Source: Lachnospiraceae bacterium
GTDB taxonomy: Bacteria > Bacillota > Clostridia > Lachnospirales > Lachnospiraceae
Assembly: GCA_017618195.1 (NCBI GenBank)
Contig: JAFZUW010000056.1
Location: 20,199 to 84,198 of the forward strand
Reading direction: 5' to 3'
Length of the DNA: 64,000 bases
Part shown: one piece after another, positions 1 to 64,000 of the stretch
Layout of the letters: the number at the start of each line of letters is the position of its first letter
Numbering within the stretch: position 1 is the stretch's first letter
Program-made: the position numbers and the translations under genes
The notes under the pieces: model-generated
Database searches by the model: none
Told to the model about the DNA's origin: nothing
The model's input: the letters and a program-made list of their open reading frames with translations, nothing else

Positions 1-965
1 GAATATACCGCGGCCTTTCGGCCGAGCGGATGATCATCCTTCTGCTCCTTGCGGGCTACCGCGTGACGGAGTGCATGGAAGACGTCTATCACGGTGAGAT
101 CCAGAAGCGCGGGCGTCTTGACGCGGCGGCGCTTTCGGTAACGATAAGAGTGGCATTTTCCACAATCGTATTCTGCGTGATCTACGGCATTACCACGAAT
201 ATGATTCTCGCCTCGTGCGGTATGACCGTGACTTCGCTTGTTATAATGCTGTTATGCAATCACGCGATGCTCAGCGTTTATGACGATATCAAAAGAGGGT
301 TCGCGGGCGGACGGATTGTGCGGCTGCTCGTCGTATGCTTCCCGCTCTTTCTGGGAGCAATCCTTTACAGCTACCTGGTAAACGCGCCGAAGTATTCGAT
401 TGACCGGATCCTCGGCGAGAATGCGCAGACGTTGTTCAACATCCTGTTCCTGCCCGTGTTCTTAACGAACGCGGTGTGTCAGCCAATCGTAAGACCGACG
501 GTCAATCAGATGGGCGTCTGGTGGAACGAAGGAAAGACCGGCCGGTTCATAAAGGCGGCGCTTCAGCTCGGAGCGGTCATTATCGGAATCAATCTGGCAG
601 TCATTGCCGGAGGATATTTCTTCGGCTGTCCGATCCTCGGAATCATCTATCATGCGGACCTCGCGGAATACCCGATGACGCTTGCGGTATTCCTCTGCTT
701 CGGCGGAATTGCCGCGCTCGCGTCTTATCTGGCGATTGTGCTTACGATCATGCGGAAGCAGTGGTTTATCATTGCGGGCTACATGATCGGTTATCTTGTA
801 AGTCTTGCGGTTACCGACCGGATGGTGAAGGCAAAGGAAATTCCCGGCGCGGGTTATGCGTACGGAATCGTGATGGGAGCGGTTTTTGTAACGCTTCTGG
901 TCCTGACTGTGATCGGTATCATCCTGCAGACGGCTAAGAAAGAAGCCGAGGAGCCTGCGGAATAA
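1..965 (+). CDS. Polysaccharide flippase-like membrane protein, 5' partial
   Basis: Open from the left edge (codons in frame from base 3) to a TAA at 963-965, so the N-terminus lies outside the window and the ATG at 30 is probably internal. The visible 320 residues hold roughly eight to nine hydrophobic segments with short charged loops, in the style of Wzx/MurJ-type flippases that move lipid-linked saccharides across the membrane. The stretch RPTVNQMGVWWNEGKTGRF between two membrane segments is the kind of cytoplasmic loop seen in this superfamily. rsmA follows after 10 bp, so the two are probably co-transcribed. Assignment to the flippase superfamily is by overall appearance; a different multi-spanning transporter is possible. 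Confidence 0.6.
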   Translation, partial: IYRGLSAERMIILLLLAGYRVTECMEDVYHGEIQKRGRLDAAALSVTIRVAFSTIVFCVIYGITTNMILASCGMTVTSLVIMLLCNHAMLSVYDDIKRGFAGGRIVRLLVVCFPLFLGAILYSYLVNAPKYSIDRILGENAQTLFNILFLPVFLTNAVCQPIVRPTVNQMGVWWNEGKTGRFIKAALQLGAVIIGINLAVIAGGYFFGCPILGIIYHADLAEYPMTLAVFLCFGGIAALASYLAIVLTIMRKQWFIIAGYMIGYLVSLAVTDRMVKAKEIPGAGYAYGIVMGAVFVTLLVLTVIGIILQTAKKEAEEPAE

Positions 966-975
966 AGGAGTTTGT

Positions 976-1848
976 ATGGCGTATTTAAGTGATCCGAAAG
1001 AAACGATTGCGGTTCTGCAGCGGTATCATTTTAATTTCCAGAAGAAGTTCGGACAGAACTTTCTGATTGACTCGCATGTGATCGGCAAGATCATCGATGC
1101 GGCGGAAATCGGAAAGGACGACGTTGTATTGGAGATTGGACCCGGAATCGGAACGCTCACGCAGTACCTCTGCGAGGCTGCGGGGAACGTTGTTGCGGTT
1201 GAGATCGATAAGAACCTGATCCCGATCTTGACGCTTGATACCTGTAAGGACTATGAGAATCTCAGGGTTGTTAACGCGGACATCATGAAGACCGACATCC
1301 GAGCCTTGCTTTCGGAGTACGGCGGCCGTCCCGTTAAGGTTGTTGCGAACCTGCCGTATTACATTACGACGCCGATTCTGATGCGGCTTTTGGAGGAACG
1401 CCTCCCCGTAAAGAGCATCACGGTCATGGTCCAGAAGGAAGTCGCGGAGCGGATGGAGACCGGTCCCGGCACAAAGGATTACGGAGCGCTGTCGCTTGCC
1501 GTACAATATTATGCGGAGCCTTATCTGGCGGCAAATGTGCCCGCCAACTGCTTTATGCCGCGGCCGAATGTCGGTTCCGCGGTAATCCGGCTGACGCTTC
1601 ACGAAAAGCCGCCGGTTACGGTTCAAGATGAGAAACTGCTTTTCTCGTTGATCCGCGCATCGTTCAACCAGCGCCGCAAGACGCTCGTGAACGGCATCGG
1701 AAATGCGGAAGGCTTAACCTATACGAAAGAACAGATCACCGAAGCGCTTACGGCGCTCAGAATGTCCCCGACAGTGCGGGGAGAAGCGTTAACGCTTGCC
1801 GAATTCGCGAAACTCGCGGATGAGCTGGGCGGAAAGGAGACGGTATGA
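976..1848 (+). CDS. rsmA: 16S rRNA dimethyladenosine transferase RsmA (KsgA)
   Basis: 290 residues, the normal length. It dimethylates two adjacent adenosines in the 3' terminal helix of 16S rRNA during small-subunit maturation, using SAM. Seen: the family N-terminal signature KKFGQNFL (about residues 20-27), the SAM motif LEIGPGIGTLT (about 52-62), an acidic VAVEIDK strand end, and the catalytic NLPYYITTP motif (about 121-129). The ATG is preceded by AAAGGAG with good spacing. The stop overlaps the next gene by four bases (ATGA), so translation of the VYAGP protein is probably coupled to it. Confidence 0.95.
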   Translation: MAYLSDPKETIAVLQRYHFNFQKKFGQNFLIDSHVIGKIIDAAEIGKDDVVLEIGPGIGTLTQYLCEAAGNVVAVEIDKNLIPILTLDTCKDYENLRVVNADIMKTDIRALLSEYGGRPVKVVANLPYYITTPILMRLLEERLPVKSITVMVQKEVAERMETGPGTKDYGALSLAVQYYAEPYLAANVPANCFMPRPNVGSAVIRLTLHEKPPVTVQDEKLLFSLIRASFNQRRKTLVNGIGNAEGLTYTKEQITEALTALRMSPTVRGEALTLAEFAKLADELGGKETV

Positions 1849-2456
1849 GTGACGAGATGAACAAAGATTTGACGGACGTAAACGGTGTTTTGAAGGAAGA
1901 GACATTTGAGAATGCAGCAGAATGCACAGCGGAGAATGCGGAGAAGTGCAATGCAGATAACGCAGCTCCTGCACAAAGCGCTGCGGCAGAGCGTCCGGAA
2001 TACCCCGCCTGTGCGGTCGAAGATGACGAAGACACCGCAGAAGCGAAAGCGGACGCTTCCGATGCTCCTGCACCGGATGGCGCCTCCGAAAACCCGGACG
2101 ACGAGAGACGGAGGAAGATGATGCAGTATGCCGGGTCATCGGATCCGCAGAACATGATGTGTGTTTATGCAGGCCCCGGCTATTTTAATCAAAACCCTCC
2201 GATGATGTTCGTTTATGCGGGGCCCGGAGCGATGCCGAAGTCGTCGAAACCCGGAATGATGCTTGTTTATGCGGCACCGCCGCTTCCGAAGGTACCCGGC
2301 GGAACGGTTCCGATGACCGACGGCGAGGGCGAGTCGAAGGAGAAAATGGTATTCTGCGCTTACTGCGGTGCTCAGATCCCGCTGAAATCGAAGTACTGCA
2401 TGAATTGCGGCGCGCTTAACATTTTGTACGGAAAAGGAGACATCAAAACCTGCTAG
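1845..2456 (+). CDS. VYAGP-repeat protein with C-terminal zinc ribbon; candidate radical SAM substrate
   Basis: 203 residues, no family recognised. Residues 1-90 are acidic, Ala/Glu-rich and look disordered, with a few scattered Cys. Then come four copies of one motif: MMQYAGSS (92-99), MMCVYAGPG (104-112), MMFVYAGPG (120-128) and MMLVYAAPP (138-146), spaced 12-18 residues apart by Pro/Asn/Lys-rich linkers. A C-x2-C-G ... C-x2-C-G zinc ribbon follows (171-189) and the last residue is Cys. It starts in a four-base overlap with rsmA and is followed after 20 bp by a radical SAM/SPASM gene. Repeated short cores next to such an enzyme suggest a ribosomally made, post-translationally modified peptide substrate, possibly with modification at the repeated Val-Tyr; this is inference. 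A plain zinc-ribbon scaffold protein is the alternative. Confidence 0.75.
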   Translation: MSDEMNKDLTDVNGVLKEETFENAAECTAENAEKCNADNAAPAQSAAAERPEYPACAVEDDEDTAEAKADASDAPAPDGASENPDDERRRKMMQYAGSSDPQNMMCVYAGPGYFNQNPPMMFVYAGPGAMPKSSKPGMMLVYAAPPLPKVPGGTVPMTDGEGESKEKMVFCAYCGAQIPLKSKYCMNCGALNILYGKGDIKTC

Positions 2457-2465
2457 GCGGGTTTT
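2445..2465 (+). terminator. Hairpin spanning the VYAGP stop codon (possible attenuator)
   Basis: A nine-pair stem (AAAACCTGC with GCGGGTTTT, one G-T pair) whose three-base loop is exactly the TAG stop codon of the VYAGP gene. The 3' arm ends in TTTT. It could reduce read-through into the radical SAM gene or protect the upstream mRNA. The loop is tight and no separate U-run follows, so it is probably not a full terminator. Confidence 0.45.
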
Positions 2466-2476
2466 GAGAAGATACG

Positions 2477-3508
2477 ATGAAGTTTAATCTGCGCCGGTGC
2501 GTATGGGAAATCACGCTTGCGTGCTGCTTCTCCTGCAAGTATTGCGGCTCGAAGGGCGGCAAAGCGCGTGAGAACGAACTGACAACCGAAGAATGCCTGA
2601 ATGTTGCCGACCAGCTCGCGGAGCTCGGCTGCCGGCGCGTTTCCATGATCGGCGGCGAAGTGTTCATGCGCAGGGACTGGAAGGAAATCGTCGGAAGGCT
2701 TGCCGCACACGACATCAGCGTCAACATTATCACGAACGGGTTTCTCTTCACGGAGAGCCTGCTCGCGGACCTCAAGTCGCTTCGAATCGAGTCGGTTTCG
2801 GTTTCGCTCGACGGTCCGAAGGAAGTACACGACAAGTATCGTCAGGAAGGAAGCTATGACCGCGCGCTTGCTGCGCTTGCCGCACTCAGCGCCGGCGGCA
2901 TTCCGACCTCCGTTATCAGCACTTTGAATGCGGAAAATGTACAGACCCTTCCAGCTCTTTACGAGACGCTTTGCAATTATCCGATCTTCGCCTGGCAGCT
3001 GCAGGCATGCTCGCCGATGGGCAATGCGGCCAACTCGGGGATCGACTACGCATTTGACCCGAGAGAGGTGATCCGGTTTGTGACGGAGCATATGCGGACG
3101 GCTCCGTTTATGCTCGGGGTTGCCGACAATATCGGGTATTTTACGCCCGATGAAGGAAGCATCCGCGGAAATATGAGCGGAACGGCCTGCTTCGGCGGGT
3201 GCCGAGCGGGAATCTCGGCGATCGGAATCGACAGCATCGGAAACGTCCGCGGCTGCGAATCGATGTACGACGAACGCTTTAACGAAGGGAATCTCCGCGA
3301 GAAGAGTCTTCGGGAGATATGGGAGGACGAGGACGCATTTGCCTACAATCGGAAGTTTGATAAGAGCATGCTGACCGGTCCGTGCGCTTCCTGCGCACAG
3401 GGACCGTTTTGTGCCGGCGGGTGCCGGTCGTATAACTTCTTCACGCACGGCAAGCTCTATGAAGCGCCCCGCTGCGCGAGAGCGATGGACGCTCAGCCGG
3501 ATAAGTAG
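2477..3508 (+). CDS. Radical SAM/SPASM protein, candidate peptide maturase
   Basis: 343 residues. The CX3CX2C cluster-binding motif is near the start (CCFSCKYC, about residues 13-20), with a GGE-type motif (MIGGEVF, about 58-64) as in radical SAM cores. The C-terminal third has a full SPASM signature: CRAGISAIGIDSIGNVRGC, then CASCAQGPFCAGGC, then a final Cys, enough to bind auxiliary Fe-S clusters. Such enzymes (AlbA, CteB, PqqE, MftC type) modify peptides or small proteins. The upstream neighbour with four VYAGP-like repeats is the obvious substrate candidate. The ribosome binding site is weak (GAGAAG), consistent with coupled, low expression. A role on an unlinked substrate (for example anaerobic sulfatase maturation) is not excluded, but no sulfatase is nearby. 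Confidence 0.85.
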   Translation: MKFNLRRCVWEITLACCFSCKYCGSKGGKARENELTTEECLNVADQLAELGCRRVSMIGGEVFMRRDWKEIVGRLAAHDISVNIITNGFLFTESLLADLKSLRIESVSVSLDGPKEVHDKYRQEGSYDRALAALAALSAGGIPTSVISTLNAENVQTLPALYETLCNYPIFAWQLQACSPMGNAANSGIDYAFDPREVIRFVTEHMRTAPFMLGVADNIGYFTPDEGSIRGNMSGTACFGGCRAGISAIGIDSIGNVRGCESMYDERFNEGNLREKSLREIWEDEDAFAYNRKFDKSMLTGPCASCAQGPFCAGGCRSYNFFTHGKLYEAPRCARAMDAQPDK

Positions 3509-3560
3509 GCGTACCGGCATTGGGATTTAACCCGAAGCGTAATGAGAATATAAGCAAAAG

Positions 3561-3594
3561 AAAAGGCTTGTCCCCGTATGGAGACAAGCCTTTT
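3561..3594. terminator. Bidirectional terminator between rSAM gene and nucleoside importer
   Basis: Perfect 12-bp stem (AAAAGGCTTGTC with GACAAGCCTTTT) with a 10-base loop. It has A-run/T-run flanks on both strands, lying between convergent genes. Confidence 0.85.
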
Positions 3595-3649
3595 GTGCGT
3601 TTCGGAACGGATGGAGACTGCTGTGCCGGTCATATCCGCTATAGGAAGT

Positions 3650-4714
3650 TTACCGCTCTTCGCGGAAGTAGTTCTGCCCGAGGTGTGCGGGCGGAAGGGC
3701 TTCCTTCTTTTCTTTGATGCTGACGAAGATCAGTACGAGCAGCGTCATCACGTAAGGAGACATCTTGAACAGCTCCTGTGCCTGCATCGAAAGCTTCGGA
3801 ATCGTGAGGAAGAACAGCTTCTGGCCGCCGATGTAGTTGTGGATGATGTACATGCCGCCGAAGATAAAGGAACCGATGATGGCAAGACCCGGTCTCCAAA
3901 GGGAGAAGATTACGAGGGCTACGGAAAGCCATCCGCGGTCGCCGAAACCGTCGCTCGACCATACGCCCGAAGCGTAGTCCATGATGTAGTAAAGTCCGCC
4001 GAGTCCGGCAATCATGCTGCCGAGACAGGTGGAGACGTATTTGTAGCGGTTTACGTTGATACCGGCTGCGTCCGCGGTTGCGGGATCTTCACCGACTGCA
4101 CGGAGCGTAAGACCGGTACGCGTCTTCATCAGAACGTGCGCCGCAACAAGCGCGATGATGATCGACAGGTAAGCGAGGAAACTGTAGGAGAATACGGTCT
4201 GGCACAGTTCCGCGAGGATCTGCGGGCATTTGCCTGCCTGCGCCGCTTTATTGACGCTGTCGACAAAGCCGAGATGCTTCGCAAAACAGCCGCTCGTCTT
4301 CGTAAGCGTTACGGTCGGAACGTCCGCGTGGCTGATCTTGATGAGAGAGCCGCCGAAGAAGTTGCCGACACCTACGCCGAACGTTGTAAGCGCAAGACCG
4401 GTTACGTTCTGGTTTGCGCGGAGCGAAACGGTCAGGAAGCAGTACAGAAGTCCCATCAGGCAGGAAAATACGAGCGAGCACGTCAGTGCGATCAGGATCG
4501 CGAACAGGCGGACGTACCAGAGACCGAAATCCGCGCCGGTCTGCTCGTAGAAGAATCCGCCGATTACGCCGCCGATGGCGCCCATGTACATGATGCCGGG
4601 AATACCGAGGTTCAGGTGGCCGGATTTTTCGGTGATGATCTCACCGGTCGAACCGTACAGGAGCGGAACGCCCTGCATTACAGCTCTTCGGATAAAGGAG
4701 AAGAATAGTGTCAT
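3650..4714 (-). CDS. BMP-family nucleoside ABC transporter permease (NupQ-like)
   Basis: 354 residues, multi-spanning. The N-terminal region (YGSTGEIITEKSGHLNLGI, about residues 21-39) is the conserved loop of the second permease in BMP-type ABC importers of nucleosides or purines (NupQ/YufQ type). It overlaps the upstream permease by four bases and is the last gene of lipoprotein-ATPase-permease-permease in the usual order. An insertion at about residues 160-190 (HLGFVDSVNKAAQAG region) makes a periplasmic loop longer than in many homologues. The substrate is likely nucleosides by family, but cannot be read from the sequence. Confidence 0.85.
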   Translation of the reverse strand: MTLFFSFIRRAVMQGVPLLYGSTGEIITEKSGHLNLGIPGIMYMGAIGGVIGGFFYEQTGADFGLWYVRLFAILIALTCSLVFSCLMGLLYCFLTVSLRANQNVTGLALTTFGVGVGNFFGGSLIKISHADVPTVTLTKTSGCFAKHLGFVDSVNKAAQAGKCPQILAELCQTVFSYSFLAYLSIIIALVAAHVLMKTRTGLTLRAVGEDPATADAAGINVNRYKYVSTCLGSMIAGLGGLYYIMDYASGVWSSDGFGDRGWLSVALVIFSLWRPGLAIIGSFIFGGMYIIHNYIGGQKLFFLTIPKLSMQAQELFKMSPYVMTLLVLIFVSIKEKKEALPPAHLGQNYFREER

Positions 4715-5952
4715 TGCTCTGAGCCCTCCTTTCCGTCATTGTCCGGAATTGCTTCTTCATTCTTTTCTTCGGTTTCCGGAACAGCGTCTTTCTGCTCTTC
4801 CGTGTTTTCGGAAACCGGTTCCGCTTTCGCGGCTTCTGCCCCGGGAAGCGCTTCTTTCTTTCGGAACTTTATCGTAAAGTTAATGAAAAATTCACATCCG
4901 ATAATACAGAAGATTACGAATCCGGTAACGATATCCGCGAAGGACGAGTCGAGACCGGTCAGCGTCGTGATCTCCTTGGCGCCCTTGCCGAGGAACGCGA
5001 TCAGAAATGCGAAAAATGCCATTGCGATCGGGTTGAACTTCGCGAGCCACGATACCATGATCGCGGTGAAGCCCTGGCCGCCGACCGAACCGGCGATGAT
5101 CGTGTGATCCGCACCGGCAACGATCAGGAATCCGGCAAGTCCGCAGATGGCACCGGAGATTGCCATGGTACGAAGGATTACGACCTTAACGTTGATTCCG
5201 ATGTAGCGCGCCGTCTTCTCACTTTCGCCGACAACCGAGATCTCGTAGCCGTGCTTGCAGTGATTGAGGTAGATGTACGATACGATCGTCATCACGATAA
5301 CGATCAGGATGTTCAAAAGGTACGGATAATCACCGATCGAAACGAGCCAGCCGGCTTTCGTATTGGCATTGATGATTCCGATATGGCCGGAGCCCTTCGG
5401 AACGGACCAGATGTAAACGTAGTAAGCCGTGATCTGCGTCGCAATGTAGTTCATCATCAGCGTGAACAGCGTTTCATTGGTGTTCCAGAACGCTTTGAAG
5501 ACGGCGGGAATGATCGCCCAGACGGCGCCGGCGATAATCGATGCCGTAACCATGATCAAAAGAAGAACGGGGTTCGGAACCTTGTCACCGATCTTCAGCA
5601 TGCAGGTAACGGAGGCGAGACACGCGATCAGCGTCTGACCTTCCGCACCGATATTCCAGAAGCGCATCCGGAATGCCGGAGTAACGGCAAGCGAGATGCA
5701 CAGCAGAATCGCGGTCTTTTCGAACAGGTCCCAGCGGCGGTTCGGCGTACCGAACGTTCCGTCGAAGATCGTGCTGATAATCCGGAACGGGTCCCAGCCG
5801 ACGATCAATAATCCGAAGAGGCACACGATCAGCATGCCGACAAGGATTGCCGCCAGACGGATCAGCAGAGCCTTGTGCCGCGGCAGATTATCCCGCTTCG
5901 CGAGGTGGAACAGAGGCTCGCGGATGGGTTTATGATTCTTGGTTTCCGTCAT
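4711..5952 (-). CDS. BMP-family nucleoside ABC transporter permease (NupP-like)
   Basis: 413 residues from an ATG at 5952, chosen because GGAAAGGAGG lies eight bases upstream; the open frame extends further, but that part is inside the ATPase gene and lacks membrane character. About ten hydrophobic segments and the motif FWNIGAEGQ (about residue 110) typical of the first BMP-system permease. A C-terminal acidic tail rich in Glu and Ala (last about 45 residues) is extra to the family core. It overlaps the ATPase gene by 23 bp upstream and the second permease by four bases. Confidence 0.85.
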   Translation of the reverse strand: MTETKNHKPIREPLFHLAKRDNLPRHKALLIRLAAILVGMLIVCLFGLLIVGWDPFRIISTIFDGTFGTPNRRWDLFEKTAILLCISLAVTPAFRMRFWNIGAEGQTLIACLASVTCMLKIGDKVPNPVLLLIMVTASIIAGAVWAIIPAVFKAFWNTNETLFTLMMNYIATQITAYYVYIWSVPKGSGHIGIINANTKAGWLVSIGDYPYLLNILIVIVMTIVSYIYLNHCKHGYEISVVGESEKTARYIGINVKVVILRTMAISGAICGLAGFLIVAGADHTIIAGSVGGQGFTAIMVSWLAKFNPIAMAFFAFLIAFLGKGAKEITTLTGLDSSFADIVTGFVIFCIIGCEFFINFTIKFRKKEALPGAEAAKAEPVSENTEEQKDAVPETEEKNEEAIPDNDGKEGSEQ

Positions 5953-7651
5953 TCGGGGCCTCCTTTCCGCCGTTCTCAGATGCAGGCGTAATTTCCGTTT
6001 GTACGGCAGCGCTGTCCGCAACAGCCGGCTTTTCGGAACTGTCCGCGGCGGTGTCCGCAGCGGTCTCATCAACCTTCTTGGTCATCAGAAGTCCGATCTG
6101 TTCTTTTAAGGTCATGCCTTCGGGAGTAACACGCGGGTCAACGATGCCCGAGATGCTTCCCGAACTGAGTACAAGGATACGGTCGCACAGTTCGATCAGA
6201 ACGTCCAGGTCTTCGCCGACAAATATGATCGATACGCCTTTCTCCTTCTGTTCATTCAAAAGACGGTAAATGGTAAACGAAGAGTTGATGTCAAGTCCGC
6301 GCACCGGATAAGCAACCATCAATACGGTCGGCGCCGAAGCAATCTCACGGCCGACGAGAACCTTCTGCACGTTTCCGCCCGAAAGCCTCCGGACAGGCGT
6401 CTTCGCATTGGGCGTAACAACCTGCAGGTCGCTGATGATCTGATCGGCAAGCGATGCGGGAGCGGTACGGTTTAAGAAGAAACCGCGCCCCGATTCGTAA
6501 CTTCGAAGCATCATGTTGTCAATGATTCCCATATTGCCGACAAGTCCCATGCCGAGACGGTCTTCGGGGACAAAGGAAAGGCGGACGCCGAGTTCGCGGA
6601 TCTGACGGGGAGACTTGTTTCTCAGGTTCTCTTCCTTTTCCGTTGAGGGATTCATATAGGTGATCTCTCCGGACTCGAGGCGCTGTAAGCCGGCAATCGA
6701 CTCAAGCAGTTCGCGCTGGCCGCTTCCCGCGATACCCGCGATGCCGAGGATCTCGCCGCTTTGTGCGGTAAAGGAAATGTTTTTAAGAACAGCAATTCCG
6801 TCCTCGTTTTTACAGTTCAGCCCTTTTACGATAAGTCTCGGAACGGGATTCTTCGGCTCGCTCCGGTGGATGTTCAGGTCGACTTTCTCGCCGACCATCA
6901 TCTCGGTCAGCTTGGCTTCGTTTGTTTCCTTTGTCACAACGGTGCCGATGTAGCGGCCCTTGCAGAGAACGGCGACTTTGTCGGAAAGCGCCATAACTTC
7001 GTGCAGCTTGTGAGTAATAATGATGATCGCCTTGCCGTCGTCGCGCATGCGGCGCAGAACGTCGAAGAGACGGTCGGTCTCCTGCGGCGTCAGTACGGCG
7101 GTCGGTTCATCAAGGATCAGAATGTCGGCACCGCGGTACAGAACCTTGATGATCTCAACGGTCTGCTTCTCGGATACGGACATGTCGTAGATTTTCTTCT
7201 TCGGATCCAGAACGAATCCGTAGCGCCCGCATATTTCGCGGACGCGTTCTTCGTAGGCGGGCAGGTCGTACCGGCCGTCATTCAGACCGAGCACGATGTT
7301 CTCGGTAGCGGTAAATACATCGATCAGCTTGAAGTGCTGATGGATCATACCGATCTTATACCGGAAGGCGTCTTTCGGCGAGCGGATCAGTACCTCCTCG
7401 CCGTCGATGAAGATATGACCGGAGTCCGGAAAATAGATGCCGGAGATCATATTCATCAGCGTTGTCTTTCCGCTGCCGTTCTCGCCGAGGATCGAAAGGA
7501 TCTCGCCGCGGTAGACGGACAGATTGATGCCTTGGTTGGCGATGACTTCGCCGAAGGTTTTAGTGATATTTCTGAGTTCAATGGCGGGAACCGGCGAACC
7601 GGACACGTTCGGAGTCGCTGCCGTTGCGGATGATGCGGTCTGCTCGCTCAC
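5930..7651 (-). CDS. BMP-family nucleoside importer ATPase, duplicated ABC domains (NupO-like)
   Basis: 573 residues with two ABC domains. The first has Walker A GENGSGKTT (about residue 56), signature region MSVSEKQTVEI and Walker B LILDEPTAVLTP; the second has GIAGSGQRELLE and RLSGGNVQKVLVGRE, with the degenerate second half (MVAYPVRGLD in place of the DEP Walker B) usual in sugar and nucleoside importers of this class. So only the first site should hydrolyse ATP fully. A charged, Ala/Glu-rich tail of about 50 residues follows the second domain. It couples to the two downstream permeases and the upstream lipoprotein. Confidence 0.88.
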   Translation of the reverse strand: MSEQTASSATAATPNVSGSPVPAIELRNITKTFGEVIANQGINLSVYRGEILSILGENGSGKTTLMNMISGIYFPDSGHIFIDGEEVLIRSPKDAFRYKIGMIHQHFKLIDVFTATENIVLGLNDGRYDLPAYEERVREICGRYGFVLDPKKKIYDMSVSEKQTVEIIKVLYRGADILILDEPTAVLTPQETDRLFDVLRRMRDDGKAIIIITHKLHEVMALSDKVAVLCKGRYIGTVVTKETNEAKLTEMMVGEKVDLNIHRSEPKNPVPRLIVKGLNCKNEDGIAVLKNISFTAQSGEILGIAGIAGSGQRELLESIAGLQRLESGEITYMNPSTEKEENLRNKSPRQIRELGVRLSFVPEDRLGMGLVGNMGIIDNMMLRSYESGRGFFLNRTAPASLADQIISDLQVVTPNAKTPVRRLSGGNVQKVLVGREIASAPTVLMVAYPVRGLDINSSFTIYRLLNEQKEKGVSIIFVGEDLDVLIELCDRILVLSSGSISGIVDPRVTPEGMTLKEQIGLLMTKKVDETAADTAADSSEKPAVADSAAVQTEITPASENGGKEAPNDGNQES

Positions 7652-7715
7652 GATGGAAACCTCCTCCAGGGAAAACCTGCCGAAGCAGGCGTTAACGGGT
7701 GATAAATTAATTTCA

Positions 7716-7737
7716 GCGGGGCACTTTCATGCCCCGC
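7716..7737 (-). terminator. Intercistronic hairpin after the BMP lipoprotein gene
   Basis: Perfect 8-bp stem (GCGGGGCA/TGCCCCGC) with a six-base loop in the 117-bp gap between lipoprotein and ATPase genes. On the minus strand it is followed by a T-rich but interrupted tail. Such hairpins often keep binding-protein mRNA more abundant than transporter mRNA; a partial terminator or RNase block is likely. Confidence 0.55.
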
Positions 7738-7768
7738 CGAAGGGAGTTCGTATCAATTACAATACGGT

Positions 7769-8983
7769 TTAATATGCAGCATTCAGGAACTCGATGCCGT
7801 CGATTCTGATGTCAAATGCAGGAGCGCTGCGGTACTCGGACTCATGGAAATAGCCGTCCTTGATAACTTCGGTATCAGGGGTGTACGCTTCGTCGCTGTC
7901 TACGTCAGCCATGTAAGAGGTGAGGGCCTTTCCGTCAACGGTGAAGGTCGAGGTGGAGAATACCTTGATCTTGCCGGCCTTGAGATCGGCAACAACGGCG
8001 TCAACCTTTTCCTTGGTGCCTGCAGCGGCAGCCTTGTCGTTGATCGCGGAAAGCTCTACGGAACCTTCTGCGAAACCGCCGGTCCAGTCAGCTGCGATCG
8101 CAGTGCCGTCCTTTACGCAGTTGATTGCGTAAATGTAGTAAGGAGCCCAGTTGATTCTGGAGGAAACGATAAAGGTGTTCGGGCAAGCGTTAACGGTGGA
8201 ACCGTTGTAGGAAACGTTCGGAACGCCTGCCTTCTCGCATGCGGTAGGAGCACCCATGGAGTCAGCGTGCTGGGAAATCAGGACGCAGCCTGCGTTGATG
8301 AGCTTCTCGGCAGCTTCCTTCTCTGCGGTCTCATCATACCAGGAACCGGTGTACTGAACCTTCATGGTAACGCTCGGGCATACGGACTTTGCGCCGAGGT
8401 AGAAGGAGGTAAGACCGGAAATAACTTCTGCGTAAGTATAAGCGCCTACATAACCGATAACGGCCTTGTCAGCAGTGATCTTGCCGGAGCTGATCATGTC
8501 GTTGAGCTTGAGACCTGCGGCAACGCCTGCAGCGTAACGGCCTTCGTAAATGCTTGCGAAAGCGTTGTGATAGTTGGCGATCTTCTCGGTGTGAGCCTTG
8601 GTTCCGGTAGCGTGGCAGAACTGAACCTTCGGGAACTCTTTAGCGGCCTGGATCATGAAATCCTCGTGACCGAAAGAGTCAGCGAAAATGATGTTGCATC
8701 CGCGGTCTACAAGGTCCTTGGCTGCCTCGTAGCAGGCGTTGCTCTCATCAATACCGGTAACGATGATCATGCGGCTCTCGGGAATGCCGAGCTGCTTGCA
8801 CGCATCCTTCATCGCGTTGATGAAGTTGAGGTCGTAAGTAGACTGCTCATTATGAAGACAAATGAGACCTACTTTAATGTTCTTGTACTCTTCGCTGCCT
8901 TCATCATTGCCGTCCTTGCCGCCGCAGCCTGCAAGAGACAGAATCATGATCACGGTGAGGAGCATTGCGAGAATCTTTTTCAT
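7769..8983 (-). CDS. BMP-family substrate-binding lipoprotein
   Basis: 404 residues. The signal peptide MKKILAMLLTVIMILSLAGC ends in a lipobox (LAGC), so the mature protein is tethered by a diacylated Cys on the outer face of the membrane. The start at 8983 is chosen over the ATG two codons upstream because TAAGGAGA sits seven bases before it and almost abuts the other. The body has the BMP pattern (VGLICLHNEQSTYDLNF, ADSFGHEDFM, GYVGAYTYAEVISG, CVLISQHADSMG). It should bind nucleosides or a related ligand and deliver them to the permease pair downstream. First gene of its operon with a strong promoter of its own. Confidence 0.9.
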   Translation of the reverse strand: MKKILAMLLTVIMILSLAGCGGKDGNDEGSEEYKNIKVGLICLHNEQSTYDLNFINAMKDACKQLGIPESRMIIVTGIDESNACYEAAKDLVDRGCNIIFADSFGHEDFMIQAAKEFPKVQFCHATGTKAHTEKIANYHNAFASIYEGRYAAGVAAGLKLNDMISSGKITADKAVIGYVGAYTYAEVISGLTSFYLGAKSVCPSVTMKVQYTGSWYDETAEKEAAEKLINAGCVLISQHADSMGAPTACEKAGVPNVSYNGSTVNACPNTFIVSSRINWAPYYIYAINCVKDGTAIAADWTGGFAEGSVELSAINDKAAAAGTKEKVDAVVADLKAGKIKVFSTSTFTVDGKALTSYMADVDSDEAYTPDTEVIKDGYFHESEYRSAPAFDIRIDGIEFLNAAY

Positions 8984-9080
8984 AAGCATTTCTCCTTATG
9001 GATAAAAAATAAAGTGTGTGATGCGGGGAACCCCCGTGAAGTAAATTAAGGCCGGAGGATTCCTCCTGACCCATACTGAA

Positions 9081-9109
9081 ATTATAGTATTTTCCCCGCG
9101 GACAGTCAA
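9081..9109 (-). promoter_or_regulatory. Promoter of the BMP nucleoside importer operon
   Basis: On the minus strand TTGACT, 17 bases, TATAAT, a near-consensus sigma-A promoter. The roughly 85-base leader that follows contains two small inverted repeats (GGAGGAATCCTCC and CGGGGGTTCCCCG) and no recognisable purine riboswitch. Confidence 0.8.
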
Positions 9110-9224
9110 GAGCAAACGGCGTGAAAATCGCGCTCCGGAACGGCTTCCGGGGACACCGTGACGGCAGGCGGGACGCCGTTTTGTCAGAACTGTGAATTTT
9201 TGATGAGTTTTCGCATTCTTATTG

Positions 9225-9253
9225 TTGAATTATTACAGGATGTTTGGTAAAAT
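9225..9253 (+). promoter_or_regulatory. Promoter of the YdjGHI-like operon
   Basis: TTGAAT, 17 bases, TAAAAT, about 45 bases before the first start codon. The pattern fits sigma-A; no sigma-W type box was seen. Confidence 0.65.
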
Positions 9254-9305
9254 AGACTTACTATAAACCCGATTGCGCGAATTGTCGGGAAAAGGGAGAA
9301 GGAGG

Positions 9306-10370
9306 ATGGATAATACATTTTATAAGTGTCCTGCCTGCGGAACGGCGCTTCAATACGGCGCGGCCAGCGGAAAGCTTGAATGCGCGGCTTGCGGAAACCG
9401 ATATGAAGTAGCCGAGATGGAAGCCGCGGCGCAGGGAGACAGTCCGAAATCCACCTTCAGCTGGGGAAACTATAAGGCGGGCCTTCAGACCAACACGGAC
9501 GCTTCGACCAAGGTTTACATCTGTAAATCGTGCGGAGCCGAGATTCTGACCGACGGTACGACGGCTGCAACACATTGCCCCTATTGCGACAGCGAAGTCG
9601 TGATCAACGACGCATTTGACGGAGGCCTCCGTCCGAACGGCGTGATCCCGTTCAAAGTCACAAAGGAGCAGATGAAGCAGATTGTCGGGGAGTTCGGCAA
9701 AGGGAAGAAACTTCTGCCTCGTGATTTCTTCACCAACAAGAGGGTGAACGACGTTCAGGGAATTTACGTTCCGTTCTGGCTTTTTGACGGAACCGTAAAC
9801 GGAATGGTCGAATTTGACGCGAAGAAGGTGTCCCGTTACGAAGAAGGCGACTACCGCGTGGAAGAAACCAAGTATTACTCGCTTGAGCGGGGAGGCCAGC
9901 TGTCCTTCCGAAATGTTCCGGTTGACGGAGCGGAGAAGATGGACGACGCGATGATGGAATCGCTCGGACCGTACCGGTTTGAGGAAATGGTTGATTTCCA
10001 GACGGCTTACCTTTCGGGATTCCTGGCGGATCGTTTCGACCGTGATCCGGACGAAAGCATTCCGCGGGCGGAAGAGCTGATGGAAGCAAGCACGGTGGAG
10101 CGGCTTCAGGAAACGACGAGAGACTATTCGGAAGTACGCGCGGCCAAGAAGTCGCTGTACGTATCGAATCCGTCCGTCAAGTACGTACTGCTTCCCGTCT
10201 ACATCATCAACTGCAAGTACGGCGGCAGGGATTACCGGTACGCGATCAACGGACAGACCGGCAAGATGGTCGGAGAACTTCCCGTCAGCAAGCAGCGTAA
10301 GAACGCATATTTCTGGGGAATCTTCGGAGCCGTTACGGTGATCCTCGGAACGATATTAAGCTTAATATAG
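9306..10370 (+). CDS. Double zinc-ribbon membrane-anchored protein (YdjG-like)
   Basis: 354 residues. Two zinc ribbons at the N-terminus: CPACG...CAACG (about 9-30) and CKSCG...CPYCD (about 75-97), like TFIIB-type ribbons. A mixed alpha/beta middle follows, and one C-terminal membrane helix (FWGIFGAVTVILGTILSLI), giving a tail-anchored protein facing the cytoplasm. The ATG at 9306 is preferred over an upstream TTG because AAGGGAG lies about eight bases before it. In B. subtilis the equivalent gene order ydjG-ydjH-ydjI follows the PspA gene ydjF and forms a membrane platform for PspA. Here ydjH- and ydjI-like genes follow but PspA does not precede. Family match is by domain layout and gene order. 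Confidence 0.7.
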   Translation: MDNTFYKCPACGTALQYGAASGKLECAACGNRYEVAEMEAAAQGDSPKSTFSWGNYKAGLQTNTDASTKVYICKSCGAEILTDGTTAATHCPYCDSEVVINDAFDGGLRPNGVIPFKVTKEQMKQIVGEFGKGKKLLPRDFFTNKRVNDVQGIYVPFWLFDGTVNGMVEFDAKKVSRYEEGDYRVEETKYYSLERGGQLSFRNVPVDGAEKMDDAMMESLGPYRFEEMVDFQTAYLSGFLADRFDRDPDESIPRAEELMEASTVERLQETTRDYSEVRAAKKSLYVSNPSVKYVLLPVYIINCKYGGRDYRYAINGQTGKMVGELPVSKQRKNAYFWGIFGAVTVILGTILSLI

Positions 10371-10380
10371 GAGGCACGGG

Positions 10381-10782
10381 ATGAAGAAACGTATCATGCT
10401 GTTGATTCCTGTACTGCTCCTCATCGCGGGAATCTTCGTATTCCAGAAACCTGCCGCGAAGGCGGCGCAGAAGACCGGCGTCAGCATCACATCCGTCCAA
10501 AAGGATCTCGCAGTTGTCGAGGTCGCCGAAAAGGATAAGGGCGATAAGGATGAGGACGAGGATAAGACGGCCGGTTATTACATTAAGAAATTCCTCATTG
10601 CGGCTGTGATCGGCCTGATCGTTGCATTTATCGCGGTCGGGATCATGAAGAGCGGCATGAAGAATATAAGGAAATCCTCAAATGCAAAGGACTATGTTCT
10701 GAAGGATTCGTTCCGGTTGCTGGCGAGTGAAGACCGTTTCCTCAAAGAGGAAGAAAAGCGCACAAGAAAAGCATCAAACTGA
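10381..10782 (+). CDS. YdjH-like membrane stub lacking the TPM domain
   Basis: 133 residues. N-terminal signal or anchor helix (LLIPVLLLIAGIFVF), a short Lys/Asp/Glu-rich segment (KDKGDKDEDEDK), a second membrane helix (FLIAAVIGLIVAFIAVGIM) and a basic tail with the motif DYVLKDSFRLLASEDRFL. That tail resembles the C-terminal end of TPM-domain (YgcG/YdjH) proteins, but the roughly 120-residue TPM domain that normally sits between signal peptide and helix is absent. No frameshift is visible, so this is a clean in-frame reduced version. RBS GGAGG is nine bases before the ATG. It lies 10 bp after the YdjG-like gene and 31 bp before the SPFH gene. Confidence 0.6.
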   Translation: MKKRIMLLIPVLLLIAGIFVFQKPAAKAAQKTGVSITSVQKDLAVVEVAEKDKGDKDEDEDKTAGYYIKKFLIAAVIGLIVAFIAVGIMKSGMKNIRKSSNAKDYVLKDSFRLLASEDRFLKEEEKRTRKASN

Positions 10783-10813
10783 GATTTGAGTAATTGAAAG
10801 GAGTAAATTTACT

Positions 10814-12115
10814 ATGGGACTGATTAAAGCATTATTGGGAGCAGCAGGCGGAACACTTGCGGATCAGTGGAAGGAATTCTTCTATTGTGAGGCTATGGAC
10901 AAGGACGTTCTTGTAACAAAGGGCCAGAAGCAGATCGGCAGCCGTTCTTCCAACACGAAGGGCAACGACAACATTATCTCCAACGGATCCGGCATCGCAG
11001 TAGCAGACGGCCAGGCAATGATCATCGTTGAGCAGGGCAAGGTTGTTGAGTTCTGTGCGGAGCCCGGCGAATTCACATGGGATTCCTCGACGGAGCCCAG
11101 CATCTTCACCGGCGGCCTCGGCCAGGGCATTCTGAACACCTTTAAGACAATCGGAAAGCGTTTCGCTTACGGCGGCGACACCGGTAAGGATCAGAGAGTT
11201 TACTATTTCAACACCAAGGAAATCCTGGACAACAAATTCGGCACCCCGAACCCGGTTCCGTTCCGTGTTGTGGATTCCAAGATCGGTCTTGACGTAGACG
11301 TATCCCTGCGCTGCGCAGGCGTTTACTCCTACCGTATCGCGGACCCGCTTCTGTTCTACACGAACGTTTGCGGAAACGTTACCGGCGAGTATCGCCGTTC
11401 CGAACTTGACAATATGCTGAAGACCGAGTTCATCAGCGCCCTTCAGCCGGCTCTTGCAAAGCTTTCCGACATGGAGCTTCGCCCGAACCAGATCATCGCT
11501 CACAATACCGACCTTGAGGTTGCCATGAATGAGGCTCTTTCCGCCAAATGGGGCAGCTTCCGCGGTTTGACCGTTGTTAACGTAGCTCTCGGAACCGTTA
11601 CGCTTCCCGAGGAAGACGCCGAGATGATCAAGACAGCTCAGAAGAACGCTATGTACCGCGATCCTTCGATGGGTATTGCCGTTACCGTAGGTTCCCAGGC
11701 AGAGGCAGTTGTTGCAGCAGCGAAGAACCCGAACGGTGCAGCAGCCGGTCTTATGGGTGTCGGCATGGTAAACGGTATCGGCGGCGGCGCACAGGGCGTT
11801 GCAAACCTGTATGCTTCGCAGCCTCAGGCAGCTCCCCAGGCAGCTCCGCAGGCTCCTGCTGACGGTTGGAAGTGCCCGGATTGCGGCACGATCGTAACCG
11901 GAAACTTCTGCACGAACTGCGGCACGAAGAAGCCCGCTCCGGCAGGCACCTGGAAGTGCCCTGAGTGCGGCACCGACTGCACCGGAAACTTCTGCACGAA
12001 CTGCGGTACGAAGAAGCCCGAGGCGAAGAAGGCAATCTGCGGAGCATGCGGATATGAGGCTCCCGCGGGAACCAATCCGAAGTTCTGCCCGCAGTGCGGC
12101 AAGCCGATGGCATAA
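10814..12115 (+). CDS. SPFH-domain protein with C-terminal zinc ribbons (YdjI-like)
   Basis: 433 residues. The N-terminal two thirds match the YdjI-type SPFH (stomatin/flotillin-like) proteins: no signal peptide, sequence such as WKEFFYCEAMDKDVLVTKG and a long beta-rich band domain. An Ala/Gly-rich helix and a PQAAPQAAPQAP linker (about 335-350) follow, then three C-x2-C-G zinc ribbons, the first two nearly identical (WKCPxCGT...GNFCTNCGTKKP). In B. subtilis YdjI links PspA to the membrane via YdjG/YdjH. Codons are more biased than in the neighbouring genes, suggesting high expression. RBS AAAGGAG. Confidence 0.8.
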   Translation: MGLIKALLGAAGGTLADQWKEFFYCEAMDKDVLVTKGQKQIGSRSSNTKGNDNIISNGSGIAVADGQAMIIVEQGKVVEFCAEPGEFTWDSSTEPSIFTGGLGQGILNTFKTIGKRFAYGGDTGKDQRVYYFNTKEILDNKFGTPNPVPFRVVDSKIGLDVDVSLRCAGVYSYRIADPLLFYTNVCGNVTGEYRRSELDNMLKTEFISALQPALAKLSDMELRPNQIIAHNTDLEVAMNEALSAKWGSFRGLTVVNVALGTVTLPEEDAEMIKTAQKNAMYRDPSMGIAVTVGSQAEAVVAAAKNPNGAAAGLMGVGMVNGIGGGAQGVANLYASQPQAAPQAAPQAPADGWKCPDCGTIVTGNFCTNCGTKKPAPAGTWKCPECGTDCTGNFCTNCGTKKPEAKKAICGACGYEAPAGTNPKFCPQCGKPMA

Positions 12116-12141
12116 TCAGATTAATACTTAAGATACGGAAC

Positions 12142-12168
12142 ACCCGGCCGGGCTTTGCCTGACCGGGT
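12142..12168 (+). terminator. Weak stem-loop after the SPFH gene
   Basis: ACCCGG pairs with CCGGGT across a 14-base loop in the 93-bp gap before the next gene. Only a poor T-rich tail follows, so it may be processing or partial termination. Confidence 0.35.
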
Positions 12169-12208
12169 CGTTCCCTTGATTTACGTTGAAACGTGAAAGG
12201 AGCCTTTT

Positions 12209-12856
12209 ATGGGCTTATTCGGCGACATTCTTAAAAGAACGACTGAAATCATCAAGAGCGAGGTAAACTACCGGGAACACCGTGCGGTTCAGAATGCGGC
12301 GGGCAATATCACCAACAACATCATTCAGAATGCGAAGAACAATTACCGCGCGAATTCCAGAACTTTTACCTACGATCTGCTTCCGACGACGGTTGAGGAG
12401 CTGAAGGTTTTCCAGAAGAACCCGCAGGATCCTTTTGAGACGGCGGCTCTGGCGGTGCTTGCCCTGAACGTATACAGCGACAATCCGGAAGAATGCATCC
12501 GGATGATGGATTACCTGAACGGACCGGACGACCTTGCGGTCCGCGACCAGCAGCTGATCCAGACGCAGTTCATGGAAAGCGCCAAATACACCGTGAAGTC
12601 GTATTTTCAGGGGGCGAACCCGCAGAACAACTACACGCCTTCGTTCCCGTACACGGTTACCGTTCATGATAACCCGTACAGCTACGACAATCAGAAAGAC
12701 GGCTATATCAGCCTTTACATTCCGAGCGGCGGTGCGGACAATGACCGCAAAGTAACGCTTCGGACCAAGCCCTCGACCGGGGAGTGGTTCATCTATTCCT
12801 GGCAGGGACTTTTGATGGGAATTCGGACGGCCGACGAGGCCAACCCTTGGGCATAA
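12209..12856 (+). CDS. Conserved-looking hypothetical protein downstream of the SPFH gene
   Basis: 215 residues, soluble, no signal peptide. The N-terminal 50 residues are amphipathic and Asn/Gln-rich. The middle (TVEELKVFQKNPQDPFETAA) looks helical and the C-terminal half is beta-rich with many Tyr and Pro residues (TVHDNPYSYDNQKDGYISLY), ending in GLLMGIRTADEANPWA. The family is not one I can name with certainty. It has a clear RBS (AAAGGAG) and codon use like the upstream genes. Position suggests it works with the YdjGHI-like proteins, perhaps in envelope stress, but nothing in its sequence shows a reaction. Confidence 0.7.
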   Translation: MGLFGDILKRTTEIIKSEVNYREHRAVQNAAGNITNNIIQNAKNNYRANSRTFTYDLLPTTVEELKVFQKNPQDPFETAALAVLALNVYSDNPEECIRMMDYLNGPDDLAVRDQQLIQTQFMESAKYTVKSYFQGANPQNNYTPSFPYTVTVHDNPYSYDNQKDGYISLYIPSGGADNDRKVTLRTKPSTGEWFIYSWQGLLMGIRTADEANPWA

Positions 12857-12903
12857 GGCCCGCATGACATTTGTTTCGGTCGACTTGATTCTGGGAGGAA
12901 ATC

Positions 12904-14334
12904 ATGGAAGAGAACAAAGTGCAGGACAATCCGGAAGTGACCGTGCAGGACACTGAGCCTGCCGAGGAAACGCGGGGTAAAAAGAAAGGCCTATTCGGCG
13001 GAATGAAAGACGCCGGAAAGTATCAAGGACAGGCGACTGCCGCGTTCCTGGTGCTTGCCGGGGCCTTGATCTTTTATTACCTGCTTCACGGACTTCCGAC
13101 CATGGCACACGCGCTGAGGTCGGTTACAAAAGCTCTTGCGCCCGCTATATGGGGCTTCTGTATTGCATTCCTGATGAATCCGCTTGTTCGTCTGATTGAG
13201 CGGGTATTCATCCGCTGGGGAATGTCCCGGAAAGGGCGGAAAGGCGAAACGCCGGAGCAGAAGGAAAGCCGTGTCCGGAGCCATAGCCGCGGGTTTGCCA
13301 TTCTGATCACGGTGGTTCTGGTTCTTGCCATGATCACGCTCTTGCTGGTAGCCATTATTCCCGAGTTTACAGCCAGTATCGAAACACTGCTGAATAACGT
13401 TCCTTCCTACGCAGAGACGACGCGTGACTCGTTGGATAAACTGGTTTCCAAGAATGAGACAATTAAAGAAACTTTCCAGCCTATCATTGAGAGTTCGACG
13501 GAGAGCTTGAAGAACTTCCTGCAGGACCGTCTGACTTCCATTATTTCGACGTCCGCCAAGCTGGTTACGGACAGTCTGAAGGCTATCCTCCGGGTGCTCT
13601 TTAACCTTTTGATCGGTTTGATCTTCGCAATCTACATGATGAAGGATAAGGAATACCTGATCGGTCTCGTGAAGAAGATCATATTTGCCGTCTTCCCGAA
13701 GAAAACCGCAAAGGTTACCGTTCAGACACTTCACAAGGCAAATGGCATCTTCTCGACGGCAATCCTCGGAAAGATTCTTGACTCGGCCGTAATCGGTATG
13801 CTCTGTTTTATCGGTACGAACATTCTCGGACTCTTCTTCGATGGCATCGCACAGTATAAAGGACTGGTCAGCATCATCATCGGCGTTACGAACGTGATTC
13901 CGTTCTTCGGACCGTTCATCGGCGGTATCCCGTGCGCGTTCCTGATCTTCTGCGCCAACCCGGTGCACGGATTGGTATTCGCGGGATTCATTCTTGTGCT
14001 GCAGCAGTTCGACGGAAACTATCTTGATCCGCACATTGTCGGAAAGAAAGTCGGCATGAAGCCGATTTACGTACTGCTTGCATGTACGCTGTTCTCGAAC
14101 CTCTGGGGTATTCTCGGAATGCTGGTCGCGGTTCCCACGTTTGCCCTCGTATATTCCATCATGAAATCCTTCCTTGAGGTAAGACTTGAGGAGAAACATC
14201 TTCCGAAAGAGACGGAATGCTACATCACGACGCCGGGAGCCATCCTGGTGCAGAACAGCGATGAGGCGGCGCGCCGGAAGGCGCAGGCGGCCGAAACGGA
14301 TGACCGGATTGAATCCGATATTCAAAACTGCTGA
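12904..14334 (+). CDS. AI-2E family transporter
   Basis: 476 residues. N-terminal cytoplasmic stretch of about 40 charged residues, then the eight-helix layout of the PerM/YtvI/TqsA family. A long soluble loop (about 160-230, ending SIISTSAKLVTDSLK) splits the helices, and the conserved segment GVTNVIPFFGPFIGGIP (about 330-346) followed by QQFDGNYLDPHIVGKKVGM is the family hallmark. Members export autoinducer-2 or act as Na+/H+ antiporters; the substrate cannot be told. A charged Arg/Ala-rich tail of about 50 residues follows the last helix. RBS GGGAGG. Confidence 0.85.
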   Translation: MEENKVQDNPEVTVQDTEPAEETRGKKKGLFGGMKDAGKYQGQATAAFLVLAGALIFYYLLHGLPTMAHALRSVTKALAPAIWGFCIAFLMNPLVRLIERVFIRWGMSRKGRKGETPEQKESRVRSHSRGFAILITVVLVLAMITLLLVAIIPEFTASIETLLNNVPSYAETTRDSLDKLVSKNETIKETFQPIIESSTESLKNFLQDRLTSIISTSAKLVTDSLKAILRVLFNLLIGLIFAIYMMKDKEYLIGLVKKIIFAVFPKKTAKVTVQTLHKANGIFSTAILGKILDSAVIGMLCFIGTNILGLFFDGIAQYKGLVSIIIGVTNVIPFFGPFIGGIPCAFLIFCANPVHGLVFAGFILVLQQFDGNYLDPHIVGKKVGMKPIYVLLACTLFSNLWGILGMLVAVPTFALVYSIMKSFLEVRLEEKHLPKETECYITTPGAILVQNSDEAARRKAQAAETDDRIESDIQNC

Positions 14335-14343
14335 TAAGAATAA

Positions 14344-14375
14344 GGCTGCTGCAGGTTATCTGCGGCAGCCTTTTT
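14344..14375 (+). terminator. Terminator of the AI-2E transporter gene
   Basis: GGCTGCTGCAG pairs with CTGCGGCAGCC (one mismatch) and is followed by five T. It lies between convergent genes. Confidence 0.85.
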
Positions 14376-14407
14376 GCATACATGGGTATTCGGTAACGAG
14401 CCTCCGC

Positions 14408-15106
14408 TCAGTCGATTCCGCGGATCGAAACCGAAGGAACGTACGGGAGGAGGATTTCGCGGAATCGCTCAACCGTTTGCTTATCGGGGGCGGAGTAGCG
14501 TCCCGGTGCAAGAATCTCGTCGGAATCGCGATAGGACTGCAGATAATAAGCCTTGCAGCCTTGGATCCACTGACCGATCGCTTCCATCGAGGCGTCATCG
14601 TGCAGCTCCGCCATCAGCGTGGTGCGGAACTCGTAATCGATGCCGCTTTCCATCAGAAGCTTTACGCTCCGCTCGACCTTATCGGTCTGAAAGCCCGGAA
14701 GTCCGATCGTCTCGCCGTAGCGCTCGCGGGAGTTTTTGATATCCATCGCGACATAGTTGAGAAGCCCTTCCTTAAGGAGTGCTTCGAGCATGTCCGGATT
14801 CTGGCCGTTACTGTCTAATTTGACGGCAAAGCCTTTTGCGCGGACGGCGCGGATAAATTCCGGCAGATCCTTCTGGATAGTCGGCTCGCCGCCGGTTATC
14901 GCAACGCCTTCAAGACGTCCTTTGCGGCTCTCGAGGAAAGCGAAGAACTCGTCCTCGGGAATAAGGGGAGCCTTCTCGGGAGCCAGTACGAGACCCGCGT
15001 TATGACAGAAGGGACAGCGGAAATTGCACCCGCCGGTGAAGACCGTGCAGGCAATATGCCCCGGAAAATCCAATAGAGTCAGTTTTTGTAAGCCGTGAAT
15101 CTGCAT
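14408..15106 (-). CDS. Anaerobic ribonucleotide reductase activating protein type 2 (NrdG2-like radical SAM)
   Basis: 232 residues. CX3CX2C motif in GGCNFRCPFCHN (about 25-36), preceded by LTLLDFPGHIACTVFTGG, the typical N-terminus of the NrdG2/PflA-like activase group, and a TGGEP motif (about 69-73). Such enzymes install the glycyl radical in NrdD-type reductases or relatives using SAM. No glycyl radical enzyme gene lies in the window, so the target is inferred from family only. RBS GGAGG six bases before the ATG; it follows tadA by 24 bp on the same strand. Confidence 0.85.
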   Translation of the reverse strand: MQIHGLQKLTLLDFPGHIACTVFTGGCNFRCPFCHNAGLVLAPEKAPLIPEDEFFAFLESRKGRLEGVAITGGEPTIQKDLPEFIRAVRAKGFAVKLDSNGQNPDMLEALLKEGLLNYVAMDIKNSRERYGETIGLPGFQTDKVERSVKLLMESGIDYEFRTTLMAELHDDASMEAIGQWIQGCKAYYLQSYRDSDEILAPGRYSAPDKQTVERFREILLPYVPSVSIRGID

Positions 15107-15130
15107 TTTAATCCTCCGGAATAAGAACCG

Positions 15131-15631
15131 TTATATGTCCTGGGGGTCGTCTTTGCGGGCCTGTTCGCGGGCACGCATCTGCCGGAAGAACTCCTGCAGA
15201 ATGCTGCTGCACTCTTCCTGCATGATGCCGCGCGTGATTTCCACCCGGTGGTTGAACTCCTTCATCTGGAGCAGGTTCAGGATGGAACCCGCGCATCCTG
15301 CCTTCGGGTTGTCCGTGCCGATCACGACGCGGTCCATACGGGACTGCACGATCGCGCCCGCGCACATCTGGCAGGGCTCTAACGTTACGTACATCGTGCA
15401 GCCTTCAAGCCGCCAGTCGCCGATCACGCGGCATGCCTGGCGGATCGCGGTAATCTCCGCATGCGCAAGCGTCGTATGCTGCGTCTTGCGGCGGTTGAAT
15501 CCCCTGCCGATAATGCGTCCTTCGTAAAGGATTACGCAGCCGATCGGAACCTCGCCGAGAGCGGCTGCGCGCTCGGCCTGACGGAGCGCTTTTCTCATAT
15601 AGTAATAGTCATCTCGTACCTGCTTTTGCAA
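15131..15631 (-). CDS. tadA: tRNA-specific adenosine deaminase TadA
   Basis: 166 residues. Deaminates A34 to inosine in tRNA-Arg(ACG). Zinc and catalytic residues are in HAEITAIRQAC (about 52-62; HAE) and the PCQMCAGAI segment (about 82-90; PCxxC). A TTG start at 15631 is chosen because AAGGGG lies seven bases upstream; an internal ATG eleven codons later has no good RBS. First gene of a two-gene unit with the NrdG2-like gene. Confidence 0.93.
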   Translation of the reverse strand: MQKQVRDDYYYMRKALRQAERAAALGEVPIGCVILYEGRIIGRGFNRRKTQHTTLAHAEITAIRQACRVIGDWRLEGCTMYVTLEPCQMCAGAIVQSRMDRVVIGTDNPKAGCAGSILNLLQMKEFNHRVEITRGIMQEECSSILQEFFRQMRAREQARKDDPQDI

Positions 15632-15733
15632 GAGCGTACCCCTTTGTCAACTGTTTTTTTATCCCAGTATATCATCGAAAAACCAAAATGTATACTTTTA
15701 TTGCATAAAAATGAAAAAATTTATTTTTTGAAG

Positions 15734-15762
15734 TTGTATTTTGCATCTGTCCATAGTACAAT
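15734..15762 (+). promoter_or_regulatory. Promoter of the PBP-GGDEF gene
   Basis: TTGTAT, 17 bases, TACAAT in an AT-rich gap, giving a leader of about 75 bases. ATGCATGC and TTTTGCAT just downstream form a small inverted repeat that could be an operator. Confidence 0.6.
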
Positions 15763-15841
15763 AAACACTGAGATTATGCATGCTTTTGCATATCGCCCTA
15801 TGGATGGATGTTCTGATCTGCGTGATAAGTGGAGGATTATT

Positions 15842-17776
15842 ATGAATCTGGGGCAGAAGAAGAAAATAGCAATTCTCATATCCAGAAGCTCAGCGGAATA
15901 TCAATATATCCTGCTCAGCCGTCTGGTAGCCAAAGCGCGTGAATACGGCTACTATGCGCTGGTTTATTCCTGCTTCGGCAAGTACGGAAACAACGAAGCT
16001 TATGATATCGGTGAAGCATATATTACGGAACTGCCTGATTTCTCGGAAATGAACGGGATCATTCTGGCAATCGATACGTTTGAGACGCATTCCGTTGCGG
16101 AGAAGATACTCGAGCTGGTCCGCGAAAAGGCAACGTGTCCGGTAGTCAGTGTGCGCCGTTACGTGGAAGGCTTTTACAATATCCTGATCGATGACGAGAA
16201 TTCGATGGAAGGAATCACGGAGCACCTGATCGAGGAACACGGGTACCGGGATTTCTGTTTTGTAAACGGGCCGCGCGAGCACATTGATGCGCAGCACAGA
16301 TTGGCATGTTTTTTGCGCGTTATGGAAGAACACAAGGTGCCGATCGATCCGGAGGATATCTATTACGGCAATTTCTGGCGTGATGCCGGACCCGGCGCGG
16401 TGGATTACCTTCTGACGGGCCGCAAGAAATGGCCCGAGGTCATTGTGTGCGCGAACGACTACATGGCAATCTCCGTGATCAACGAGCTGCAGAGCCGCGG
16501 AATCCGCGTACCGCAGGACATTGCGGTAACCGGCTTCGACGATATTTCGGAAACCGATGCAACGGTGCCGACGCTTACTTCGGTGCGTGTCAACGTGCGG
16601 GAGATGGCGGAACGCGCGGTGGAAGCCGTACGTCTTCTCGAAGAGGGCGAACGCGTTCCCGTGATCACGTACATCACAAGCCACGTCGTTATCCGCGAAT
16701 CGTGCGGATGCGGTTCGAGAAACTCGTTCCAGTTTGAAAAGTCCGTGCGCCGGTATTTCGATGCCGACCAGCGCTCGAGAACGTATCTGATGCAGTCGAT
16801 GTTCATGAGCATCAATGCGGAAAAGGCGAAGGACGTTGACGAACTGAACAACGTAATCTACGCATTTGCCAACCAGAATGAGAACCTGCGGGATTTCTAC
16901 GTTATCCTGAACGATTACGACTGGCGCACGCAGGATCCGGAGGAATTTAAAGGCTTTACGCCGATGATGCACCTGCGGACGGCAATCCGCGAGAACCGGC
17001 TTCTGGGACATGTCGATCATGTTTTTGAGATCAGCGAGATCCTGCCGGAGGAATATGTCAGCGAAGACCCGTGCGGCTACTACATCGTGCCGCTTCATTA
17101 TCATGATGCGTGTCTCGGGTACGGCGTGATGTCTTTTAGCGGCGACAGCGTTCCGAACCTGTTCTTCCAGTGCTTTATTACGAATATCTGTACGGCGCTT
17201 GAAGAGATCCGTTCCAACATGAAGAAGGAAGCTCTGATCAGCGAGCTCCAGCAATTGTATGTCAGCGACGTTCTGACCGGGCTTGCAAACCGCCGGGGAT
17301 TCGAGCAGAAGTGCGAATCCATGTACGAGGCGGCCGTCCGGAAGCGTCAGCCGATGGCAATTGTCGGAATCGATATGGACGGATTGAAGGACATTAACGA
17401 TACGTTCGGTCATATGTACGGAGACCTTGCGCTTAAGGCGATTGCAAATGCGATGTCCGCCGCCTGCTTCAACGGCGAGTCGTGTTACCGTGTCGGCGGC
17501 GACGAATTCCAGATGCTCGCGCTTGACTATAATGAGGATATGGTGCTTGAATACCGGAACCGGTTCAAGGCGTTTCTTGACGACTACAACCGCCGCTCCG
17601 GCAGACCTTACATCGTGCAGGCCAGCTTCGGATACGTAATCGTGGATCCGAAGGCAGGCAGGCCGCTCGGAGAATGGATGACCATCAGCGACAACCGCAT
17701 GTACGAGGAGAAGAATGCCCGCCGTGCGACCAGAAAGATCATCCGGGAAACTTCGGAAGAACAAAATAAACAGTAA
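15842..17776 (+). CDS. Diguanylate cyclase with LacI-type sugar-sensor domain
   Basis: 644 residues from an ATG with GGAGG six bases upstream; the frame is open further upstream only as an overlap of tadA. Residues 1-295 are a LacI/RbsB-type periplasmic-binding fold (ILISRSSAEYQYILL, IRVPQDIAVTGFDDI) without signal peptide and without the LacI DNA-binding helices, so it is a cytoplasmic small-molecule sensor. A Cys-containing turn (SCGCGSRNS) leads to a GAF-like middle (about 300-455). The C-terminus (about 470-635) is a GGDEF domain with DVLTGLANRRGF and an intact VGGDEF motif, so it should make c-di-GMP from GTP. No RxxD inhibitory site is visible just before GGDEF. galK follows by 51 bp, which hints at a sugar ligand. 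Confidence 0.85.
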   Translation: MNLGQKKKIAILISRSSAEYQYILLSRLVAKAREYGYYALVYSCFGKYGNNEAYDIGEAYITELPDFSEMNGIILAIDTFETHSVAEKILELVREKATCPVVSVRRYVEGFYNILIDDENSMEGITEHLIEEHGYRDFCFVNGPREHIDAQHRLACFLRVMEEHKVPIDPEDIYYGNFWRDAGPGAVDYLLTGRKKWPEVIVCANDYMAISVINELQSRGIRVPQDIAVTGFDDISETDATVPTLTSVRVNVREMAERAVEAVRLLEEGERVPVITYITSHVVIRESCGCGSRNSFQFEKSVRRYFDADQRSRTYLMQSMFMSINAEKAKDVDELNNVIYAFANQNENLRDFYVILNDYDWRTQDPEEFKGFTPMMHLRTAIRENRLLGHVDHVFEISEILPEEYVSEDPCGYYIVPLHYHDACLGYGVMSFSGDSVPNLFFQCFITNICTALEEIRSNMKKEALISELQQLYVSDVLTGLANRRGFEQKCESMYEAAVRKRQPMAIVGIDMDGLKDINDTFGHMYGDLALKAIANAMSAACFNGESCYRVGGDEFQMLALDYNEDMVLEYRNRFKAFLDDYNRRSGRPYIVQASFGYVIVDPKAGRPLGEWMTISDNRMYEEKNARRATRKIIRETSEEQNKQ

Positions 17777-17827
17777 TCCGCGGACGTGTGCCGGGGCTTT
17801 TCGGCTGCGTCGTGGTAAGGAAGAGAT

Positions 17828-18988
17828 ATGAATTTGAAGGATGAATTTGTCCGCCTGTTCGGAGAGGGCGGCGAAATTCGGGAGTACTTTGCGCCCGGAC
17901 GCGTGAATTTGATCGGAGAACATACGGATTATAACGGAGGGCACGTATTTCCCTGTGCCCTGACCATCGGAACATATGCCTGCGCGAGACGCAGAACGGA
18001 CCGGAAGCTGAGGTTTTCATCATTGAATTTTCCGGAAGCGGGGATCTTGGAGTCTTCGCTTGACGACCGTGAATACCGGAAGGAGCTCGGCTTTTCGAAT
18101 TATCCGCGAGGCGTGATCGTAACCGCGGCGGAGCAGGGATACGAAGCGGATGCCGGAATGGACATTCTCTATTACGGAACGATTCCGAATTCCTCGGGAC
18201 TTTCCTCTTCGGCATCGATCGAGGTGCTGACCGGGTTCATCATAAAGGATCTGTTCGGATTTGACTTCGACGGGATCACCAATGCGAAGATCGGACAGCA
18301 GGCCGAGAACCGCTTCATCGGCGTAAACTGCGGCATCATGGACCAGTTTGCGATCGCGATGGGTAAGAAGGATACCGCGATCTTCCTTAACACGGCAACA
18401 CTCAGGTATCAATATGCGCCGCTCGTTCTCGACGGAGTGAAGATACTTATCATGAATACGAACAAGAAGCGCGGTCTCGGCGACTCCAAATACAACGAGC
18501 GCCGCGAAGAGTGCGAAAGAGCGCTAAAGGATCTGCAGAAGGCGGTCGACATTAAGACGCTCGGAGACCTCGATGAAGAAGGCTTCGTGCTTTATTCGGA
18601 GATGATCCGGTCGCAGGTATGCATGAAGCGCGCGAGACACGCGGTGTTTGAAAACCGCAGAACGATCCGTGCGGCGGAAGCGCTGCGGGAAGGCGATCTC
18701 GTGAAATTCGGGCAGCTGATGAACGAGTCACATGTGTCGCTTCGAAGGGATTACGAGGTGACCGGTCTCGAGCTCGACACGCTTGTGGAAGCGGCCTGGG
18801 AGCAGGAAGGCGTCATCGGTGCGAGAATGACCGGAGCCGGTTTCGGTGGATGTGCGGTTGCTCTTGTAAAAGAGCGGTATCTGCCCGTCGTGATGGATGC
18901 GGTCGGCCGGACGTACCGCGACAAGATCGGTTATGACCCGACATTTTATATTGCGCAGACCGGAGACGGTCCGGCGCGGATCGGATAA
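17828..18988 (+). CDS. galK: Galactokinase
   Basis: 386 residues, normal length. Phosphorylates alpha-D-galactose at C1 in the Leloir pathway. Seen: the galactokinase signature PGRVNLIGEHTDYNGG (about 23-38), GHMP ATP-binding motif SSGLSSSASIEV (about 121-132) and the third GHMP motif TGAGFGGCAVALV (about 336-348). No galT or galE is nearby. It lies between two c-di-GMP signalling genes. RBS GGAAGAG seven bases before ATG. Confidence 0.95.
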   Translation: MNLKDEFVRLFGEGGEIREYFAPGRVNLIGEHTDYNGGHVFPCALTIGTYACARRRTDRKLRFSSLNFPEAGILESSLDDREYRKELGFSNYPRGVIVTAAEQGYEADAGMDILYYGTIPNSSGLSSSASIEVLTGFIIKDLFGFDFDGITNAKIGQQAENRFIGVNCGIMDQFAIAMGKKDTAIFLNTATLRYQYAPLVLDGVKILIMNTNKKRGLGDSKYNERREECERALKDLQKAVDIKTLGDLDEEGFVLYSEMIRSQVCMKRARHAVFENRRTIRAAEALREGDLVKFGQLMNESHVSLRRDYEVTGLELDTLVEAAWEQEGVIGARMTGAGFGGCAVALVKERYLPVVMDAVGRTYRDKIGYDPTFYIAQTGDGPARIG

Positions 18989-19094
18989 GATGATCCGAAC
19001 TTAGCGGCTTTTATGCCGATAGCGTAAATAAAGTTTAAAAGAATAGAATTTCAGCGCGTAAGCGCGGCATTTTCGGAAGAGGAGTAAATGAAAA

Positions 19095-21863
19095 ATGAAT
19101 TTGGACGCTAATGAAAAGAAGAGGCTGCTGGAAATCTTCGCGGCGAACCTTGCGACCTACCGCAAGGCGATGAAGCAGTCGCAGGAGGAATTCGGTGCGA
19201 AGATTGGAATTACGAGACAGACGGTCAGCTCCATTGAGCGCGGGGCGTATCCGTTGACGTGGTCGATATTCCTGTCTTGCCTCTTCATCTGCATGTCCCA
19301 CGTGAGAGCGAAGAAACTGATTTTCAACACATTTGCCGCCGAGGAAGCATTCCTTTCGTACCTGACGTCCATGATGGGCGACTCGTCCGCGAAGAGCATT
19401 CCGACCGGTCACGGCTATGCGCGTCAGGTGTATTTCGGTACCTGTACGGTAAAGGACGACAACCGCTACACGATCGTGGACTGCGACGCCGGCGTCGAGG
19501 AAATGTTCGGCGTGCATGCAAAGGACGGTTCGAGCGGATATCTTTCGCTTGTTTATAAGGATGACCGGGATACCGTGCGCAGGATTCTCGATGAGAAGAT
19601 CCGCAAGCAGATGGTTGTCTGCATGGAGCACCGCATTCTGACGGCCGAAGGACAGGTTGTTTCGGTACAGTGCTTCGTACGCCGCCAGAAGAAGATGATG
19701 AAGAACGGTCTGTTCGACATCACAATCACCCAGCTGACCGGGGAAATGCTCCGCAAGCGCCAGGTGAACAGCCTTCTCACGACGCTTCCGGTAGGCGTTG
19801 CGGTATTTGAATTCCAGGGCCGCGTTTCGCATGAGAACGTCCCCGAGATTTATTATGCCAACGATGCGTTTTATAAGATGATCGGCCATGCCGCAGAGCA
19901 GTTCGCGTCGATCCATAACAATTATCTGACCGAGATTGTCGCGCCTGACGACGTGAAGAACGTTGCCCGGCTTTTTGACCCGAAGGCGGAGCCCGAAACC
20001 GTTCATGAGGCGGAGTTCCGCGTAAACCGTTTCGACGGCAGCGTTTCGTGGGTTCACTGCAACGCGCTTGTCGTAAGCCGCGGCGAGGACGGAACCAACA
20101 TTATCAGCTGCGCATTTACCGAGATCACGAAGCGTATCAATGCCGAGATGTCCATGAAGCATCAGCTGGACCATTACCGCCAGCTTGAGGAGACATCCGA
20201 CGACATCCAGTTCGGCTACAGCGTGGAGGACGACCGGATCAATCTGCCGGCGAAGCTTGCCGCAGCGCTCGGAACCGAGAGCATCATCACCCGTTTCATG
20301 GAGAAGAACCTCTTAAAGAAGTTTGTTTTCGAAGAGGATTACGAAGCTTGCGCAGCCCTTCTTGAGAATACGCAGGCGACCGGCGATAACGCTAAAGGAG
20401 AAGTCCGCCTTAAGATCGACGGCAAGGAATTCCGCTGGTGCAGAGTGATTCTGCTTGCGGCAAAGGACGAGCAGGGAAAGGTTTCCCACATTTACGGCCG
20501 TATCGAGCAGATCGACGAGGAGCGCAAGATCCGCAAGGAGCGCACCAACGACCGGATGCTGATCAACCGGCTTTCTTCCACCGACCGTCTGACCGGACTT
20601 TACAACCGCACCGCGTTCCGCGCAAGACTGCAGGAGACGCTTGCCGATCCGGAGATGGATGCCGTGCATGCGGTGATCTACTGCGACATTAACGATTTCT
20701 CATACATTAACGAAAAATACGGCTACCCGGCAGGTGACCGGATGCTTCGCGAATTTGCCGCGATGTTCCAGAGAAAAGGCAAGAAATGCTTTGCCTGCCG
20801 TATCCATTCCGACTATTTCCTCATCTATGTGAACGGCGAGTCGAAGGAGCAGGTAATTGCCAAGCTCCGCAGCTGGTCAAAGGTATTCGTGGAGCATCAG
20901 ATGAAGGCATACCCGGGGATTGACATCCAGCTTTCGAGCGGCGTGTATTTCCTAAAGAAGAACGACCACGATATTCCGCTTGCGATGGACAACGCGAACC
21001 TTGCGAGAAAGCAGGCGAAGATCGGTCAGGACAGTTCTTATGTCGTTTATACGGAGGAACTCCGTCAGCAGCGTAACCATGAGCAGACGATTGCCGGTGA
21101 GATCCAGAATGCCATCCGCAACAACCGGATCGAGGTATTCTTCCAGCCAAAATTCTCCTTGGAGACGCAGGAACTGATCGGCGCCGAGGCGCTTGCCCGC
21201 TGGCTTACCGAAGACGGAACGTACCGCTATCCGGCGGACTTCGTACCGATCCTCGAAAAGACCGGTCACGTAACCGACCTCGACTTCTGCATTTACACCA
21301 ATGTGCTGCAGGCACTGCAGGATTGGAAGAAGCAGGGCATGAAGCTCGTCCCGATCTCCGTGAACTTCAGTAAGAACAACCAGAGCTTTCAGAAGTTCGA
21401 CGAGCGGATCAGCCGTCTTGCCGAGCAGTACGACGTGGACAGCAAATACATTGAGATTGAAGTAAACGAAGAGATGCTTCTCGCGGAAAAGGAGGGTACC
21501 GCCGATTCAATCCGTGACCTTCAGAACCGCGGATTCAAGATCACGCTTGATGATTTCGGCTCCGGCAAGGAATCCCTTTCCATGCTGATCAACGCTCCGG
21601 TCAACATCGTTAAGATCGGACGGTCCTTCCTGACCCGGATCGGCAATTCCGAGATGGAGCAGAATTATGTACGCTGCATGTGCGACATGATTTCCGCCGT
21701 AAAGAAGGAAGCGGTGTTCGAAGGCGTTGAGACGAAGGAACAGGCAGATTTCCTGACAAGCTGCGGTTTCACAACCGCACAGGGCTTCCTGTTCGAGCGC
21801 CCGATCCCGTTAGAAGAGTTTGAAAACAAATACCTGAAGAAGCAGATTCTGCCTTCGGCATAA
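19095..21863 (+). CDS. XRE-HTH/PAS/degenerate GGDEF/EAL c-di-GMP protein
   Basis: 922 residues. An XRE-type helix-turn-helix at about 15-60 (SQEEFGAKIGITRQTVSSIERG) is followed by two or three PAS-like regions (about 100-470), a GGDEF-like domain (about 495-640; STDRLTGLYNRTAF) and an EAL domain (about 670-915). The GGDEF motif is replaced by HSDYF, so cyclase activity is unlikely; it may bind GTP and regulate. The EAL domain keeps EAL (GAEALARW), N (ISVNFSK), the DDFGSG loop, K in VKIGRSF, and FEGVET, so phosphodiesterase activity is plausible, though KID reads KIG. An HTH in front suggests c-di-GMP- or ligand-controlled DNA binding. AGGAG lies about ten bases before the ATG. Confidence 0.85.
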   Translation: MNLDANEKKRLLEIFAANLATYRKAMKQSQEEFGAKIGITRQTVSSIERGAYPLTWSIFLSCLFICMSHVRAKKLIFNTFAAEEAFLSYLTSMMGDSSAKSIPTGHGYARQVYFGTCTVKDDNRYTIVDCDAGVEEMFGVHAKDGSSGYLSLVYKDDRDTVRRILDEKIRKQMVVCMEHRILTAEGQVVSVQCFVRRQKKMMKNGLFDITITQLTGEMLRKRQVNSLLTTLPVGVAVFEFQGRVSHENVPEIYYANDAFYKMIGHAAEQFASIHNNYLTEIVAPDDVKNVARLFDPKAEPETVHEAEFRVNRFDGSVSWVHCNALVVSRGEDGTNIISCAFTEITKRINAEMSMKHQLDHYRQLEETSDDIQFGYSVEDDRINLPAKLAAALGTESIITRFMEKNLLKKFVFEEDYEACAALLENTQATGDNAKGEVRLKIDGKEFRWCRVILLAAKDEQGKVSHIYGRIEQIDEERKIRKERTNDRMLINRLSSTDRLTGLYNRTAFRARLQETLADPEMDAVHAVIYCDINDFSYINEKYGYPAGDRMLREFAAMFQRKGKKCFACRIHSDYFLIYVNGESKEQVIAKLRSWSKVFVEHQMKAYPGIDIQLSSGVYFLKKNDHDIPLAMDNANLARKQAKIGQDSSYVVYTEELRQQRNHEQTIAGEIQNAIRNNRIEVFFQPKFSLETQELIGAEALARWLTEDGTYRYPADFVPILEKTGHVTDLDFCIYTNVLQALQDWKKQGMKLVPISVNFSKNNQSFQKFDERISRLAEQYDVDSKYIEIEVNEEMLLAEKEGTADSIRDLQNRGFKITLDDFGSGKESLSMLINAPVNIVKIGRSFLTRIGNSEMEQNYVRCMCDMISAVKKEAVFEGVETKEQADFLTSCGFTTAQGFLFERPIPLEEFENKYLKKQILPSA

Positions 21864-21876
21864 CGAAGAACAACAG

Positions 21877-21911
21877 AAAGCGTCCCCCGGATTACCGGAG
21901 GACGCTTTTTT
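21877..21911 (+). terminator. Terminator of the HTH-EAL gene
   Basis: AAGCGTCC pairs with GGACGCTT around an inner CCGG/CCGG stem and runs into a T-tract (six T). It sits between convergent genes. Confidence 0.85.
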
Positions 21912-21947
21912 ACGTTAAGTCGAGCCTTTATGGGATTTTCCGCAGGT

Positions 21948-23144
21948 TTACCGCAGCTTAATCTTGACGCCGTTGACAGTTACGGAAACGATGTCATCCG
22001 CGGGAATCAGCGCGGTCATATCGGCCGGAGTCTTAAAGGACTTCCCCGGAACAAGCGAATAATTCCGGTAATATAAATCCTTGGAGTAATTGATTCCGTT
22101 ATCAATCCAGCCGTCCCAACCGTCAGGATCCTGATCGGAAGTCTGGACCGGAATAACGGTTCCGTCTGAGAGGGTTACGGAATTCAGACAGAACCCGCTT
22201 CGTACCCCGTCGTAGGAAATATACATTTTGGTGGAAGTCAGAGAAATCTGTTTTACTATCACGCTGCCGGCTTTCTGATTCGGCCGGAATGTCTTCTCTT
22301 TGGCCGTATAATTGTTGCGCCAGTTAAACTCCACCGGCCATTGTTTCTGGTTGTTCGTATTGAAGTAGAGTAGCATATGGACAAAACCGCGGTTCACGTT
22401 GGTATCTTCTAAAAGAGTCAGTTCAACAAGATACCATAAATAACCGTCACGAGCGAAAATATGGAAAGAACATGAGGCGGGAACGCCTTTTTTGCGTAAT
22501 AAAGTATTGTAATAGTACTCCTTGCAGTCGGTATCGGATTTTAAGGTTTCCAGAAGAGATCCTTCGTAATAGCTGACATCAAAATCCCTTAAAATCCACA
22601 TAGACTCAAATTGTTCATAGGTGAGGTTGCTGAAGAAACCGTCCGGGGTGCCTTCGGGAAGTTTGAAATTCGTACGGATTTCCACCCATTGCGTGCGGGA
22701 ATCGCCGATAGCATCCACAAGTGAAATATTCAAGCCGTCAATTTCCGAAGTGAGACCGAGTTCCACATATCCGTTCTCCAGTTCTTTCATGGTGCCCTCG
22801 AGTCCGATCAGCTGCGTGAAGCGCACGTCGTAAGCAATCATAGCCGCCACGCAAAGGGAGGTCGCGAGAAGTACGGCAAGAGCGGCAGCGATAAGGACTG
22901 TGCGAAAGACCCGTCGCCCTTTCCTTCGAGGGGATGAAGTTTGCGGCTTTACGGAAGCAAGGGAAAGATCGTTCTTCATGCCGGCTAGTGCGAGAGCGGT
23001 TACCGCCTGTTCGTTGAAAGCCACGGTGTCCGTAACGCCTGCCTCAACCTCCATCCGTTCGGCCTCCTCCGCAGTCGGCAGTCGGTCAAAAAAGTCTTCA
23101 TGTGACTGGTCCTGAGCGATGTTATCGTTGTTAAGATTCTTCAT
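21948..23144 (-). CDS. Putative anti-sigma factor, single-pass membrane protein (DUF4179-like)
   Basis: 398 residues. About 80 acidic cytoplasmic residues, then a basic stop (SSPRRKGRRVFR) and one membrane helix (TVLIAAALAVLLATSLCVAAM, about 84-104). A large extracytoplasmic domain rich in beta-strands follows (about 110-398), starting with the pattern IAYDVRFTQLIGL typical of this group. It overlaps the ECF sigma gene by 14 bp downstream of it, the standard sigma/anti-sigma order. The external domain presumably senses an envelope signal and the cytoplasmic part holds the sigma factor; this is from context, as no ZAS zinc motif is seen. Confidence 0.7.
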   Translation of the reverse strand: MKNLNNDNIAQDQSHEDFFDRLPTAEEAERMEVEAGVTDTVAFNEQAVTALALAGMKNDLSLASVKPQTSSPRRKGRRVFRTVLIAAALAVLLATSLCVAAMIAYDVRFTQLIGLEGTMKELENGYVELGLTSEIDGLNISLVDAIGDSRTQWVEIRTNFKLPEGTPDGFFSNLTYEQFESMWILRDFDVSYYEGSLLETLKSDTDCKEYYYNTLLRKKGVPASCSFHIFARDGYLWYLVELTLLEDTNVNRGFVHMLLYFNTNNQKQWPVEFNWRNNYTAKEKTFRPNQKAGSVIVKQISLTSTKMYISYDGVRSGFCLNSVTLSDGTVIPVQTSDQDPDGWDGWIDNGINYSKDLYYRNYSLVPGKSFKTPADMTALIPADDIVSVTVNGVKIKLR

Positions 23145-23706
23145 AAGAGGTGACTCCTTTCTCCGCGAGAATCGAGCGAAGCTTTGATTTGCCGCGGTGA
23201 AGTATGTTTTCCACTTTCTTTTCGGGAAGGCTAAGATGTGCCGCGATGTCTTTTACGCTGCATCGGTCATAGTAGCGTTCACGGAATACGCTGCGCACGG
23301 GCTCATCGAGCTCCGAAACGGCGGATGCTACGGTTTCCTGCAACCATCGTTCCGCCACAATATCTTCGATGCGTCCGGGAGCTTCCGGCTCAATGCCGAG
23401 TTCCGTAAAGGCATCGAGGGAAAGCGTTTCCGGTCTGAGACTTCGGAGCCGGTCTTTGGAAACATTGCGTGCGATTGCGAAGAGGTAGCTTTTCAGCGAG
23501 TAGTTTTCGCTTAGCCGGACTCTCTCCCGGTACTTCCATATTTTTACAAAAACGTCGGCCTCGGCTTCCTCCGTTTCCTCGCGAGGGCGCCCTGCGAGTA
23601 ATGCGGAGCAGATCTTGTGCACGGCAGGACCGTAGATGTGGATAATCTGCTGCATGCCCTGTTCCGGATTGGTCTGTAGCAGCTCGAGTAAACGCTGTTC
23701 GTCCAT
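23131..23706 (-). CDS. ECF-type RNA polymerase sigma factor
   Basis: 191 residues from the second of two adjacent ATGs; GGAGG is six bases before it and only three before the first. Region 2 is at about 25-90 (ADVFVKIWKYRERVRL, SLKSYLFAIARNVSKDRLR) and region 4 at about 125-180 (LDEPVRSVFRERYYDRCSVKDIAAHLSLPEKKVENILHRGKSKLR split by linker), with its helix-turn-helix. No region 1 or 3, as in ECF factors. It should direct polymerase to a small stress regulon including its own operon. Confidence 0.9.
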   Translation of the reverse strand: MDEQRLLELLQTNPEQGMQQIIHIYGPAVHKICSALLAGRPREETEEAEADVFVKIWKYRERVRLSENYSLKSYLFAIARNVSKDRLRSLRPETLSLDAFTELGIEPEAPGRIEDIVAERWLQETVASAVSELDEPVRSVFRERYYDRCSVKDIAAHLSLPEKKVENILHRGKSKLRSILAEKGVTSYEES

Positions 23707-23866
23707 CATGGCCCTCCCTTCTGAAGCGGTGTTCACTATACTATACGCAGGCACCTGCAATAATCACTCATATGAATTTACCGGATGTTGAGACCATTTT
23801 CGCGGGGAGCAGGGGCTTATGTCAAGGAAAACCCGCAGCTACGTGGGTTCCTTCGGAAATCCGCTC

Positions 23867-23895
23867 TTGCATTTTACGGAAGAAACGCATATAAT
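23867..23895 (+). promoter_or_regulatory. Promoter of asnS
   Basis: TTGCAT, 17 bases, TATAAT. A hairpin (AACCC...GGGTT, about 23829-23852) lies just upstream and may end transcription entering from outside. The leader is about 75 bases and shows no T-box sequence. Confidence 0.75.
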
Positions 23896-23975
23896 TAGCA
23901 AATATTATAGCAGATAAGTATACACGGACGGGAACGTCCGATTCCGCATGCAATTCAATTTCAAGGAGAAACAAG

Positions 23976-25361
23976 ATGAGAACGAGAATTAAAGAGCTGT
24001 TCGGAAACACTTCCGAGTATGCTTCCAAAGAAGTGACCGTATGCGCATGGGTCCGCACGAACCGCGCACAGGCACAGTTTGGATTCCTTAACGTGAATGA
24101 CGGTTCGTTCTTCGAGAATCTGCAGGTCGTTTACGAGCAGGGACTTAGTAATTTCGAGGACATCTCCAAGATAAGGGTCGGTTCGAGCGTTCAGGTAACC
24201 GGTACCGTAGTTCTTACGCCCGAGCATCAGCAGCCTTTCGAGATTAAGGCTACATCCGTTACGCTTCTCGGCGACTGTCCCGAGAACTATCCGATTCAGC
24301 CGAAGCGCCATACAAGAGAATTCCTTCGTACCGTTGCGCATCTTCGCCCCAGAACCAATCTCTTCAGTGCGGTATTCCGTATTCGAAGCGTGGCCGCGAT
24401 GGCAATTCATACGTATTTCCAGGACAGAGGATATGTTTACGTGCATACCCCGCTGATTACGGGAGCGGACTGTGAAGGTTCCGACCAGATGTTTAAGATT
24501 ACGACGCTCAATATGAACGACCTGCCGAAGACCGAGGACGGCAAAGTGGATTTCAGTAAGGACCTTTTCGGAAAACAGTCCTTCATTACCGGTTCGGGAC
24601 AGCTTCAGGGTGAGACGTTCGCGATGGCATTCGGCGATATTTATACGTTCGGACCGACATTCCGGACAGAGAATTCCAACACCCAGACGCATGCCAATGA
24701 GTTCTGGATGATTGAACCCGAGATGGCTTTCTGCGACCTGCAGGGGCTTATGGATATCGAAGAGGATATGCTCAAGTTCGTTGTGAAGTATGTCTGCGAC
24801 CGTTGCCCCGAGGAGATTGACTTCTGCGACAAGTTTGTATCAAAGGGCTTAAAGGATAAGCTGAATAACATAATTAACGCTGAGTTTACCCGAATCAGCC
24901 ACCATGACGTCATCGATATTCTCAAAAAAGCGGACGTGAAGTGGGAATTCGAGCCCGATTACGGAGAGGACATTGCGAAGGAGCACGAAAAATACATCGT
25001 GGAGTACTTTAACGGTCCCGTATTCGTAACCGACTGGCCGAAGGATATCAAGGCGTATTACATGAAAGTCAACCCCGACAACAAGACCGTTGCGGCGGTA
25101 GATCTTCTTGTTCCGCAGGCAGGCGAGCTCATGGGCGGCAGTCAGAGAGAAGAGAATCTTGATAAGCTGATTGAAAGAATGAACGAGATGGGTGTGGATA
25201 AGGACGGAATCGACTGGTATCTTGATACGAGAAGATACGGCGGCTGCATCCACAGCGGATTCGGAATGGGCTTTGAACGTCTGATTATGTATCTGACGGG
25301 TGTTGAAAACATCCGCGACGTAATTCCTTATCCGAGAACACCGAGAAACTGTGATTTCTAA
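23976..25361 (+). CDS. asnS: Asparaginyl-tRNA synthetase
   Basis: 461 residues, normal for bacterial AsnRS. It charges tRNA-Asn. Seen: N-terminal OB-fold anticodon-binding domain (about 15-105; VCAWVRTNRAQAQFGFLNV), class II motif 2 (PTFRTENSNTQTHANEFWMIEPE, split) and motif 3 (GFGMGFERLIMYLTGVENIRD, split) with the ATP-binding Arg. The presence of a true AsnRS suggests direct Asn-tRNA formation. RBS AAGGAG eight bases before ATG. Confidence 0.95.
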   Translation: MRTRIKELFGNTSEYASKEVTVCAWVRTNRAQAQFGFLNVNDGSFFENLQVVYEQGLSNFEDISKIRVGSSVQVTGTVVLTPEHQQPFEIKATSVTLLGDCPENYPIQPKRHTREFLRTVAHLRPRTNLFSAVFRIRSVAAMAIHTYFQDRGYVYVHTPLITGADCEGSDQMFKITTLNMNDLPKTEDGKVDFSKDLFGKQSFITGSGQLQGETFAMAFGDIYTFGPTFRTENSNTQTHANEFWMIEPEMAFCDLQGLMDIEEDMLKFVVKYVCDRCPEEIDFCDKFVSKGLKDKLNNIINAEFTRISHHDVIDILKKADVKWEFEPDYGEDIAKEHEKYIVEYFNGPVFVTDWPKDIKAYYMKVNPDNKTVAAVDLLVPQAGELMGGSQREENLDKLIERMNEMGVDKDGIDWYLDTRRYGGCIHSGFGMGFERLIMYLTGVENIRDVIPYPRTPRNCDF

Positions 25362-25370
25362 ACATTCCGG

Positions 25371-25397
25371 GGCACCCCGAAAAGGGTGCCTCTTTTT
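25371..25397 (+). terminator. Terminator of asnS
   Basis: GGCACCC pairs with GGGTGCC over a six-base loop and is followed by TCTTTTT. It covers an upstream in-frame GTG of the next gene, supporting the later start at 25428. Confidence 0.9.
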
Positions 25398-25427
25398 CGA
25401 AGTATTATTGATTTCGGAGGTAAACCG

Positions 25428-26261
25428 ATGGAGAAACTGGGATATTATCTCGCTTTTCCCTTTGTCCGCTACGCGCTTGTCGTAGGCGTACTGATTGCGT
25501 TATGCTCCGCGCTTCTCGGCGTCATCCTTGTATTGAAGCGGTTTTCCTTCATCGGGGACGGACTCTCGCATGTCGCGTTCGGAGCGATTGCGATCGCGTC
25601 CGTCATGAAAATCACGAGTAACCTCGTATTTGTCTTCCCGGTTACGATCCTGGCAGCAGTCATTCTCTTAAAGACCGGTCAGAATAAAAAGATCCACGGA
25701 GACGCGGCAATTGCCATGATATCCGTGGGTGCTTTGGCGGTCGGGTATTTTCTGTTGTGCCTTCGTCCGTCCACTACCAACGTGTCAGGTGATGTCTGTA
25801 ATACGCTGTTCGGCTCGCAGGCGATGATCACGCTTCGAAGGAACGACGTGACCCTCTGCATGGTAATGTCGCTGATCGTAATCGCGATGTTCGTCGTTTT
25901 CTACCGGAAAATCTTCGCGGTCACATTTGACGAGAACTTTGCGCGAAGCACCGGACTTGCCGTCAGCGCTTACAACATGATGGTCGCGGCGGTTACGGCG
26001 GTTGTGATCGTGCTTGCGATGAATCTGGTCGGATCGCTGCTTGTTTCGGCGCTGATCATCTTTCCTGCACTTTCCGCGATGCGTATGTTCCGGAGCTTCC
26101 GTGCCGTAATATTCTGTTCGGCAGGGCTCGCCGTCATCGGAGCGGCGGCAGGGGTGATTCTTTCCATTTTGTGGTCCACCCCGCCGGGAGCTACGATTGT
26201 TATTTTAGATATGGCGTTTTTCTTTGTATCGGCTTTAATCGGCCGGTTCCTGGGCCGCTGA
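25428..26261 (+). CDS. Metal ABC transporter permease (ZnuB/MtsC-like)
   Basis: 277 residues, about eight membrane helices, normal family length. VLKRFSFIGDGLSHVAFGAIA (about 34-54, split) is the conserved first cytoplasmic loop of zinc/manganese ABC-3 permeases, and the last helices end in GATIVILDMAFFFVSALIG. ATG at 25428 has CGGAGG nine bases upstream. The ATPase and binding protein that normally accompany it are absent from the flanks, so it is an orphan here unless they lie elsewhere. Its last 27 bases overlap the 3' end of the convergent queT. Confidence 0.85.
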   Translation: MEKLGYYLAFPFVRYALVVGVLIALCSALLGVILVLKRFSFIGDGLSHVAFGAIAIASVMKITSNLVFVFPVTILAAVILLKTGQNKKIHGDAAIAMISVGALAVGYFLLCLRPSTTNVSGDVCNTLFGSQAMITLRRNDVTLCMVMSLIVIAMFVVFYRKIFAVTFDENFARSTGLAVSAYNMMVAAVTAVVIVLAMNLVGSLLVSALIIFPALSAMRMFRSFRAVIFCSAGLAVIGAAAGVILSILWSTPPGATIVILDMAFFFVSALIGRFLGR

Positions 26262-26765
26262 GAGTTCTTTTGGAAGAGGCGTCCGCTTCAGTCCAAGCAG
26301 AAGGAGACCGCCGCCTAAGCAGCAGCAAACGACTTCACCGATTCCTACCGTAAGCATCATGAACGGGATGGCATCGGGAACACCGTAGGCGTAACGAAGC
26401 ACGTACGGTACAATTAAAACATTGGCAATAACAGGCGGAAGGGTGCATAACAGTGCGCCCTTTGTTTTTTTACAGAAAGGAATCCGTGAAAGCAGATAGG
26501 TTCCGATCGCACCGAGAAGGGTGGCGGCAGAGCCGAATACGATATCCGCGAGTACGCAGCCTGTGAGAGTGTTGGCAAGAATGCATCCGATTGTCAGACC
26601 GGGAATCGCCGCCGGGGTGAAGAACGGAAGAATCGTGAGGGCTTCGGAAAGCCGGAACTGGATGGCTCCGCTTGCAAGACCGAGAGCGTTGCTGAGATAC
26701 GTCAGAGCGACGTAGAGTGCCGCAGTGACGGCAGCCACTGCGATGAAGACAGTTTTCTTTTTCAT
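26235..26765 (-). CDS. queT: QueT-family queuosine precursor transporter
   Basis: 176 residues from an ATG at 26765, five to six hydrophobic helices. The pattern VALTYLSNALGLASGAIQFR, LSEALTILPFF and IPGLTIGCILANTLTG is that of QueT, the S-component of ECF-type importers for preQ1 or related 7-deazaguanines. It should pair with a shared ECF module not found here. The good AGGAGG lies 25 bases before the ATG with a GGGGC/GCCCC hairpin between them; folding the hairpin brings the RBS to near normal distance. The leader resembles a preQ1-I riboswitch, in line with QueT regulons. Confidence 0.8.
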   Translation of the reverse strand: MKKKTVFIAVAAVTAALYVALTYLSNALGLASGAIQFRLSEALTILPFFTPAAIPGLTIGCILANTLTGCVLADIVFGSAATLLGAIGTYLLSRIPFCKKTKGALLCTLPPVIANVLIVPYVLRYAYGVPDAIPFMMLTVGIGEVVCCCLGGGLLLLGLKRTPLPKELSAAQEPAD

Positions 26766-26790
26766 TTGTTTTTCGGGGCGTCGGCCCCTT

Positions 26791-26835
26791 CCTCCTAGTA
26801 TTTTTTTAAGGTGAGGATGGAATTGCGAACTCACC
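26791..26835 (-). promoter_or_regulatory. Possible preQ1-I riboswitch before queT
   Basis: Minus strand: stem GGTGAG/CTCACC, loop starting TTCGC, then an A-rich tail (TTAAAAAAATACTAGGAGG) that carries the ribosome binding site. Order and length match preQ1-I aptamers (small hairpin, A-rich 3' tail folding back, RBS in the tail). The loop is slightly longer than in the B. subtilis example and the second pseudoknot helix is not clear by eye, so this is suggestive only. Confidence 0.45.
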
Positions 26836-27044
26836 ACTTGTCGGATGTCCGCTCTGCGGACGTGCGACCTGCGCGCAACGCGTCGAGCGAAGCTCGAATC
26901 TCAATCGCGTTGTGCTCCTTCACTTGTCGGATGTCCGCTCTGCGGACGTGCGACCTACGCGCAACGCGTCGAGCGAAGCTCGAATCTCAATCGCGTTGTG
27001 CTCCTTCATTTGTCGGATGCTCGCTCTGCGAGCGTGCGACCGTT
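26835..27044. repeat. 86-bp tandem repeat with hairpins, two and a half copies
   Basis: Copy 1 begins at 26835, copy 2 at 26921, partial copy 3 at 27007. Copies 1 and 2 differ at very few bases. Each has a hairpin GTCCGC-TCT-GCGGAC, a second CGAGC-GAA-GCTCG, and CAACGCG/CGCGTTG closing over the second. In copy 3 the first stem reads GCTCGC-TCT-GCGAGC: two base pairs are changed on both sides, so pairing is kept. No gene lies inside. Confidence 0.9.
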
Positions 27045-27075
27045 GGTCATAGGCCTGCGAAGCAGCGGTATGACC
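27045..27075 (-). terminator. Hairpin at the end of the phosphoesterase gene
   Basis: GGTCATA pairs with TATGACC, with an inner CTGC-GAA-GCAG stem, directly after the TAG stop on the minus strand. No T-run follows, so it is an RNA 3' structure or part of the neighbouring repeat family. Confidence 0.5.
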
Positions 27076-27746
27076 TACTCGGCATCTTTGTGCCTGCGCC
27101 TCCGATGCCGTTTCTTTTTGGGAGCTTCCTGCTCCCAGCGGGCGATATCTTCGTCCGGTATTTCCAGAACATACTTATCATATCCGTTTACAATCTGCGT
27201 CTCGCCGTAGGTGGTGATACGCTTCGCGTTGCGGACATAATTGGCATGTACGTGGCCGTGGATCATGTATTTCGGGTGGTATTTGTCCATCATGTGGACA
27301 AATGACAAGAACCCGTGGTGCGGCATGTCTTCCGCGTCACCGAGCCCCTGTGCGGGGGAATGGGTCAGCAGGATGTCGAAGCCGCCGTTTCGGAATATGC
27401 GGAAACGGAGACCGCGGACGCGATGGCTCATTTCCGCCTCGGTATATTGATGGATGCCGGGCTTATAGCGCATGGATCCGCCGAGACCGACGATGCGGAG
27501 CCCTTTAAAGCGGTACACCGTATCCTCGATGCAGGTGCACCCCTCGGGGGGCGTCTGTTCGTAACAGTCGTCGTGGTTTCCGTGCACGTAAAGGACGGGG
27601 GCTTTCGTGAAGGTCGCAAGGAAAGAAAGGTACTGCGGGGCCAGGTCTCCGCAGGAAAGGATGAGATCGTACTCATCTAACATCCCCGGGGTATAGTAGT
27701 CCCATAGAGCTTTCGATTCCTTATCGGCTATGACAAGAATCTTCAC
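27075..27746 (-). CDS. Calcineurin-like metallophosphoesterase
   Basis: 223 residues from a GTG with TGGGAGG five bases upstream. Metal-binding motifs: SCGDL (about 36-40), HGNHD (about 59-63), LLTHSP (about 130-135) and MIHGHVH (about 165-171). The first motif, normally DxH, reads DKE here (VIADKES), so one metal ligand may differ. A basic Lys/Arg-rich tail (KKKRHRRRRHKD) ends the protein and could bind nucleic acid. Substrate unknown. The gene stands alone between structured repeats and the ParB-like/BMP gene. Confidence 0.85.
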   Translation of the reverse strand: MKILVIADKESKALWDYYTPGMLDEYDLILSCGDLAPQYLSFLATFTKAPVLYVHGNHDDCYEQTPPEGCTCIEDTVYRFKGLRIVGLGGSMRYKPGIHQYTEAEMSHRVRGLRFRIFRNGGFDILLTHSPAQGLGDAEDMPHHGFLSFVHMMDKYHPKYMIHGHVHANYVRNAKRITTYGETQIVNGYDKYVLEIPDEDIARWEQEAPKKKRHRRRRHKDAE

Positions 27747-27829
27747 GGTAACCTCCCAATACAATCCTTTGCGGATTATTGTCCGACGCGCATCAATCCG
27801 CAGACGCCCATCCGTCTGCGGTCAGAAAC

Positions 27830-29743
27830 TTACAGCTGTGTTTCGGCTTCCGGCCGGAATACGGCCTGCGCCGTCATAAATTCGCGGAATTCGTCCCGAA
27901 GGTCGTCAGGACCCGGGATAAAGCCGTGAACACCGGCAACGAGACGGTCCATGCGGATAATTTCCTCGGGTGCGAGGCCTTCGCCCGCATCGAGACAGGT
28001 ACCGTCCTGGAACGTGATCAGCCCGGAGAACGGAACGAGCGTCCGGTTGATGATCGCAGCCTTCAGCGTCTCGGTAAGCCGCAGCAGTTCGGGCGGCATC
28101 TTAAGAGACGTGATCACGTCGATCGCTCCGGCGGACATGCCCCACCAATAGTTCAGAGCATAAATGCCGACGGACTCATCCTCGTCCTTCCAGTTGTTAT
28201 TCAAAATGCTTCGCAGAATTTCTTCGTATAATTTGCCCCAGTGCCATACCGGCATCGCATAGTTGACGGGCGTCTCGCCTTTTTCGTAGAGACCGAACTC
28301 ACGGGAAGCGCTCGCCGGAGCATTCAGATCACGGTTACTGATGATATATACATCGTTCCGGTCGAACAATCCGTCGTCCGAACGGTCCTTCAGCGTAGAC
28401 CAGTCAAGGAATACTTCCGCACGCGGATTTACCGACTTTGCTCCCAAGGCAAATGCGTTGATGCTCGCGACCGAACCGAATACCGGATAGTCCGCGATAT
28501 AACCGACGCGGTTGTTGTCCGCCATCGCGCCCGCAATGCAGCCGATGATGAATTTGGCTTCATAGGTCCGCAGATAGTACGAGCGGACGTGCTTATAGGA
28601 AGTATTTAACGAGCAGTTCAGGATCTTGACATCCGGATGCGTGGCAGCAGCCTTTGCGCACGCCGCGATATGCTGCGGGGATGTGGCAAATACGATGTCA
28701 TAGCCTTCCTTGATGATCTTCTCCAGGGCTTCGTCCGCGCCGTCTGCGGTAATGTCATAGAAGGAAGCGGTACGGATCCGGTTTCCGAATACGTCCTCGA
28801 CATGCTCGCGGCCGAGCTCGTGGCTGTACGTCCATGCGCTGACGGACGTATTCTTTTCGTGAACCCAGGCAACGCCGTGCTGCTTCTGCGGGATCAGATT
28901 CGTGAAGACGTGCTTCTTCGGATCTTCTACCGGATTCAGCGAGATCGCGGCCTGACGGTCGCGCCCGTAAATTTTGAATTCGCTCCACACGCGGGCGATG
29001 TTTTTGGAAAGCTCGCTGCTGCCGGCATTCTTCGTTGCCGCATATCCGAAGATGTGCAGGTATACAAGAAACGCATCGGCAACGGTCGTAACCAGCTTCT
29101 CGCCGCCGGCAGCCAGGTATTCCTTACGGAAGCGGGCATAGGCGGAGCGCAGATCCATCGCGTCCTCCTCGGTAAAAGGCGAATCGGGATCTTCTTTGAT
29201 CTCTTTAAAGAACAGTGCGTAGCTGCCGGTCTTCGTAAACGTCAGATAGTTCACGCCGGTCTTTTCGAAGAAATCCAGGAATTCATAGTAGAGCTGGATT
29301 TCCTTGGCGTCGCTCCGCTTCGGAATGATTCGTGTTACCTCGGCTTCGATGGTAACGGCGCCCATGAATTTGGATACGCTGACGCGCTTGTTGCCTTCCT
29401 GAACATAGAACTTATTCAGGAATTCGTAGCAGATGATCGGGTCACGGAGACCCTCCTCCAGCATGGAGTCGTAAAGAGCCATCCATTTGTAGCCGAACTC
29501 GGTGTCCGGCTCCAAAAGAGGCATAAAGTTTCTTGCAAATGCATTGGAACGTCCTTCCGCAAAGGTCCCCACAACCTGATTCAGCGGAATCTCCTGAAGA
29601 CCGAGCTTCACTTTGGACTCGGTTTCATACGGAGCCATGATCTCTTCCAGACAGATGAGGTAGGGATGCAGCCCCTTGCTGATGCAGGCACTGTATTCCT
29701 TTTGCCCCAGGTGCATCGCTTTTTCATACTCATCGTTGGTCAT
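27830..29743 (-). CDS. Cytoplasmic fusion of a ParB-like domain and a BMP ligand-binding domain
   Basis: 637 residues, no signal peptide or lipobox. Residues about 45-140 look like a ParB/Srx-type domain: VVGTFAEGRSNAFARNF, LRDPIICYEFLNKFYVQEGNKRVSVSKF, where the GNKR stretch matches the ParB-like box. A helical region (about 140-280) follows, then a BMP-type periplasmic-binding fold (about 290-590) with ASFYDITADGADEALEK, IVFATSPQHIA, GYIADYPVFGSVASINAFALGA and YWWGMSAGAID. BMP domains normally sit outside the cell as lipoproteins; here it must sense a ligand inside. It may be a nucleoside-responsive regulator, but no activity can be shown. AAGGAG lies about twelve bases before the ATG. Confidence 0.75.
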   Translation of the reverse strand: MTNDEYEKAMHLGQKEYSACISKGLHPYLICLEEIMAPYETESKVKLGLQEIPLNQVVGTFAEGRSNAFARNFMPLLEPDTEFGYKWMALYDSMLEEGLRDPIICYEFLNKFYVQEGNKRVSVSKFMGAVTIEAEVTRIIPKRSDAKEIQLYYEFLDFFEKTGVNYLTFTKTGSYALFFKEIKEDPDSPFTEEDAMDLRSAYARFRKEYLAAGGEKLVTTVADAFLVYLHIFGYAATKNAGSSELSKNIARVWSEFKIYGRDRQAAISLNPVEDPKKHVFTNLIPQKQHGVAWVHEKNTSVSAWTYSHELGREHVEDVFGNRIRTASFYDITADGADEALEKIIKEGYDIVFATSPQHIAACAKAAATHPDVKILNCSLNTSYKHVRSYYLRTYEAKFIIGCIAGAMADNNRVGYIADYPVFGSVASINAFALGAKSVNPRAEVFLDWSTLKDRSDDGLFDRNDVYIISNRDLNAPASASREFGLYEKGETPVNYAMPVWHWGKLYEEILRSILNNNWKDEDESVGIYALNYWWGMSAGAIDVITSLKMPPELLRLTETLKAAIINRTLVPFSGLITFQDGTCLDAGEGLAPEEIIRMDRLVAGVHGFIPGPDDLRDEFREFMTAQAVFRPEAETQL

Positions 29744-29814
29744 GAATAATGCAATCTCCTTTTCTGATTTCTAACCGCATTATAGCCGTAAGAGGGCGAG
29801 AATGCAACAAAAGG

Positions 29815-29844
29815 TTGGAATCTGCCGTTTGGATATGGTAAAAT
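29815..29844 (+). promoter_or_regulatory. Promoter of the 29.9-kb hypothetical gene
   Basis: TTGGAA, 18 bases, TAAAAT, about 30 bases before the start codon. Confidence 0.55.
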
Positions 29845-29874
29845 ACGATATCATCCGTCAGCGGGGGGGATAGT

Positions 29875-30453
29875 ATGAGCAAAAAGAAAAAATGGATCAT
29901 CATTGGGGCGGTTGCTGCGGTTCTGACCATATATGCCGTCGTATTTGTCTGCTTCCTTTTAAAGGGCGGCGATGAAAAGAATCCGCTTGACGAGGACACG
30001 GAGGAAGAGGAGTACGAGCAGGGTCCGGAGGGCCGGTTTGTTTCCGCTGACGGCCGTTCCGCAGTGGAAATAAAGGGCGATATAGCCGTGTTGTCCGGAA
30101 TGACGTGGAATGACCGATGGGTAGATATGGTATCGAAAAGAGCCGCGCTTGCGGAATACAGTAAGGTGAAGAAATTAAAGAACGTCGAAGACGACGATGA
30201 ACTCTCCCGGATTCATGCGGAGGCGCTTGCTTTTTACATGGCTGACATTTCGAAGATCGACATGAACGCGGAATGGAACGTGGAATGGTCCGGTATGGCA
30301 GACAATGAGTATTATCGTTCGGGAACTTTCACGCTGAAAACGGACCGTTATAAAGACCGTGAAGGCGGAATAACCCGGATTCTGATTGTGGTTGAGTATG
30401 ATCCGGGCAATAAGACTCTTGAATTTGAAGGGACGGAGTTCAGGAAGGAATAA
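29875..30453 (+). CDS. Hypothetical single-pass membrane protein
   Basis: 192 residues. Basic N-terminus (MSKKKKW), one membrane helix (IIIGAVAAVLTIYAVVFVCFLL, about 8-29), an acidic stalk (DEDTEEEEYEQG) and a soluble outside domain of about 140 residues with alternating strands (RFVSADGRSAVEIKGDIAVL) and helices. No family recognised. RBS is a run of G (GGGGGGG) seven bases before ATG. It stands alone between the ParB-like/BMP gene and the leader region; function unknown. Confidence 0.7.
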   Translation: MSKKKKWIIIGAVAAVLTIYAVVFVCFLLKGGDEKNPLDEDTEEEEYEQGPEGRFVSADGRSAVEIKGDIAVLSGMTWNDRWVDMVSKRAALAEYSKVKKLKNVEDDDELSRIHAEALAFYMADISKIDMNAEWNVEWSGMADNEYYRSGTFTLKTDRYKDREGGITRILIVVEYDPGNKTLEFEGTEFRKE

Positions 30454-30533
30454 GAATATCAGAGTCGCTGACGGTTCCGAGAGCCTTCCCCGATAAGAGG
30501 AAAAAGTCCGAACGGCGAAGTGAAAATTCGTGG

Positions 30534-30562
30534 TTGACAAGTCCGGAATCCTGTAGTATAGT
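30534..30562 (+). promoter_or_regulatory. Strong promoter of the 27-codon leader ORF
   Basis: Perfect TTGACA, 17 bases, TATAGT, 32 bases before the small ORF. Confidence 0.85.
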
Positions 30563-30593
30563 TAGCCCAATATTTTTCGAAAGGAGTTCTTCG

Positions 30594-30677
30594 ATGTTTA
30601 TCAGAGTATCTTATAATTCCGATAATACCGATTCGGCGGTGGTGCGTAATCACGGTCTTGTTTTGGTATGCGGATGA
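30594..30677 (+). CDS. 27-residue small ORF, candidate leader peptide
   Basis: ATG with AAAGGAG at good spacing and a strong promoter; the peptide starts MFIRVSYNSDN, ends RNHGLVLVCG and stops with TGA. It is followed by a terminator 34 bases downstream and then a methyltransferase gene. That layout is typical of attenuator leaders, but the codons show no run of one amino acid. A free small protein or a small RNA are alternatives. Confidence 0.55.
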   Translation: MFIRVSYNSDNTDSAVVRNHGLVLVCG

Positions 30678-30710
30678 GAGATACGGCGAAGAACTGATTT
30701 GGATTATACC

Positions 30711-30751
30711 AGCCGCTTATCCGTTCCGGGTAGGCGGCTTTCTTTATTTTT
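30711..30751 (+). terminator. Terminator between small ORF and methyltransferase
   Basis: AGCCGC pairs with GCGGCT, extended by TTATCCG/CGGGTAG, followed by TTTCTTTATTTTT. From the upstream promoter, only read-through or relief of this terminator reaches the methyltransferase gene. Confidence 0.8.
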
Positions 30752-30868
30752 CCCCGGAGCGGAACGGCGGCCGTCCTGATGCATGCGTGCCTGGTTTACG
30801 TGAACCGGGTATACCCGCCGAGCATAGCGGATGAATCGGACGGAATGAAAAGAAAAGGAGAGCGGAAA

Positions 30869-31747
30869 ATGGATGAAAGATTATCGATCGTAAAAGGTTT
30901 CTATGCGGAAAGCGAAGAGGATACCAGGCTTCAGCGAAGCCGCCACGGACAATTGGAGTATGCGACTACGATGGAGTATATTCACCGGTTTTTAAAGCCC
31001 GGAGACCGGATCGCCGAACTCGGAGCGGGAACCGGACGATATTCGATCGCTCTGGCGAAGGAAGGCTATGACATCACTGCCGTGGAGCTTGTGGAGAAGA
31101 ACCTTGAGGTGCTTCGAAAGAATGCGGAAGCGCTGTTTGGAAAGAAGCCGGAAGGTTTTTCCGCGGATACGGCAGCGGAAGGGACACGGCTTCAGGCGCT
31201 GCAGGGCGATGAGGCAGCGGAGGGACCGCAACTTCGGGCACTGCAGGGAGACGCGACCGATCTTGCCGCATTGCCGGACGAGTCGTTCGACATGACGCTT
31301 TCCCTCGGACCGATGTACCATCTTTATGATCCCGCCGACGTCCGAAAGGCGATCCGCGAGGCGCTCCGGGTCACAAAAAGGGGCGGAGTCGTAATCACCG
31401 CGTTTCTCTCCGTATACGCGATCCTTTTTGACAACTATCTGAAGGAGACGCTGCATGACGGAATGGAAGAGAACTTCGATGAGCAGTACCGCACAAGACA
31501 TTATGCGGAGCAGCTGTTCACGGGTTACGACATTACTGAATTTGAGGAATTGTTTCGGAACGAGCCGGTCGAGCATCTTGCGACGGCTGCCGCCGACACC
31601 GTATTGGAGCTGGCGGAAGACCGTACGGATTTTTCGATGAGCGACGAGGCGTTTTCGGAATTCCTTCGATACCACCTGGCAACCTGCGAAAAGCGGGAAT
31701 TGCTGGGGGCATCGAGCCATCTACTGTACATTTGCCGTAAGAAATAA
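30869..31747 (+). CDS. Class I SAM-dependent methyltransferase with internal duplication
   Basis: 292 residues from an ATG with AAGGAG upstream; an earlier in-frame ATG at 30779 lies in non-coding-like sequence. SAM motif I IAELGAGTGRYSIAL (about 48-62), acidic loop VELVEKN (about 72-78) and MTLSLGPMYHLYD (about 145-157). Between motif I and the rest is a 14-residue duplication (AAEGTRLQALQGDE / AAEGPQLRALQGDA). Substrate unknown; the fold is like small-molecule methyltransferases. Controlled perhaps by the upstream leader and terminator. Confidence 0.8.
   Translation: MDERLSIVKGFYAESEEDTRLQRSRHGQLEYATTMEYIHRFLKPGDRIAELGAGTGRYSIALAKEGYDITAVELVEKNLEVLRKNAEALFGKKPEGFSADTAAEGTRLQALQGDEAAEGPQLRALQGDATDLAALPDESFDMTLSLGPMYHLYDPADVRKAIREALRVTKRGGVVITAFLSVYAILFDNYLKETLHDGMEENFDEQYRTRHYAEQLFTGYDITEFEELFRNEPVEHLATAAADTVLELAEDRTDFSMSDEAFSEFLRYHLATCEKRELLGASSHLLYICRKK
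31172..31255 (+). repeat. 42-bp in-frame tandem duplication inside the methyltransferase gene
   Basis: Two adjacent 42-bp units (31172-31213 and 31214-31255) that each encode 14 residues and differ at several, mostly conservative or silent, positions. So the duplication is not brand new. Confidence 0.85.
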
Positions 31748-31792
31748 TGAGATAAAACCGGTTATGGGGGTATAACCGGGCGGGAGGAATAT

Positions 31793-32887
31793 ATGATAAA
31801 ACTGACTATGCCGGATTACAAAAACTGTATCGCAAACCTGCCGAACTCGATCCTTAAGAAGTTCGGCGCGGAGCCTGTAGGAGATACGCTGCCGCTTTTA
31901 GACCCGTATCTTGAAAAAGATTATGAAAATATCATCGTAATCCTTCTCGACGGGATGGGAAAGGCCATCCTTGAGAGGCATCTTGAAGAGGGCGGGGCGT
32001 TTCGTTCGCACCTTGCGGGAATCTATAAGTCAACTTTTCTTTCCACAACCGTTGCGGCGACGACTTCCATGATGTCGGGACTTCAGCCGTGCGAACACGG
32101 CTGGCTCGGGTGGGACTGCTACTATCCGCAGGTGGATAAGAACGTTACCGTATTTCTGAACGTTGAGCAGGGAACCGATATTCCGGCTGCCGATTATAAT
32201 ATCGCGTGGACCGTGACGCCTTATGAGAACGTCACGAACCGCATTAAGAGGTTCGGCGGGCAGGCATACCTGACGGCACCGTTTCTGGCTCCTGAATTAA
32301 ACACTTTCGGGAAAATCTGCGGCAGTATCCGCGGATATTGCGCAAAGCCCGGAAAGAAATATGTTTACGCGTACTGGAACCAGCCGGATGGACTTCTGCA
32401 CCGTAACGGATGCGGCTCCGGCGAGGTACATGAGAACATGAAGGAACTGGAGGCGGAGGTTGCGAAGCTGGCAGCAGACATACCGGATTCTCTGATCATT
32501 GTTACCGCGGACCATGGCCACATCGATAACGAACAGGTTATGATCCGGGATTATCCGCAGCTGACGGAGTGTCTCGAGCACCTGCCTTCGTTAGAGCCTC
32601 GTGTGCTGAATCTGTTCGTAAAGCCGGGAAAGGAAGACTTCTTTATAAGCGAGTTCAACCGCCTCTTCGGAGACCGGTTTGAACTGCTTCCGACGGAGGA
32701 GGTAATTGCGAGGAACCTGCTCGGAACGGGCAAGCACCATCCGATGTTCCGTTCCATGCTCGGCAATTATATCGCGATCGCAACCGGAGACTTATCCATT
32801 ATGACGGTTGAGGAAGCATTCGTATCGATGCACGGAAGCCTGACCGAGGACGAAATGCTGATTCCGCTGATCGTATTCGAGACCTGA
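31793..32887 (+). CDS. Alkaline phosphatase superfamily protein (phosphodiesterase type)
   Basis: 364 residues. Metal and nucleophile motifs of the nucleotide pyrophosphatase/phosphodiesterase branch: VILLDGMGK (about 44-52) with metal Asp, STTVAATTSMMSG (about 82-94) with the catalytic Thr, and TADHGHID (about 239-246). No signal peptide, so a cytoplasmic hydrolase of a phosphodiester or phosphonate is likely; substrate unknown. RBS GGGAGG six bases before ATG; 45 bp after the methyltransferase, possibly same transcript. Confidence 0.85.
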   Translation: MIKLTMPDYKNCIANLPNSILKKFGAEPVGDTLPLLDPYLEKDYENIIVILLDGMGKAILERHLEEGGAFRSHLAGIYKSTFLSTTVAATTSMMSGLQPCEHGWLGWDCYYPQVDKNVTVFLNVEQGTDIPAADYNIAWTVTPYENVTNRIKRFGGQAYLTAPFLAPELNTFGKICGSIRGYCAKPGKKYVYAYWNQPDGLLHRNGCGSGEVHENMKELEAEVAKLAADIPDSLIIVTADHGHIDNEQVMIRDYPQLTECLEHLPSLEPRVLNLFVKPGKEDFFISEFNRLFGDRFELLPTEEVIARNLLGTGKHHPMFRSMLGNYIAIATGDLSIMTVEEAFVSMHGSLTEDEMLIPLIVFET

Positions 32888-32934
32888 TTTGAGATTCAGG
32901 AATAGCCGTCAAAATCAGACAAATTCAGGAAAAG

Positions 32935-32969
32935 CACTGCCAAATAACTATTTCTTTGGCAGTGTTTTT
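32935..32969 (+). terminator. Terminator after the phosphatase gene
   Basis: Ten-pair perfect stem CACTGCCAAA/TTTGGCAGTG with ten-base loop followed by TTTTT. Confidence 0.92.
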
Positions 32970-32970
32970 C

Positions 32971-32979
32971 TGTTATAAT
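32971..32979 (+). promoter_or_regulatory. Extended -10 promoter of the radical SAM operon
   Basis: TGTTATAAT, an extended -10 element right after the terminator, giving a leader of about 60 bases before the permease gene. The terminator stem occupies the -35 area, so no clear -35 box. Confidence 0.6.
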
Positions 32980-33046
32980 GAAGGGAAATAAAGCCGTATC
33001 CCGGAAGGGAAAAGGCTTCGATACATATGGACGGCATGAGGATGAT

Positions 33047-34201
33047 ATGAAGAAGAAATCGGTCTTTACGGCTTCCGCGATTGTAGCCGGAAACGGCATC
33101 GGAAGCGGGGTTATGGCAATTCCCTATTTTGTTTCGAAAACGGGCGTCGCAGGCGGAGTGATCGCATTTGCCGCCGCTTATGCGACGAGCGTTTTACTGC
33201 ACCTGATGATTGCCCAGATTCTTCTTAACACGGGAGAGACAGCCGACATTCTGAGTTCCTTTAACCGGTATCTGTTCCGGGGGAAGTTCAAGAATGTTTT
33301 AAAGATATCGTTCTTTCTGATCATGGTGGTGGTTTTGGAGACCAACCTGGCGGCATATATTTCGGGCGCTGCCGAGATATCGTCGGAATTCGTTCCGGAT
33401 ATCCCGGGGCGCGCGCTCGGCGCAGTGTTTTATATTGCGGCGGCGGTTGTCGTACTGTTCGGACTCCGTGCGATCTGCATCAGCGAAAAAATAACCGTGA
33501 GCATTATGGGGGCAATCCTCCTGGCCGCGGTGATCTTTTCGGTACAAAACTTCAATCCGTCCGCCCGGATCGGAATCGGGATCGGGGGCGGCGCGGGAAT
33601 CGGCAGGCTGGCGGCAACGTTCAGTATGATCATGTTCTCATTTTCCGCCATATTCGCGGTGCCGCAGGTAATCGAATGTCTCGATCATGATGCGGAAAAG
33701 GTGCGGAAATCCGTCTTTCTCGGCTTATTGATGAATCTCATCATCTCGGCGGTAGTCACGTTCTGCGCGGTGATTACTTCAAAAGAAGTGACCGAAGTCG
33801 CCATCGTCGGATGGGCGGAAGCGGTCGGAGGGGTCATCCGGATACTCGGATCGGCATTTATTCTCCTTGCGATGTTTACGTCGTATTGGTCGATCGGTCT
33901 TGCAACGACCGAGATGATTTCAATCCAGACGAAGAAAACGTTCGGGCTCAGTTTCGTGCTTGCCACGGTTCCGGCCCTGCTGCTGACGTTCTTCCTGCCG
34001 GGCGGATTTATGGAATATATGAAGATCGCGGGAGGTGCCGTCGCGGTCATCATCTCGCTTATGGTTATCCCGGCTTACCGGATCTGCACGAAGGGAAAGG
34101 ACAATACGGTAATGACTCGGGCGGAGGCTTCCGAAATCACGGTTGCGGTTGTATTTGTCATGTATCTGATCATGGCTGTCGGATCGATGATTTCTGTTTA
34201 G
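33047..34201 (+). CDS. Amino acid permease of the aromatic amino acid (HAAP/APC) type
   Basis: 384 residues from an ATG with GAGG just upstream; an earlier ATG at 32978 overlaps the promoter. About eleven membrane helices. The N-terminal ASAIVAGNGIGSGVMAIPY (about 8-26) is the unwound first helix motif of Tyr/Trp-type transporters. First gene of a five-gene run; the RBS of the next gene overlaps its TAG stop. It probably imports the precursor or moves the product of the radical SAM pathway downstream (inference). Confidence 0.8.
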   Translation: MKKKSVFTASAIVAGNGIGSGVMAIPYFVSKTGVAGGVIAFAAAYATSVLLHLMIAQILLNTGETADILSSFNRYLFRGKFKNVLKISFFLIMVVVLETNLAAYISGAAEISSEFVPDIPGRALGAVFYIAAAVVVLFGLRAICISEKITVSIMGAILLAAVIFSVQNFNPSARIGIGIGGGAGIGRLAATFSMIMFSFSAIFAVPQVIECLDHDAEKVRKSVFLGLLMNLIISAVVTFCAVITSKEVTEVAIVGWAEAVGGVIRILGSAFILLAMFTSYWSIGLATTEMISIQTKKTFGLSFVLATVPALLLTFFLPGGFMEYMKIAGGAVAVIISLMVIPAYRICTKGKDNTVMTRAEASEITVAVVFVMYLIMAVGSMISV

Positions 34202-34209
34202 GAGGGTTT

Positions 34210-35583
34210 ATGAAGATAGCGCTTCTTTCTCCCGCAGGTGCGATGCACCGTTACAACGGAATGTTTCATAAGGGGCTTCACTATGCGCCGATCACGCTGG
34301 CGCTGCTCGCGGCGCTTGTGCCCGCGGAGCTGAACGCGGAGGTCGTGATCTATGATGAAACCGCGGAGGCAATCCCGCTTGATACCGATGCAGACATAAT
34401 CGCGATCACCTGTATTACGGGTACGTCCTCGCGGTGCTACCGTTATGCCGACTATTTCCGAAGCCTCGGAAAGAAGGTGCTGCTTGGGGGTGTGCATCCT
34501 TCGCTTGCGCCTGAGGAGGCAGCACAGCATGCGGATGCCGTGCTTGTCGGACTCGGCGAGAAAACGTTTCCGCAGGCACTTTTAGATATCCGCGACGGCT
34601 GCTTAAAGCCGATGTACCGGGGCGACGGCTGCGTGGATATCGCCAACCGTCCTCTGCCGCGGAAGGATCTTTTAAAGAAAGAAAAATACATCACGCTCAA
34701 CACGGTGGAAGCGGTCCGCGGATGCAATCATTCCTGCACGTTCTGCGCGTATCCGGCTGCATTCGGCCGGCGCGTGATCACGCGGCCCGTGGAGGACGTT
34801 ATCGCGGAAATCAAAACGTTCAAAGGAAAGCCGGTAATCTTTCCGGATGTGAATCTGATCGCGGATATGAAGTACGCGAAGGAACTGTTCACGGCGATGA
34901 TCCCTTTGAAGAAATGGTGGTTCGGATTGACGACGACAGCCATCGGCCAGAACGACGAGATGCTCGACATTTTCAAGAAAAGCGGCTGCAAAGGCCTTCT
35001 GGTCGGATTTGAATCGGTCAACCAGGAGACGCAGAAGAGCATCCATAAGGGCGTCAACCGCGTCAGCGAATATAAGGAACTGATGAAGAAGCTTCATAAG
35101 AAGGGCATCATGGTAATGGGCTGCTTCGCATTCGGCGCCGATGAAGACGGTCCGGACGTATTTCAGCGCACGGTCGATCTGTGCATTGAAGCGAAGATCG
35201 ATCTGCCGAGATTCTCCATCATCACGCCGTTTCCGGGAACGGAGTTCTATCGGGAACTCGAAGAGCAGGGCCGCATCATTGAGCGGGATTACGCCATGTA
35301 CGATGTGGAACACTGCGTGTATAAGCCCAAGCAGATGACCAAGGAGGAGCTGGAAGCCGGGATCGCATGGGCATGGAAAAAAGCCTATTCGTGGAAGAAT
35401 ATCTTCCGGAGGCTGGATCTCACAAAGATACGGACCATCAAGAGCGTCTATATGCTCGTAAACATCGGCTACCGCAAATACGCGAAGGAGTTTGAGATCT
35501 TCGGCGCCGACGTCATGGCGGACAACTCGGATATCCCGGAGGTGAAGAGGGATGAAAATTCTGTTTCTGACGCCGTACGATAA
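34210..35583 (+). CDS. B12-binding-type radical SAM protein A
   Basis: 457 residues from an ATG with AGGAGG upstream. N-terminal Rossmann domain of the cobalamin-binding type (about 1-150; LLGGVHPSLAPEEAAQHADAV split by linker), without the DxHxxG His ligand. The radical SAM core follows with RGCNHSCTFCAYP (about 173-185; CX3CX2C) and VGFESVNQETQKSIHKG. The C-terminal 80 residues (YSWKNIFRRLDLTKIRT) are like the DUF4070-type tail. Group members do methylations or ring closures on unactivated carbon (BchE, HpnP, Fom3 types). First of three paralogues in one operon; it overlaps the next by 32 bp. Confidence 0.85.
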   Translation: MKIALLSPAGAMHRYNGMFHKGLHYAPITLALLAALVPAELNAEVVIYDETAEAIPLDTDADIIAITCITGTSSRCYRYADYFRSLGKKVLLGGVHPSLAPEEAAQHADAVLVGLGEKTFPQALLDIRDGCLKPMYRGDGCVDIANRPLPRKDLLKKEKYITLNTVEAVRGCNHSCTFCAYPAAFGRRVITRPVEDVIAEIKTFKGKPVIFPDVNLIADMKYAKELFTAMIPLKKWWFGLTTTAIGQNDEMLDIFKKSGCKGLLVGFESVNQETQKSIHKGVNRVSEYKELMKKLHKKGIMVMGCFAFGADEDGPDVFQRTVDLCIEAKIDLPRFSIITPFPGTEFYRELEEQGRIIERDYAMYDVEHCVYKPKQMTKEELEAGIAWAWKKAYSWKNIFRRLDLTKIRTIKSVYMLVNIGYRKYAKEFEIFGADVMADNSDIPEVKRDENSVSDAVR

Positions 35584-36856
35584 CAACTACCGGTATCGGA
35601 GCGCCTTCTCGAAATCGCTCAGTTACATGCCGCTCACGATGCCGTACCTCGCGGCTCTGACGCCGGAGGAGTACCACGCGGAGTTCTGCGCGGTCGATGA
35701 GGGAGTTCAGAAGGTCAGCTATGAGAAACTGGAGCCCTATGATATCGTGGCGATCACGGCTGTGACCTCCTCAGTGAAAAGGGGATATGAGCTTGCGGAG
35801 CTGTTCCGGCGAAGGGGCAGCTACATCGTCATGGGAGGGCACCATGTAACTCTCTTGCCGGACGAGGCGGCGCAGTACGCCGACACGGTGCTGACCGGCC
35901 CGGCCGACAGAGTCTGGCGCGAGTTTATCACGGACTATGCGAACGGAGCACCGAAGAAACGGTATGACGGGCAGCCGTGCGATATCGGTACGGTCAATGT
36001 AATCCCCAAACGGGAGTTGATGGCAAAGCGCAAGTACATCGGCGTTCCTACGGTCATCGCGAATTTCGGCTGTACGAACAAATGCGAATTCTGCGTGATC
36101 AACTCGTTCTGGGGCGGACGCCACACGATGCGGAAGGTGGAGGATGTCATCGAAGAGATCCGCTCGCTCAAAAAGAAACGGATCCTTTTCCTCGATCCGT
36201 CGCCGACTTCCAACCGCGTGTACGCGAAAGCTTTTTACGAGGCGCTGATCCCGCTTAAGATCAAGTGGGCGGGGCTTTGCACGACCGACATTTACAAAGA
36301 CGAAGAACTCTTTGACCTGATGATCCGAAGCGGCTGTATCGGAATACTGATGGGCTTTGAGACGTTCAGTGAGGAGAGCCTTCGGGAGAGCAACAAGCGG
36401 AACACGGTTGAACAGTACAAGGCCGTGGTGGAGAAGTTTCACCAAAACGGTGTAACAATCCTCGGAACCTTCATGATCGGATTTGACGGGGACACGCGCG
36501 AGTCCATACGGAAAATGCCCGACTATATTGAGGAGATCGGAGTGGATATTCCGCGTTTTGCTATTCTCACGCCGTACCCGAACACGCCGACATTCGAGCG
36601 GCTTTCCACGGAGGGGCGCATCCTTTCCCGCGACTGGAACGACTATGACAGCATCCATGCGGTCTTTCAGCCGAAGAACTGTACGCAGCGTGAACTGGAG
36701 GAAATGCTTGCGGAGGTTTCCAACGAATGCTACACCTTCCGGCGGATCCGCAGGAGAGCTCTTAAGAATAAATACGGCGGATTGATCAAGTTTGCCGTCA
36801 ATATCGGATTCCGCATGTACAACAAAAAGGTTGCGAAGACGCTTGCAAAGCACTGA
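35552..36856 (+). CDS. B12-binding-type radical SAM protein B
   Basis: 434 residues, same layout as protein A. B12-binding-like domain (about 1-140; VMGGHHVTLLPDEAAQYADTV), radical SAM motif FGCTNKCEFCVIN (about 172-184), MGFETFSEESLRESNKRN and a C-terminal FRRIRRRALKNKYGG tail. It starts inside gene A with GGAGG and GAGGG sites, so translation is coupled. Sequence drift from A and C is large, so the three probably act on different steps or positions, not as duplicates for dosage. Confidence 0.85.
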   Translation: MKILFLTPYDNNYRYRSAFSKSLSYMPLTMPYLAALTPEEYHAEFCAVDEGVQKVSYEKLEPYDIVAITAVTSSVKRGYELAELFRRRGSYIVMGGHHVTLLPDEAAQYADTVLTGPADRVWREFITDYANGAPKKRYDGQPCDIGTVNVIPKRELMAKRKYIGVPTVIANFGCTNKCEFCVINSFWGGRHTMRKVEDVIEEIRSLKKKRILFLDPSPTSNRVYAKAFYEALIPLKIKWAGLCTTDIYKDEELFDLMIRSGCIGILMGFETFSEESLRESNKRNTVEQYKAVVEKFHQNGVTILGTFMIGFDGDTRESIRKMPDYIEEIGVDIPRFAILTPYPNTPTFERLSTEGRILSRDWNDYDSIHAVFQPKNCTQRELEEMLAEVSNECYTFRRIRRRALKNKYGGLIKFAVNIGFRMYNKKVAKTLAKH

Positions 36857-36924
36857 TTACGGATGTCTTTGCTGCCGCAGAAAAAACGTCGTACACAGAC
36901 CGTACGGGATAGAAAGGAGCAGCG

Positions 36925-38265
36925 ATGAAGATCACATTTGTCCTCCCTGCCATCGGAAAGAAACCGGGCAGGAAATATTTGAGGAGCTGGCTGATGGAGC
37001 CGCTGACGATCGCGGTGCTGAATTCGCTTCTGCCCGAGGATTGCGAGCGGGAGTTTTTCGATGACCGTATCGAAAGCATCAATTATGATACCGAAACGGA
37101 CGTTGTTCTTCTTACCGTGGAAACGTACACGGCGAAGCGCGCGTATTATATTTCCGAGCAGTTCCGTAAACGCGGCAAAAAAGTCGTCATGGGTGGCTAT
37201 CATGTGACGCTTCTGCCCGAGGAGGCGCTCGAGCACTGTGATGCCATTATGGTAAATAACTGCGGGGACAACCTGAAGCTTCTTTTACAGGATATCGCGA
37301 ACAATACCTTGAAGGAACGGTATGTCGGAAAGCCGTGTATCGATTACAAGATGGCGGACCGTTCGATCTACCGGAAGCAGGAGAAGAAATATCTGCCGGT
37401 GTCTCTGGTGGAAACCGGGCGCGGCTGCTATCATAACTGCGAATTCTGCTCCATCGCGAAATACTACGACTCGCATTACATCCACCGGGAAGTGAGCGAC
37501 ATCATCGCGGAGATGAAGTCCTGTAAACATAAGCTTTATTTTCTGGTAGATGACAGCATCTTCTCGAATAAGGATTTTGCGAGGGAACTGTTCGCTGAGA
37601 TCAAGAAACTGAAGATTACGTGGACAACCCAGATTACGCTCGATATCGCGAAAGACGAAGAGACGCTCCGGCTCATGAAGGAGAGCGGCTGTGAGATGGT
37701 ACTGATCGGCTTTGAGTCCATCAACAGCGGTAACCTGAAGCAGATGAACAAGGAATGGACGGCGCGGCTCGGGGAACGGGATGAACTGATCGAGAAGATC
37801 CATAAGGTCGGGATCAGCATCTATGCTTCGTTCGTGTTCGGATTTGACGAGGACACCGAGGAGAGTTTTATCAAAACGCTTGCGTTTGCGAGGAAGCATG
37901 AGTTCTTCGTTATCGCGTTCAACCATCTGCTGGCATTCCCGAACACGCCGACCTATAAGGAATTCCAGGATCAGGGCCGTCTGATCTGTGACAAATGGTG
38001 GCTGCAGGACGGATACACCTTCGGTACAATCTCATTTGTCCCGAAACAGGTGACCGCGGAGGAGCTGCGGGCTCTGTGCCGGAAGTACAAGAAGAAGTTC
38101 TTCCGGTTCGGGTCCATTTTTAAGCGCGGCTTTACGTGCTTCAAGCGGACCAAAAAACCGTATATCAATTTTGCCTACTGGTACATCAACATCCTGTTCC
38201 ATTTTGAAGTGGATAAGCGGATCGGAATCCCCGTCGGGGAAAATTTGGAGGAAACAAAGAAATGA
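36925..38265 (+). CDS. B12-binding-type radical SAM protein C
   Basis: 446 residues. B12-binding-like domain (about 1-150; VMGGYHVTLLPEEALEHCDAI), radical SAM motif RGCYHNCEFCSIA (about 168-180), IGFESINSGNLKQMNKEW and a basic C-terminal tail with a hydrophobic stretch (YINFAYWYINILFHF) that may touch the membrane. RBS GAAAGGAG. A gap of 68 bp separates it from B, and it overlaps the acyltransferase gene by four bases (ATGA). Confidence 0.85.
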   Translation: MKITFVLPAIGKKPGRKYLRSWLMEPLTIAVLNSLLPEDCEREFFDDRIESINYDTETDVVLLTVETYTAKRAYYISEQFRKRGKKVVMGGYHVTLLPEEALEHCDAIMVNNCGDNLKLLLQDIANNTLKERYVGKPCIDYKMADRSIYRKQEKKYLPVSLVETGRGCYHNCEFCSIAKYYDSHYIHREVSDIIAEMKSCKHKLYFLVDDSIFSNKDFARELFAEIKKLKITWTTQITLDIAKDEETLRLMKESGCEMVLIGFESINSGNLKQMNKEWTARLGERDELIEKIHKVGISIYASFVFGFDEDTEESFIKTLAFARKHEFFVIAFNHLLAFPNTPTYKEFQDQGRLICDKWWLQDGYTFGTISFVPKQVTAEELRALCRKYKKKFFRFGSIFKRGFTCFKRTKKPYINFAYWYINILFHFEVDKRIGIPVGENLEETKK

Positions 38266-39332
38266 GCAGCAGGTTCCGCTTTGCGTCCGCGGAAGACGGA
38301 GCGGGAATTCTTAATATCATGGAGAGCGACGTCGCAAAGGGCGATTTACAGCTTTTATACACGAGAAGACCCAATCCGTTCGATTCGTTCAAAAAGGAAA
38401 GCCCCAAAGCGGTCGTCGGAATCTACGAGGATAACGGGAAAACGGTCGGAACGATCGCCGGGATCCCGCGAGAGATGTATGTCGGCGGGCGGCGGCGGAC
38501 TGTGTGCTATGTTACCAATATGAAGCGCGCCGCGGACCATAAGGGATACATCAAATGGAAAGATGCATTTGACGCGATGTATGATCCGCTTGACTCGCAG
38601 GTTTATTACTGTTCCGTCGTGAAGGATAATGCGGGCGTTCTTAAGATGCTCAAAAAGAAGCGGAAGGGAATGCCCTACGCCGAGGAACTGGACGGGTACC
38701 GGACCTACATCATAAGTCCCACCGCGCCGGTGCGGAATTACGATAAGAAACTGACGTTCCGGCGGGCAGCTGAGGAGGATGCCGCGGCCGTAATCCGGTT
38801 TTTAAAGACGCACGGAAGCCGCAGGAACCTGTTCGCGGCATTTGACCTTTTTGACGGGAAAACGGTGCCGAAGATCACGGATTTTTATCTGCTTTTCGAC
38901 GGCGAGGAGATTGCCGCGGCCGGGGCGCTTTGGGACCGGTCGGACAGCAAACAGTACGTTTTGAAGAAATGCTCCGGAAAGATGGCGTTTGTCAGGCTCT
39001 TGAACCCGCTCCTTTCGCTTCTCGGGTATATAAAACTTCCGAAGGAGGGGCAGCAGGCGGCGTTTACGTTTCTCTCCTTCTTCTTAGCGAAGGAGGACAG
39101 CGGGGACTTTTACAGGACGTTTTTATATCATATCAGACGGGAAGTGAAGAAAACGCACGCGATGTTTGTTCTCGGGACCAATGATCATAACCCGAAGCGG
39201 GCGGTTCTCGATAAGATCCGTGCGATTTCGTTTGATACGACGCTTTGCGAGATTGTGATGAGCGAGTTTCGAGGGGCGGAAAGAGTCAAATACGACCCTG
39301 CCGAGCTGGAAGCGGAATGTGCGTATTTGTAA
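38262..39332 (+). CDS. GNAT-like acyltransferase, double-domain
   Basis: 356 residues. The N-terminal part RFRFASAEDGAGILNIMES and the second start at about 165 (KLTFRRAAEEDAAAVIRFL) both look like the first strand and helix of GNAT domains, so it is probably a tandem-GNAT protein. VVGIYEDNGKTVGTIAGIPREMYVGGRRRTVCYVTN fits the central sheet (split here into the family's strands 2-4). A likely role is N-acylation of the radical SAM product with an acyl-CoA. Last gene of the operon, followed at once by a terminator. Confidence 0.65.
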   Translation: MSSRFRFASAEDGAGILNIMESDVAKGDLQLLYTRRPNPFDSFKKESPKAVVGIYEDNGKTVGTIAGIPREMYVGGRRRTVCYVTNMKRAADHKGYIKWKDAFDAMYDPLDSQVYYCSVVKDNAGVLKMLKKKRKGMPYAEELDGYRTYIISPTAPVRNYDKKLTFRRAAEEDAAAVIRFLKTHGSRRNLFAAFDLFDGKTVPKITDFYLLFDGEEIAAAGALWDRSDSKQYVLKKCSGKMAFVRLLNPLLSLLGYIKLPKEGQQAAFTFLSFFLAKEDSGDFYRTFLYHIRREVKKTHAMFVLGTNDHNPKRAVLDKIRAISFDTTLCEIVMSEFRGAERVKYDPAELEAECAYL

Positions 39333-39355
39333 AAGGGAGCGCGGCTCCCTTTTTT
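39331..39355 (+). terminator. Terminator of the radical SAM operon
   Basis: AAAAGGGAGC pairs with GCTCCCTTTT over a three-base loop, with T-run. It closes the unit that opens at 32971. Confidence 0.92.
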
Positions 39356-39367
39356 CGATTTGCTGTA

Positions 39368-39397
39368 TTGACTTTAAAAGTTATATTGGTATATAAT
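39368..39397 (+). promoter_or_regulatory. Promoter of pckA
   Basis: TTGACT, 18 bases, TATAAT. The leader to the start codon is about 135 bases. Confidence 0.75.
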
Positions 39398-39480
39398 GAC
39401 TTTGATTGGGCTTGTAACAGGTCGGCCGATGTATCGGAACGCTCGAAAACCGGTCCGGTTGGCGCCTGAGAAGGTGCAAG

Positions 39481-39500
39481 AGGTCACCGAAAGGTGACTT
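39481..39500 (+). promoter_or_regulatory. GNRA-loop hairpin in the pckA leader
   Basis: GTCACC-GAAA-GGTGAC, extended by two pairs, within a leader that also shows CCGATGTATCGG (39427-39438) and GCGCC/GGTGC pairing. The whole leader looks folded, but matches no riboswitch class I know. Confidence 0.5.
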
Positions 39501-39540
39501 AAAATACAATAAATCTTTACAGAAAGAGGTATGAAAAAGT

Positions 39541-41154
39541 ATGGCAAAGATTGATCTGACCAAGTACGGTATCACCGGAACCACAGAAATCGTCTACAAT
39601 CCTTCTTACGAGATGCTCTACGAGGAAGAGACCAAGAAGGACCTTACCGGTTATGAGGTAGGTGTTAACACCGAGCTCAACGCGGTAAACGTTATGACCG
39701 GTATTTACACCGGACGTTCTCCTAAAGACAAGTACATCGTTATGGATGAGAATTCCAAGGACACCGTATGGTGGACGAGCGATGAGTATAAGAACGACAA
39801 CCATCCGATGAGCGAAGAGGTTTGGGCTGTTGTTAAGGATATCGCTAAGAAAGAGCTCAGCAACAAGAGACTGTTCGTTGTAGATGCATTCTGCGGCGCT
39901 AACAAGGACACCCGCATGGCTGTTCGTTTCGTTATGGAAGTTGCTTGGCAGGCTCACTTCATTAAGAACATGTTCATTCAGCCTACCGCTGAGGAGCTTG
40001 CAGCTTTCGAGCCTGACTTCGTTGTTTACAACGCTTCCAAGGCTAAGGTTGAGAACTACAAGGAGCTCGGTCTTAACTCCGAGACCTGCGTAGCATTCAA
40101 CACCACGAGCCGTGAGCAGGTTATCATCAACACCTGGTACGGCGGCGAGATGAAGAAGGGTATGTTCTCCATGATGAACTATTACCTTCCTCTTAAGGGC
40201 ATCGCTTCGATGCACTGCTCCGCTAACACCGATATGAACGGTGAGAACACCGCAGTATTCTTCGGTCTTTCCGGAACCGGTAAGACGACGCTTTCCACCG
40301 ATCCTAAGAGACTTCTCATCGGTGATGACGAGCACGGCTGGGATGACAACGGTGTATTCAACTTCGAGGGCGGCTGCTATGCAAAGGTTATCAACCTCGA
40401 TAAGGATTCCGAGCCCGACATCTACAACGCAATCAGAAGAGACGCTCTTTTGGAGAACGTTACCGTAGATAAGGACGGCAAGATCGATTTCGCTGATAAG
40501 AGCGTAACCGAGAACACCCGTGTTTCCTACCCGATCAACCACATCAACAACATCGTATTGAATGTTAACCCGACCTCCGCAGGTCCGGCTGCTAAGAACG
40601 TTATCTTCCTTTCCGCTGATGCGTTCGGCGTATTGCCTCCGGTTTCCATTCTTACTCCCGAGCAGACTCAGTACTACTTCCTGTCCGGTTTCACCGCTAA
40701 GCTTGCCGGTACCGAGCGCGGAATCACTGAGCCTACTCCTACCTTCTCCGCTTGCTTCGGTCAGGCATTCCTTGAGCTTCATCCTACCAAGTACGGTGAG
40801 GAGCTCGTTAAGAAGATGCAGAAGAGCGGCGCTAAGGCTTACCTTGTAAACACCGGTTGGAACGGCACCGGCAAGAGAATTTCCATCAAGGATACCCGTG
40901 GTATCATCGATGCAATTCTCAGCGGCGCTATCAACAACGCTCCTACCAAGAAGATCCCGATCTTCGATTTCGAAGTTCCTACCGAGCTTCCGGGCGTTGA
41001 TCCCGCTATCCTTGATCCTCGCGACACCTACGCTGATGCTTCCGTTTGGGAAGGCAAGGCTAAGGATCTCGCAGGCCGCTTCATCAAGAACTTCGTTAAA
41101 TACGAAGGCAATGCAGCAGGTAAGGCTCTTGTTAAGGCAGGTCCTCAGCTGTAA
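39541..41154 (+). CDS. pckA: Phosphoenolpyruvate carboxykinase (ATP)
   Basis: 537 residues, normal length. Interconverts oxaloacetate and PEP with ATP/ADP; in rumen-type anaerobes it often runs towards oxaloacetate for succinate formation. Seen: P-loop [15 protein letters not shown] (about 240-254), [22 protein letters not shown] (split; metal site) and [17 protein letters not shown] near the end. Codons are strongly biased to GCT, GTT, CTT and AAG compared with all neighbours, a mark of very high expression. RBS GAGG is about eleven bases before ATG. Confidence 0.97.
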
Positions 41155-41200
41155 TTCGGTAAAACGAAACATGTCCGCGGCGTAAAGCCCGGAATCATAC

Positions 41201-41227
41201 AACAAGGTGCGTGACCCGCACCTTGTT
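41201..41227 (+). terminator. First hairpin after pckA
   Basis: AACAAGGTGCG pairs perfectly with CGCACCTTGTT over a five-base loop; a mixed T-rich tail follows. Confidence 0.7.
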
Positions 41228-41245
41228 GCTGTTTAAGGAAAGGAA

Positions 41246-41285
41246 AACCGGCAGGACCGTTTCGGCCCTGCCGGTTGTTTTTATT
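41246..41285. terminator. Terminator between pckA and the Rrf2 gene
   Basis: AACCGGCAGG pairs with CCTGCCGGTT, followed by GTTTTTATT on the plus strand and by TTTTCC on the minus strand, so it can serve both convergent genes. Confidence 0.85.
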
Positions 41286-41306
41286 CCGTAAATGCGATTA
41301 CACAGC

Positions 41307-41708
41307 TCATCTGTTCAGGAAATCGGAAAGCTTCTTTCCGTAGAAGAAATCATGGGTGAGCTTGTCGTATTCTGCCCAGAGCGGAAGCGTACGGCATTCG
41401 CCTGCCCGCGGACATTCGGGAGCGCCGTATGCAAGGCACGCAACCGTTGCAAGCGAGCCCTCCATCAATTCGATGATCTCGCCGATCGGGTATTCTTCGG
41501 GCTTCCGGCACAGTCGGTAACCGCCTCCTTTGCCGCTCGCGCCGACCACGAGACCTCCGGCAACCATGTCTTTCATAATAATCTCAAGATACTTCTTGGA
41601 AATAACCTGTCTCTCCGCGATATCCCTAAGCGGAATGAACGTTCCGTTGTCATGCTCCGCAAGATCGATCATGACCCGGATCGCGTATCTGCCTTTCGTG
41701 GAAATCAT
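41307..41708 (-). CDS. Rrf2-family transcriptional regulator (CymR-like)
   Basis: 133 residues from an ATG with GGGGG about eight bases upstream (a GTG three codons earlier abuts the RBS). N-terminal winged helix MISTKGRYAIRVMIDLAEH, with ISKKYLEIIMKDM as recognition region and the wing GASGKGGGYRL. Three Cys in LACLAYGAPECPRAGECRT-like spacing (C-x8-C-x5-C, about 89-104) recall the cluster-binding region of IscR/NsrR, so an Fe-S or thiol sensor is possible. It is divergent from a methionine/cysteine operon whose promoter has a matching inverted repeat, the position expected of a CymR-type cysteine repressor. Confidence 0.85.
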   Translation of the reverse strand: MISTKGRYAIRVMIDLAEHDNGTFIPLRDIAERQVISKKYLEIIMKDMVAGGLVVGASGKGGGYRLCRKPEEYPIGEIIELMEGSLATVACLAYGAPECPRAGECRTLPLWAEYDKLTHDFFYGKKLSDFLNR

Positions 41709-41742
41709 GGATTTCACCCCCGTTTCAAATCCTGTTTTACCT

Positions 41743-41772
41743 ATTATACCGCAGGGTCAGTAGGCAAAGCAA
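41743..41772 (-). promoter_or_regulatory. Promoter of the Rrf2 gene with CCTA/TAGG half-sites
   Basis: Minus strand TTGCTT, 18 bases, TATAAT. GCCTACTGAC and TAGGTAAAA flank the -10 region and match parts of the repeat in the two cysteine operon promoters, suggesting autoregulation. Confidence 0.6.
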
Positions 41773-41800
41773 GAAAAAAAGTTCGAAAAAAGAATAAATT

Positions 41801-41834
41801 GCCTATTGACATAGTAGGTAAATGGTGTTATGAT
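41801..41834 (+). promoter_or_regulatory. Promoter/operator of the methionine-to-cysteine operon
   Basis: TTGACA (41806), 17 bases, TATGAT (41829). An inverted repeat CCTA-N9-TAGG covers the -35 box, and the stretch 41803-41831 differs from 48740-48768 at only three of 29 positions. A repressor bound here would block polymerase; the divergent Rrf2 protein is the candidate. Confidence 0.75.
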
Positions 41835-41880
41835 TGCGACAACTTCCACGGAGCAGTGCTTCGGGAAGCGGATAAAGCAC

Positions 41881-41900
41881 GGAGACCTAAAAAAGTCTCC
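41881..41900 (+). promoter_or_regulatory. Hairpin in the leader of the methionine-to-cysteine operon
   Basis: GGAGAC pairs with GTCTCC over an eight-base A-rich loop, 20 bases before the leader peptide start. Confidence 0.5.
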
Positions 41901-41920
41901 TGCGGAAGGAGTACACGGAG

Positions 41921-42058
41921 ATGAAAGCATTTACTTCTTACAATGTAAGCGCGATGTGTTGCTGTCGAATGCACAAAGTATCCCGGACGGGTTCCATGGC
42001 CGGGGCGTTCGACTCTGTTTCCGTGCGCCTCGATTCAAATCGATGTCGATGTTGCTGA
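41921..42058 (+). CDS. 45-residue Cys-rich leader peptide 1
   Basis: ATG with AAGGAG nine bases upstream. The peptide starts MKAFTSYNVSAMCCCRMHK and ends SNRCRCC before TGA, so Cys codons occur three in a row early and three of the last four at the end. The terminal Cys codons lie 29 bases before a terminator stem. When charged tRNA-Cys is short, ribosomes should stall there and change the RNA fold. It shares residues 12-17 (M-x-C-C-R-M) with leader 2 at 48835. A secreted Cys-rich peptide is an unlikely alternative (no signal, no maturation genes). Confidence 0.75.
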   Translation: MKAFTSYNVSAMCCCRMHKVSRTGSMAGAFDSVSVRLDSNRCRCC

Positions 42059-42086
42059 TGCGAATTGATTTATGCCATTTGTCCGG

Positions 42087-42113
42087 GAGCTTCTTTGGGA
42101 GGCTCTCTTTTTT
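42087..42113 (+). terminator. Attenuator terminator of the methionine-to-cysteine operon
   Basis: GAGCTTC pairs with GAGGCTC (one G-T pair), followed by TCTTTTTT. It sits between leader peptide 1 and mccB. TCGATT/AATCGA upstream offers an alternative hairpin overlapping the last Cys codons. Confidence 0.75.
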
Positions 42114-42202
42114 ATGCCTTCAGGGCGCGGTTTGCGGGCGGAAATGAGTCGTTCCGCTGCCGATCGTAAGCAAAACTACAGCAGATAACGAGGTACGAAA
42201 TC

Positions 42203-43354
42203 ATGAGTTACGCATTGGATTCCCTCCTGATCCACGGAGGAATTGACGGAGACAAAGTTACCGGAGCGGTTAACGTTCCGATTTATCAGACATCAACCTA
42301 CAAGCAGAGCGAGCTCGGCGTGAACACCGGCTGGGAATACTCCCGGACCGGCAATCCGACAAGAGCGGCGCTTGAGAAACTGATCGCGGATCTGGAGGGC
42401 GGCCGATACGGCCTCGCATTTGCCTCCGGCCTCGCAGCCATCCACACGGTGCTCTCGCTGTTCACGGCGGGCGACCGGATCATTATTTCCGATAACATCT
42501 ACGGCGGAACGTTCCGAATCTTAGACAAGGTATTCAAACCACTCGGACTTCAGTACGAAATCACGGACACGACCGATTCGTCGAAGATCGAGGCAGCCAT
42601 TGATTCCCATACGAAAGCCATCTACATTGAGACACCGGCCAATCCGCTTCTGAGCGTAACGGATATCGCCGAAACCGCAAAGATAGCGAGAAAGGCCGGC
42701 GTCCTCCTCATAGTTGACAATACATTCTTAACCCCCTACCTGCAAAGACCGCTTACCCTCGGCGCGGACATCGTGATTCACAGCGGTACCAAGTACCTCG
42801 GCGGACACAGCGATACGATTTCCGGCCTGGTCGCGCTGAACGATGAGAAGATCGCGGAGCGGCTGTATTTTCTGCAGAACGCGATCGGCGGAGTGCTTTC
42901 GCCGTTCGACAGCTTCTTAATGATCCGCGGCATCAAAACGCTCGGCGTCCGCATGGACCGTCATACGGCAAATGCGACGCGTATTGCGGAGTGGTTGCAG
43001 GAAAGCGGGTATGTGAAAAAGGTTTATTACCCGGGTCTGCCTTCCGACCCCGGCTACGCCGTACAGAAGAAACAGGCGGACGGCCCCGGCGCAATGATAT
43101 CGTTCGTGCTGAAGGATGAATTCGATTATCGCGCATTCTTCCGGAACCTTCGGCTGATCACCCTTGCGGAAAGCCTCGGCGGCGTTGAGTCGCTCGTGTG
43201 CCATCCGGCAAGCATGACGCACGCATCCATCCCGGCGGACATCCGTCATAAGACCGGAATCGTGGATGAGCTGATCCGGTTCTCGGTCGGCATCGAAAAT
43301 GTCGATGACCTGATCGGGGATCTCCGCGGGGCTATCGAAGCCTCGAGACGGTAA
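42203..43354 (+). CDS. Cystathionine gamma-lyase-type PLP enzyme (MccB-like)
   Basis: 383 residues, Cys/Met metabolism PLP family. Seen: YSRTGNPTR (about 47-55), ASGLAAIHTVL, PLP-binding Lys in HSGTKYLGGHSD (about 193-204) and the DNTFLTPYLQRPL motif. Paired directly with a CBS/cysteine synthase-like gene, the arrangement of mccB with mccA in the reverse transsulfuration pathway (homocysteine to cysteine). Cystathionine gamma-synthase or beta-lyase activity cannot be ruled out from sequence alone. First structural gene after the Cys leader. Confidence 0.85.
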   Translation: MSYALDSLLIHGGIDGDKVTGAVNVPIYQTSTYKQSELGVNTGWEYSRTGNPTRAALEKLIADLEGGRYGLAFASGLAAIHTVLSLFTAGDRIIISDNIYGGTFRILDKVFKPLGLQYEITDTTDSSKIEAAIDSHTKAIYIETPANPLLSVTDIAETAKIARKAGVLLIVDNTFLTPYLQRPLTLGADIVIHSGTKYLGGHSDTISGLVALNDEKIAERLYFLQNAIGGVLSPFDSFLMIRGIKTLGVRMDRHTANATRIAEWLQESGYVKKVYYPGLPSDPGYAVQKKQADGPGAMISFVLKDEFDYRAFFRNLRLITLAESLGGVESLVCHPASMTHASIPADIRHKTGIVDELIRFSVGIENVDDLIGDLRGAIEASRR

Positions 43355-43368
43355 AGGGGGTGATCGGA

Positions 43369-44280
43369 ATGGATGTATATATGGACATCCGCAGCATGAT
43401 CGGAAATACGCCGATTCTGCGGCTTAAAAACTTCGAAACGAAGCCGGACGTAAGGATTTACGCGAAGCTGGAGCTGATGAATCCGGCGGGAAGCGTGAAG
43501 GACCGTGTCGGAAAGTACATGATCGATGACGCGAAGAAACGCGGCATCTTAAAAGAAGGAAGCACGATCGTCGACGCGACGGCAGGCAATACCGGAATCG
43601 GAATCGCGATCGCGGCGCTCAACCAGGGCTACCGGGTCATCTTTACGGTACCCGAGAAATTCTCACAGGAAAAGCAGCAGGTGTTAAGGGCTCTCGGCGC
43701 GGAAATCGTCAACACGCCCCGTGCTGACGGAATGCTCGGCGCGGAACGCGAAGCGGAACGGATCATTGCCGGAATCCCCGGAGCGGTTTCCTTAAAGCAG
43801 TTCGACAATCCGGCCAACCCGCTTGCGCATTATGAGACGACCGGTCCCGAGATTTACCGCCAGTTAGACGGCGAAGTGGACTACTTCGTAGCCGGCGCCG
43901 GAAGCGGCGGAACGTTCAGCGGGATTGTCCGTTACCTGAAGGAGCGGAAGCCTTCCGTTCAGGGTGTGCTTGCGGATCCGGTCGGTTCGATCATCGGCGG
44001 CGGAGAGCATGCGGATTATGACATTGAAGGAATCGGCAACGACTTCATTGCGAAAACAATGGACATGTCGCTGGTCGACTCGGTGATAAAGGTGACGGAC
44101 AGCGAGGCATTTGCCGCCGTAAAGGAACTGGCGAGAAAGGAAGGAATTCTCGCGGGATCCTCTTCGGGAGCGGCGCTTACGGCAGCTTTGAAGCTTGCGG
44201 AGCGCATCGATCACGGCAATATCGTTACCGTATTTCCGGACCGGGGCGACCGATACCTGAGCAAAGGACTATACGACTGA
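43369..44280 (+). CDS. Cystathionine beta-synthase/cysteine synthase-like PLP enzyme (MccA-like)
   Basis: 303 residues from an ATG with AAAGGGGG eight bases upstream. PLP-binding motif [14 protein letters not shown] (about 39-52; Lys), ATAGNTGIGIAIAAL, and the phosphate loop GAGSGGTFSGI. GGGEHADYDIEGIGNDF is closer to the cystathionine beta-synthase/MccA branch than to CysK. With MccB it should turn homocysteine plus serine or O-acetylserine into cystathionine, then cysteine. A true CysK is present separately at 50491, which supports a distinct role here. Confidence 0.82.
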   Translation: MDVYMDIRSMIGNTPILRLKNFETKPDVRIYAKLELMNPAGSVKDRVGKYMIDDAKKRGILKEGSTIVDATAGNTGIGIAIAALNQGYRVIFTVPEKFSQEKQQVLRALGAEIVNTPRADGMLGAEREAERIIAGIPGAVSLKQFDNPANPLAHYETTGPEIYRQLDGEVDYFVAGAGSGGTFSGIVRYLKERKPSVQGVLADPVGSIIGGGEHADYDIEGIGNDFIAKTMDMSLVDSVIKVTDSEAFAAVKELARKEGILAGSSSGAALTAALKLAERIDHGNIVTVFPDRGDRYLSKGLYD

Positions 44281-44292
44281 GAGGACGGAAAG

Positions 44293-45306
44293 ATGAGTAA
44301 CGCGGATACCGTTTATGAATTGCAGAATGTATCCAAAACCTATCGGAACGAAGGAAAAGACTTTACGGCGCTTAGGGATGTGAGCTTCTCCATCCGCGAA
44401 GGCGAGATCTTCGGCATCATCGGAATGAGCGGCGCAGGCAAGTCAACGCTTGTAAGGACGCTGAACCGGCTGACGGAAGTCTCCTCGGGAACGGTCCGCT
44501 ACTTCGGCAGAGACCTGGCGGAGCTGAAGCCGGGAGAACTGAGGAAGGTCAGACGCTCGATCGCGATGATCTTCCAGGGGTTCAACCTTCTGCAGCAGAG
44601 AACCGCAATCAAAAACGTCGAGCAGCCGCTTCGGATTGCAGGCGTTCCGCGGAAGGAACGGAAAGAGACCGCACGGAAAATGCTCGCAGTCGTCGGGCTT
44701 TCCGAAAAGGAAAAGGAATACCCGGCAAGGCTTTCCGGCGGACAGCGCCAAAGAGTCGCCATCGCCAGAGCGCTTGCGGCGGACCCGAAGGTTCTTCTCT
44801 GCGACGAGGCGACAAGCGCGCTTGACCCGAAGATTACCGGTGAAATCCTGGAACTTCTCCAGAAGATTAACCGTGAACGGAAGCTGACCATCGTCATCAT
44901 CACCCATGAAATGTCGGTGGTGGAGCGGATCTGCGACCGGGTGGCGATCATCGATGACGGAAATCTCGCGGAGGTCGGCGACGTGAAGGAAGTATTTCGG
45001 AACCCGCAGTCGAAAGCGGCGAAGAAACTGGTGTTCCCGAGCAATCCGTTCGATCCTTCAAAGGAAGACAGCAGGTTGATCCGCATCGTATTTGACGGCC
45101 TGTCCGCGAAGGAGCCGTTTATTGCCGATCTTGTCGCATCGACGGGACGCAAGGTGAACATCTTAAGCGCCAATACGAAGAGCGTCGGCGGTGTCGGATA
45201 CGGACAGATGGTGCTGGAGCTTCCGGACAATGAAATCGACCGGACCGTCATCACCGAGTATTTCAAGAACAAAGGTCTGGCGATATCGGAGGTGGAGGAA
45301 CGATGA
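44293..45306 (+). CDS. metN: Methionine ABC importer ATPase MetN
   Basis: 337 residues. Walker A GMSGAGKSTLVRTLN (about 43-57), signature LSGGQRQRVAIARAL, Walker B VLLCDEATSALDP, H-loop TH, then a C-terminal NIL domain (about 255-335; RLIRIVFDG...VNILSAN) that in MetN binds methionine and shuts transport off. Overlaps metI by four bases. Methionine import feeds the mccA/mccB enzymes via SAM and homocysteine. Confidence 0.93.
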   Translation: MSNADTVYELQNVSKTYRNEGKDFTALRDVSFSIREGEIFGIIGMSGAGKSTLVRTLNRLTEVSSGTVRYFGRDLAELKPGELRKVRRSIAMIFQGFNLLQQRTAIKNVEQPLRIAGVPRKERKETARKMLAVVGLSEKEKEYPARLSGGQRQRVAIARALAADPKVLLCDEATSALDPKITGEILELLQKINRERKLTIVIITHEMSVVERICDRVAIIDDGNLAEVGDVKEVFRNPQSKAAKKLVFPSNPFDPSKEDSRLIRIVFDGLSAKEPFIADLVASTGRKVNILSANTKSVGGVGYGQMVLELPDNEIDRTVITEYFKNKGLAISEVEER

Positions 45307-45956
45307 GCGAATACATCATAGAAGCAATCAAGCGAGGCGTTCTCGAAACGCTGACGATGACGGGCTATGCATCCCTTTTCGCATACGCGGGAGGCCTTCC
45401 GCTCGGAATCCTTCTCTACGCGACGGCCAAGGACAGGCTCTTACAGAACCGGCCGGTCAATTACGCGATCGGACTCGTTGTGAACATCATGCGGTCTTTA
45501 CCGTTTCTGATCCTTCTGGTTCTGCTGATCCCGTTCACGAGATGGGTGACAGGTTCTTCCATCGGAACGACGGCGGCAATCGTACCGCTTACGGTCGGAG
45601 CAATTCCGATCGTTGCGAGAATGGTCGAAGCATCCCTTTGCGAAGTGCAGCCGGGAATCATTGAGGCGGCGACGTCCATGGGCGCATCCCCGTTCCACAT
45701 CATTATCCATTTCATCCTGCCGGAGGCGGCGCCTTCCCTGCTACAGGGCGCGGCGATCAATGTCGCAACGGTGCTCGGCTATTCCGCAATGGCAGGCGTG
45801 ATCGGAGGCGGCGGCCTCGGCGCCATCGCTTTACAATACGGCTATTACCGGTATCAGAAGGACGTCCTCTGGACGACGGTAATCCTTCTGGTGATCATGG
45901 TAATGGTCATCCAGGCGGTCGGCGGTCTGCTTGCAAAACTCCGCCGCAAGAGTTAA
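45303..45956 (+). CDS. metI: Methionine ABC importer permease MetI
   Basis: 217 residues, five to six membrane helices. Conserved loop EVQPGIIEAATSMGASPFHIIIHFILPEA (about 117-145, split) contains the EAA contact site for MetN. Overlaps metN and precedes metQ, completing MetNIQ. Confidence 0.92.
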   Translation: MSEYIIEAIKRGVLETLTMTGYASLFAYAGGLPLGILLYATAKDRLLQNRPVNYAIGLVVNIMRSLPFLILLVLLIPFTRWVTGSSIGTTAAIVPLTVGAIPIVARMVEASLCEVQPGIIEAATSMGASPFHIIIHFILPEAAPSLLQGAAINVATVLGYSAMAGVIGGGGLGAIALQYGYYRYQKDVLWTTVILLVIMVMVIQAVGGLLAKLRRKS

Positions 45957-46052
45957 TCCGATAAACCCGTCCCCGAACATATCCGGAATGCGAAGGGCCG
46001 TTTATAAAACCAAATAATTACGAAATGAAAGATACAAAGGAGATTGATCATC

Positions 46053-46865
46053 ATGAAAAAGAAAGCATTTATCGCAGTACTTACCCTAATTATCGCATTG
46101 GCATTGACCGCATGCGGAAAGAACGAAAAGAAAGACGAGAAGACCATTAAAGTCGGAGCAAACATTGTCCCCCACGCGGAAATCCTCGAATACGTAAAGC
46201 CCATTCTGAAGGAAAAGGGTATCACGCTTGAGATTGTACAGCTTGAGGACTCTATCACCCCGAACACCGGCGTGATCGAGGGAAGCCTTGACGCCAACTA
46301 TTTCCAGCATGTTCCTTATCTTGACCAGTTCAACAAAGAGAACGGCAGCAGCCTTGTTTCCATCGGTGCGATCCACTATGAGCCCTTCGGTATTTACGCA
46401 GGCCGCACAAAGGATCTGAAGGCTCTTCCGGACAATGCAATCGTAGCCGTACCCAATAACGTAACCAATGAAGCAAGAGCACTTCTTCTGCTTGCACAGG
46501 AAGGCATCATCACCCTGAAGGACGGTGCCGGAATCACCGCAACGATCGCGGATATCGCAACGAACCCGAAGAACATCCAGTTTAAGGAACTCGCTCCCGA
46601 ACAGCTGGTTGCAGCCCTTCCCGATGTGGACGTTGCCGTTATCAACGGAAACTACGCAATTGAGGGTGGTCTTCATGTAAGCCAGGCGCTTGCCGTTGAA
46701 GCCAATGACGGACTTGCGGCGCAGACCTACGGCAACATCATCGCAACCTCCGCGGCCAATAAGGACAAAGAAGAGCTCAAGGTGCTTGTTGAAGTTCTTC
46801 AAAGCGAGGACGTTAAGAAGTTTATTGAAGGCAAATACGACGGAGCGGTTGTTCCGCTTAAATAA
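46053..46865 (+). CDS. metQ: Methionine-binding lipoprotein MetQ (NlpA family)
   Basis: 270 residues. Signal MKKKAFIAVLTLIIALALTAC with lipobox, then TIKVGANIVPHAEILEYVKP and ANYFQHVPYLDQFN, hallmarks of MetQ/NlpA. ATG at 46053 is chosen over a TTG nine bases earlier that touches the RBS (AAAGGAG). Captures methionine outside the cell for MetNI. Confidence 0.93.
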   Translation: MKKKAFIAVLTLIIALALTACGKNEKKDEKTIKVGANIVPHAEILEYVKPILKEKGITLEIVQLEDSITPNTGVIEGSLDANYFQHVPYLDQFNKENGSSLVSIGAIHYEPFGIYAGRTKDLKALPDNAIVAVPNNVTNEARALLLLAQEGIITLKDGAGITATIADIATNPKNIQFKELAPEQLVAALPDVDVAVINGNYAIEGGLHVSQALAVEANDGLAAQTYGNIIATSAANKDKEELKVLVEVLQSEDVKKFIEGKYDGAVVPLK

Positions 46866-46928
46866 CAGAAAGAACGGGTCATGCCGCTCCGTTTCGGGGC
46901 ATACCGATTCGGAAAGAGGAAACGGAAA

Positions 46929-48089
46929 ATGATAGGATTTACATATTACAATCCGGCTAAGATCGTGTTCGGGGAGGGAAGCGAGCGGAAACTCGCCGGC
47001 CTCCTTAGGGAGCACGGCGTAAAGTCGCTCCTGCTTGTTTACAGCGGAGACTTCATTAAGAAACTCGGGATCTATGATGCGGTTGCGGACGCTGTGAAAG
47101 AGCTCGGCATCGCATGGTCCGAAAACGGAGAGGTGGTTCCCAATCCGGGAATTGATCTTGTGAGAAAGCTGGTCGCACAGGGAAAGAAAGACAACGTGGA
47201 TTTCGTTCTTGCGGTCGGCGGCGGAAGTTCCATCGATACGGCCAAAGCGGTCGCCCTCGGAATTCCCTATGAGGGAGACGTCTGGGACTTTTTTGAAAAA
47301 GGAATATCACCGGACAGGGTGCTCCCGATCGGTGTTATTGCGACAACCGCGTCAAGCGGTTCGGAAACGTCCAACGCCGCGATACTTTCAAACGGCGAAT
47401 GGAAACTCGGATTTGAGGACGACCGGATCATTCCCCGGTTCGCGATCATGAATCCGCGGTACACGGCCAATCTGCCGGCGTACCAGACAGCCGTCGGGAT
47501 TGCCGATGTTCTGGCTCATTTGCTGGAACGGTATTTCTCCGACGAGCTGCATTCCGACGTGACTGACATGCTGATCGAGGGTGCGATCCGTGCCCTTCAG
47601 GTCAATGCTGACCGGCTTCTCAAGGATCCGGCCGACATCAATGCAAGAGGCGAGCTGCAATGGCTTGCAAGCGTTGCGCATAACAATTATCTGGATGCGG
47701 GGCGCAGGGCGGACTGGGGTTCGCACCGGATCGAGCACGAGCTCTCCGCGCAGTACAATATCACGCATGGGGAAGGCATGGCCGTTGTTCTGACCGCATG
47801 GACCAGATACATGGCGGAGCGGAAGCCCTGGAGGCCCGCGCTTCTTGCAACCCGCGTGTTCGGAGCGGACAGTTTCCTTTATAACGAAAAGGAAAGAGCT
47901 TACATTCTTGCCGATGAGCTTGAACGGTTCTTTAAGAAACTGTCGCTTAAGACGACTCTTTCGGAACTCGGTATCGGCACGGAAGACTTTGCAGTAATGG
48001 CAAAGCGTGCGACGAGAAACGGAACAGTCGGACATTATCTGCCGTTAACGGCGGATGCAATTCAGGACATTTTGAAACTGGCTCTGTGA
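46929..48089 (+). CDS. Iron-containing alcohol dehydrogenase
   Basis: 386 residues from an ATG with AGAGGAAACGG upstream. Family III (YqhD/BDH-like): N-terminal YYNPAKIVFGEGSERKL, NAD(P) loop AVGGGSSIDTAKAVALG (about 96-112), and metal ligands in the D...H...H pattern: VADVLAHLLERYF, THGEGMAVV. Reduces aldehydes such as butyraldehyde. Lies in the methionine-to-cysteine operon; its link to sulfur metabolism is unclear, perhaps disposal of aldehydes or 2-oxoacid-derived products from MccB. Confidence 0.85.
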   Translation: MIGFTYYNPAKIVFGEGSERKLAGLLREHGVKSLLLVYSGDFIKKLGIYDAVADAVKELGIAWSENGEVVPNPGIDLVRKLVAQGKKDNVDFVLAVGGGSSIDTAKAVALGIPYEGDVWDFFEKGISPDRVLPIGVIATTASSGSETSNAAILSNGEWKLGFEDDRIIPRFAIMNPRYTANLPAYQTAVGIADVLAHLLERYFSDELHSDVTDMLIEGAIRALQVNADRLLKDPADINARGELQWLASVAHNNYLDAGRRADWGSHRIEHELSAQYNITHGEGMAVVLTAWTRYMAERKPWRPALLATRVFGADSFLYNEKERAYILADELERFFKKLSLKTTLSELGIGTEDFAVMAKRATRNGTVGHYLPLTADAIQDILKLAL

Positions 48090-48160
48090 GCCGGCAGATA
48101 AGAGGATGAAAATCAGGCAATACGGCATAGGCCGCAATAAGAGAAAAGGAGAATAAAAAC

Positions 48161-48715
48161 ATGGCCAGAATTCATTTGACGGAACAGAACGAAGTAACGG
48201 GCGCCGAGAAGGAGCGCTATGACGAACTGGCGGGCAGAAACGCCGTGACAAATATGAAGAAAGGTCTTTTAAACGATGCGGCGACGTACGATGCCTACAT
48301 GGGCTGGTACACCTCATGGAACCGCCTTGTGGAAGTGATTGGTGAGAAGGATGCAATCCTTTACGCGCATGCAATCTCCACGACCAACTCCTGTCAGCTG
48401 TGCTCGCTGTTCTTTATCAGCGACGTAAAAGGTCTCGGACTGGATCCGCACAACCTTGTATACGATGAGAAGGAGCAGGTTCTTGTCTCCCTCGCACAGG
48501 CAATCGTAAAGGATCCGACAAGCGTTTCGGACGAATTGTTCGACCGGCTGCGCGGATTCTTCTCGGATAAGGAAATCGTTGTAATCGTAGGATTTGCGGG
48601 ACAGATGATCGCGACCAACAACTTCAATTCCGTATTGAAGATTGACGTCGATCAGCGCCTGCTGCCGATCCTTCACGAGTTCAAACCTGCCACCTGGCGG
48701 AAGGACATAAAATAA
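48161..48715 (+). CDS. AhpD/carboxymuconolactone decarboxylase-like protein
   Basis: 184 residues, all-helical. The motif SCQLCSLFF (C-x2-C, about 77-80) with upstream YAHAIS matches the peroxidase-active AhpD-like domain. Probably a thiol-dependent peroxide or disulfide reductase. Last gene of the first operon, fitting a role in thiol redox balance when cysteine is short. RBS AAAAGGAG. Confidence 0.8.
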   Translation: MARIHLTEQNEVTGAEKERYDELAGRNAVTNMKKGLLNDAATYDAYMGWYTSWNRLVEVIGEKDAILYAHAISTTNSCQLCSLFFISDVKGLGLDPHNLVYDEKEQVLVSLAQAIVKDPTSVSDELFDRLRGFFSDKEIVVIVGFAGQMIATNNFNSVLKIDVDQRLLPILHEFKPATWRKDIK

Positions 48716-48739
48716 AAAGATAAAAAAATTTTCAAAAAC

Positions 48740-48771
48740 CTATTGACACAGTAGGCGAATGGTGTTATAGT
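48740..48771 (+). promoter_or_regulatory. Promoter/operator of the metY-cysK operon
   Basis: TTGACA (48743), 17 bases, TATAGT (48766), with the same CCTA-N9-TAGG inverted repeat as at 41801. A co-regulated pair is strongly suggested. Confidence 0.78.
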
Positions 48772-48834
48772 GACACCAACATCAGAAAAGAGCGCCGCAC
48801 CGAAACGGTTCCGGCACTTAGAAAGGAGAGCAAA

Positions 48835-48957
48835 ATGAACGCGGTTATCACTTCCAATACTTCGTACATGTGGTGTTGTCGAATGCGTAGCTCCCGGGCA
48901 CGGAAATTGGCCGGTGCGTTCGTTTGCGCTTCCGAACACACTGCAGAACGATGTTGA
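48835..48957 (+). CDS. 40-residue Cys leader peptide 2
   Basis: ATG with AAAGGAGAGC upstream. Starts MNAVITSNTSYMWCCRMRS and ends TAERC before TGA; Cys at 14, 15, 31 and 40. Residues 12-17 (M-W-C-C-R-M) align with leader 1 with no gap, although most of the rest differs. A terminator begins 21 bases after the stop. Same proposed cysteine-codon attenuation. Confidence 0.75.
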   Translation: MNAVITSNTSYMWCCRMRSSRARKLAGAFVCASEHTAERC

Positions 48958-48977
48958 CACATGCGTTATGATGCCTC

Positions 48978-49017
48978 AGCCCGGGAGATTCCAATGAAGA
49001 CCCCGGGCTTCTTTTAT
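48978..49017 (+). terminator. Attenuator terminator before metY
   Basis: AGCCCGGG pairs perfectly with CCCGGGCT over a 16-base loop, then TTCTTTTAT. Lies between leader peptide 2 and metY. Confidence 0.8.
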
Positions 49018-49126
49018 GTCATGATATGAGGCCCGCGGAGCGGAAAGAGTTCCGAAGACCTTTCCCGGAAGCCGCAGAAAATAATAAAACATAAAACAAA
49101 CTTGAAAATCAAAGGAGATTATAACA

Positions 49127-50419
49127 ATGAGCAACTATCGTTTTGAGACACTTCAGTTACATGTAGGACAGGAACAGGCAGACCCCGCTACCGATTCGAG
49201 AGCGGTTCCGATTTACCAGACGGCAGCTTACGTATTCCATAACGCAAAACACGCGGCAGACCGCTTCGGTCTTGCGGATGCCGGCAACATTTACGGCCGT
49301 CTTACCAACACGACGCAGGGCATTCTCGAGCAGAGAGTCGCAGCCCTGGAAGGCGGCAGCGCGGCACTTGCGGTTGCATCCGGCGCGGCAGCGATCGCTT
49401 ACACGATTGAGGCGCTCGCGGCAAACGGCGGCCACATCGTAGCGCAGAAGACAATCTACGGCGGAACTTACAACCTTCTGGAGCACACACTTCCGCTTTA
49501 CAATATTACCGCTACCTTCGTTGACACGAGAAACCTGCAGGAAGTTGAGGCTGCCATCCAGGGCGACACGAGAGCAATCTTCCTTGAGACGCTCGGCAAC
49601 CCGAACAGCGATCTTCCGGATGTGGACGCAATCGCGGCAATCGCTCACCGTCACGGACTTCCGCTTGTTGTGGACAACACGTTCGGAACTCCTTATCTGT
49701 TCCGTCCGATCGAGCACGGCGCAGACATCGTCGTACACTCCGCAACGAAGTTCCTCGGCGGTCACGGCACGACACTCGGCGGCATCATCGTTGAGTCCGG
49801 CAAGTTCAACTGGAAAGAAAGCGGCAAGTACCCGAACATCGCGGCTCCGAACCCGAGCTACCACGGAGTATCCTTCTACGATGCCGTAGGACCCGCTGCA
49901 TTTGTTACCTACATCCGCGCAATTCTTCTTCGCGATACCGGCGCAAGCATTTCCCCGTTCAACGCGTTCCTGCTTCTGCAGGGCATTGAGACGCTTTCCC
50001 TCCGTGTTGAGCGCCATGCGGAAAATACGAAGAAGGTCGTTGAGTATTTAAGTCATCATCCGCAGGTAGTGAAGGTGAACCATCCTTCCGTAGCGGATCA
50101 TCCCGATCATGCGCTTTATCAGAAGTATTTCCCGAACGGCGGCGGTTCGATCTTCACATTTGACATCCGCGGCGGCCAGAAGGAAGCATGGGCATTCATC
50201 GATGCGTTGAAGATCTTCTCACTGCTTGCAAACGTAGCGGATGTTAAGAGCCTTGTGATCCATCCGGCTTCGACGACGCATTCCCAGCTTTCCGACGAGG
50301 AGCTTTTGGATACCGGAATCACCCGCAGCACGATCCGTCTTTCGATTGGTACCGAGCATGTGGATGACCTGATCGCAGACCTTGAGAACGGTTTTGCGGC
50401 AGCAGCGGGACAGCAGTAA
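49127..50419 (+). CDS. metY: O-acetylhomoserine aminocarboxypropyltransferase (MetY)
   Basis: 430 residues, the longer MetY size. Makes homocysteine from O-acetylhomoserine and sulfide. Seen: FETLQLHVGQEQADPATDSRAVPIYQT (about 5-31, split), YGRLTNTTQ, PLP site HSATKFLGGHGTTLGG (about 205-220, Lys). Many optimal codons suggest good expression. RBS AAAGGAG. Paired with cysK as a sulfide assimilation unit. Confidence 0.92.
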   Translation: MSNYRFETLQLHVGQEQADPATDSRAVPIYQTAAYVFHNAKHAADRFGLADAGNIYGRLTNTTQGILEQRVAALEGGSAALAVASGAAAIAYTIEALAANGGHIVAQKTIYGGTYNLLEHTLPLYNITATFVDTRNLQEVEAAIQGDTRAIFLETLGNPNSDLPDVDAIAAIAHRHGLPLVVDNTFGTPYLFRPIEHGADIVVHSATKFLGGHGTTLGGIIVESGKFNWKESGKYPNIAAPNPSYHGVSFYDAVGPAAFVTYIRAILLRDTGASISPFNAFLLLQGIETLSLRVERHAENTKKVVEYLSHHPQVVKVNHPSVADHPDHALYQKYFPNGGGSIFTFDIRGGQKEAWAFIDALKIFSLLANVADVKSLVIHPASTTHSQLSDEELLDTGITRSTIRLSIGTEHVDDLIADLENGFAAAAGQQ

Positions 50420-50490
50420 GGAAAACGGTTGATATTTTCCGCGAACACGAATAAAATAGAAAACAGCAGATAAGACAAAGGAGAACAGTC

Positions 50491-51423
50491 ATGGCTAAGA
50501 TTTATCAGGGAGCAATCGGTTTGATCGGAAACACCCCTCTTGTAGAGGTTGTGAATATTGAGAAGGAACTCGGCCTTCAGGCTAAGGTTTTAGTTAAACT
50601 GGAGTATTTCAATCCCGCCGGAAGCGTAAAGGACCGTATCGCGAAAGCGATGATCGAGGACGCCGAGGAGAAGGGACTTCTGCATGAAGGAAGCGTTATC
50701 ATCGAGCCTACTTCCGGAAACACCGGAATCGGCCTTGCTTCCATTGCGGCTGCCAAGGGATACCGCATCATTCTGACGATGCCCGAGACGATGAGCGTTG
50801 AAAGAAGAAACATTCTGAAGGCTTACGGCGCAGAGCTTGTTCTGACCGAAGGCGCAAAGGGGATGAAGGGCGCTATCGCAAAAGCGGAAGAGCTTGCAAA
50901 GGAAATCCCGGGCGGATTTATCCCCGGGCAGTTTGTGAACCCCGCTAACCCCGCAATCCACCGCGCTACGACCGGTCCCGAAATCTGGAACGATACGGAC
51001 GGAAAGGTTGACATTTTCATCGCAGGCGTAGGTACCGGCGGAACCGTAACGGGTACCGGTGAGTACCTGAAGTCCCAGAACCCGAATGTGAAGGTCGTTG
51101 CACTTGAGCCCGAGGATTCACCGGTTCTTTCGGAAGGCCGCGCTGGTGCGCATAAGATCCAGGGTATCGGTGCAGGCTTCGTTCCGGAAGTTCTTAATAC
51201 GAAGGTTTATGACGAAGTGTTCAAGGCGTCCAACGCAGACGCATTTGCCACTGCCAAGCTCCTTGCCAGAAAAGAAGGCATCTCCGTGGGTATTTCCTCC
51301 GGTGCTGCTCTGTACGGTGCAATTACGCTTGCAAAGCGTCCGGAAAATGCGGGCAAGGTTATCGTTGCGCTTCTTCCCGACAGCGGCGATCGCTACTACT
51401 CAACGCCTCTTTTCACGGAATAA
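50491..51423 (+). CDS. cysK: Cysteine synthase A (O-acetylserine sulfhydrylase)
   Basis: 310 residues, normal. PLP Lys in [14 protein letters not shown] (about 43-56), [18 protein letters not shown], and [15 protein letters not shown] phosphate loop; [17 protein letters not shown] is characteristic of CysK. Makes cysteine from O-acetylserine and sulfide. No cysE is in the window. RBS AAAGGAG. Confidence 0.95.
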
Positions 51424-51491
51424 AAAAGAAGCACTCAGCGTGCTTCAAAGAGTACGGATATTATCATTTCAAAGTGTTGCATGGAATACAT

Positions 51492-51526
51492 CGGGCAGGA
51501 GGTTTCCTCCTGCCCGGTTTGTTTAT
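51492..51526 (+). terminator. Terminator of the metY-cysK operon
   Basis: Eleven-pair perfect stem CGGGCAGGAGG/CCTCCTGCCCG, three-base loop, then GTTTGTTTAT. Confidence 0.92.
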
Positions 51527-51605
51527 AAAATCGTTTGAAAGAACTCCCGTAACAGCATATTCCTGATAGCTGCCCCGGGAAAGTCTTTTCGGAACGGGAA
51601 ATGCC

Positions 51606-53186
51606 TTATTCCTTCCGGTTCCGGATTCCGCGAACAATCAGGTAGAAGCCGAGGCTTATCATGAAGACGCATCCGATCAGGCCGATTACGGCGATAACCG
51701 GAGAGAAAAGAGGAGCGTCCTCGATTTCCGGATCATCGGCTGCAGGAGTCGGAGAAGGCGTTTCACTGACAGCTTCGCTCGGGGCTTCCGTTACGGTAGG
51801 CGCCTCGGTCGGTGTCGGTGTGGGAGAAGGTGTCGGTGTCGGACGCGTTTCTCTCGGCTCAATCACCGGAAGAGCAGCCGGCGTAAGCGTCGTTTTATAA
51901 GTCTTAAAGTTCGAAACGGATACGCGCTGCTGCGGAGCCGCATCGATCGGTGAATCGGGATTGATCAGCCTTACGTTACTTCCGCGCGTCACTTCAGCCT
52001 GTCCTTTATGAAGGGCTTCAAAGATCTCGGGGAAGGTAATCTTGTTATTGGCCTTCCGGCTGATGTACTGATGGCATTCGCCGCCGGAACGTCCGCCGGC
52101 TCCGTTATCCCAGAGGACAATCGGTATTCCGTAGGAAGCCGCGGTCTTGGAGGTGTAATAAGCCCAGTTCACGCGGGCATCCGTGTTGCCGCCCGAATTG
52201 GTGGCACCGGTTTCACCCATGATCACGGGGATGCCGTATTTCAAAAACGTATCGTGAATGTCGCGGAACACCGCATTGACCGAACCCGTATCCGAATAGT
52301 TGGCAAGGCTGAACGTCTTCTTTTTATCGGTCAGGCAGAATTCGTAGGGCGTATAGCTGTGGAGGGAGATCACCAGGTTGTTTACGAGCTTTCCCTGATA
52401 GGTCGGAAGGGCAATGCTTCTCATAATGCCGAGAGAAGTCTGCGCGGCGTAACCGGTGATCATCAGGCAGCGTTCATTGTTATGTCCGAGCCCGTTGCTG
52501 CGGACCGTCGTCGTGAACACCGCATTCAGATAGTTGACAGCGGCATAGGCTTCGGACCGGCCGGTCCATTCGATATCGGTTCCCGCCATACGCGGCTCGT
52601 TCATGCCTTCAAAAATCAGATGCTGGTCGTAGTCGGCAAAGTAGGTTGCAATCTGGGTCCAGAGAGCCTGCAGCTCCTCGGCAACCTTTAGGTAATCCGT
52701 GTCAAGCGTAGGAATGTTGATCCAGGACTCGTGGTGTGCGTTGATGATGACGAAGAGTCCGTCATTGTAGCAATAGTCTACGACTTCCTTGATTCTTGCA
52801 AGATAATCGGGATCAATGGTATAGGTCCCGTCTTTTGAGATGAAATCCATCCAGGTGATCGGGATGCGGACCGTATCGAAGCCGTTGTCGTAAATCGTAT
52901 CGATGAGCTCCTGGGTGACAACGGGGTTGCCCCATTTGGTCTCGTGATCCTTTAATTTGCCGCCGGTGGAGTCAAATGTGTTGCCGATGTTGAAACCGAG
53001 TCCCATCATCGAAACAATCTCCGAAGCTGACTTTCCGGTCAGCGTTTCGTAAGGAGAGGACGTCTCTTCGGGAGAACCGGCAGTAACCATGGGCGGCTCG
53101 GCGCCGAGCGCGAAAGCGCTCTTAACGGGACATAAAAGGAAAGCTGCGAGAAGAAGCAACGTCAGCATTTTCCTGTATTTGATCAT
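51606..53186 (-). CDS. Cell-surface GH5 endoglucanase with C-terminal membrane anchor
   Basis: 526 residues from an ATG with GAGG seven bases upstream. Signal peptide about 1-27. GH5 TIM barrel about 45-400: LGFNIGNTFD, VRIPITWMDF, acid/base Glu in FEGMNEPR (about 195-202) and nucleophile Glu in MGETGATN (about 325-332). Then a Thr/Pro/Ser/Glu-rich linker of about 80 residues (PTPTPSPTPTPTEAP), a membrane helix (VIAVIGLIGCVFMISLGFYLIV) and a basic RGIRNRKE tail. No carbohydrate-binding module or dockerin. It probably cuts beta-1,4-glucan at the cell surface while anchored. Confidence 0.92.
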   Translation of the reverse strand: MIKYRKMLTLLLLAAFLLCPVKSAFALGAEPPMVTAGSPEETSSPYETLTGKSASEIVSMMGLGFNIGNTFDSTGGKLKDHETKWGNPVVTQELIDTIYDNGFDTVRIPITWMDFISKDGTYTIDPDYLARIKEVVDYCYNDGLFVIINAHHESWINIPTLDTDYLKVAEELQALWTQIATYFADYDQHLIFEGMNEPRMAGTDIEWTGRSEAYAAVNYLNAVFTTTVRSNGLGHNNERCLMITGYAAQTSLGIMRSIALPTYQGKLVNNLVISLHSYTPYEFCLTDKKKTFSLANYSDTGSVNAVFRDIHDTFLKYGIPVIMGETGATNSGGNTDARVNWAYYTSKTAASYGIPIVLWDNGAGGRSGGECHQYISRKANNKITFPEIFEALHKGQAEVTRGSNVRLINPDSPIDAAPQQRVSVSNFKTYKTTLTPAALPVIEPRETRPTPTPSPTPTPTEAPTVTEAPSEAVSETPSPTPAADDPEIEDAPLFSPVIAVIGLIGCVFMISLGFYLIVRGIRNRKE

Positions 53187-53237
53187 AGTGAAACCTCTTT
53201 CCGGCACATAGGCCTTACGCGTTAAAAGTCAACCTTG

Positions 53238-53266
53238 ATTGTATCGGAACCGGGAAGGGAAGTCAA
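53238..53266 (-). promoter_or_regulatory. Promoter of the GH5 gene
   Basis: Minus strand TTGACT, 17 bases, TACAAT, about 50 bases before the start codon. Confidence 0.65.
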
Positions 53267-53306
53267 GCCCATGAGAGAAGAGTGTAAGGCGGGAATTATT
53301 TAAAAC

Positions 53307-53334
53307 TTGATTCTTTCGGAGTCCATGATATAAT
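53307..53334 (+). promoter_or_regulatory. Promoter of the NUDIX-birA unit
   Basis: TTGATT, 16 bases, TATAAT, leaving a leader of about 125 bases with no clear known motif. Confidence 0.65.
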
Positions 53335-53464
53335 GGGACTTGGGTTCGGCCGGTTTTTGGGGCGGAAAGGTACCGCCTCAGAGAATCAAACAGCGCGTAT
53401 AAACCGGCACGGGCGGAAAGCCCCTGAGGGACCTTTGAAGAGGATAGAAAGGCATAAGGTTTTT

Positions 53465-54142
53465 ATGAGTACGGATGAATTGTTGAAGCCCAAGTATTAT
53501 GGGGAGAAACTGTCTGTTGCCGTGGACGTTTTGATTTTCACGGTAGCCGACAACCATGTCGAAGTATTGCTTGAGAAGCGTGATGACGAGCCGTTCCGCG
53601 GCTATTACGCACTTCCCGGCGCGATCATGGACGTGGATGAATCTTTGGAGGAGACCGTGACGAGATGTCTTCGCGAAGAGATCGGCGTTACGGATATTTA
53701 TACCGAACAGCTTTATACGTGGGGCGAGCTTCGGCGTGACCCGAGACGGAGAGTCCTTTCCGTTTCGTACATTGCCCTCGTCAACAAGACGAGATGTCAT
53801 CCGGTTCCGGGCGAGCGCGTGTCGGAAGTACGCTGGCAGGAAGTTTCGACGGCCAACGTGAACGAGCTTCGCGGCAAGCTTGCTTACGATCACGGCGACA
53901 TGGTAGCTTACGCACTGGAGCGTCTTAAGGGCAAGGTGGAATATACTTCCATCGCTTTCCATATGATGGGCGAGGAGTTCACGCTTTCCGCGTTGCAGCA
54001 TGTATATGAGATCCTTCTCGGAAAGAACCTTTACAAGGCCAATTTCCGCAAGAAGATCGCCGAGTTTGTAGAGGAAACCGGCGGAATGGTTGTGGGCGAC
54101 CCGCATCGTCCGAGCAAGCTGTACCGCTGGAACGGCAAATGA
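53465..54142 (+). CDS. NUDIX-fold protein with winged helix (NrtR-like regulator)
   Basis: 225 residues from ATG 53465 (MSTDELLKPKYYG); an upstream open stretch lacks coding character. Residues 15-150 are a NUDIX domain. The NUDIX box GAIMDVDESLEETVTRCLREE is altered: one spacing residue extra and Cys where the RE Glu should be, so hydrolysis is probably lost. C-terminal 75 residues (TLSALQHVYEILLGKN...FRKKI...PSKLYRW) match the NrtR winged helix. NrtR proteins sense ADP-ribose and repress NAD genes; the regulon here is unknown. It lies 12 bp before birA. Confidence 0.8.
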   Translation: MSTDELLKPKYYGEKLSVAVDVLIFTVADNHVEVLLEKRDDEPFRGYYALPGAIMDVDESLEETVTRCLREEIGVTDIYTEQLYTWGELRRDPRRRVLSVSYIALVNKTRCHPVPGERVSEVRWQEVSTANVNELRGKLAYDHGDMVAYALERLKGKVEYTSIAFHMMGEEFTLSALQHVYEILLGKNLYKANFRKKIAEFVEETGGMVVGDPHRPSKLYRWNGK

Positions 54143-54154
54143 TAAAGAGGCGTT

Positions 54155-54958
54155 ATGAACCGAAACGAACAATTGATAATGAATGCATTGGATCAGCCGG
54201 ATTTTATCCGGCTTGATTTGCGTGAAGAGGCCGATTCGACCAACCGGATCGCAAAGCAGATGGGTCAGGACGGAGCGCCGGAAGGGTATCTCGTCATTGC
54301 GGACCGGCAGACGGCGGGACGCGGACGGCTCGGGAGGTCCTTTTCTTCTCCTAAGGGAACCGGCCTTTACATGTCGCTTCTTCTCCGGCCGGACATGCCT
54401 GCTTCGGAAGCCGTACGGATCACGGCGGCCGCAGCCGTTGCGGCTGCGGAAGCGGTCAACGCGTTAAGCGGAGCGGATGCCGGCGTCAAATGGGTCAACG
54501 ACCTCTACTTAAACGGCAGGAAGATATGCGGCATTCTTACGGAAAGCGTTCTCGGAAGTAACGGCGATAAGCCCGAATACGCGGTACTCGGCATCGGCAT
54601 TAACCTGACGGAGCCCGAAGGCGGGTTTGATGCGTCCATCGCGGATAAGGCGGGAGCAATCTGGAAGCGGGGCGAAATGCCCGACGGTTTCCGCGAGCGC
54701 CTGGCTGCGGAGATCGTAAACCGGTTCCTTCCTTATTACCGGAACCTGTTCGGGGCGGAACTGTTAAAGCGCTACCGGGAGCTGAGCGTCCTTCCCGGTA
54801 AGGAAGTGCTCGTATACCGTACATTTGCCGAGAAGGAAGAAGGAAAGCCCGCTAAGGTGCTCGGGATCGAAGAGGATTTCGGACTCCTCGTCCGGTTTGA
54901 GGACGGAACCGAAGAGGTTCTTTCCACCGGCGAAGTCAGTTTAAAATGGAAACAATAA
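54155..54958 (+). CDS. birA: Biotin--protein ligase (BirA, no DNA-binding domain)
   Basis: 267 residues. Catalytic core: DSTNRIAKQM, the GRGRLGRSFSSPKGTGLYMS biotinyl-AMP loop (about 54-73), KWVNDLYLNGRKICGIL. A short C-terminal SH3-like domain (KVLGIEEDFGLLVRFEDG) ends it. The N-terminal helix-turn-helix of E. coli BirA is missing, so it is a ligase only (class I). Confidence 0.93.
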   Translation: MNRNEQLIMNALDQPDFIRLDLREEADSTNRIAKQMGQDGAPEGYLVIADRQTAGRGRLGRSFSSPKGTGLYMSLLLRPDMPASEAVRITAAAAVAAAEAVNALSGADAGVKWVNDLYLNGRKICGILTESVLGSNGDKPEYAVLGIGINLTEPEGGFDASIADKAGAIWKRGEMPDGFRERLAAEIVNRFLPYYRNLFGAELLKRYRELSVLPGKEVLVYRTFAEKEEGKPAKVLGIEEDFGLLVRFEDGTEEVLSTGEVSLKWKQ

Positions 54959-54961
54959 AAT

Positions 54962-55046
54962 AAGCGGTACATCGTAACAAAAAGTACCCTATCTGCCGGA
55001 CAGCCGGTGAGGAGGGTACTTCAAATCAAATCGATGTGCCGCTTTT
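54962..55046. terminator. Long double inverted repeat between birA and the phosphatase gene
   Basis: AAGCGGTACATCG pairs with CGATGTGCCGCTT (one mismatch), enclosing AAGTACCC/GGGTACTT and an inner CCGG/CCGG. It ends with TTTTCG and serves convergent genes. Confidence 0.7.
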
Positions 55047-55050
55047 CGTA

Positions 55051-55767
55051 TTAATCGGGGAAGAATCCGGAATCCGAGATCGGCTCGCCCGAACACAGAA
55101 GGTGCGCCGCTTCGCCGAGCGCCCGTACGCGGAACCATGCCGCGCCGCGGTCGCGTTCCTCGGACTGGATCACGGTCACGCCGGTCGGCGTGCTGTAAAA
55201 ACCGTGCCACAGAAGAGGCGCCGCGATGCCGGTCAGATGTGCAATGACGGTAAGCGTCGCAATCATGTGGCAGAAGATGACGATCGTTCCGCCGTAAGGT
55301 TCGCCGTCCTTCCAATCGGTGCGGTAGATCTGCCCGTCGCGCCGGTATCCGTAAGAAGCAAGAAGCGAATCAAAGCCTTCGGTGATCGTTCGGTAGCCCT
55401 CGCGGCACGATTCGTTATCATAGAGCGGAGAGTTGAGCCAGGTGTCTTTATGGTAAAGCGTTTCGTCTTCGGTCCAGTCTCCCGGATAGAAATCCCAGGC
55501 GTGTCTTACGTACCCTTTACGCGGGTTGAAGGTCCGTCCGGTATATTCCTCGATCCAGGGCAGAACTTCGGCGGTCTTTCCGAGCGGCTCTAAACACACG
55601 CGGCAGGTTTCCTTTGCCCGCCCGAGCGGCGAAACATAGTAAGCGTCGATGTGCGGGTCTTCCTTCCGGACCCATTCCGCAAGACAGGCGGCCTCGCGCT
55701 CGCCCTTTTCCGTCAGAAAGTCCTTTTGATAATCGGGATCGCCGTGACGTATCAGTATAATTCTCAT
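55051..55767 (-). CDS. Histidine phosphatase family protein
   Basis: 238 residues. The catalytic RHG motif is LIRHGDPDYQ (about 5-14), followed by TEKGEREA, VSPLGRAKETC (about 45-55) and the second His in IVIFCHMIATL (about 168-178). Like phosphoglycerate mutase-type phosphatases of unknown substrate. It has an insertion (about 75-130, rich in Trp and Tyr) that may form a substrate lid. Confidence 0.85.
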   Translation of the reverse strand: MRIILIRHGDPDYQKDFLTEKGEREAACLAEWVRKEDPHIDAYYVSPLGRAKETCRVCLEPLGKTAEVLPWIEEYTGRTFNPRKGYVRHAWDFYPGDWTEDETLYHKDTWLNSPLYDNESCREGYRTITEGFDSLLASYGYRRDGQIYRTDWKDGEPYGGTIVIFCHMIATLTVIAHLTGIAAPLLWHGFYSTPTGVTVIQSEERDRGAAWFRVRALGEAAHLLCSGEPISDSGFFPD

Positions 55768-55895
55768 GGTTGTACCTCTCTTTTATTCTGTAGTCATTAT
55801 ATGCATTCGCGTACGGCGTGTCAATTTCCGAAACCTGCCGGAACCGCGCCGGAAAATGGCATATTCAATCCTTTTTTGAGTTCGCGAATTCATTC

Positions 55896-55924
55896 TTGAC
55901 ATTATGCGGGAACAGGAGTACAAT
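55896..55924 (+). promoter_or_regulatory. Promoter of the ABC exporter pair
   Basis: Perfect TTGACA, 17 bases, TACAAT. Leader of about 80 bases. Confidence 0.8.
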
Positions 55925-56012
55925 GGCGCTTATTATTTTACCTTTTCGGAAAGGTCCGAAAGCAGCCGGCGCGTTCGGAAACCTCCGGGAAGTCAGAGGG
56001 GTGGTGAGAGTG

Positions 56013-57863
56013 ATGGAACAAAAGAAAGACGACTCAATCCCGCGGGGAAGGGCGATCAGGAATAACCTGTTCGCGCTGAAGCTTCTCTATGGGATCTGTC
56101 CGTCCCTGACCGTGCACGAAGGCATAGCCAGGTTCCTCGGCTACTTTGAATGGCTGTTTTACAGCGCATTTTTCATGCGTCACGTAATCAATGCCATGCA
56201 GGAAGAGCAGCCGTTTCGTAAAATTCTGATCTATATCATTGTCGTAGTTGTCGTCTACGGCGCGATGTCTCTTTACGAGAGCATCTTAAACGGCCGGATT
56301 TATCCGGTCGCATACGCGGTCGTGAACCGCGGACTGTACCGCATTCTGTTCCGCAAGGCGCGGAACGTGGAACTCGGGTGTTTTGAGAACAGCAAATTCT
56401 ATGACCGCTACACATTGGCGATGGAAAATGCGGACACCCGCCTGATCAGCACTTCACAGGCGTTATTCAAGACGTTCTTCGGAGCGATTGCGAGCGTCTG
56501 CGCATTTGTCTTCATGTATCAGATCGATCCGATCTCGGTTTTGTTCATCCTCTTCCCGATCATCGGAAACTTCATCTTTAACCGGATGATCAGCCGGATC
56601 GACTATAAGAGAAACAAGGACATGGCGCCGCACAACCGTCGGATCGCGTATATCAACCGCGTGATGTATCTTCCGGATTATGCGAAGGAAATGCGGCTTT
56701 CGGGTGTATTTTCCCTGATGCGCAAGCAGTACCGCGACGCGATCGAGGGCGTTTCCAAGGTGACGGAAAAGTACACGAAGCGTGCGGCGGTTCTCCACTG
56801 GCTTTATGTTATGTTCACGTTTACCTTCATCTTTGAAGGACTGCTGATCTACGGCTCCTACCGCACGCTGGTAAGCCATACGATGACGCTTGCGGAACTG
56901 TCGGTCATCACTTCGATGATGGTTTCGACGACCTGGATCCTGATCGGATTCACGGAAGCGCTTACCGAGCTTTTCAAAAACGGCTTGTTTATCGAATACC
57001 TGAGAACATTCCTCGATTATAAGGAACAGATTCCCGAAGACCAGACCGGTATCGATCCGGGCACCGAGATCAAGTCGCTGGTATTCGAAAACGTTTCCTT
57101 CTCGTACGGGGAGGATCAGGTTATCAAGAATCTCAGCATGGAGCTGAACGAAGGAAAGACCTACGCGCTTGTCGGACATAACGGAGCGGGCAAGACGACG
57201 CTTATCAAGCTGCTGCTCCGGTTCTACGACCCGACGGAGGGACGGATCCTTTTAAACGGAAGGAATATCCGCGAATACGACCTTCGAAAGTACCGGAACC
57301 TGTTCGCTACGGCGTTTCAGGACCACCGGATGTTCTCGATGTCCGTGAAGGACAACGTCGTAATGGGCGAGGACATTCCGAAAGAACAGCAGGCGGAACG
57401 CGTGACGGAAGCGCTGAAGCTTTCGGGCGCATATGATAAGGTAATGTCTCTTCCGAAAGGGATCGATACGATACTCACGCACGAGTTTGATGACGAAGGC
57501 GCGGTGCTTTCGGGCGGAGAATTCCAGAAGATTGTTGTGGCACGGGCGTTCGTGAAGAACTGCCCCATCAAGGTATTTGATGAGCCGAGCAGTGCTCTGG
57601 ACCCGATCGCCGAGGCGGACCTGTTCGATAACATTTATGAGACATGCCGGAACAACCTGCTCGTATTTATCTCCCACAGACTTTCCTCGGTGCAGAACGC
57701 GGACTGCGTATATCTGCTTTCCGACGGCACCGTAAAGGAGGCGGGCAACCACAGGGAATTGATGGAGCAGAACGGCATCTATGCGGATATGTACCGGAAG
57801 CAGGCCAAGAACTATCTGGCCCTTACGGACACGGGAGTGTCGAAAGGGGGTGCGCCTGCATGA
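56013..57863 (+). CDS. ABC exporter half-transporter 1
   Basis: 616 residues from ATG 56013 (AGAGGGG and GGTGAG upstream); an earlier start would include the promoter. N-terminal membrane domain of about six helices (50-340), then an ABC domain: Walker A VGHNGAGKTTLIKLLL (about 386-401), signature VLSGGEFQKIVVARAF, Walker B IKVFDEPSSALDP with catalytic Glu. Overlaps the partner gene by four bases, so the pair should form a heterodimer. Substrate unknown; peptides, lipids or drugs are usual. Confidence 0.88.
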   Translation: MEQKKDDSIPRGRAIRNNLFALKLLYGICPSLTVHEGIARFLGYFEWLFYSAFFMRHVINAMQEEQPFRKILIYIIVVVVVYGAMSLYESILNGRIYPVAYAVVNRGLYRILFRKARNVELGCFENSKFYDRYTLAMENADTRLISTSQALFKTFFGAIASVCAFVFMYQIDPISVLFILFPIIGNFIFNRMISRIDYKRNKDMAPHNRRIAYINRVMYLPDYAKEMRLSGVFSLMRKQYRDAIEGVSKVTEKYTKRAAVLHWLYVMFTFTFIFEGLLIYGSYRTLVSHTMTLAELSVITSMMVSTTWILIGFTEALTELFKNGLFIEYLRTFLDYKEQIPEDQTGIDPGTEIKSLVFENVSFSYGEDQVIKNLSMELNEGKTYALVGHNGAGKTTLIKLLLRFYDPTEGRILLNGRNIREYDLRKYRNLFATAFQDHRMFSMSVKDNVVMGEDIPKEQQAERVTEALKLSGAYDKVMSLPKGIDTILTHEFDDEGAVLSGGEFQKIVVARAFVKNCPIKVFDEPSSALDPIAEADLFDNIYETCRNNLLVFISHRLSSVQNADCVYLLSDGTVKEAGNHRELMEQNGIYADMYRKQAKNYLALTDTGVSKGGAPA

Positions 57864-59662
57864 AAAAGGTATTAAGCAACCAGCTGTTTTTGTGGAAACT
57901 CTGTTTCCGCACCTGCCCCGCTTATATGATCTACTTCCTGTATGACGGCTTCCGTTATCAGGGCGTGATCTTTCTGGAGCACGTGCTCGGCATCCGCTAC
58001 GTCCTGCACTGCGCGGAGTACGGCGAGCCGTTCAGCAAGGCGTTCCTATATATCGGGATTATCTTCCTTTTGAACCTGCTGCAGATCATTCCGGACGGGC
58101 TGTTCATCCACGGATGGACTTACCGATCGAAGCCGAAGCTTTATAAAGCTCTGAAGGAGCAGATGTTCCAAAAGGCTTCGGAGCTCGATCTGAACTGCTA
58201 TGACGATCCGGATTATTACAACGATTTCGTCCTTGCGGTGGCAGAGTCGGAAAGCTCGATCGACCGGTTTTTAACGATGTGCAACCGGATCGTGCAGGCG
58301 CTTACGATCCTGTTCACGACCGGCGTGTTCTACCTGATGACCGACGCGGTCGGCATTTTGTTCGTGCTTGCCTCATTTGTCCTCCGTTTCTTCATCTCGA
58401 AGGTATTGAACAAGCTGAATTACAAGGTGCGCATCCGTACCAACCCGCTTGTCCGCAAGCGGAATTACGTGAGCCGCGTATTTTACCTGAACGATTTCGC
58501 GAAGGAGCTTCGTCTGCATCCCGCGGTCGGCGACCGTCTGGAAGAGGAATTCGCGGAAGCCAACGACGAGATCGTAAAAGAGCAGAAGAAGGTCGGCGGA
58601 AAGCGCTCGGCTCTGCTGTTCTCGAACGGATATCTTGCCGCGGACTTCATCATGGACGGAATTTACATTTCCTACCTGGTGTTCCGGGCAGCCGTGCTGC
58701 ATGTGATCGATTACAGTAACGCGGTCGTATTGTTCAACCGTACCGGCAGCCTTCGAAGAGGCATGGCGGATCTCGCGGACATCTTCCCGATGGCGCAGGA
58801 GAACAGCCTCTATGTCGATAAGATCCGCGCATTCCTTGCGTATATGCCGAAAACCGTGAACGAGACCGGCGAGAAGGTGCCCGAGGAAGGCTCCGGAATC
58901 CGACTTGACCATGTGAGCTTCCGTTACCGCGAGGACGCCGAGGATACGCTTAAGGATATCTCCCTTACGGTAAAGCCGGGCGAGAAGATCGCCATCGTCG
59001 GCTATAACGGTGCGGGCAAGACGACGCTTATCAAACTGCTGATGCGCCTTTACGACCCGAGCGAAGGAACGATTTCCTACCATGACCGCGACATCCGCGC
59101 GTACCGCACGGAGGACTACCGGCGCCGCATCGGCGTTGTCTTCCAGGATTACCAGCTGTATGCAGCTTCTTTGGCGGAAAATGTGGTAATGGAGAGCGTT
59201 CCCGCGGAGGACCTGATCCGAAAAGGCGACCGTGTCCGCTCATCCTTAAAGCGGGCAGGATTCGGCGAGCGGCTTGAGTCGCTTCCGCACGGCATCGAAA
59301 CGCAGGTTACCCGCGAATTCGACCAGGAGGGCATTAACTTCTCCGGAGGCGAGAGTCAGAAGATCGCCATTTCGCGAGCATTCTACAAAAACGCCGACAT
59401 TCTCGTCATGGACGAGCCGTCGAGCGCGCTCGACCCGATTGCCGAATACGAGCTCAATAAGGCGATGCATTCGGCGGCAAAGGGTAAGACCGTGTTCTAC
59501 ATCTCGCACCGTCTCTCGACGACGAGGGATGCGGACCGTATCCTGATGCTTGAGAAGGGCCGCATTGTGGAAGAAGGCACGCACGAGAGCCTGCTTCGGA
59601 AGAACGGCAAATACGCTGCCATGTGGCGCGTACAGGCGGGCCGTTATGAAACCGTCATGTAA
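57860..59662 (+). CDS. ABC exporter half-transporter 2
   Basis: 600 residues, same layout as its partner. ABC domain has VGYNGAGKTTLIKLLM, FSGGESQKIAISRAF and ILVMDEPSSALDP. Both partners keep the catalytic Glu, unlike many heterodimers with one dead site. Membrane part (1-320) is only distantly like the partner's. RBS GGGGGTG lies within the upstream gene end. Confidence 0.88.
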   Translation: MKKVLSNQLFLWKLCFRTCPAYMIYFLYDGFRYQGVIFLEHVLGIRYVLHCAEYGEPFSKAFLYIGIIFLLNLLQIIPDGLFIHGWTYRSKPKLYKALKEQMFQKASELDLNCYDDPDYYNDFVLAVAESESSIDRFLTMCNRIVQALTILFTTGVFYLMTDAVGILFVLASFVLRFFISKVLNKLNYKVRIRTNPLVRKRNYVSRVFYLNDFAKELRLHPAVGDRLEEEFAEANDEIVKEQKKVGGKRSALLFSNGYLAADFIMDGIYISYLVFRAAVLHVIDYSNAVVLFNRTGSLRRGMADLADIFPMAQENSLYVDKIRAFLAYMPKTVNETGEKVPEEGSGIRLDHVSFRYREDAEDTLKDISLTVKPGEKIAIVGYNGAGKTTLIKLLMRLYDPSEGTISYHDRDIRAYRTEDYRRRIGVVFQDYQLYAASLAENVVMESVPAEDLIRKGDRVRSSLKRAGFGERLESLPHGIETQVTREFDQEGINFSGGESQKIAISRAFYKNADILVMDEPSSALDPIAEYELNKAMHSAAKGKTVFYISHRLSTTRDADRILMLEKGRIVEEGTHESLLRKNGKYAAMWRVQAGRYETVM

Positions 59663-59678
59663 GACACATTTGTCCGTA

Positions 59679-59704
59679 AAGGGGTCTCCTCAGGGAGGCC
59701 CCTT
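59679..59704 (+). terminator. Stem-loop after the ABC exporter pair
   Basis: AAGGGGTCTCC pairs with GGAGGCCCCTT (one mismatch) over a short loop, but A not T follows on the plus strand. Probably an RNA 3' stabiliser or partial terminator. Confidence 0.5.
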
Positions 59705-59744
59705 AAAAAATGCGCCGGAATGGTCCGGTTTCACGGAAAATGTG

Positions 59745-59773
59745 TTGCGCGAGGGGTAAATTTGTGTTACATT
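59745..59773 (+). promoter_or_regulatory. Possible promoter of the zinc-ribbon membrane protein gene
   Basis: TTGCGC, 17 bases, TACATT; weak -35. Confidence 0.35.
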
Positions 59774-59839
59774 TCAATTAGCGGGCAACCGCTCGAACTA
59801 TTAAAAATCGTATTTTACATAGGGATTTGGGAGGCTGAC

Positions 59840-61441
59840 ATGAAGATTATATGTCCGGCATGCGGAAAGGAAACCGAAGGCGGTTTTATGTTTTGTATGA
59901 ACTGCGGCAGCAAGATCGGCGAGGCTGCAGCCGTTAAGGCGGCCGAAGAGGCTGACGCGCTCATCGAAAAAGCGGAGGAAGCGGCAGAGGAAGTTTCGGA
60001 AGCGGTTGATGAAACCGTGGCGGAAGCGGCCGAAACCGTGGAAGCGGCGGTTCCCGAGATTCTGGAACCCGTTAACGAAGTATTTACACCCGTGAATGCG
60101 TTTGCGGAAACGGCTTCCGATGTGAAGGAAACCGTAACCGAAGCAGCGGAAAAGGCGGAAAGCGTTGCGGACAATATCGTTCCGGAGCCGGCCGCGGCAC
60201 CCGTTCAGCCTGCACCTGCACAGCCTGCGGCACCCGTTCAGCCCGCACCCGTACAGCCTGCTCAGCCGACCGCACCCACATACGGCGCGGGAGTTTACGG
60301 AGCGGCTACCGTGGCGGTATTCCCGCCGTCCGGCACCGAACAGACTTCAAACGCTACGCAGAATGTGCAGCAGAATTACAGTCAGACGTATCAGCAGCCG
60401 TACTCGCAGCAGTATCAGCAGCCTTATGCGCAGCAGTATCAGCAGAACGCGCAGTATAACGGACAGTATCAGACTCCGTATTCGACTCCTTACGCAGCTC
60501 CGATGCGTGCGGTTAAGCCGGAAAAGGAGAAGAAGTCGCTCGGCGCGGGACGCAGAGTACTGGCATTTCTGCTCTGTATATTCCTGTTCGGCTGCGGATT
60601 GGTATCGCTTCTCGTATTCGGGATCCGCAAAGCCTTTTCTCCCGAAAACCTGATGGAAGCCGTAACCGATACATCCGTCATTACCAAGATGGACGTTGCC
60701 GATCTGACCGGAAGTGAAGCGGACAGAGGCAAGAGTGTTGCCGAATACATCATCGAACAGATTCCCGAGGAGCAGCGCGCGCTGTACCCCGAGCTTAACG
60801 AAAAGAATCTCGAGATGCTTCTGAAGGATAAGGAAGTTAAGAAGCTGATCTCGGGAGTAGTGGACGGAGCCGTTGATTTTCTTACCGGTGAGGAAGACGA
60901 ATTCGCAGTGGATGCCGATAAGATCGTTTCCGTTTTGGAGGACAAAGCGGACGTTATCGAAGAGTATACCGGAAAGAAACTGAAGAAAGAAGATTATGAC
61001 GCGATCCGCGACGGAATTGAGGAATTCAATGAGGAGCAGGCTTCCCAGCTGACCAGAAACGGCGGCGACGGATTTGAGACCGGAATGAAGATCATCCGTT
61101 TCTTCTTCTCGGATAAGCTTCTTTATATCATGTACGGAATCACCGGATTCTTTGCACTCCTGATCCTGCTTGCATGCGGACGCTTCGTGGATTCCGGTCT
61201 CATTCATATCGGCGTTACCGGAGCTCTTGTCGGCGGACTGGTATTCGGCGGCGTTACCCTCGGGCAGAACATGTTTGAGGAGTTCGCGGAGGATCATCTC
61301 AGCACCGTTTACATCAGTATGATCCAGGATGCCGTATTCCGTCATTTCGACAGGGCCGGACTGGTAGTTCTCTTTGCCGGCATCGGTCTCATCATTGTCG
61401 GCGTTGTATGGAAGGTTGTACGTTTCAGTGTTTCCGAATAA
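59840..61441 (+). CDS. Zinc-ribbon membrane protein with low-complexity linker
   Basis: 533 residues from ATG 59840 with GGGAGG five bases upstream. N-terminal zinc ribbon CPACG...CMNCG (about 5-24), an acidic Ala/Glu/Val helix-forming region (30-120), Pro/Ala repeats (PVQPAPAQPAAP, 130-160), Gln/Tyr-rich repeats of QQPYxQQY type (190-235), one membrane helix (FLLCIFLFGCGLVSLLVFG), an outside domain of about 150 residues with EEQRALYPELNEKN, and three more helices at the end. Function unknown. The low-complexity part may help assembly or phase separation. Followed closely by an ABC gene. Confidence 0.75.
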   Translation: MKIICPACGKETEGGFMFCMNCGSKIGEAAAVKAAEEADALIEKAEEAAEEVSEAVDETVAEAAETVEAAVPEILEPVNEVFTPVNAFAETASDVKETVTEAAEKAESVADNIVPEPAAAPVQPAPAQPAAPVQPAPVQPAQPTAPTYGAGVYGAATVAVFPPSGTEQTSNATQNVQQNYSQTYQQPYSQQYQQPYAQQYQQNAQYNGQYQTPYSTPYAAPMRAVKPEKEKKSLGAGRRVLAFLLCIFLFGCGLVSLLVFGIRKAFSPENLMEAVTDTSVITKMDVADLTGSEADRGKSVAEYIIEQIPEEQRALYPELNEKNLEMLLKDKEVKKLISGVVDGAVDFLTGEEDEFAVDADKIVSVLEDKADVIEEYTGKKLKKEDYDAIRDGIEEFNEEQASQLTRNGGDGFETGMKIIRFFFSDKLLYIMYGITGFFALLILLACGRFVDSGLIHIGVTGALVGGLVFGGVTLGQNMFEEFAEDHLSTVYISMIQDAVFRHFDRAGLVVLFAGIGLIIVGVVWKVVRFSVSE

Positions 61442-61454
61442 GAAGGTATTCTGC

Positions 61455-63041
61455 TTGAATAAATGGAAGAAAACAATTTTAACCGCGGCCGCCGTCCTTT
61501 TGTGGATAGGACTGTGGGAATTTGCTGCATACCGGCTGAATAAGCCGGTATTGCTGCCTTATCCCATGACGGTATTCCGCACGCTTATCGGCATGCTTAA
61601 AGACCGGCAGTTCCTTGCCATCGTATGGGGAAGCTTCCGGCATGTGACGGCGGGCTTCCTGCTCGCATTGGCAGCAGGCGTTCTGCTCGCGGTGATCAGC
61701 AGCCTGAGCGAAGTGATCGAAACCCTGTTGATGCCCGGCGTAAAGCTGGTCAAAACGGTTCCGGTCGTGTCGTTTATTATTCTGCTGCTCTTTTTTGTAA
61801 AACCCGAGAAGATCGGGCTTGTCATTTCGCTTTTGATGGTATTTCCCGTCGTGTATGAAAACGTACGGAAAGGCATCACGTCGACCGACACGCGCCTCAA
61901 GGAGGCGGCGAAGGTGTTCCGGCTCCCGTTCGGATCGCGTCTGTCCTGCATGCTTATTCCGTCAATGATCCCGTATACGGCGGCGGCATGCTCCGCGGGA
62001 CTCAGTCTGTGCTGGAAGGCGGGCATCGCGGCGGAGCTGATCGCGCAGGCGCCGAAATCCATCGGACACGAACTCTATTATTCGAAACTGTATGTGGACG
62101 CGGAAGCCGTGTTTGCCTGGACGATCATCATCATCGCCGTCAGCGTCCTCTTTGAAAAGGTATTTCTGATCCTGTTCCGTCTCTTAACGGTATCCTTCAG
62201 CAATCCGACGCTTTGGAAGCACCGCGGCAGACTGATCCGTTTCCTTCTGTGGGGTAACCCCGGAGCAAAGAAGGAATCGGGCGCCGATGAGAAGATGCAG
62301 GCGGAAAATGCCGTCCCGGACGGAAGCGCCGCGGAAACCGCGCGGCAAGCAGGAAGCACTTCGGAAGCGGCAAAGGCGGGCGCGGACGGCACAGAGGCCG
62401 CGCAGAACGCGGAAGTCTCCGGCCGGTCCGAAGAAGAGACCTTCTCAGCCAATCCGGTACTTACGCTTGACGGCGTCGGAAAGGATTACGACGGCAGGGC
62501 GGTTCTTTCCGGTATCAGCCTTTCGTTAATACCCGGAACCGTAACGATTCTTTCGGGACCTTCCGGAATCGGAAAGACGACGCTTCTTCGGATACTGCTC
62601 GGACTGGCCGAACCGGATCACGGAACCGTAACACGCACGGACGATGCGGTCATGTCGGCAGTGTTCCAGGAGAACCGTCTGTTTGAACAGCTGTCCGCAT
62701 CCCGGAATGTGCGCATCATACCGAACGGCCCGGACCGCAGCGAAGCGGACGCGCTTTTAAGAAGCGCGGGGATTACGGAAACCGAAGGCAAGGCGGTGTC
62801 CGCATTTTCCGGCGGAATGAAGAGAAGGGTTGCATGGTGCCGTGCGCTGGCGATCCGCTCAAGGATCATTCTGCTTGACGAACCGTTCACGGGCCTCGAT
62901 GAAGCGAAGAAAGATGTCATGATCCGATTGCTGAAGGAACGCAAAGGCAACAATGCAATTGTAATTGTGACACATAATCCGTCAGAAATTCAGAAAATTT
63001 CAGATAATTTTGAACGCGTTTCATTTGTGAAGCTGGGCTGA
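61455..63041 (+). CDS. ABC transporter permease-ATPase fusion (SsuC-SsuB/TauC-TauB type)
   Basis: 528 residues from a TTG with AGAAGGT seven bases upstream. Residues 1-255 are a six-helix permease of the nitrate/sulfonate/taurine family (KLVKTVPVVSFIILLLFF, TDTRLKEAAKVFRLPFGSRL). Then about 70 residues of Ala/Glu/Gly-rich linker, and an ABC domain (about 330-528): Walker A SGPSGIGKTTLLRIL, signature FSGGMKRRVAWCRAL, Walker B IILLDEPFTGLDE. The two halves are normally separate genes. No binding protein gene is in view; it may lie past the window or be unlinked. Substrate unknown. Confidence 0.82.
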   Translation: MNKWKKTILTAAAVLLWIGLWEFAAYRLNKPVLLPYPMTVFRTLIGMLKDRQFLAIVWGSFRHVTAGFLLALAAGVLLAVISSLSEVIETLLMPGVKLVKTVPVVSFIILLLFFVKPEKIGLVISLLMVFPVVYENVRKGITSTDTRLKEAAKVFRLPFGSRLSCMLIPSMIPYTAAACSAGLSLCWKAGIAAELIAQAPKSIGHELYYSKLYVDAEAVFAWTIIIIAVSVLFEKVFLILFRLLTVSFSNPTLWKHRGRLIRFLLWGNPGAKKESGADEKMQAENAVPDGSAAETARQAGSTSEAAKAGADGTEAAQNAEVSGRSEEETFSANPVLTLDGVGKDYDGRAVLSGISLSLIPGTVTILSGPSGIGKTTLLRILLGLAEPDHGTVTRTDDAVMSAVFQENRLFEQLSASRNVRIIPNGPDRSEADALLRSAGITETEGKAVSAFSGGMKRRVAWCRALAIRSRIILLDEPFTGLDEAKKDVMIRLLKERKGNNAIVIVTHNPSEIQKISDNFERVSFVKLG

Positions 63042-63179
63042 AAACGGCGGAAAAGGAACGCAATTCTGAAAACTCGCCCAAAAATGATGGAAAATAGCAA
63101 GAAAATGCGCAAATTGTCAGAATATTCTATTAAAAATCGTGAAATTAGAAAATATTTAGTAATAAATGGCAAAATTGTA

Positions 63180-63208
63180 TTGACAAATATAATACCCGGT
63201 GGTAAAGT
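63180..63208 (+). promoter_or_regulatory. Promoter of the repeat-array transcript
   Basis: Perfect TTGACA, 17 bases, TAAAGT in AT-rich DNA after the last gene. Only stops and short frames follow. Confidence 0.7.
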
Positions 63209-63285
63209 ATAGACAACAAAAGAAGAGAAAACAATCCGAAAGAACAAACGGATCGGCCGAGAAAAGGCCAATAAAAACGGAAGAG

Positions 63286-63776
63286 GTGAGACCGATGTAC
63301 TAAGCAGCAGCCGATCATAATGACGGAAAGCGACTGATTAACAAACTGAAAACACCGATAAAGGATGGTAAACTCCAATGGGACACCGGACATAACTGAA
63401 GAAAACGAAGTGTAAAATGAAAGTCAATGTTAAGAAGTCAATTCATATAGATTGGAAATAAAACAGGAAGGTACACTCCAATGGGAACGTAAATTGGTCT
63501 ATATAAAAGCAAATATCACGAAAGGCAGGTACACTCCAAAGGACAACTAAGTTGAACTACCCAAAACGATATTATGAAAGGTAGGTATACTCCAAAGGAA
63601 ATATTAACTGATCTACCCGAAACGATATTATGAAAGGTGGTATACTCCAAAGGATACCTAAAACGATCTACCCGAAACGATATTATGAAAGGCAGGTACA
63701 CTCCAACAAAAACATAAGTTGATCGACCCAAATCAAATTGTTAAGAAATGGATGGTACAGACCAATGTACTGAGTT
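63286..63776 (+). repeat. Non-coding tandem array of about eight 55-59-bp units
   Basis: The core GGTAYACTCCAAAGGA occurs (with changes) at 63367, 63470, 63528, 63584, 63639, 63695 and 63754, with spacing 58, 56, 55, 56 and 59 from the second on. Inner units are alike over nearly their full length (AACGATATTATGAAAGG before the core, GATCTACCC after). The last unit (GACCAATGTACTGAG) is matched by a first unit at 63286-63305 (GACCGATGTACTAAG). Period is not a multiple of three, and no long frame exists on either strand with coding character. Possible stems: CTACC with GGTAG between units, GGTAT/ATACC inside one, GTACA/TGTAC in the last. A promoter precedes and a terminator follows. Confidence 0.85.
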
Positions 63777-63814
63777 GAGTGAACTGAATCAAAAAAAAAT
63801 AATATAATAACATA

Positions 63815-63850
63815 AGAGCTGCTGCATATGAAATGCCGTAGCTCTGCTTT
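63815..63850 (+). terminator. Terminator of the repeat-array transcript
   Basis: AGAGCT pairs with AGCTCT, with further GC and CAT/ATG pairs inside, followed by GCTTTT. Confidence 0.7.
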
Positions 63851-63890
63851 TGGGATATTCAAAGTTTAGTGGGGTTTTCCAAAGTTATTT

Positions 63891-63916
63891 AGGGTCAGTC
63901 CGTGGGGACTGACCCT
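63891..63916. terminator. Perfect 10-bp hairpin AGGGTCAGTC/GACTGACCCT
   Basis: Ten pairs, six-base loop; on the minus strand a T-containing tail follows weakly. It may end a gene coming from the right on the minus strand. Confidence 0.55.
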
Positions 63917-63963
63917 TATTCTATGCTTCTAATTTGGGGGCTGTTAGTGGGGTCTGGGTTTGA

Positions 63964-64000
63964 TCAGTCATCTTCGTCAAAATATTGAACCTGATCAGAA
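63964..64000 (-). CDS. Possible C-terminal end of a gene entering from the right edge
   Basis: On the minus strand a frame open from the right edge reads SDQVQYFDEDD then TGA. An acidic end followed by a perfect hairpin looks like a gene end, but eleven codons are too few to be sure. Confidence 0.25.
   Translation of the reverse strand, partial: SDQVQYFDEDD

Follow-up and report, generated by a model that had tools for sequence, protein, structure and literature searches.

A conserved tandem array of Shine-Dalgarno and mini-ORF modules in Lachnospiraceae that looks like an RNA engaging ribosomes

What is the function of a tandem array of diverged repeats that has a promoter of its own and is found only once in its genome? 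The array lies near the end of a 64,000-nucleotide stretch of contig JAFZUW010000056.1 from a Lachnospiraceae bacterium (referred to here as the window), the end of which is also the end of the contig. From the letters of the window the original prediction read it as a promoter-driven non-coding RNA with many similar sites, and a stand-alone RNA is supported by the analysis described here. The element, at 63180–63850, consists of a promoter, eight cores and a hairpin (Table 1). The perfect -35 and good -10 that had been claimed are confirmed, and the exact TTGACA is retained by most relatives. Eight cores are present, as proposed, but the spacing of 55–59 bp applies only from unit 3 onward, the first two spacings being 82 and 103. 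TRF gave a period of 56 with 4.8 copies over 63465–63732, and a repeat finder gave six copies with spacings of 103, 58, 56, 55 and 56. The proposal that the array has defined ends with a variant core holds, with GACCrATGTACTrAG in both end units (63291 and 63761), each of which is a Shine-Dalgarno followed by ATG-TAC-stop. The array is also AT-rich, as had been noted, with a G+C of 0.33–0.43 against 0.47–0.66 in the upstream gene. The predicted hairpin-T terminator stands in part: the hairpin is visible by eye, but its T run is weak and the terminator scan did not call it. The homologous hairpin in one relative (L031) is called as a terminator, and clear terminators are found in many relatives. 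Elsewhere in the window, at 26835–27041, there is a separate 86-bp tandem repeat (2.4 copies, 95% match).

Table 1. Features of the array locus, in window coordinates.
Feature	Position	Strand	Core	Description
Fused ABC permease-ATPase (single 555-aa ORF)	61374–63041	+		neighbour outside the RNA; Pfam PF00528, PF00005
CodY-like box	63112–63126	+		AATTGTCAGAATATT; centre 61 nt upstream of the -35; 2 mismatches to AATTTTCWGAAAATT
Promoter	63180–63185 (TTGACA), 63203–63208 (TAAAGT)	+		17-nt spacer; TG ahead of the -10
Unit 1	63280–63303	+	63285	Shine-Dalgarno GAAGAGGTGA; mini-ORF ATG TAC TAA (63295–63303)
Unit 2	63360–63395	+	63367	mini-ORF ATG GGA CAC CGG ACA TAA (63378–63395)
ATAGATT box	63447–63453	+		between units 2 and 3
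Unit 3	63462–63492	+	63470	mini-ORF ATG GGA ACG TAA (63481–63492)
Unit 4	63520–63550	+	63528	no start codon; AAG GAC AAC TAA (63539–63550)
Unit 5	63576–63633	+	63584	no start codon; AAG at 63595; frame-0 stop only after 12 codons
Unit 6	63632–63661	+	63639	no start codon; AAG GAT ACC TAA (63650–63661)
Unit 7	63687–63717	+	63695	no start codon; ACA AAA ACA TAA (63706–63717)
Unit 8	63745–63773	+	63754	mini-ORF ATG TAC TGA (63765–63773)
Hairpin, then GCTTTTGG; likely terminator	63815–63845	+		weak T run; by eye
Stronger terminator-like hairpin	63891–63916	+		called by scan; possible second 3' end

The array is real, single-copy and conserved. It was found by blastn in 19 of the 22 genus genomes, including 13/13 of those of best quality, and because 19/22 hold it the array is more than chance; in a twentieth genome (G008) a pattern search located four clustered cores. 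A 48-position unit model matched 121 of 299 Lachnospiraceae genomes at E 0.01 or better, where about three would be expected by chance, many of them with several matches 50–60 bp apart. When 84,980 named species genomes were scanned for a pattern of two units, 104 stretches were obtained, most titled as Lachnospiraceae or its genera (Butyrivibrio, Pseudobutyrivibrio, Blautia, Roseburia, Lachnoclostridium, Herbinix) and the remainder as unclassified Clostridia or Bacillota, with one labelled Acetivibrio and one Streptomyces. The last (L165), taken as an expected chance match, was removed, and 24 of the 104 (L180–L203) were left out of the analysis. In a class-wide sample 17 of 291 genomes matched at E 0.001 or better, 12 of them from other families. 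The search for homologous arrays in related Clostridia that had been suggested was therefore positive, from the genus through Lachnospiraceae and beyond. The suggested search for a conserved adjacent gene found no neighbour common to different genera. Within the genus the fused ABC permease-ATPase lies upstream of the array wherever the contig reaches, with varying content downstream, and the neighbours in Butyrivibrio, Pseudobutyrivibrio and Blautia are different in each genus. With a promoter, a terminator and no neighbour shared between genera, the array looks like a stand-alone transcript, and since the neighbours differ between genera its action is most likely in trans. In one sub-clade of the genus (L037–L043 and L100) two of the units are separated by an insert of 220–230 nt that contains blocks like GGCCGCAGAATTTATTTG and ATAGATGTTACC.

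The original prediction missed that each repeat is a module of a Shine-Dalgarno (SD) and a mini-ORF. The SD is accompanied by a core near GGTAYRGWCC and, at a fixed distance, by a codon, after which a stop in the same frame usually follows within six codons. In the genus set, of 150 units in 20 loci, the codon starts 11 nt after the start of the core, or 10 nt in unit 1; it is ATG in 86 units, AAG in 50, ACA in 12 and CCG in 2. A stop within five codons is present in frame 0 of 146 of these units, compared with 34 and 48 in the other frames, and the late frame-0 stop of unit 5 is the one exception among the 150. For the wider statistics 467 distinct units from 119 loci (20 genus, 20 other-genus and 79 named) were found with a matrix ending before the codon, the background of which was two matches in 307,391 shuffled bases. 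Identical units were counted once. The genus and named sets overlap partly, some named contigs being the same assemblies. The units share descent, so the counts overstate independence. The codon is ATG in 187, CCA in 112, AAG in 78, CCG in 28, TTG in 26, ACA in 20, GTG in 2 and something else in 14, leaving over half of the units without a start codon. A frame-0 stop within six codons is seen in 195 of the 215 start units (other frames 105, 71 of which are the ATGA overlap, and 59), 134 of 141 CCR units (38 and 59), 75 of 78 AAG units (19 and 39) and 19 of 20 ACA units (1 and 7), in each case far above the mean for shuffled downstream sequence (83, 71, 33 and 8, respectively). With one locus per genus, from 20 other genera and the window, the figures are 45/51 for the start units (other frames 24 and 14) and 43/45 for the non-start units (12 and 19); for the other ATGs within these loci the figure is 891/5167.

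The stops TAA, TAG and TGA interchange, at distances of 2 to 5 codons in both the start and the non-start classes, and ATG, TTG and GTG interchange at the start position, TTG being nearly limited to the last unit (25/26). In 100 of the 141 CCR units the stop is at an identical distance of three codons, and with its stop mostly at one fixed distance the non-start class could possibly be a non-translational motif. The claim that the frames are broken is true for one long ORF, but every unit has its own mini reading frame. A single broken long ORF was rejected, as indels before the core do not come in multiples of three and the non-start units have no steady upstream in-frame start; any start codon in the open frame-0 stretch was found for 95 of 252 non-start units, the other frames giving 57 and 61. 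Ribosome sites in general do not carry this core. The core plus ATG, AGGTAYRGWCCNATG, has 41 matches in the 22 genus genomes, 35 of them within arrays, with none for the reversed pattern, and the six matches outside arrays all have CCC or CCT before the ATG.

The spacing of the SD is fixed as well: the end of its predicted duplex lies 7 nt ahead of the codon in 454 of the 467 units (203/215 start and 251/252 non-start). The median duplex energies are -10.1 kcal/mol for ATG units, -12.15 for TTG/GTG, -13.9 for CCR, -13.4 for AAG and -13.3 for ACA, with -9.6 kcal/mol as the reference from the best start of each of 47 window genes. The energies are lowest for the non-start classes and therefore it is the units without a start codon that are predicted to pair best with the anti-SD. 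Long pairing of the spacer with 16S rRNA adds little, pairing past the SD to the 16S 3' end gaining only about 1 kcal/mol relative to a shuffled spacer; the 16S gene of the genome itself was not found in its assembly. On the statistics of frame and spacing the repeats are very probably translation modules. A lead for the coupling of poor codons to strong SDs, though no test of the array RNA, may be provided by S. aureus, for which the available part of PMC13009471 describes AUU and AUA as conserved start codons which, with a strong extended SD, reach about 10–30% of the expression obtained from AUG. The two would be alike in combining a strong or extended SD with a poor start codon near the optimal spacing. 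As far as that part of PMC13009471 goes, the S. aureus codons are starts of normal genes, whereas in the array CCR, AAG and ACA stand in tandem units without a gene.

The core might instead be the site of a binder, with the RNA acting as a protein or RNA sponge through GGTAYRGWCC and its purine-rich flank and the short frames being incidental. Conservation of the core does exceed the need of a plain SD, more than half of the units are without a start codon, and an ACC that could pair with the GGU of the core is enriched downstream (52 of 78 AAG units against 24 expected). This possible pairing, noticed by eye, cannot covary because the core side is invariant, and a role for it in local folding is possible. 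RNAalifold on 43 AAG, 72 ATG and 58 mixed units gave two invariant G-C pairs and no covariation, and the suggestion that the inner units fold alike is not borne out; for the entire window RNA the predicted fold is somewhat more stable than those of shuffled sequences (z -1.87). No CsrA, the best-known GGA binder, is found in the 22 genus genomes, with the E. coli, B. subtilis and T. maritima controls positive. The CsrB-like titration that had been put forward, or any CsrB/RsmZ-type RNA, was rejected on this absence and on the lack of supported hairpins in the aligned units. Against a sponge in general, the stops keep to one frame despite changing type and distance, the three start codons interchange and the spacing between SD and codon is fixed, and we consider it unlikely.

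The ends of the arrays bear on a second alternative, that of an attenuator controlled by ribosomes, where translation of the last mini-ORF, with its stop at the terminator, would set the read-through into the next gene. Among arrays with a called terminator, 43 finish with a start unit. The distance between the stop and the stem is -4 to +1 nt for 20 of these and -16 nt for another 12, placing the stop at the base of or inside the stem in 32; in the other 11, the window included, it is 23–263 nt away. However, 38 of the 81 arrays with a called terminator end in a non-start unit, none of them with the stop within 12 nt of the stem.

Outside the family, ten of the 12 matching genomes (L205–L207, L210, L212, L213 and L215–L218, in families f8, f13, f21, f35 and f53) share a one-unit design of about 220–480 nt. 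This has a 5' unit with an ORF of one or two codons after the ATG (MR, MRN, MYR and similar), CACGACGGTG and TTCGCCTTTTG as shared boxes in the middle part, and at the 3' end an ORF (mostly encoding MLDIKSEQK) the stop of which (TGA, TAA or TAG) is inside the terminator stem in 10/10. These one-unit RNAs of other clostridial families are seemingly undescribed. In two further families of the order (L221, L223) at least two cores are seen close together by eye. Four weak single-unit matches outside the family (L219, L220, L222, L224) lie in short ORFs directly upstream of genes with secreted-protein- or lipoprotein-like N-termini, where the same module may be used as a leader ORF. The placing of the stop in the one-unit RNAs would suit an attenuator, but the neighbouring genes differ between genera with no constant gene downstream, at one locus (L034) a gene faces the array from the opposite strand, and an end near the terminator is also common among ordinary genes. 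An attenuator is thus quite improbable.

That the RNA is a source of tiny signal peptides (for example MY, MK and MGT, or MLDIKSEQK in the other families) is very unlikely. The start and stop signals look real and the last peptide is conserved among the one-unit RNAs, although that conservation partly overlaps the terminator stem, the inner-unit peptides vary widely in sequence and length, and over half of the units lack a start codon. We give as little weight to the mini-ORFs serving only to shield the RNA from decay while its task lies elsewhere. Boxes outside the units are partly shared: of 107 distinct arrays, 34 have ATAGATT/G within the RNA (17.7 expected), and the one-unit RNAs have the two middle boxes. 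However, most of the window RNA consists of units, and their number varies, with 2 to 11 found per locus, while the design is kept; for protection a few would do.

Other identities were dismissed. The units are diverged, the linkers partly conserved and the unit number and order kept among near relatives, and on this a CRISPR array was rejected, in line with the original prediction; the promoter, the terminator and the selection on stop codons indicate an RNA and not the binding array for a DNA-binding protein that had also been offered; a mobile element was rejected with no match to the element in phage or plasmid records; and an Rfam family was rejected with no match above the gathering score of Rfam 15 in the window, and none besides tRNA in 18 named relatives, the matches being weak by E-value only.

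How transcription might be controlled is suggested by the box upstream of the promoter. With up to three mismatches to AATTTTCWGAAAATT, which we take to be the CodY-box consensus, a site is present upstream of the -35 in 54 of 97 distinct promoters, compared with 7.1, and at most 12, in dinucleotide shuffles. For 36 of the 54 the centre falls between -57 and -74 and clusters around -60 or -71, two positions separated by about one helical turn. In the ten one-unit RNAs no good CodY-like box is seen, the best match to the consensus having 4–5 mismatches. A CodY gene is present in 21 of the 22 genus genomes. Two sequence marks of a CodY regulon are found, a box at a fixed place and CodY in the genome, and we infer that CodY may act at the array promoter, as an activator.

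From its sequence, then, this looks like an undescribed RNA that engages ribosomes rather than encoding an ordinary protein. The start units (ATG, TTG, GTG) would support translation cycles of a few codons. The non-start units (CCR, AAG, ACA), with stronger SDs and with spacing and stop kept, would retain 30S subunits while initiating inefficiently, and a ribosome that nevertheless started there would be released immediately. Acting in trans, the RNA would be a decoy for ribosomes or a gauge of translation capacity, with its transcription coupled to the nutrient state via the CodY-like site, probably an activator site. We rate such a trans-acting decoy or gauge at somewhat below an even chance; the stricter reading, in which the units trap 30S subunits, is more doubtful. 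Equally tentative is the fullest form of the proposal, a new class of trans-acting RNA whose 30S traps and ribosome mini-cycles take up initiation capacity according to nutrient state, and which arose by multiplication in Lachnospiraceae of an ancestral one-unit clostridial form. Among the points against this explanation, unit 5 breaks the frame, and 43 of the 97 promoters have either no CodY-like box or a poor one.

If the proposal is correct, dominant gut genera such as Blautia and Roseburia carry an RNA made of almost nothing but ribosome starts and stops, and relatives in other clostridial families share such an RNA. It would be a naturally occurring system in which to study 30S sequestration, start-codon discrimination where there is no start codon and nutrient-controlled translation capacity. 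It would also mean that RNAs without covarying structure, invisible to covariance-based surveys, can be detected by selection at the level of the reading frame.

Several known systems share parts of this design. Minigenes, such as phage lambda bar and, reportedly, one in axe-txe, likewise have an SD and then a frame of a few codons with a stop. Membership as a minigene, by SD spacing, start codon and in-frame stop, extends to 215 of the 467 units, 195 of them with the stop within six codons; the array differs in having several units per locus in a conserved stand-alone transcript, over half of them without a start codon. The titrating RNAs CsrB and RsmZ also present many similar GGA-bearing sites on one RNA of 350–700 nt, but here the genus has no CsrA, the sites are not presented in hairpin loops and the stops are under selection. 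Ribosome attenuators and leader peptides have a short ORF with its stop at the terminator, whereas the array has many ORFs and no constant downstream gene. No published description of such an RNA was found among the matches listed, and in the available part of the text of PMC11109978 the terms Roseburia, Butyrivibrio, Blautia, Lachno- and 'short open reading frame' are absent. The raiA motif, or ModT, described in the available part of PMC11706538 as a structured large bacterial non-coding RNA, is similarly a stand-alone conserved clostridial RNA with its own promoter and terminator; in contrast to ModT, as it appears there, the array has no Rfam match and no covarying structure, and it is the translation signals that are conserved.
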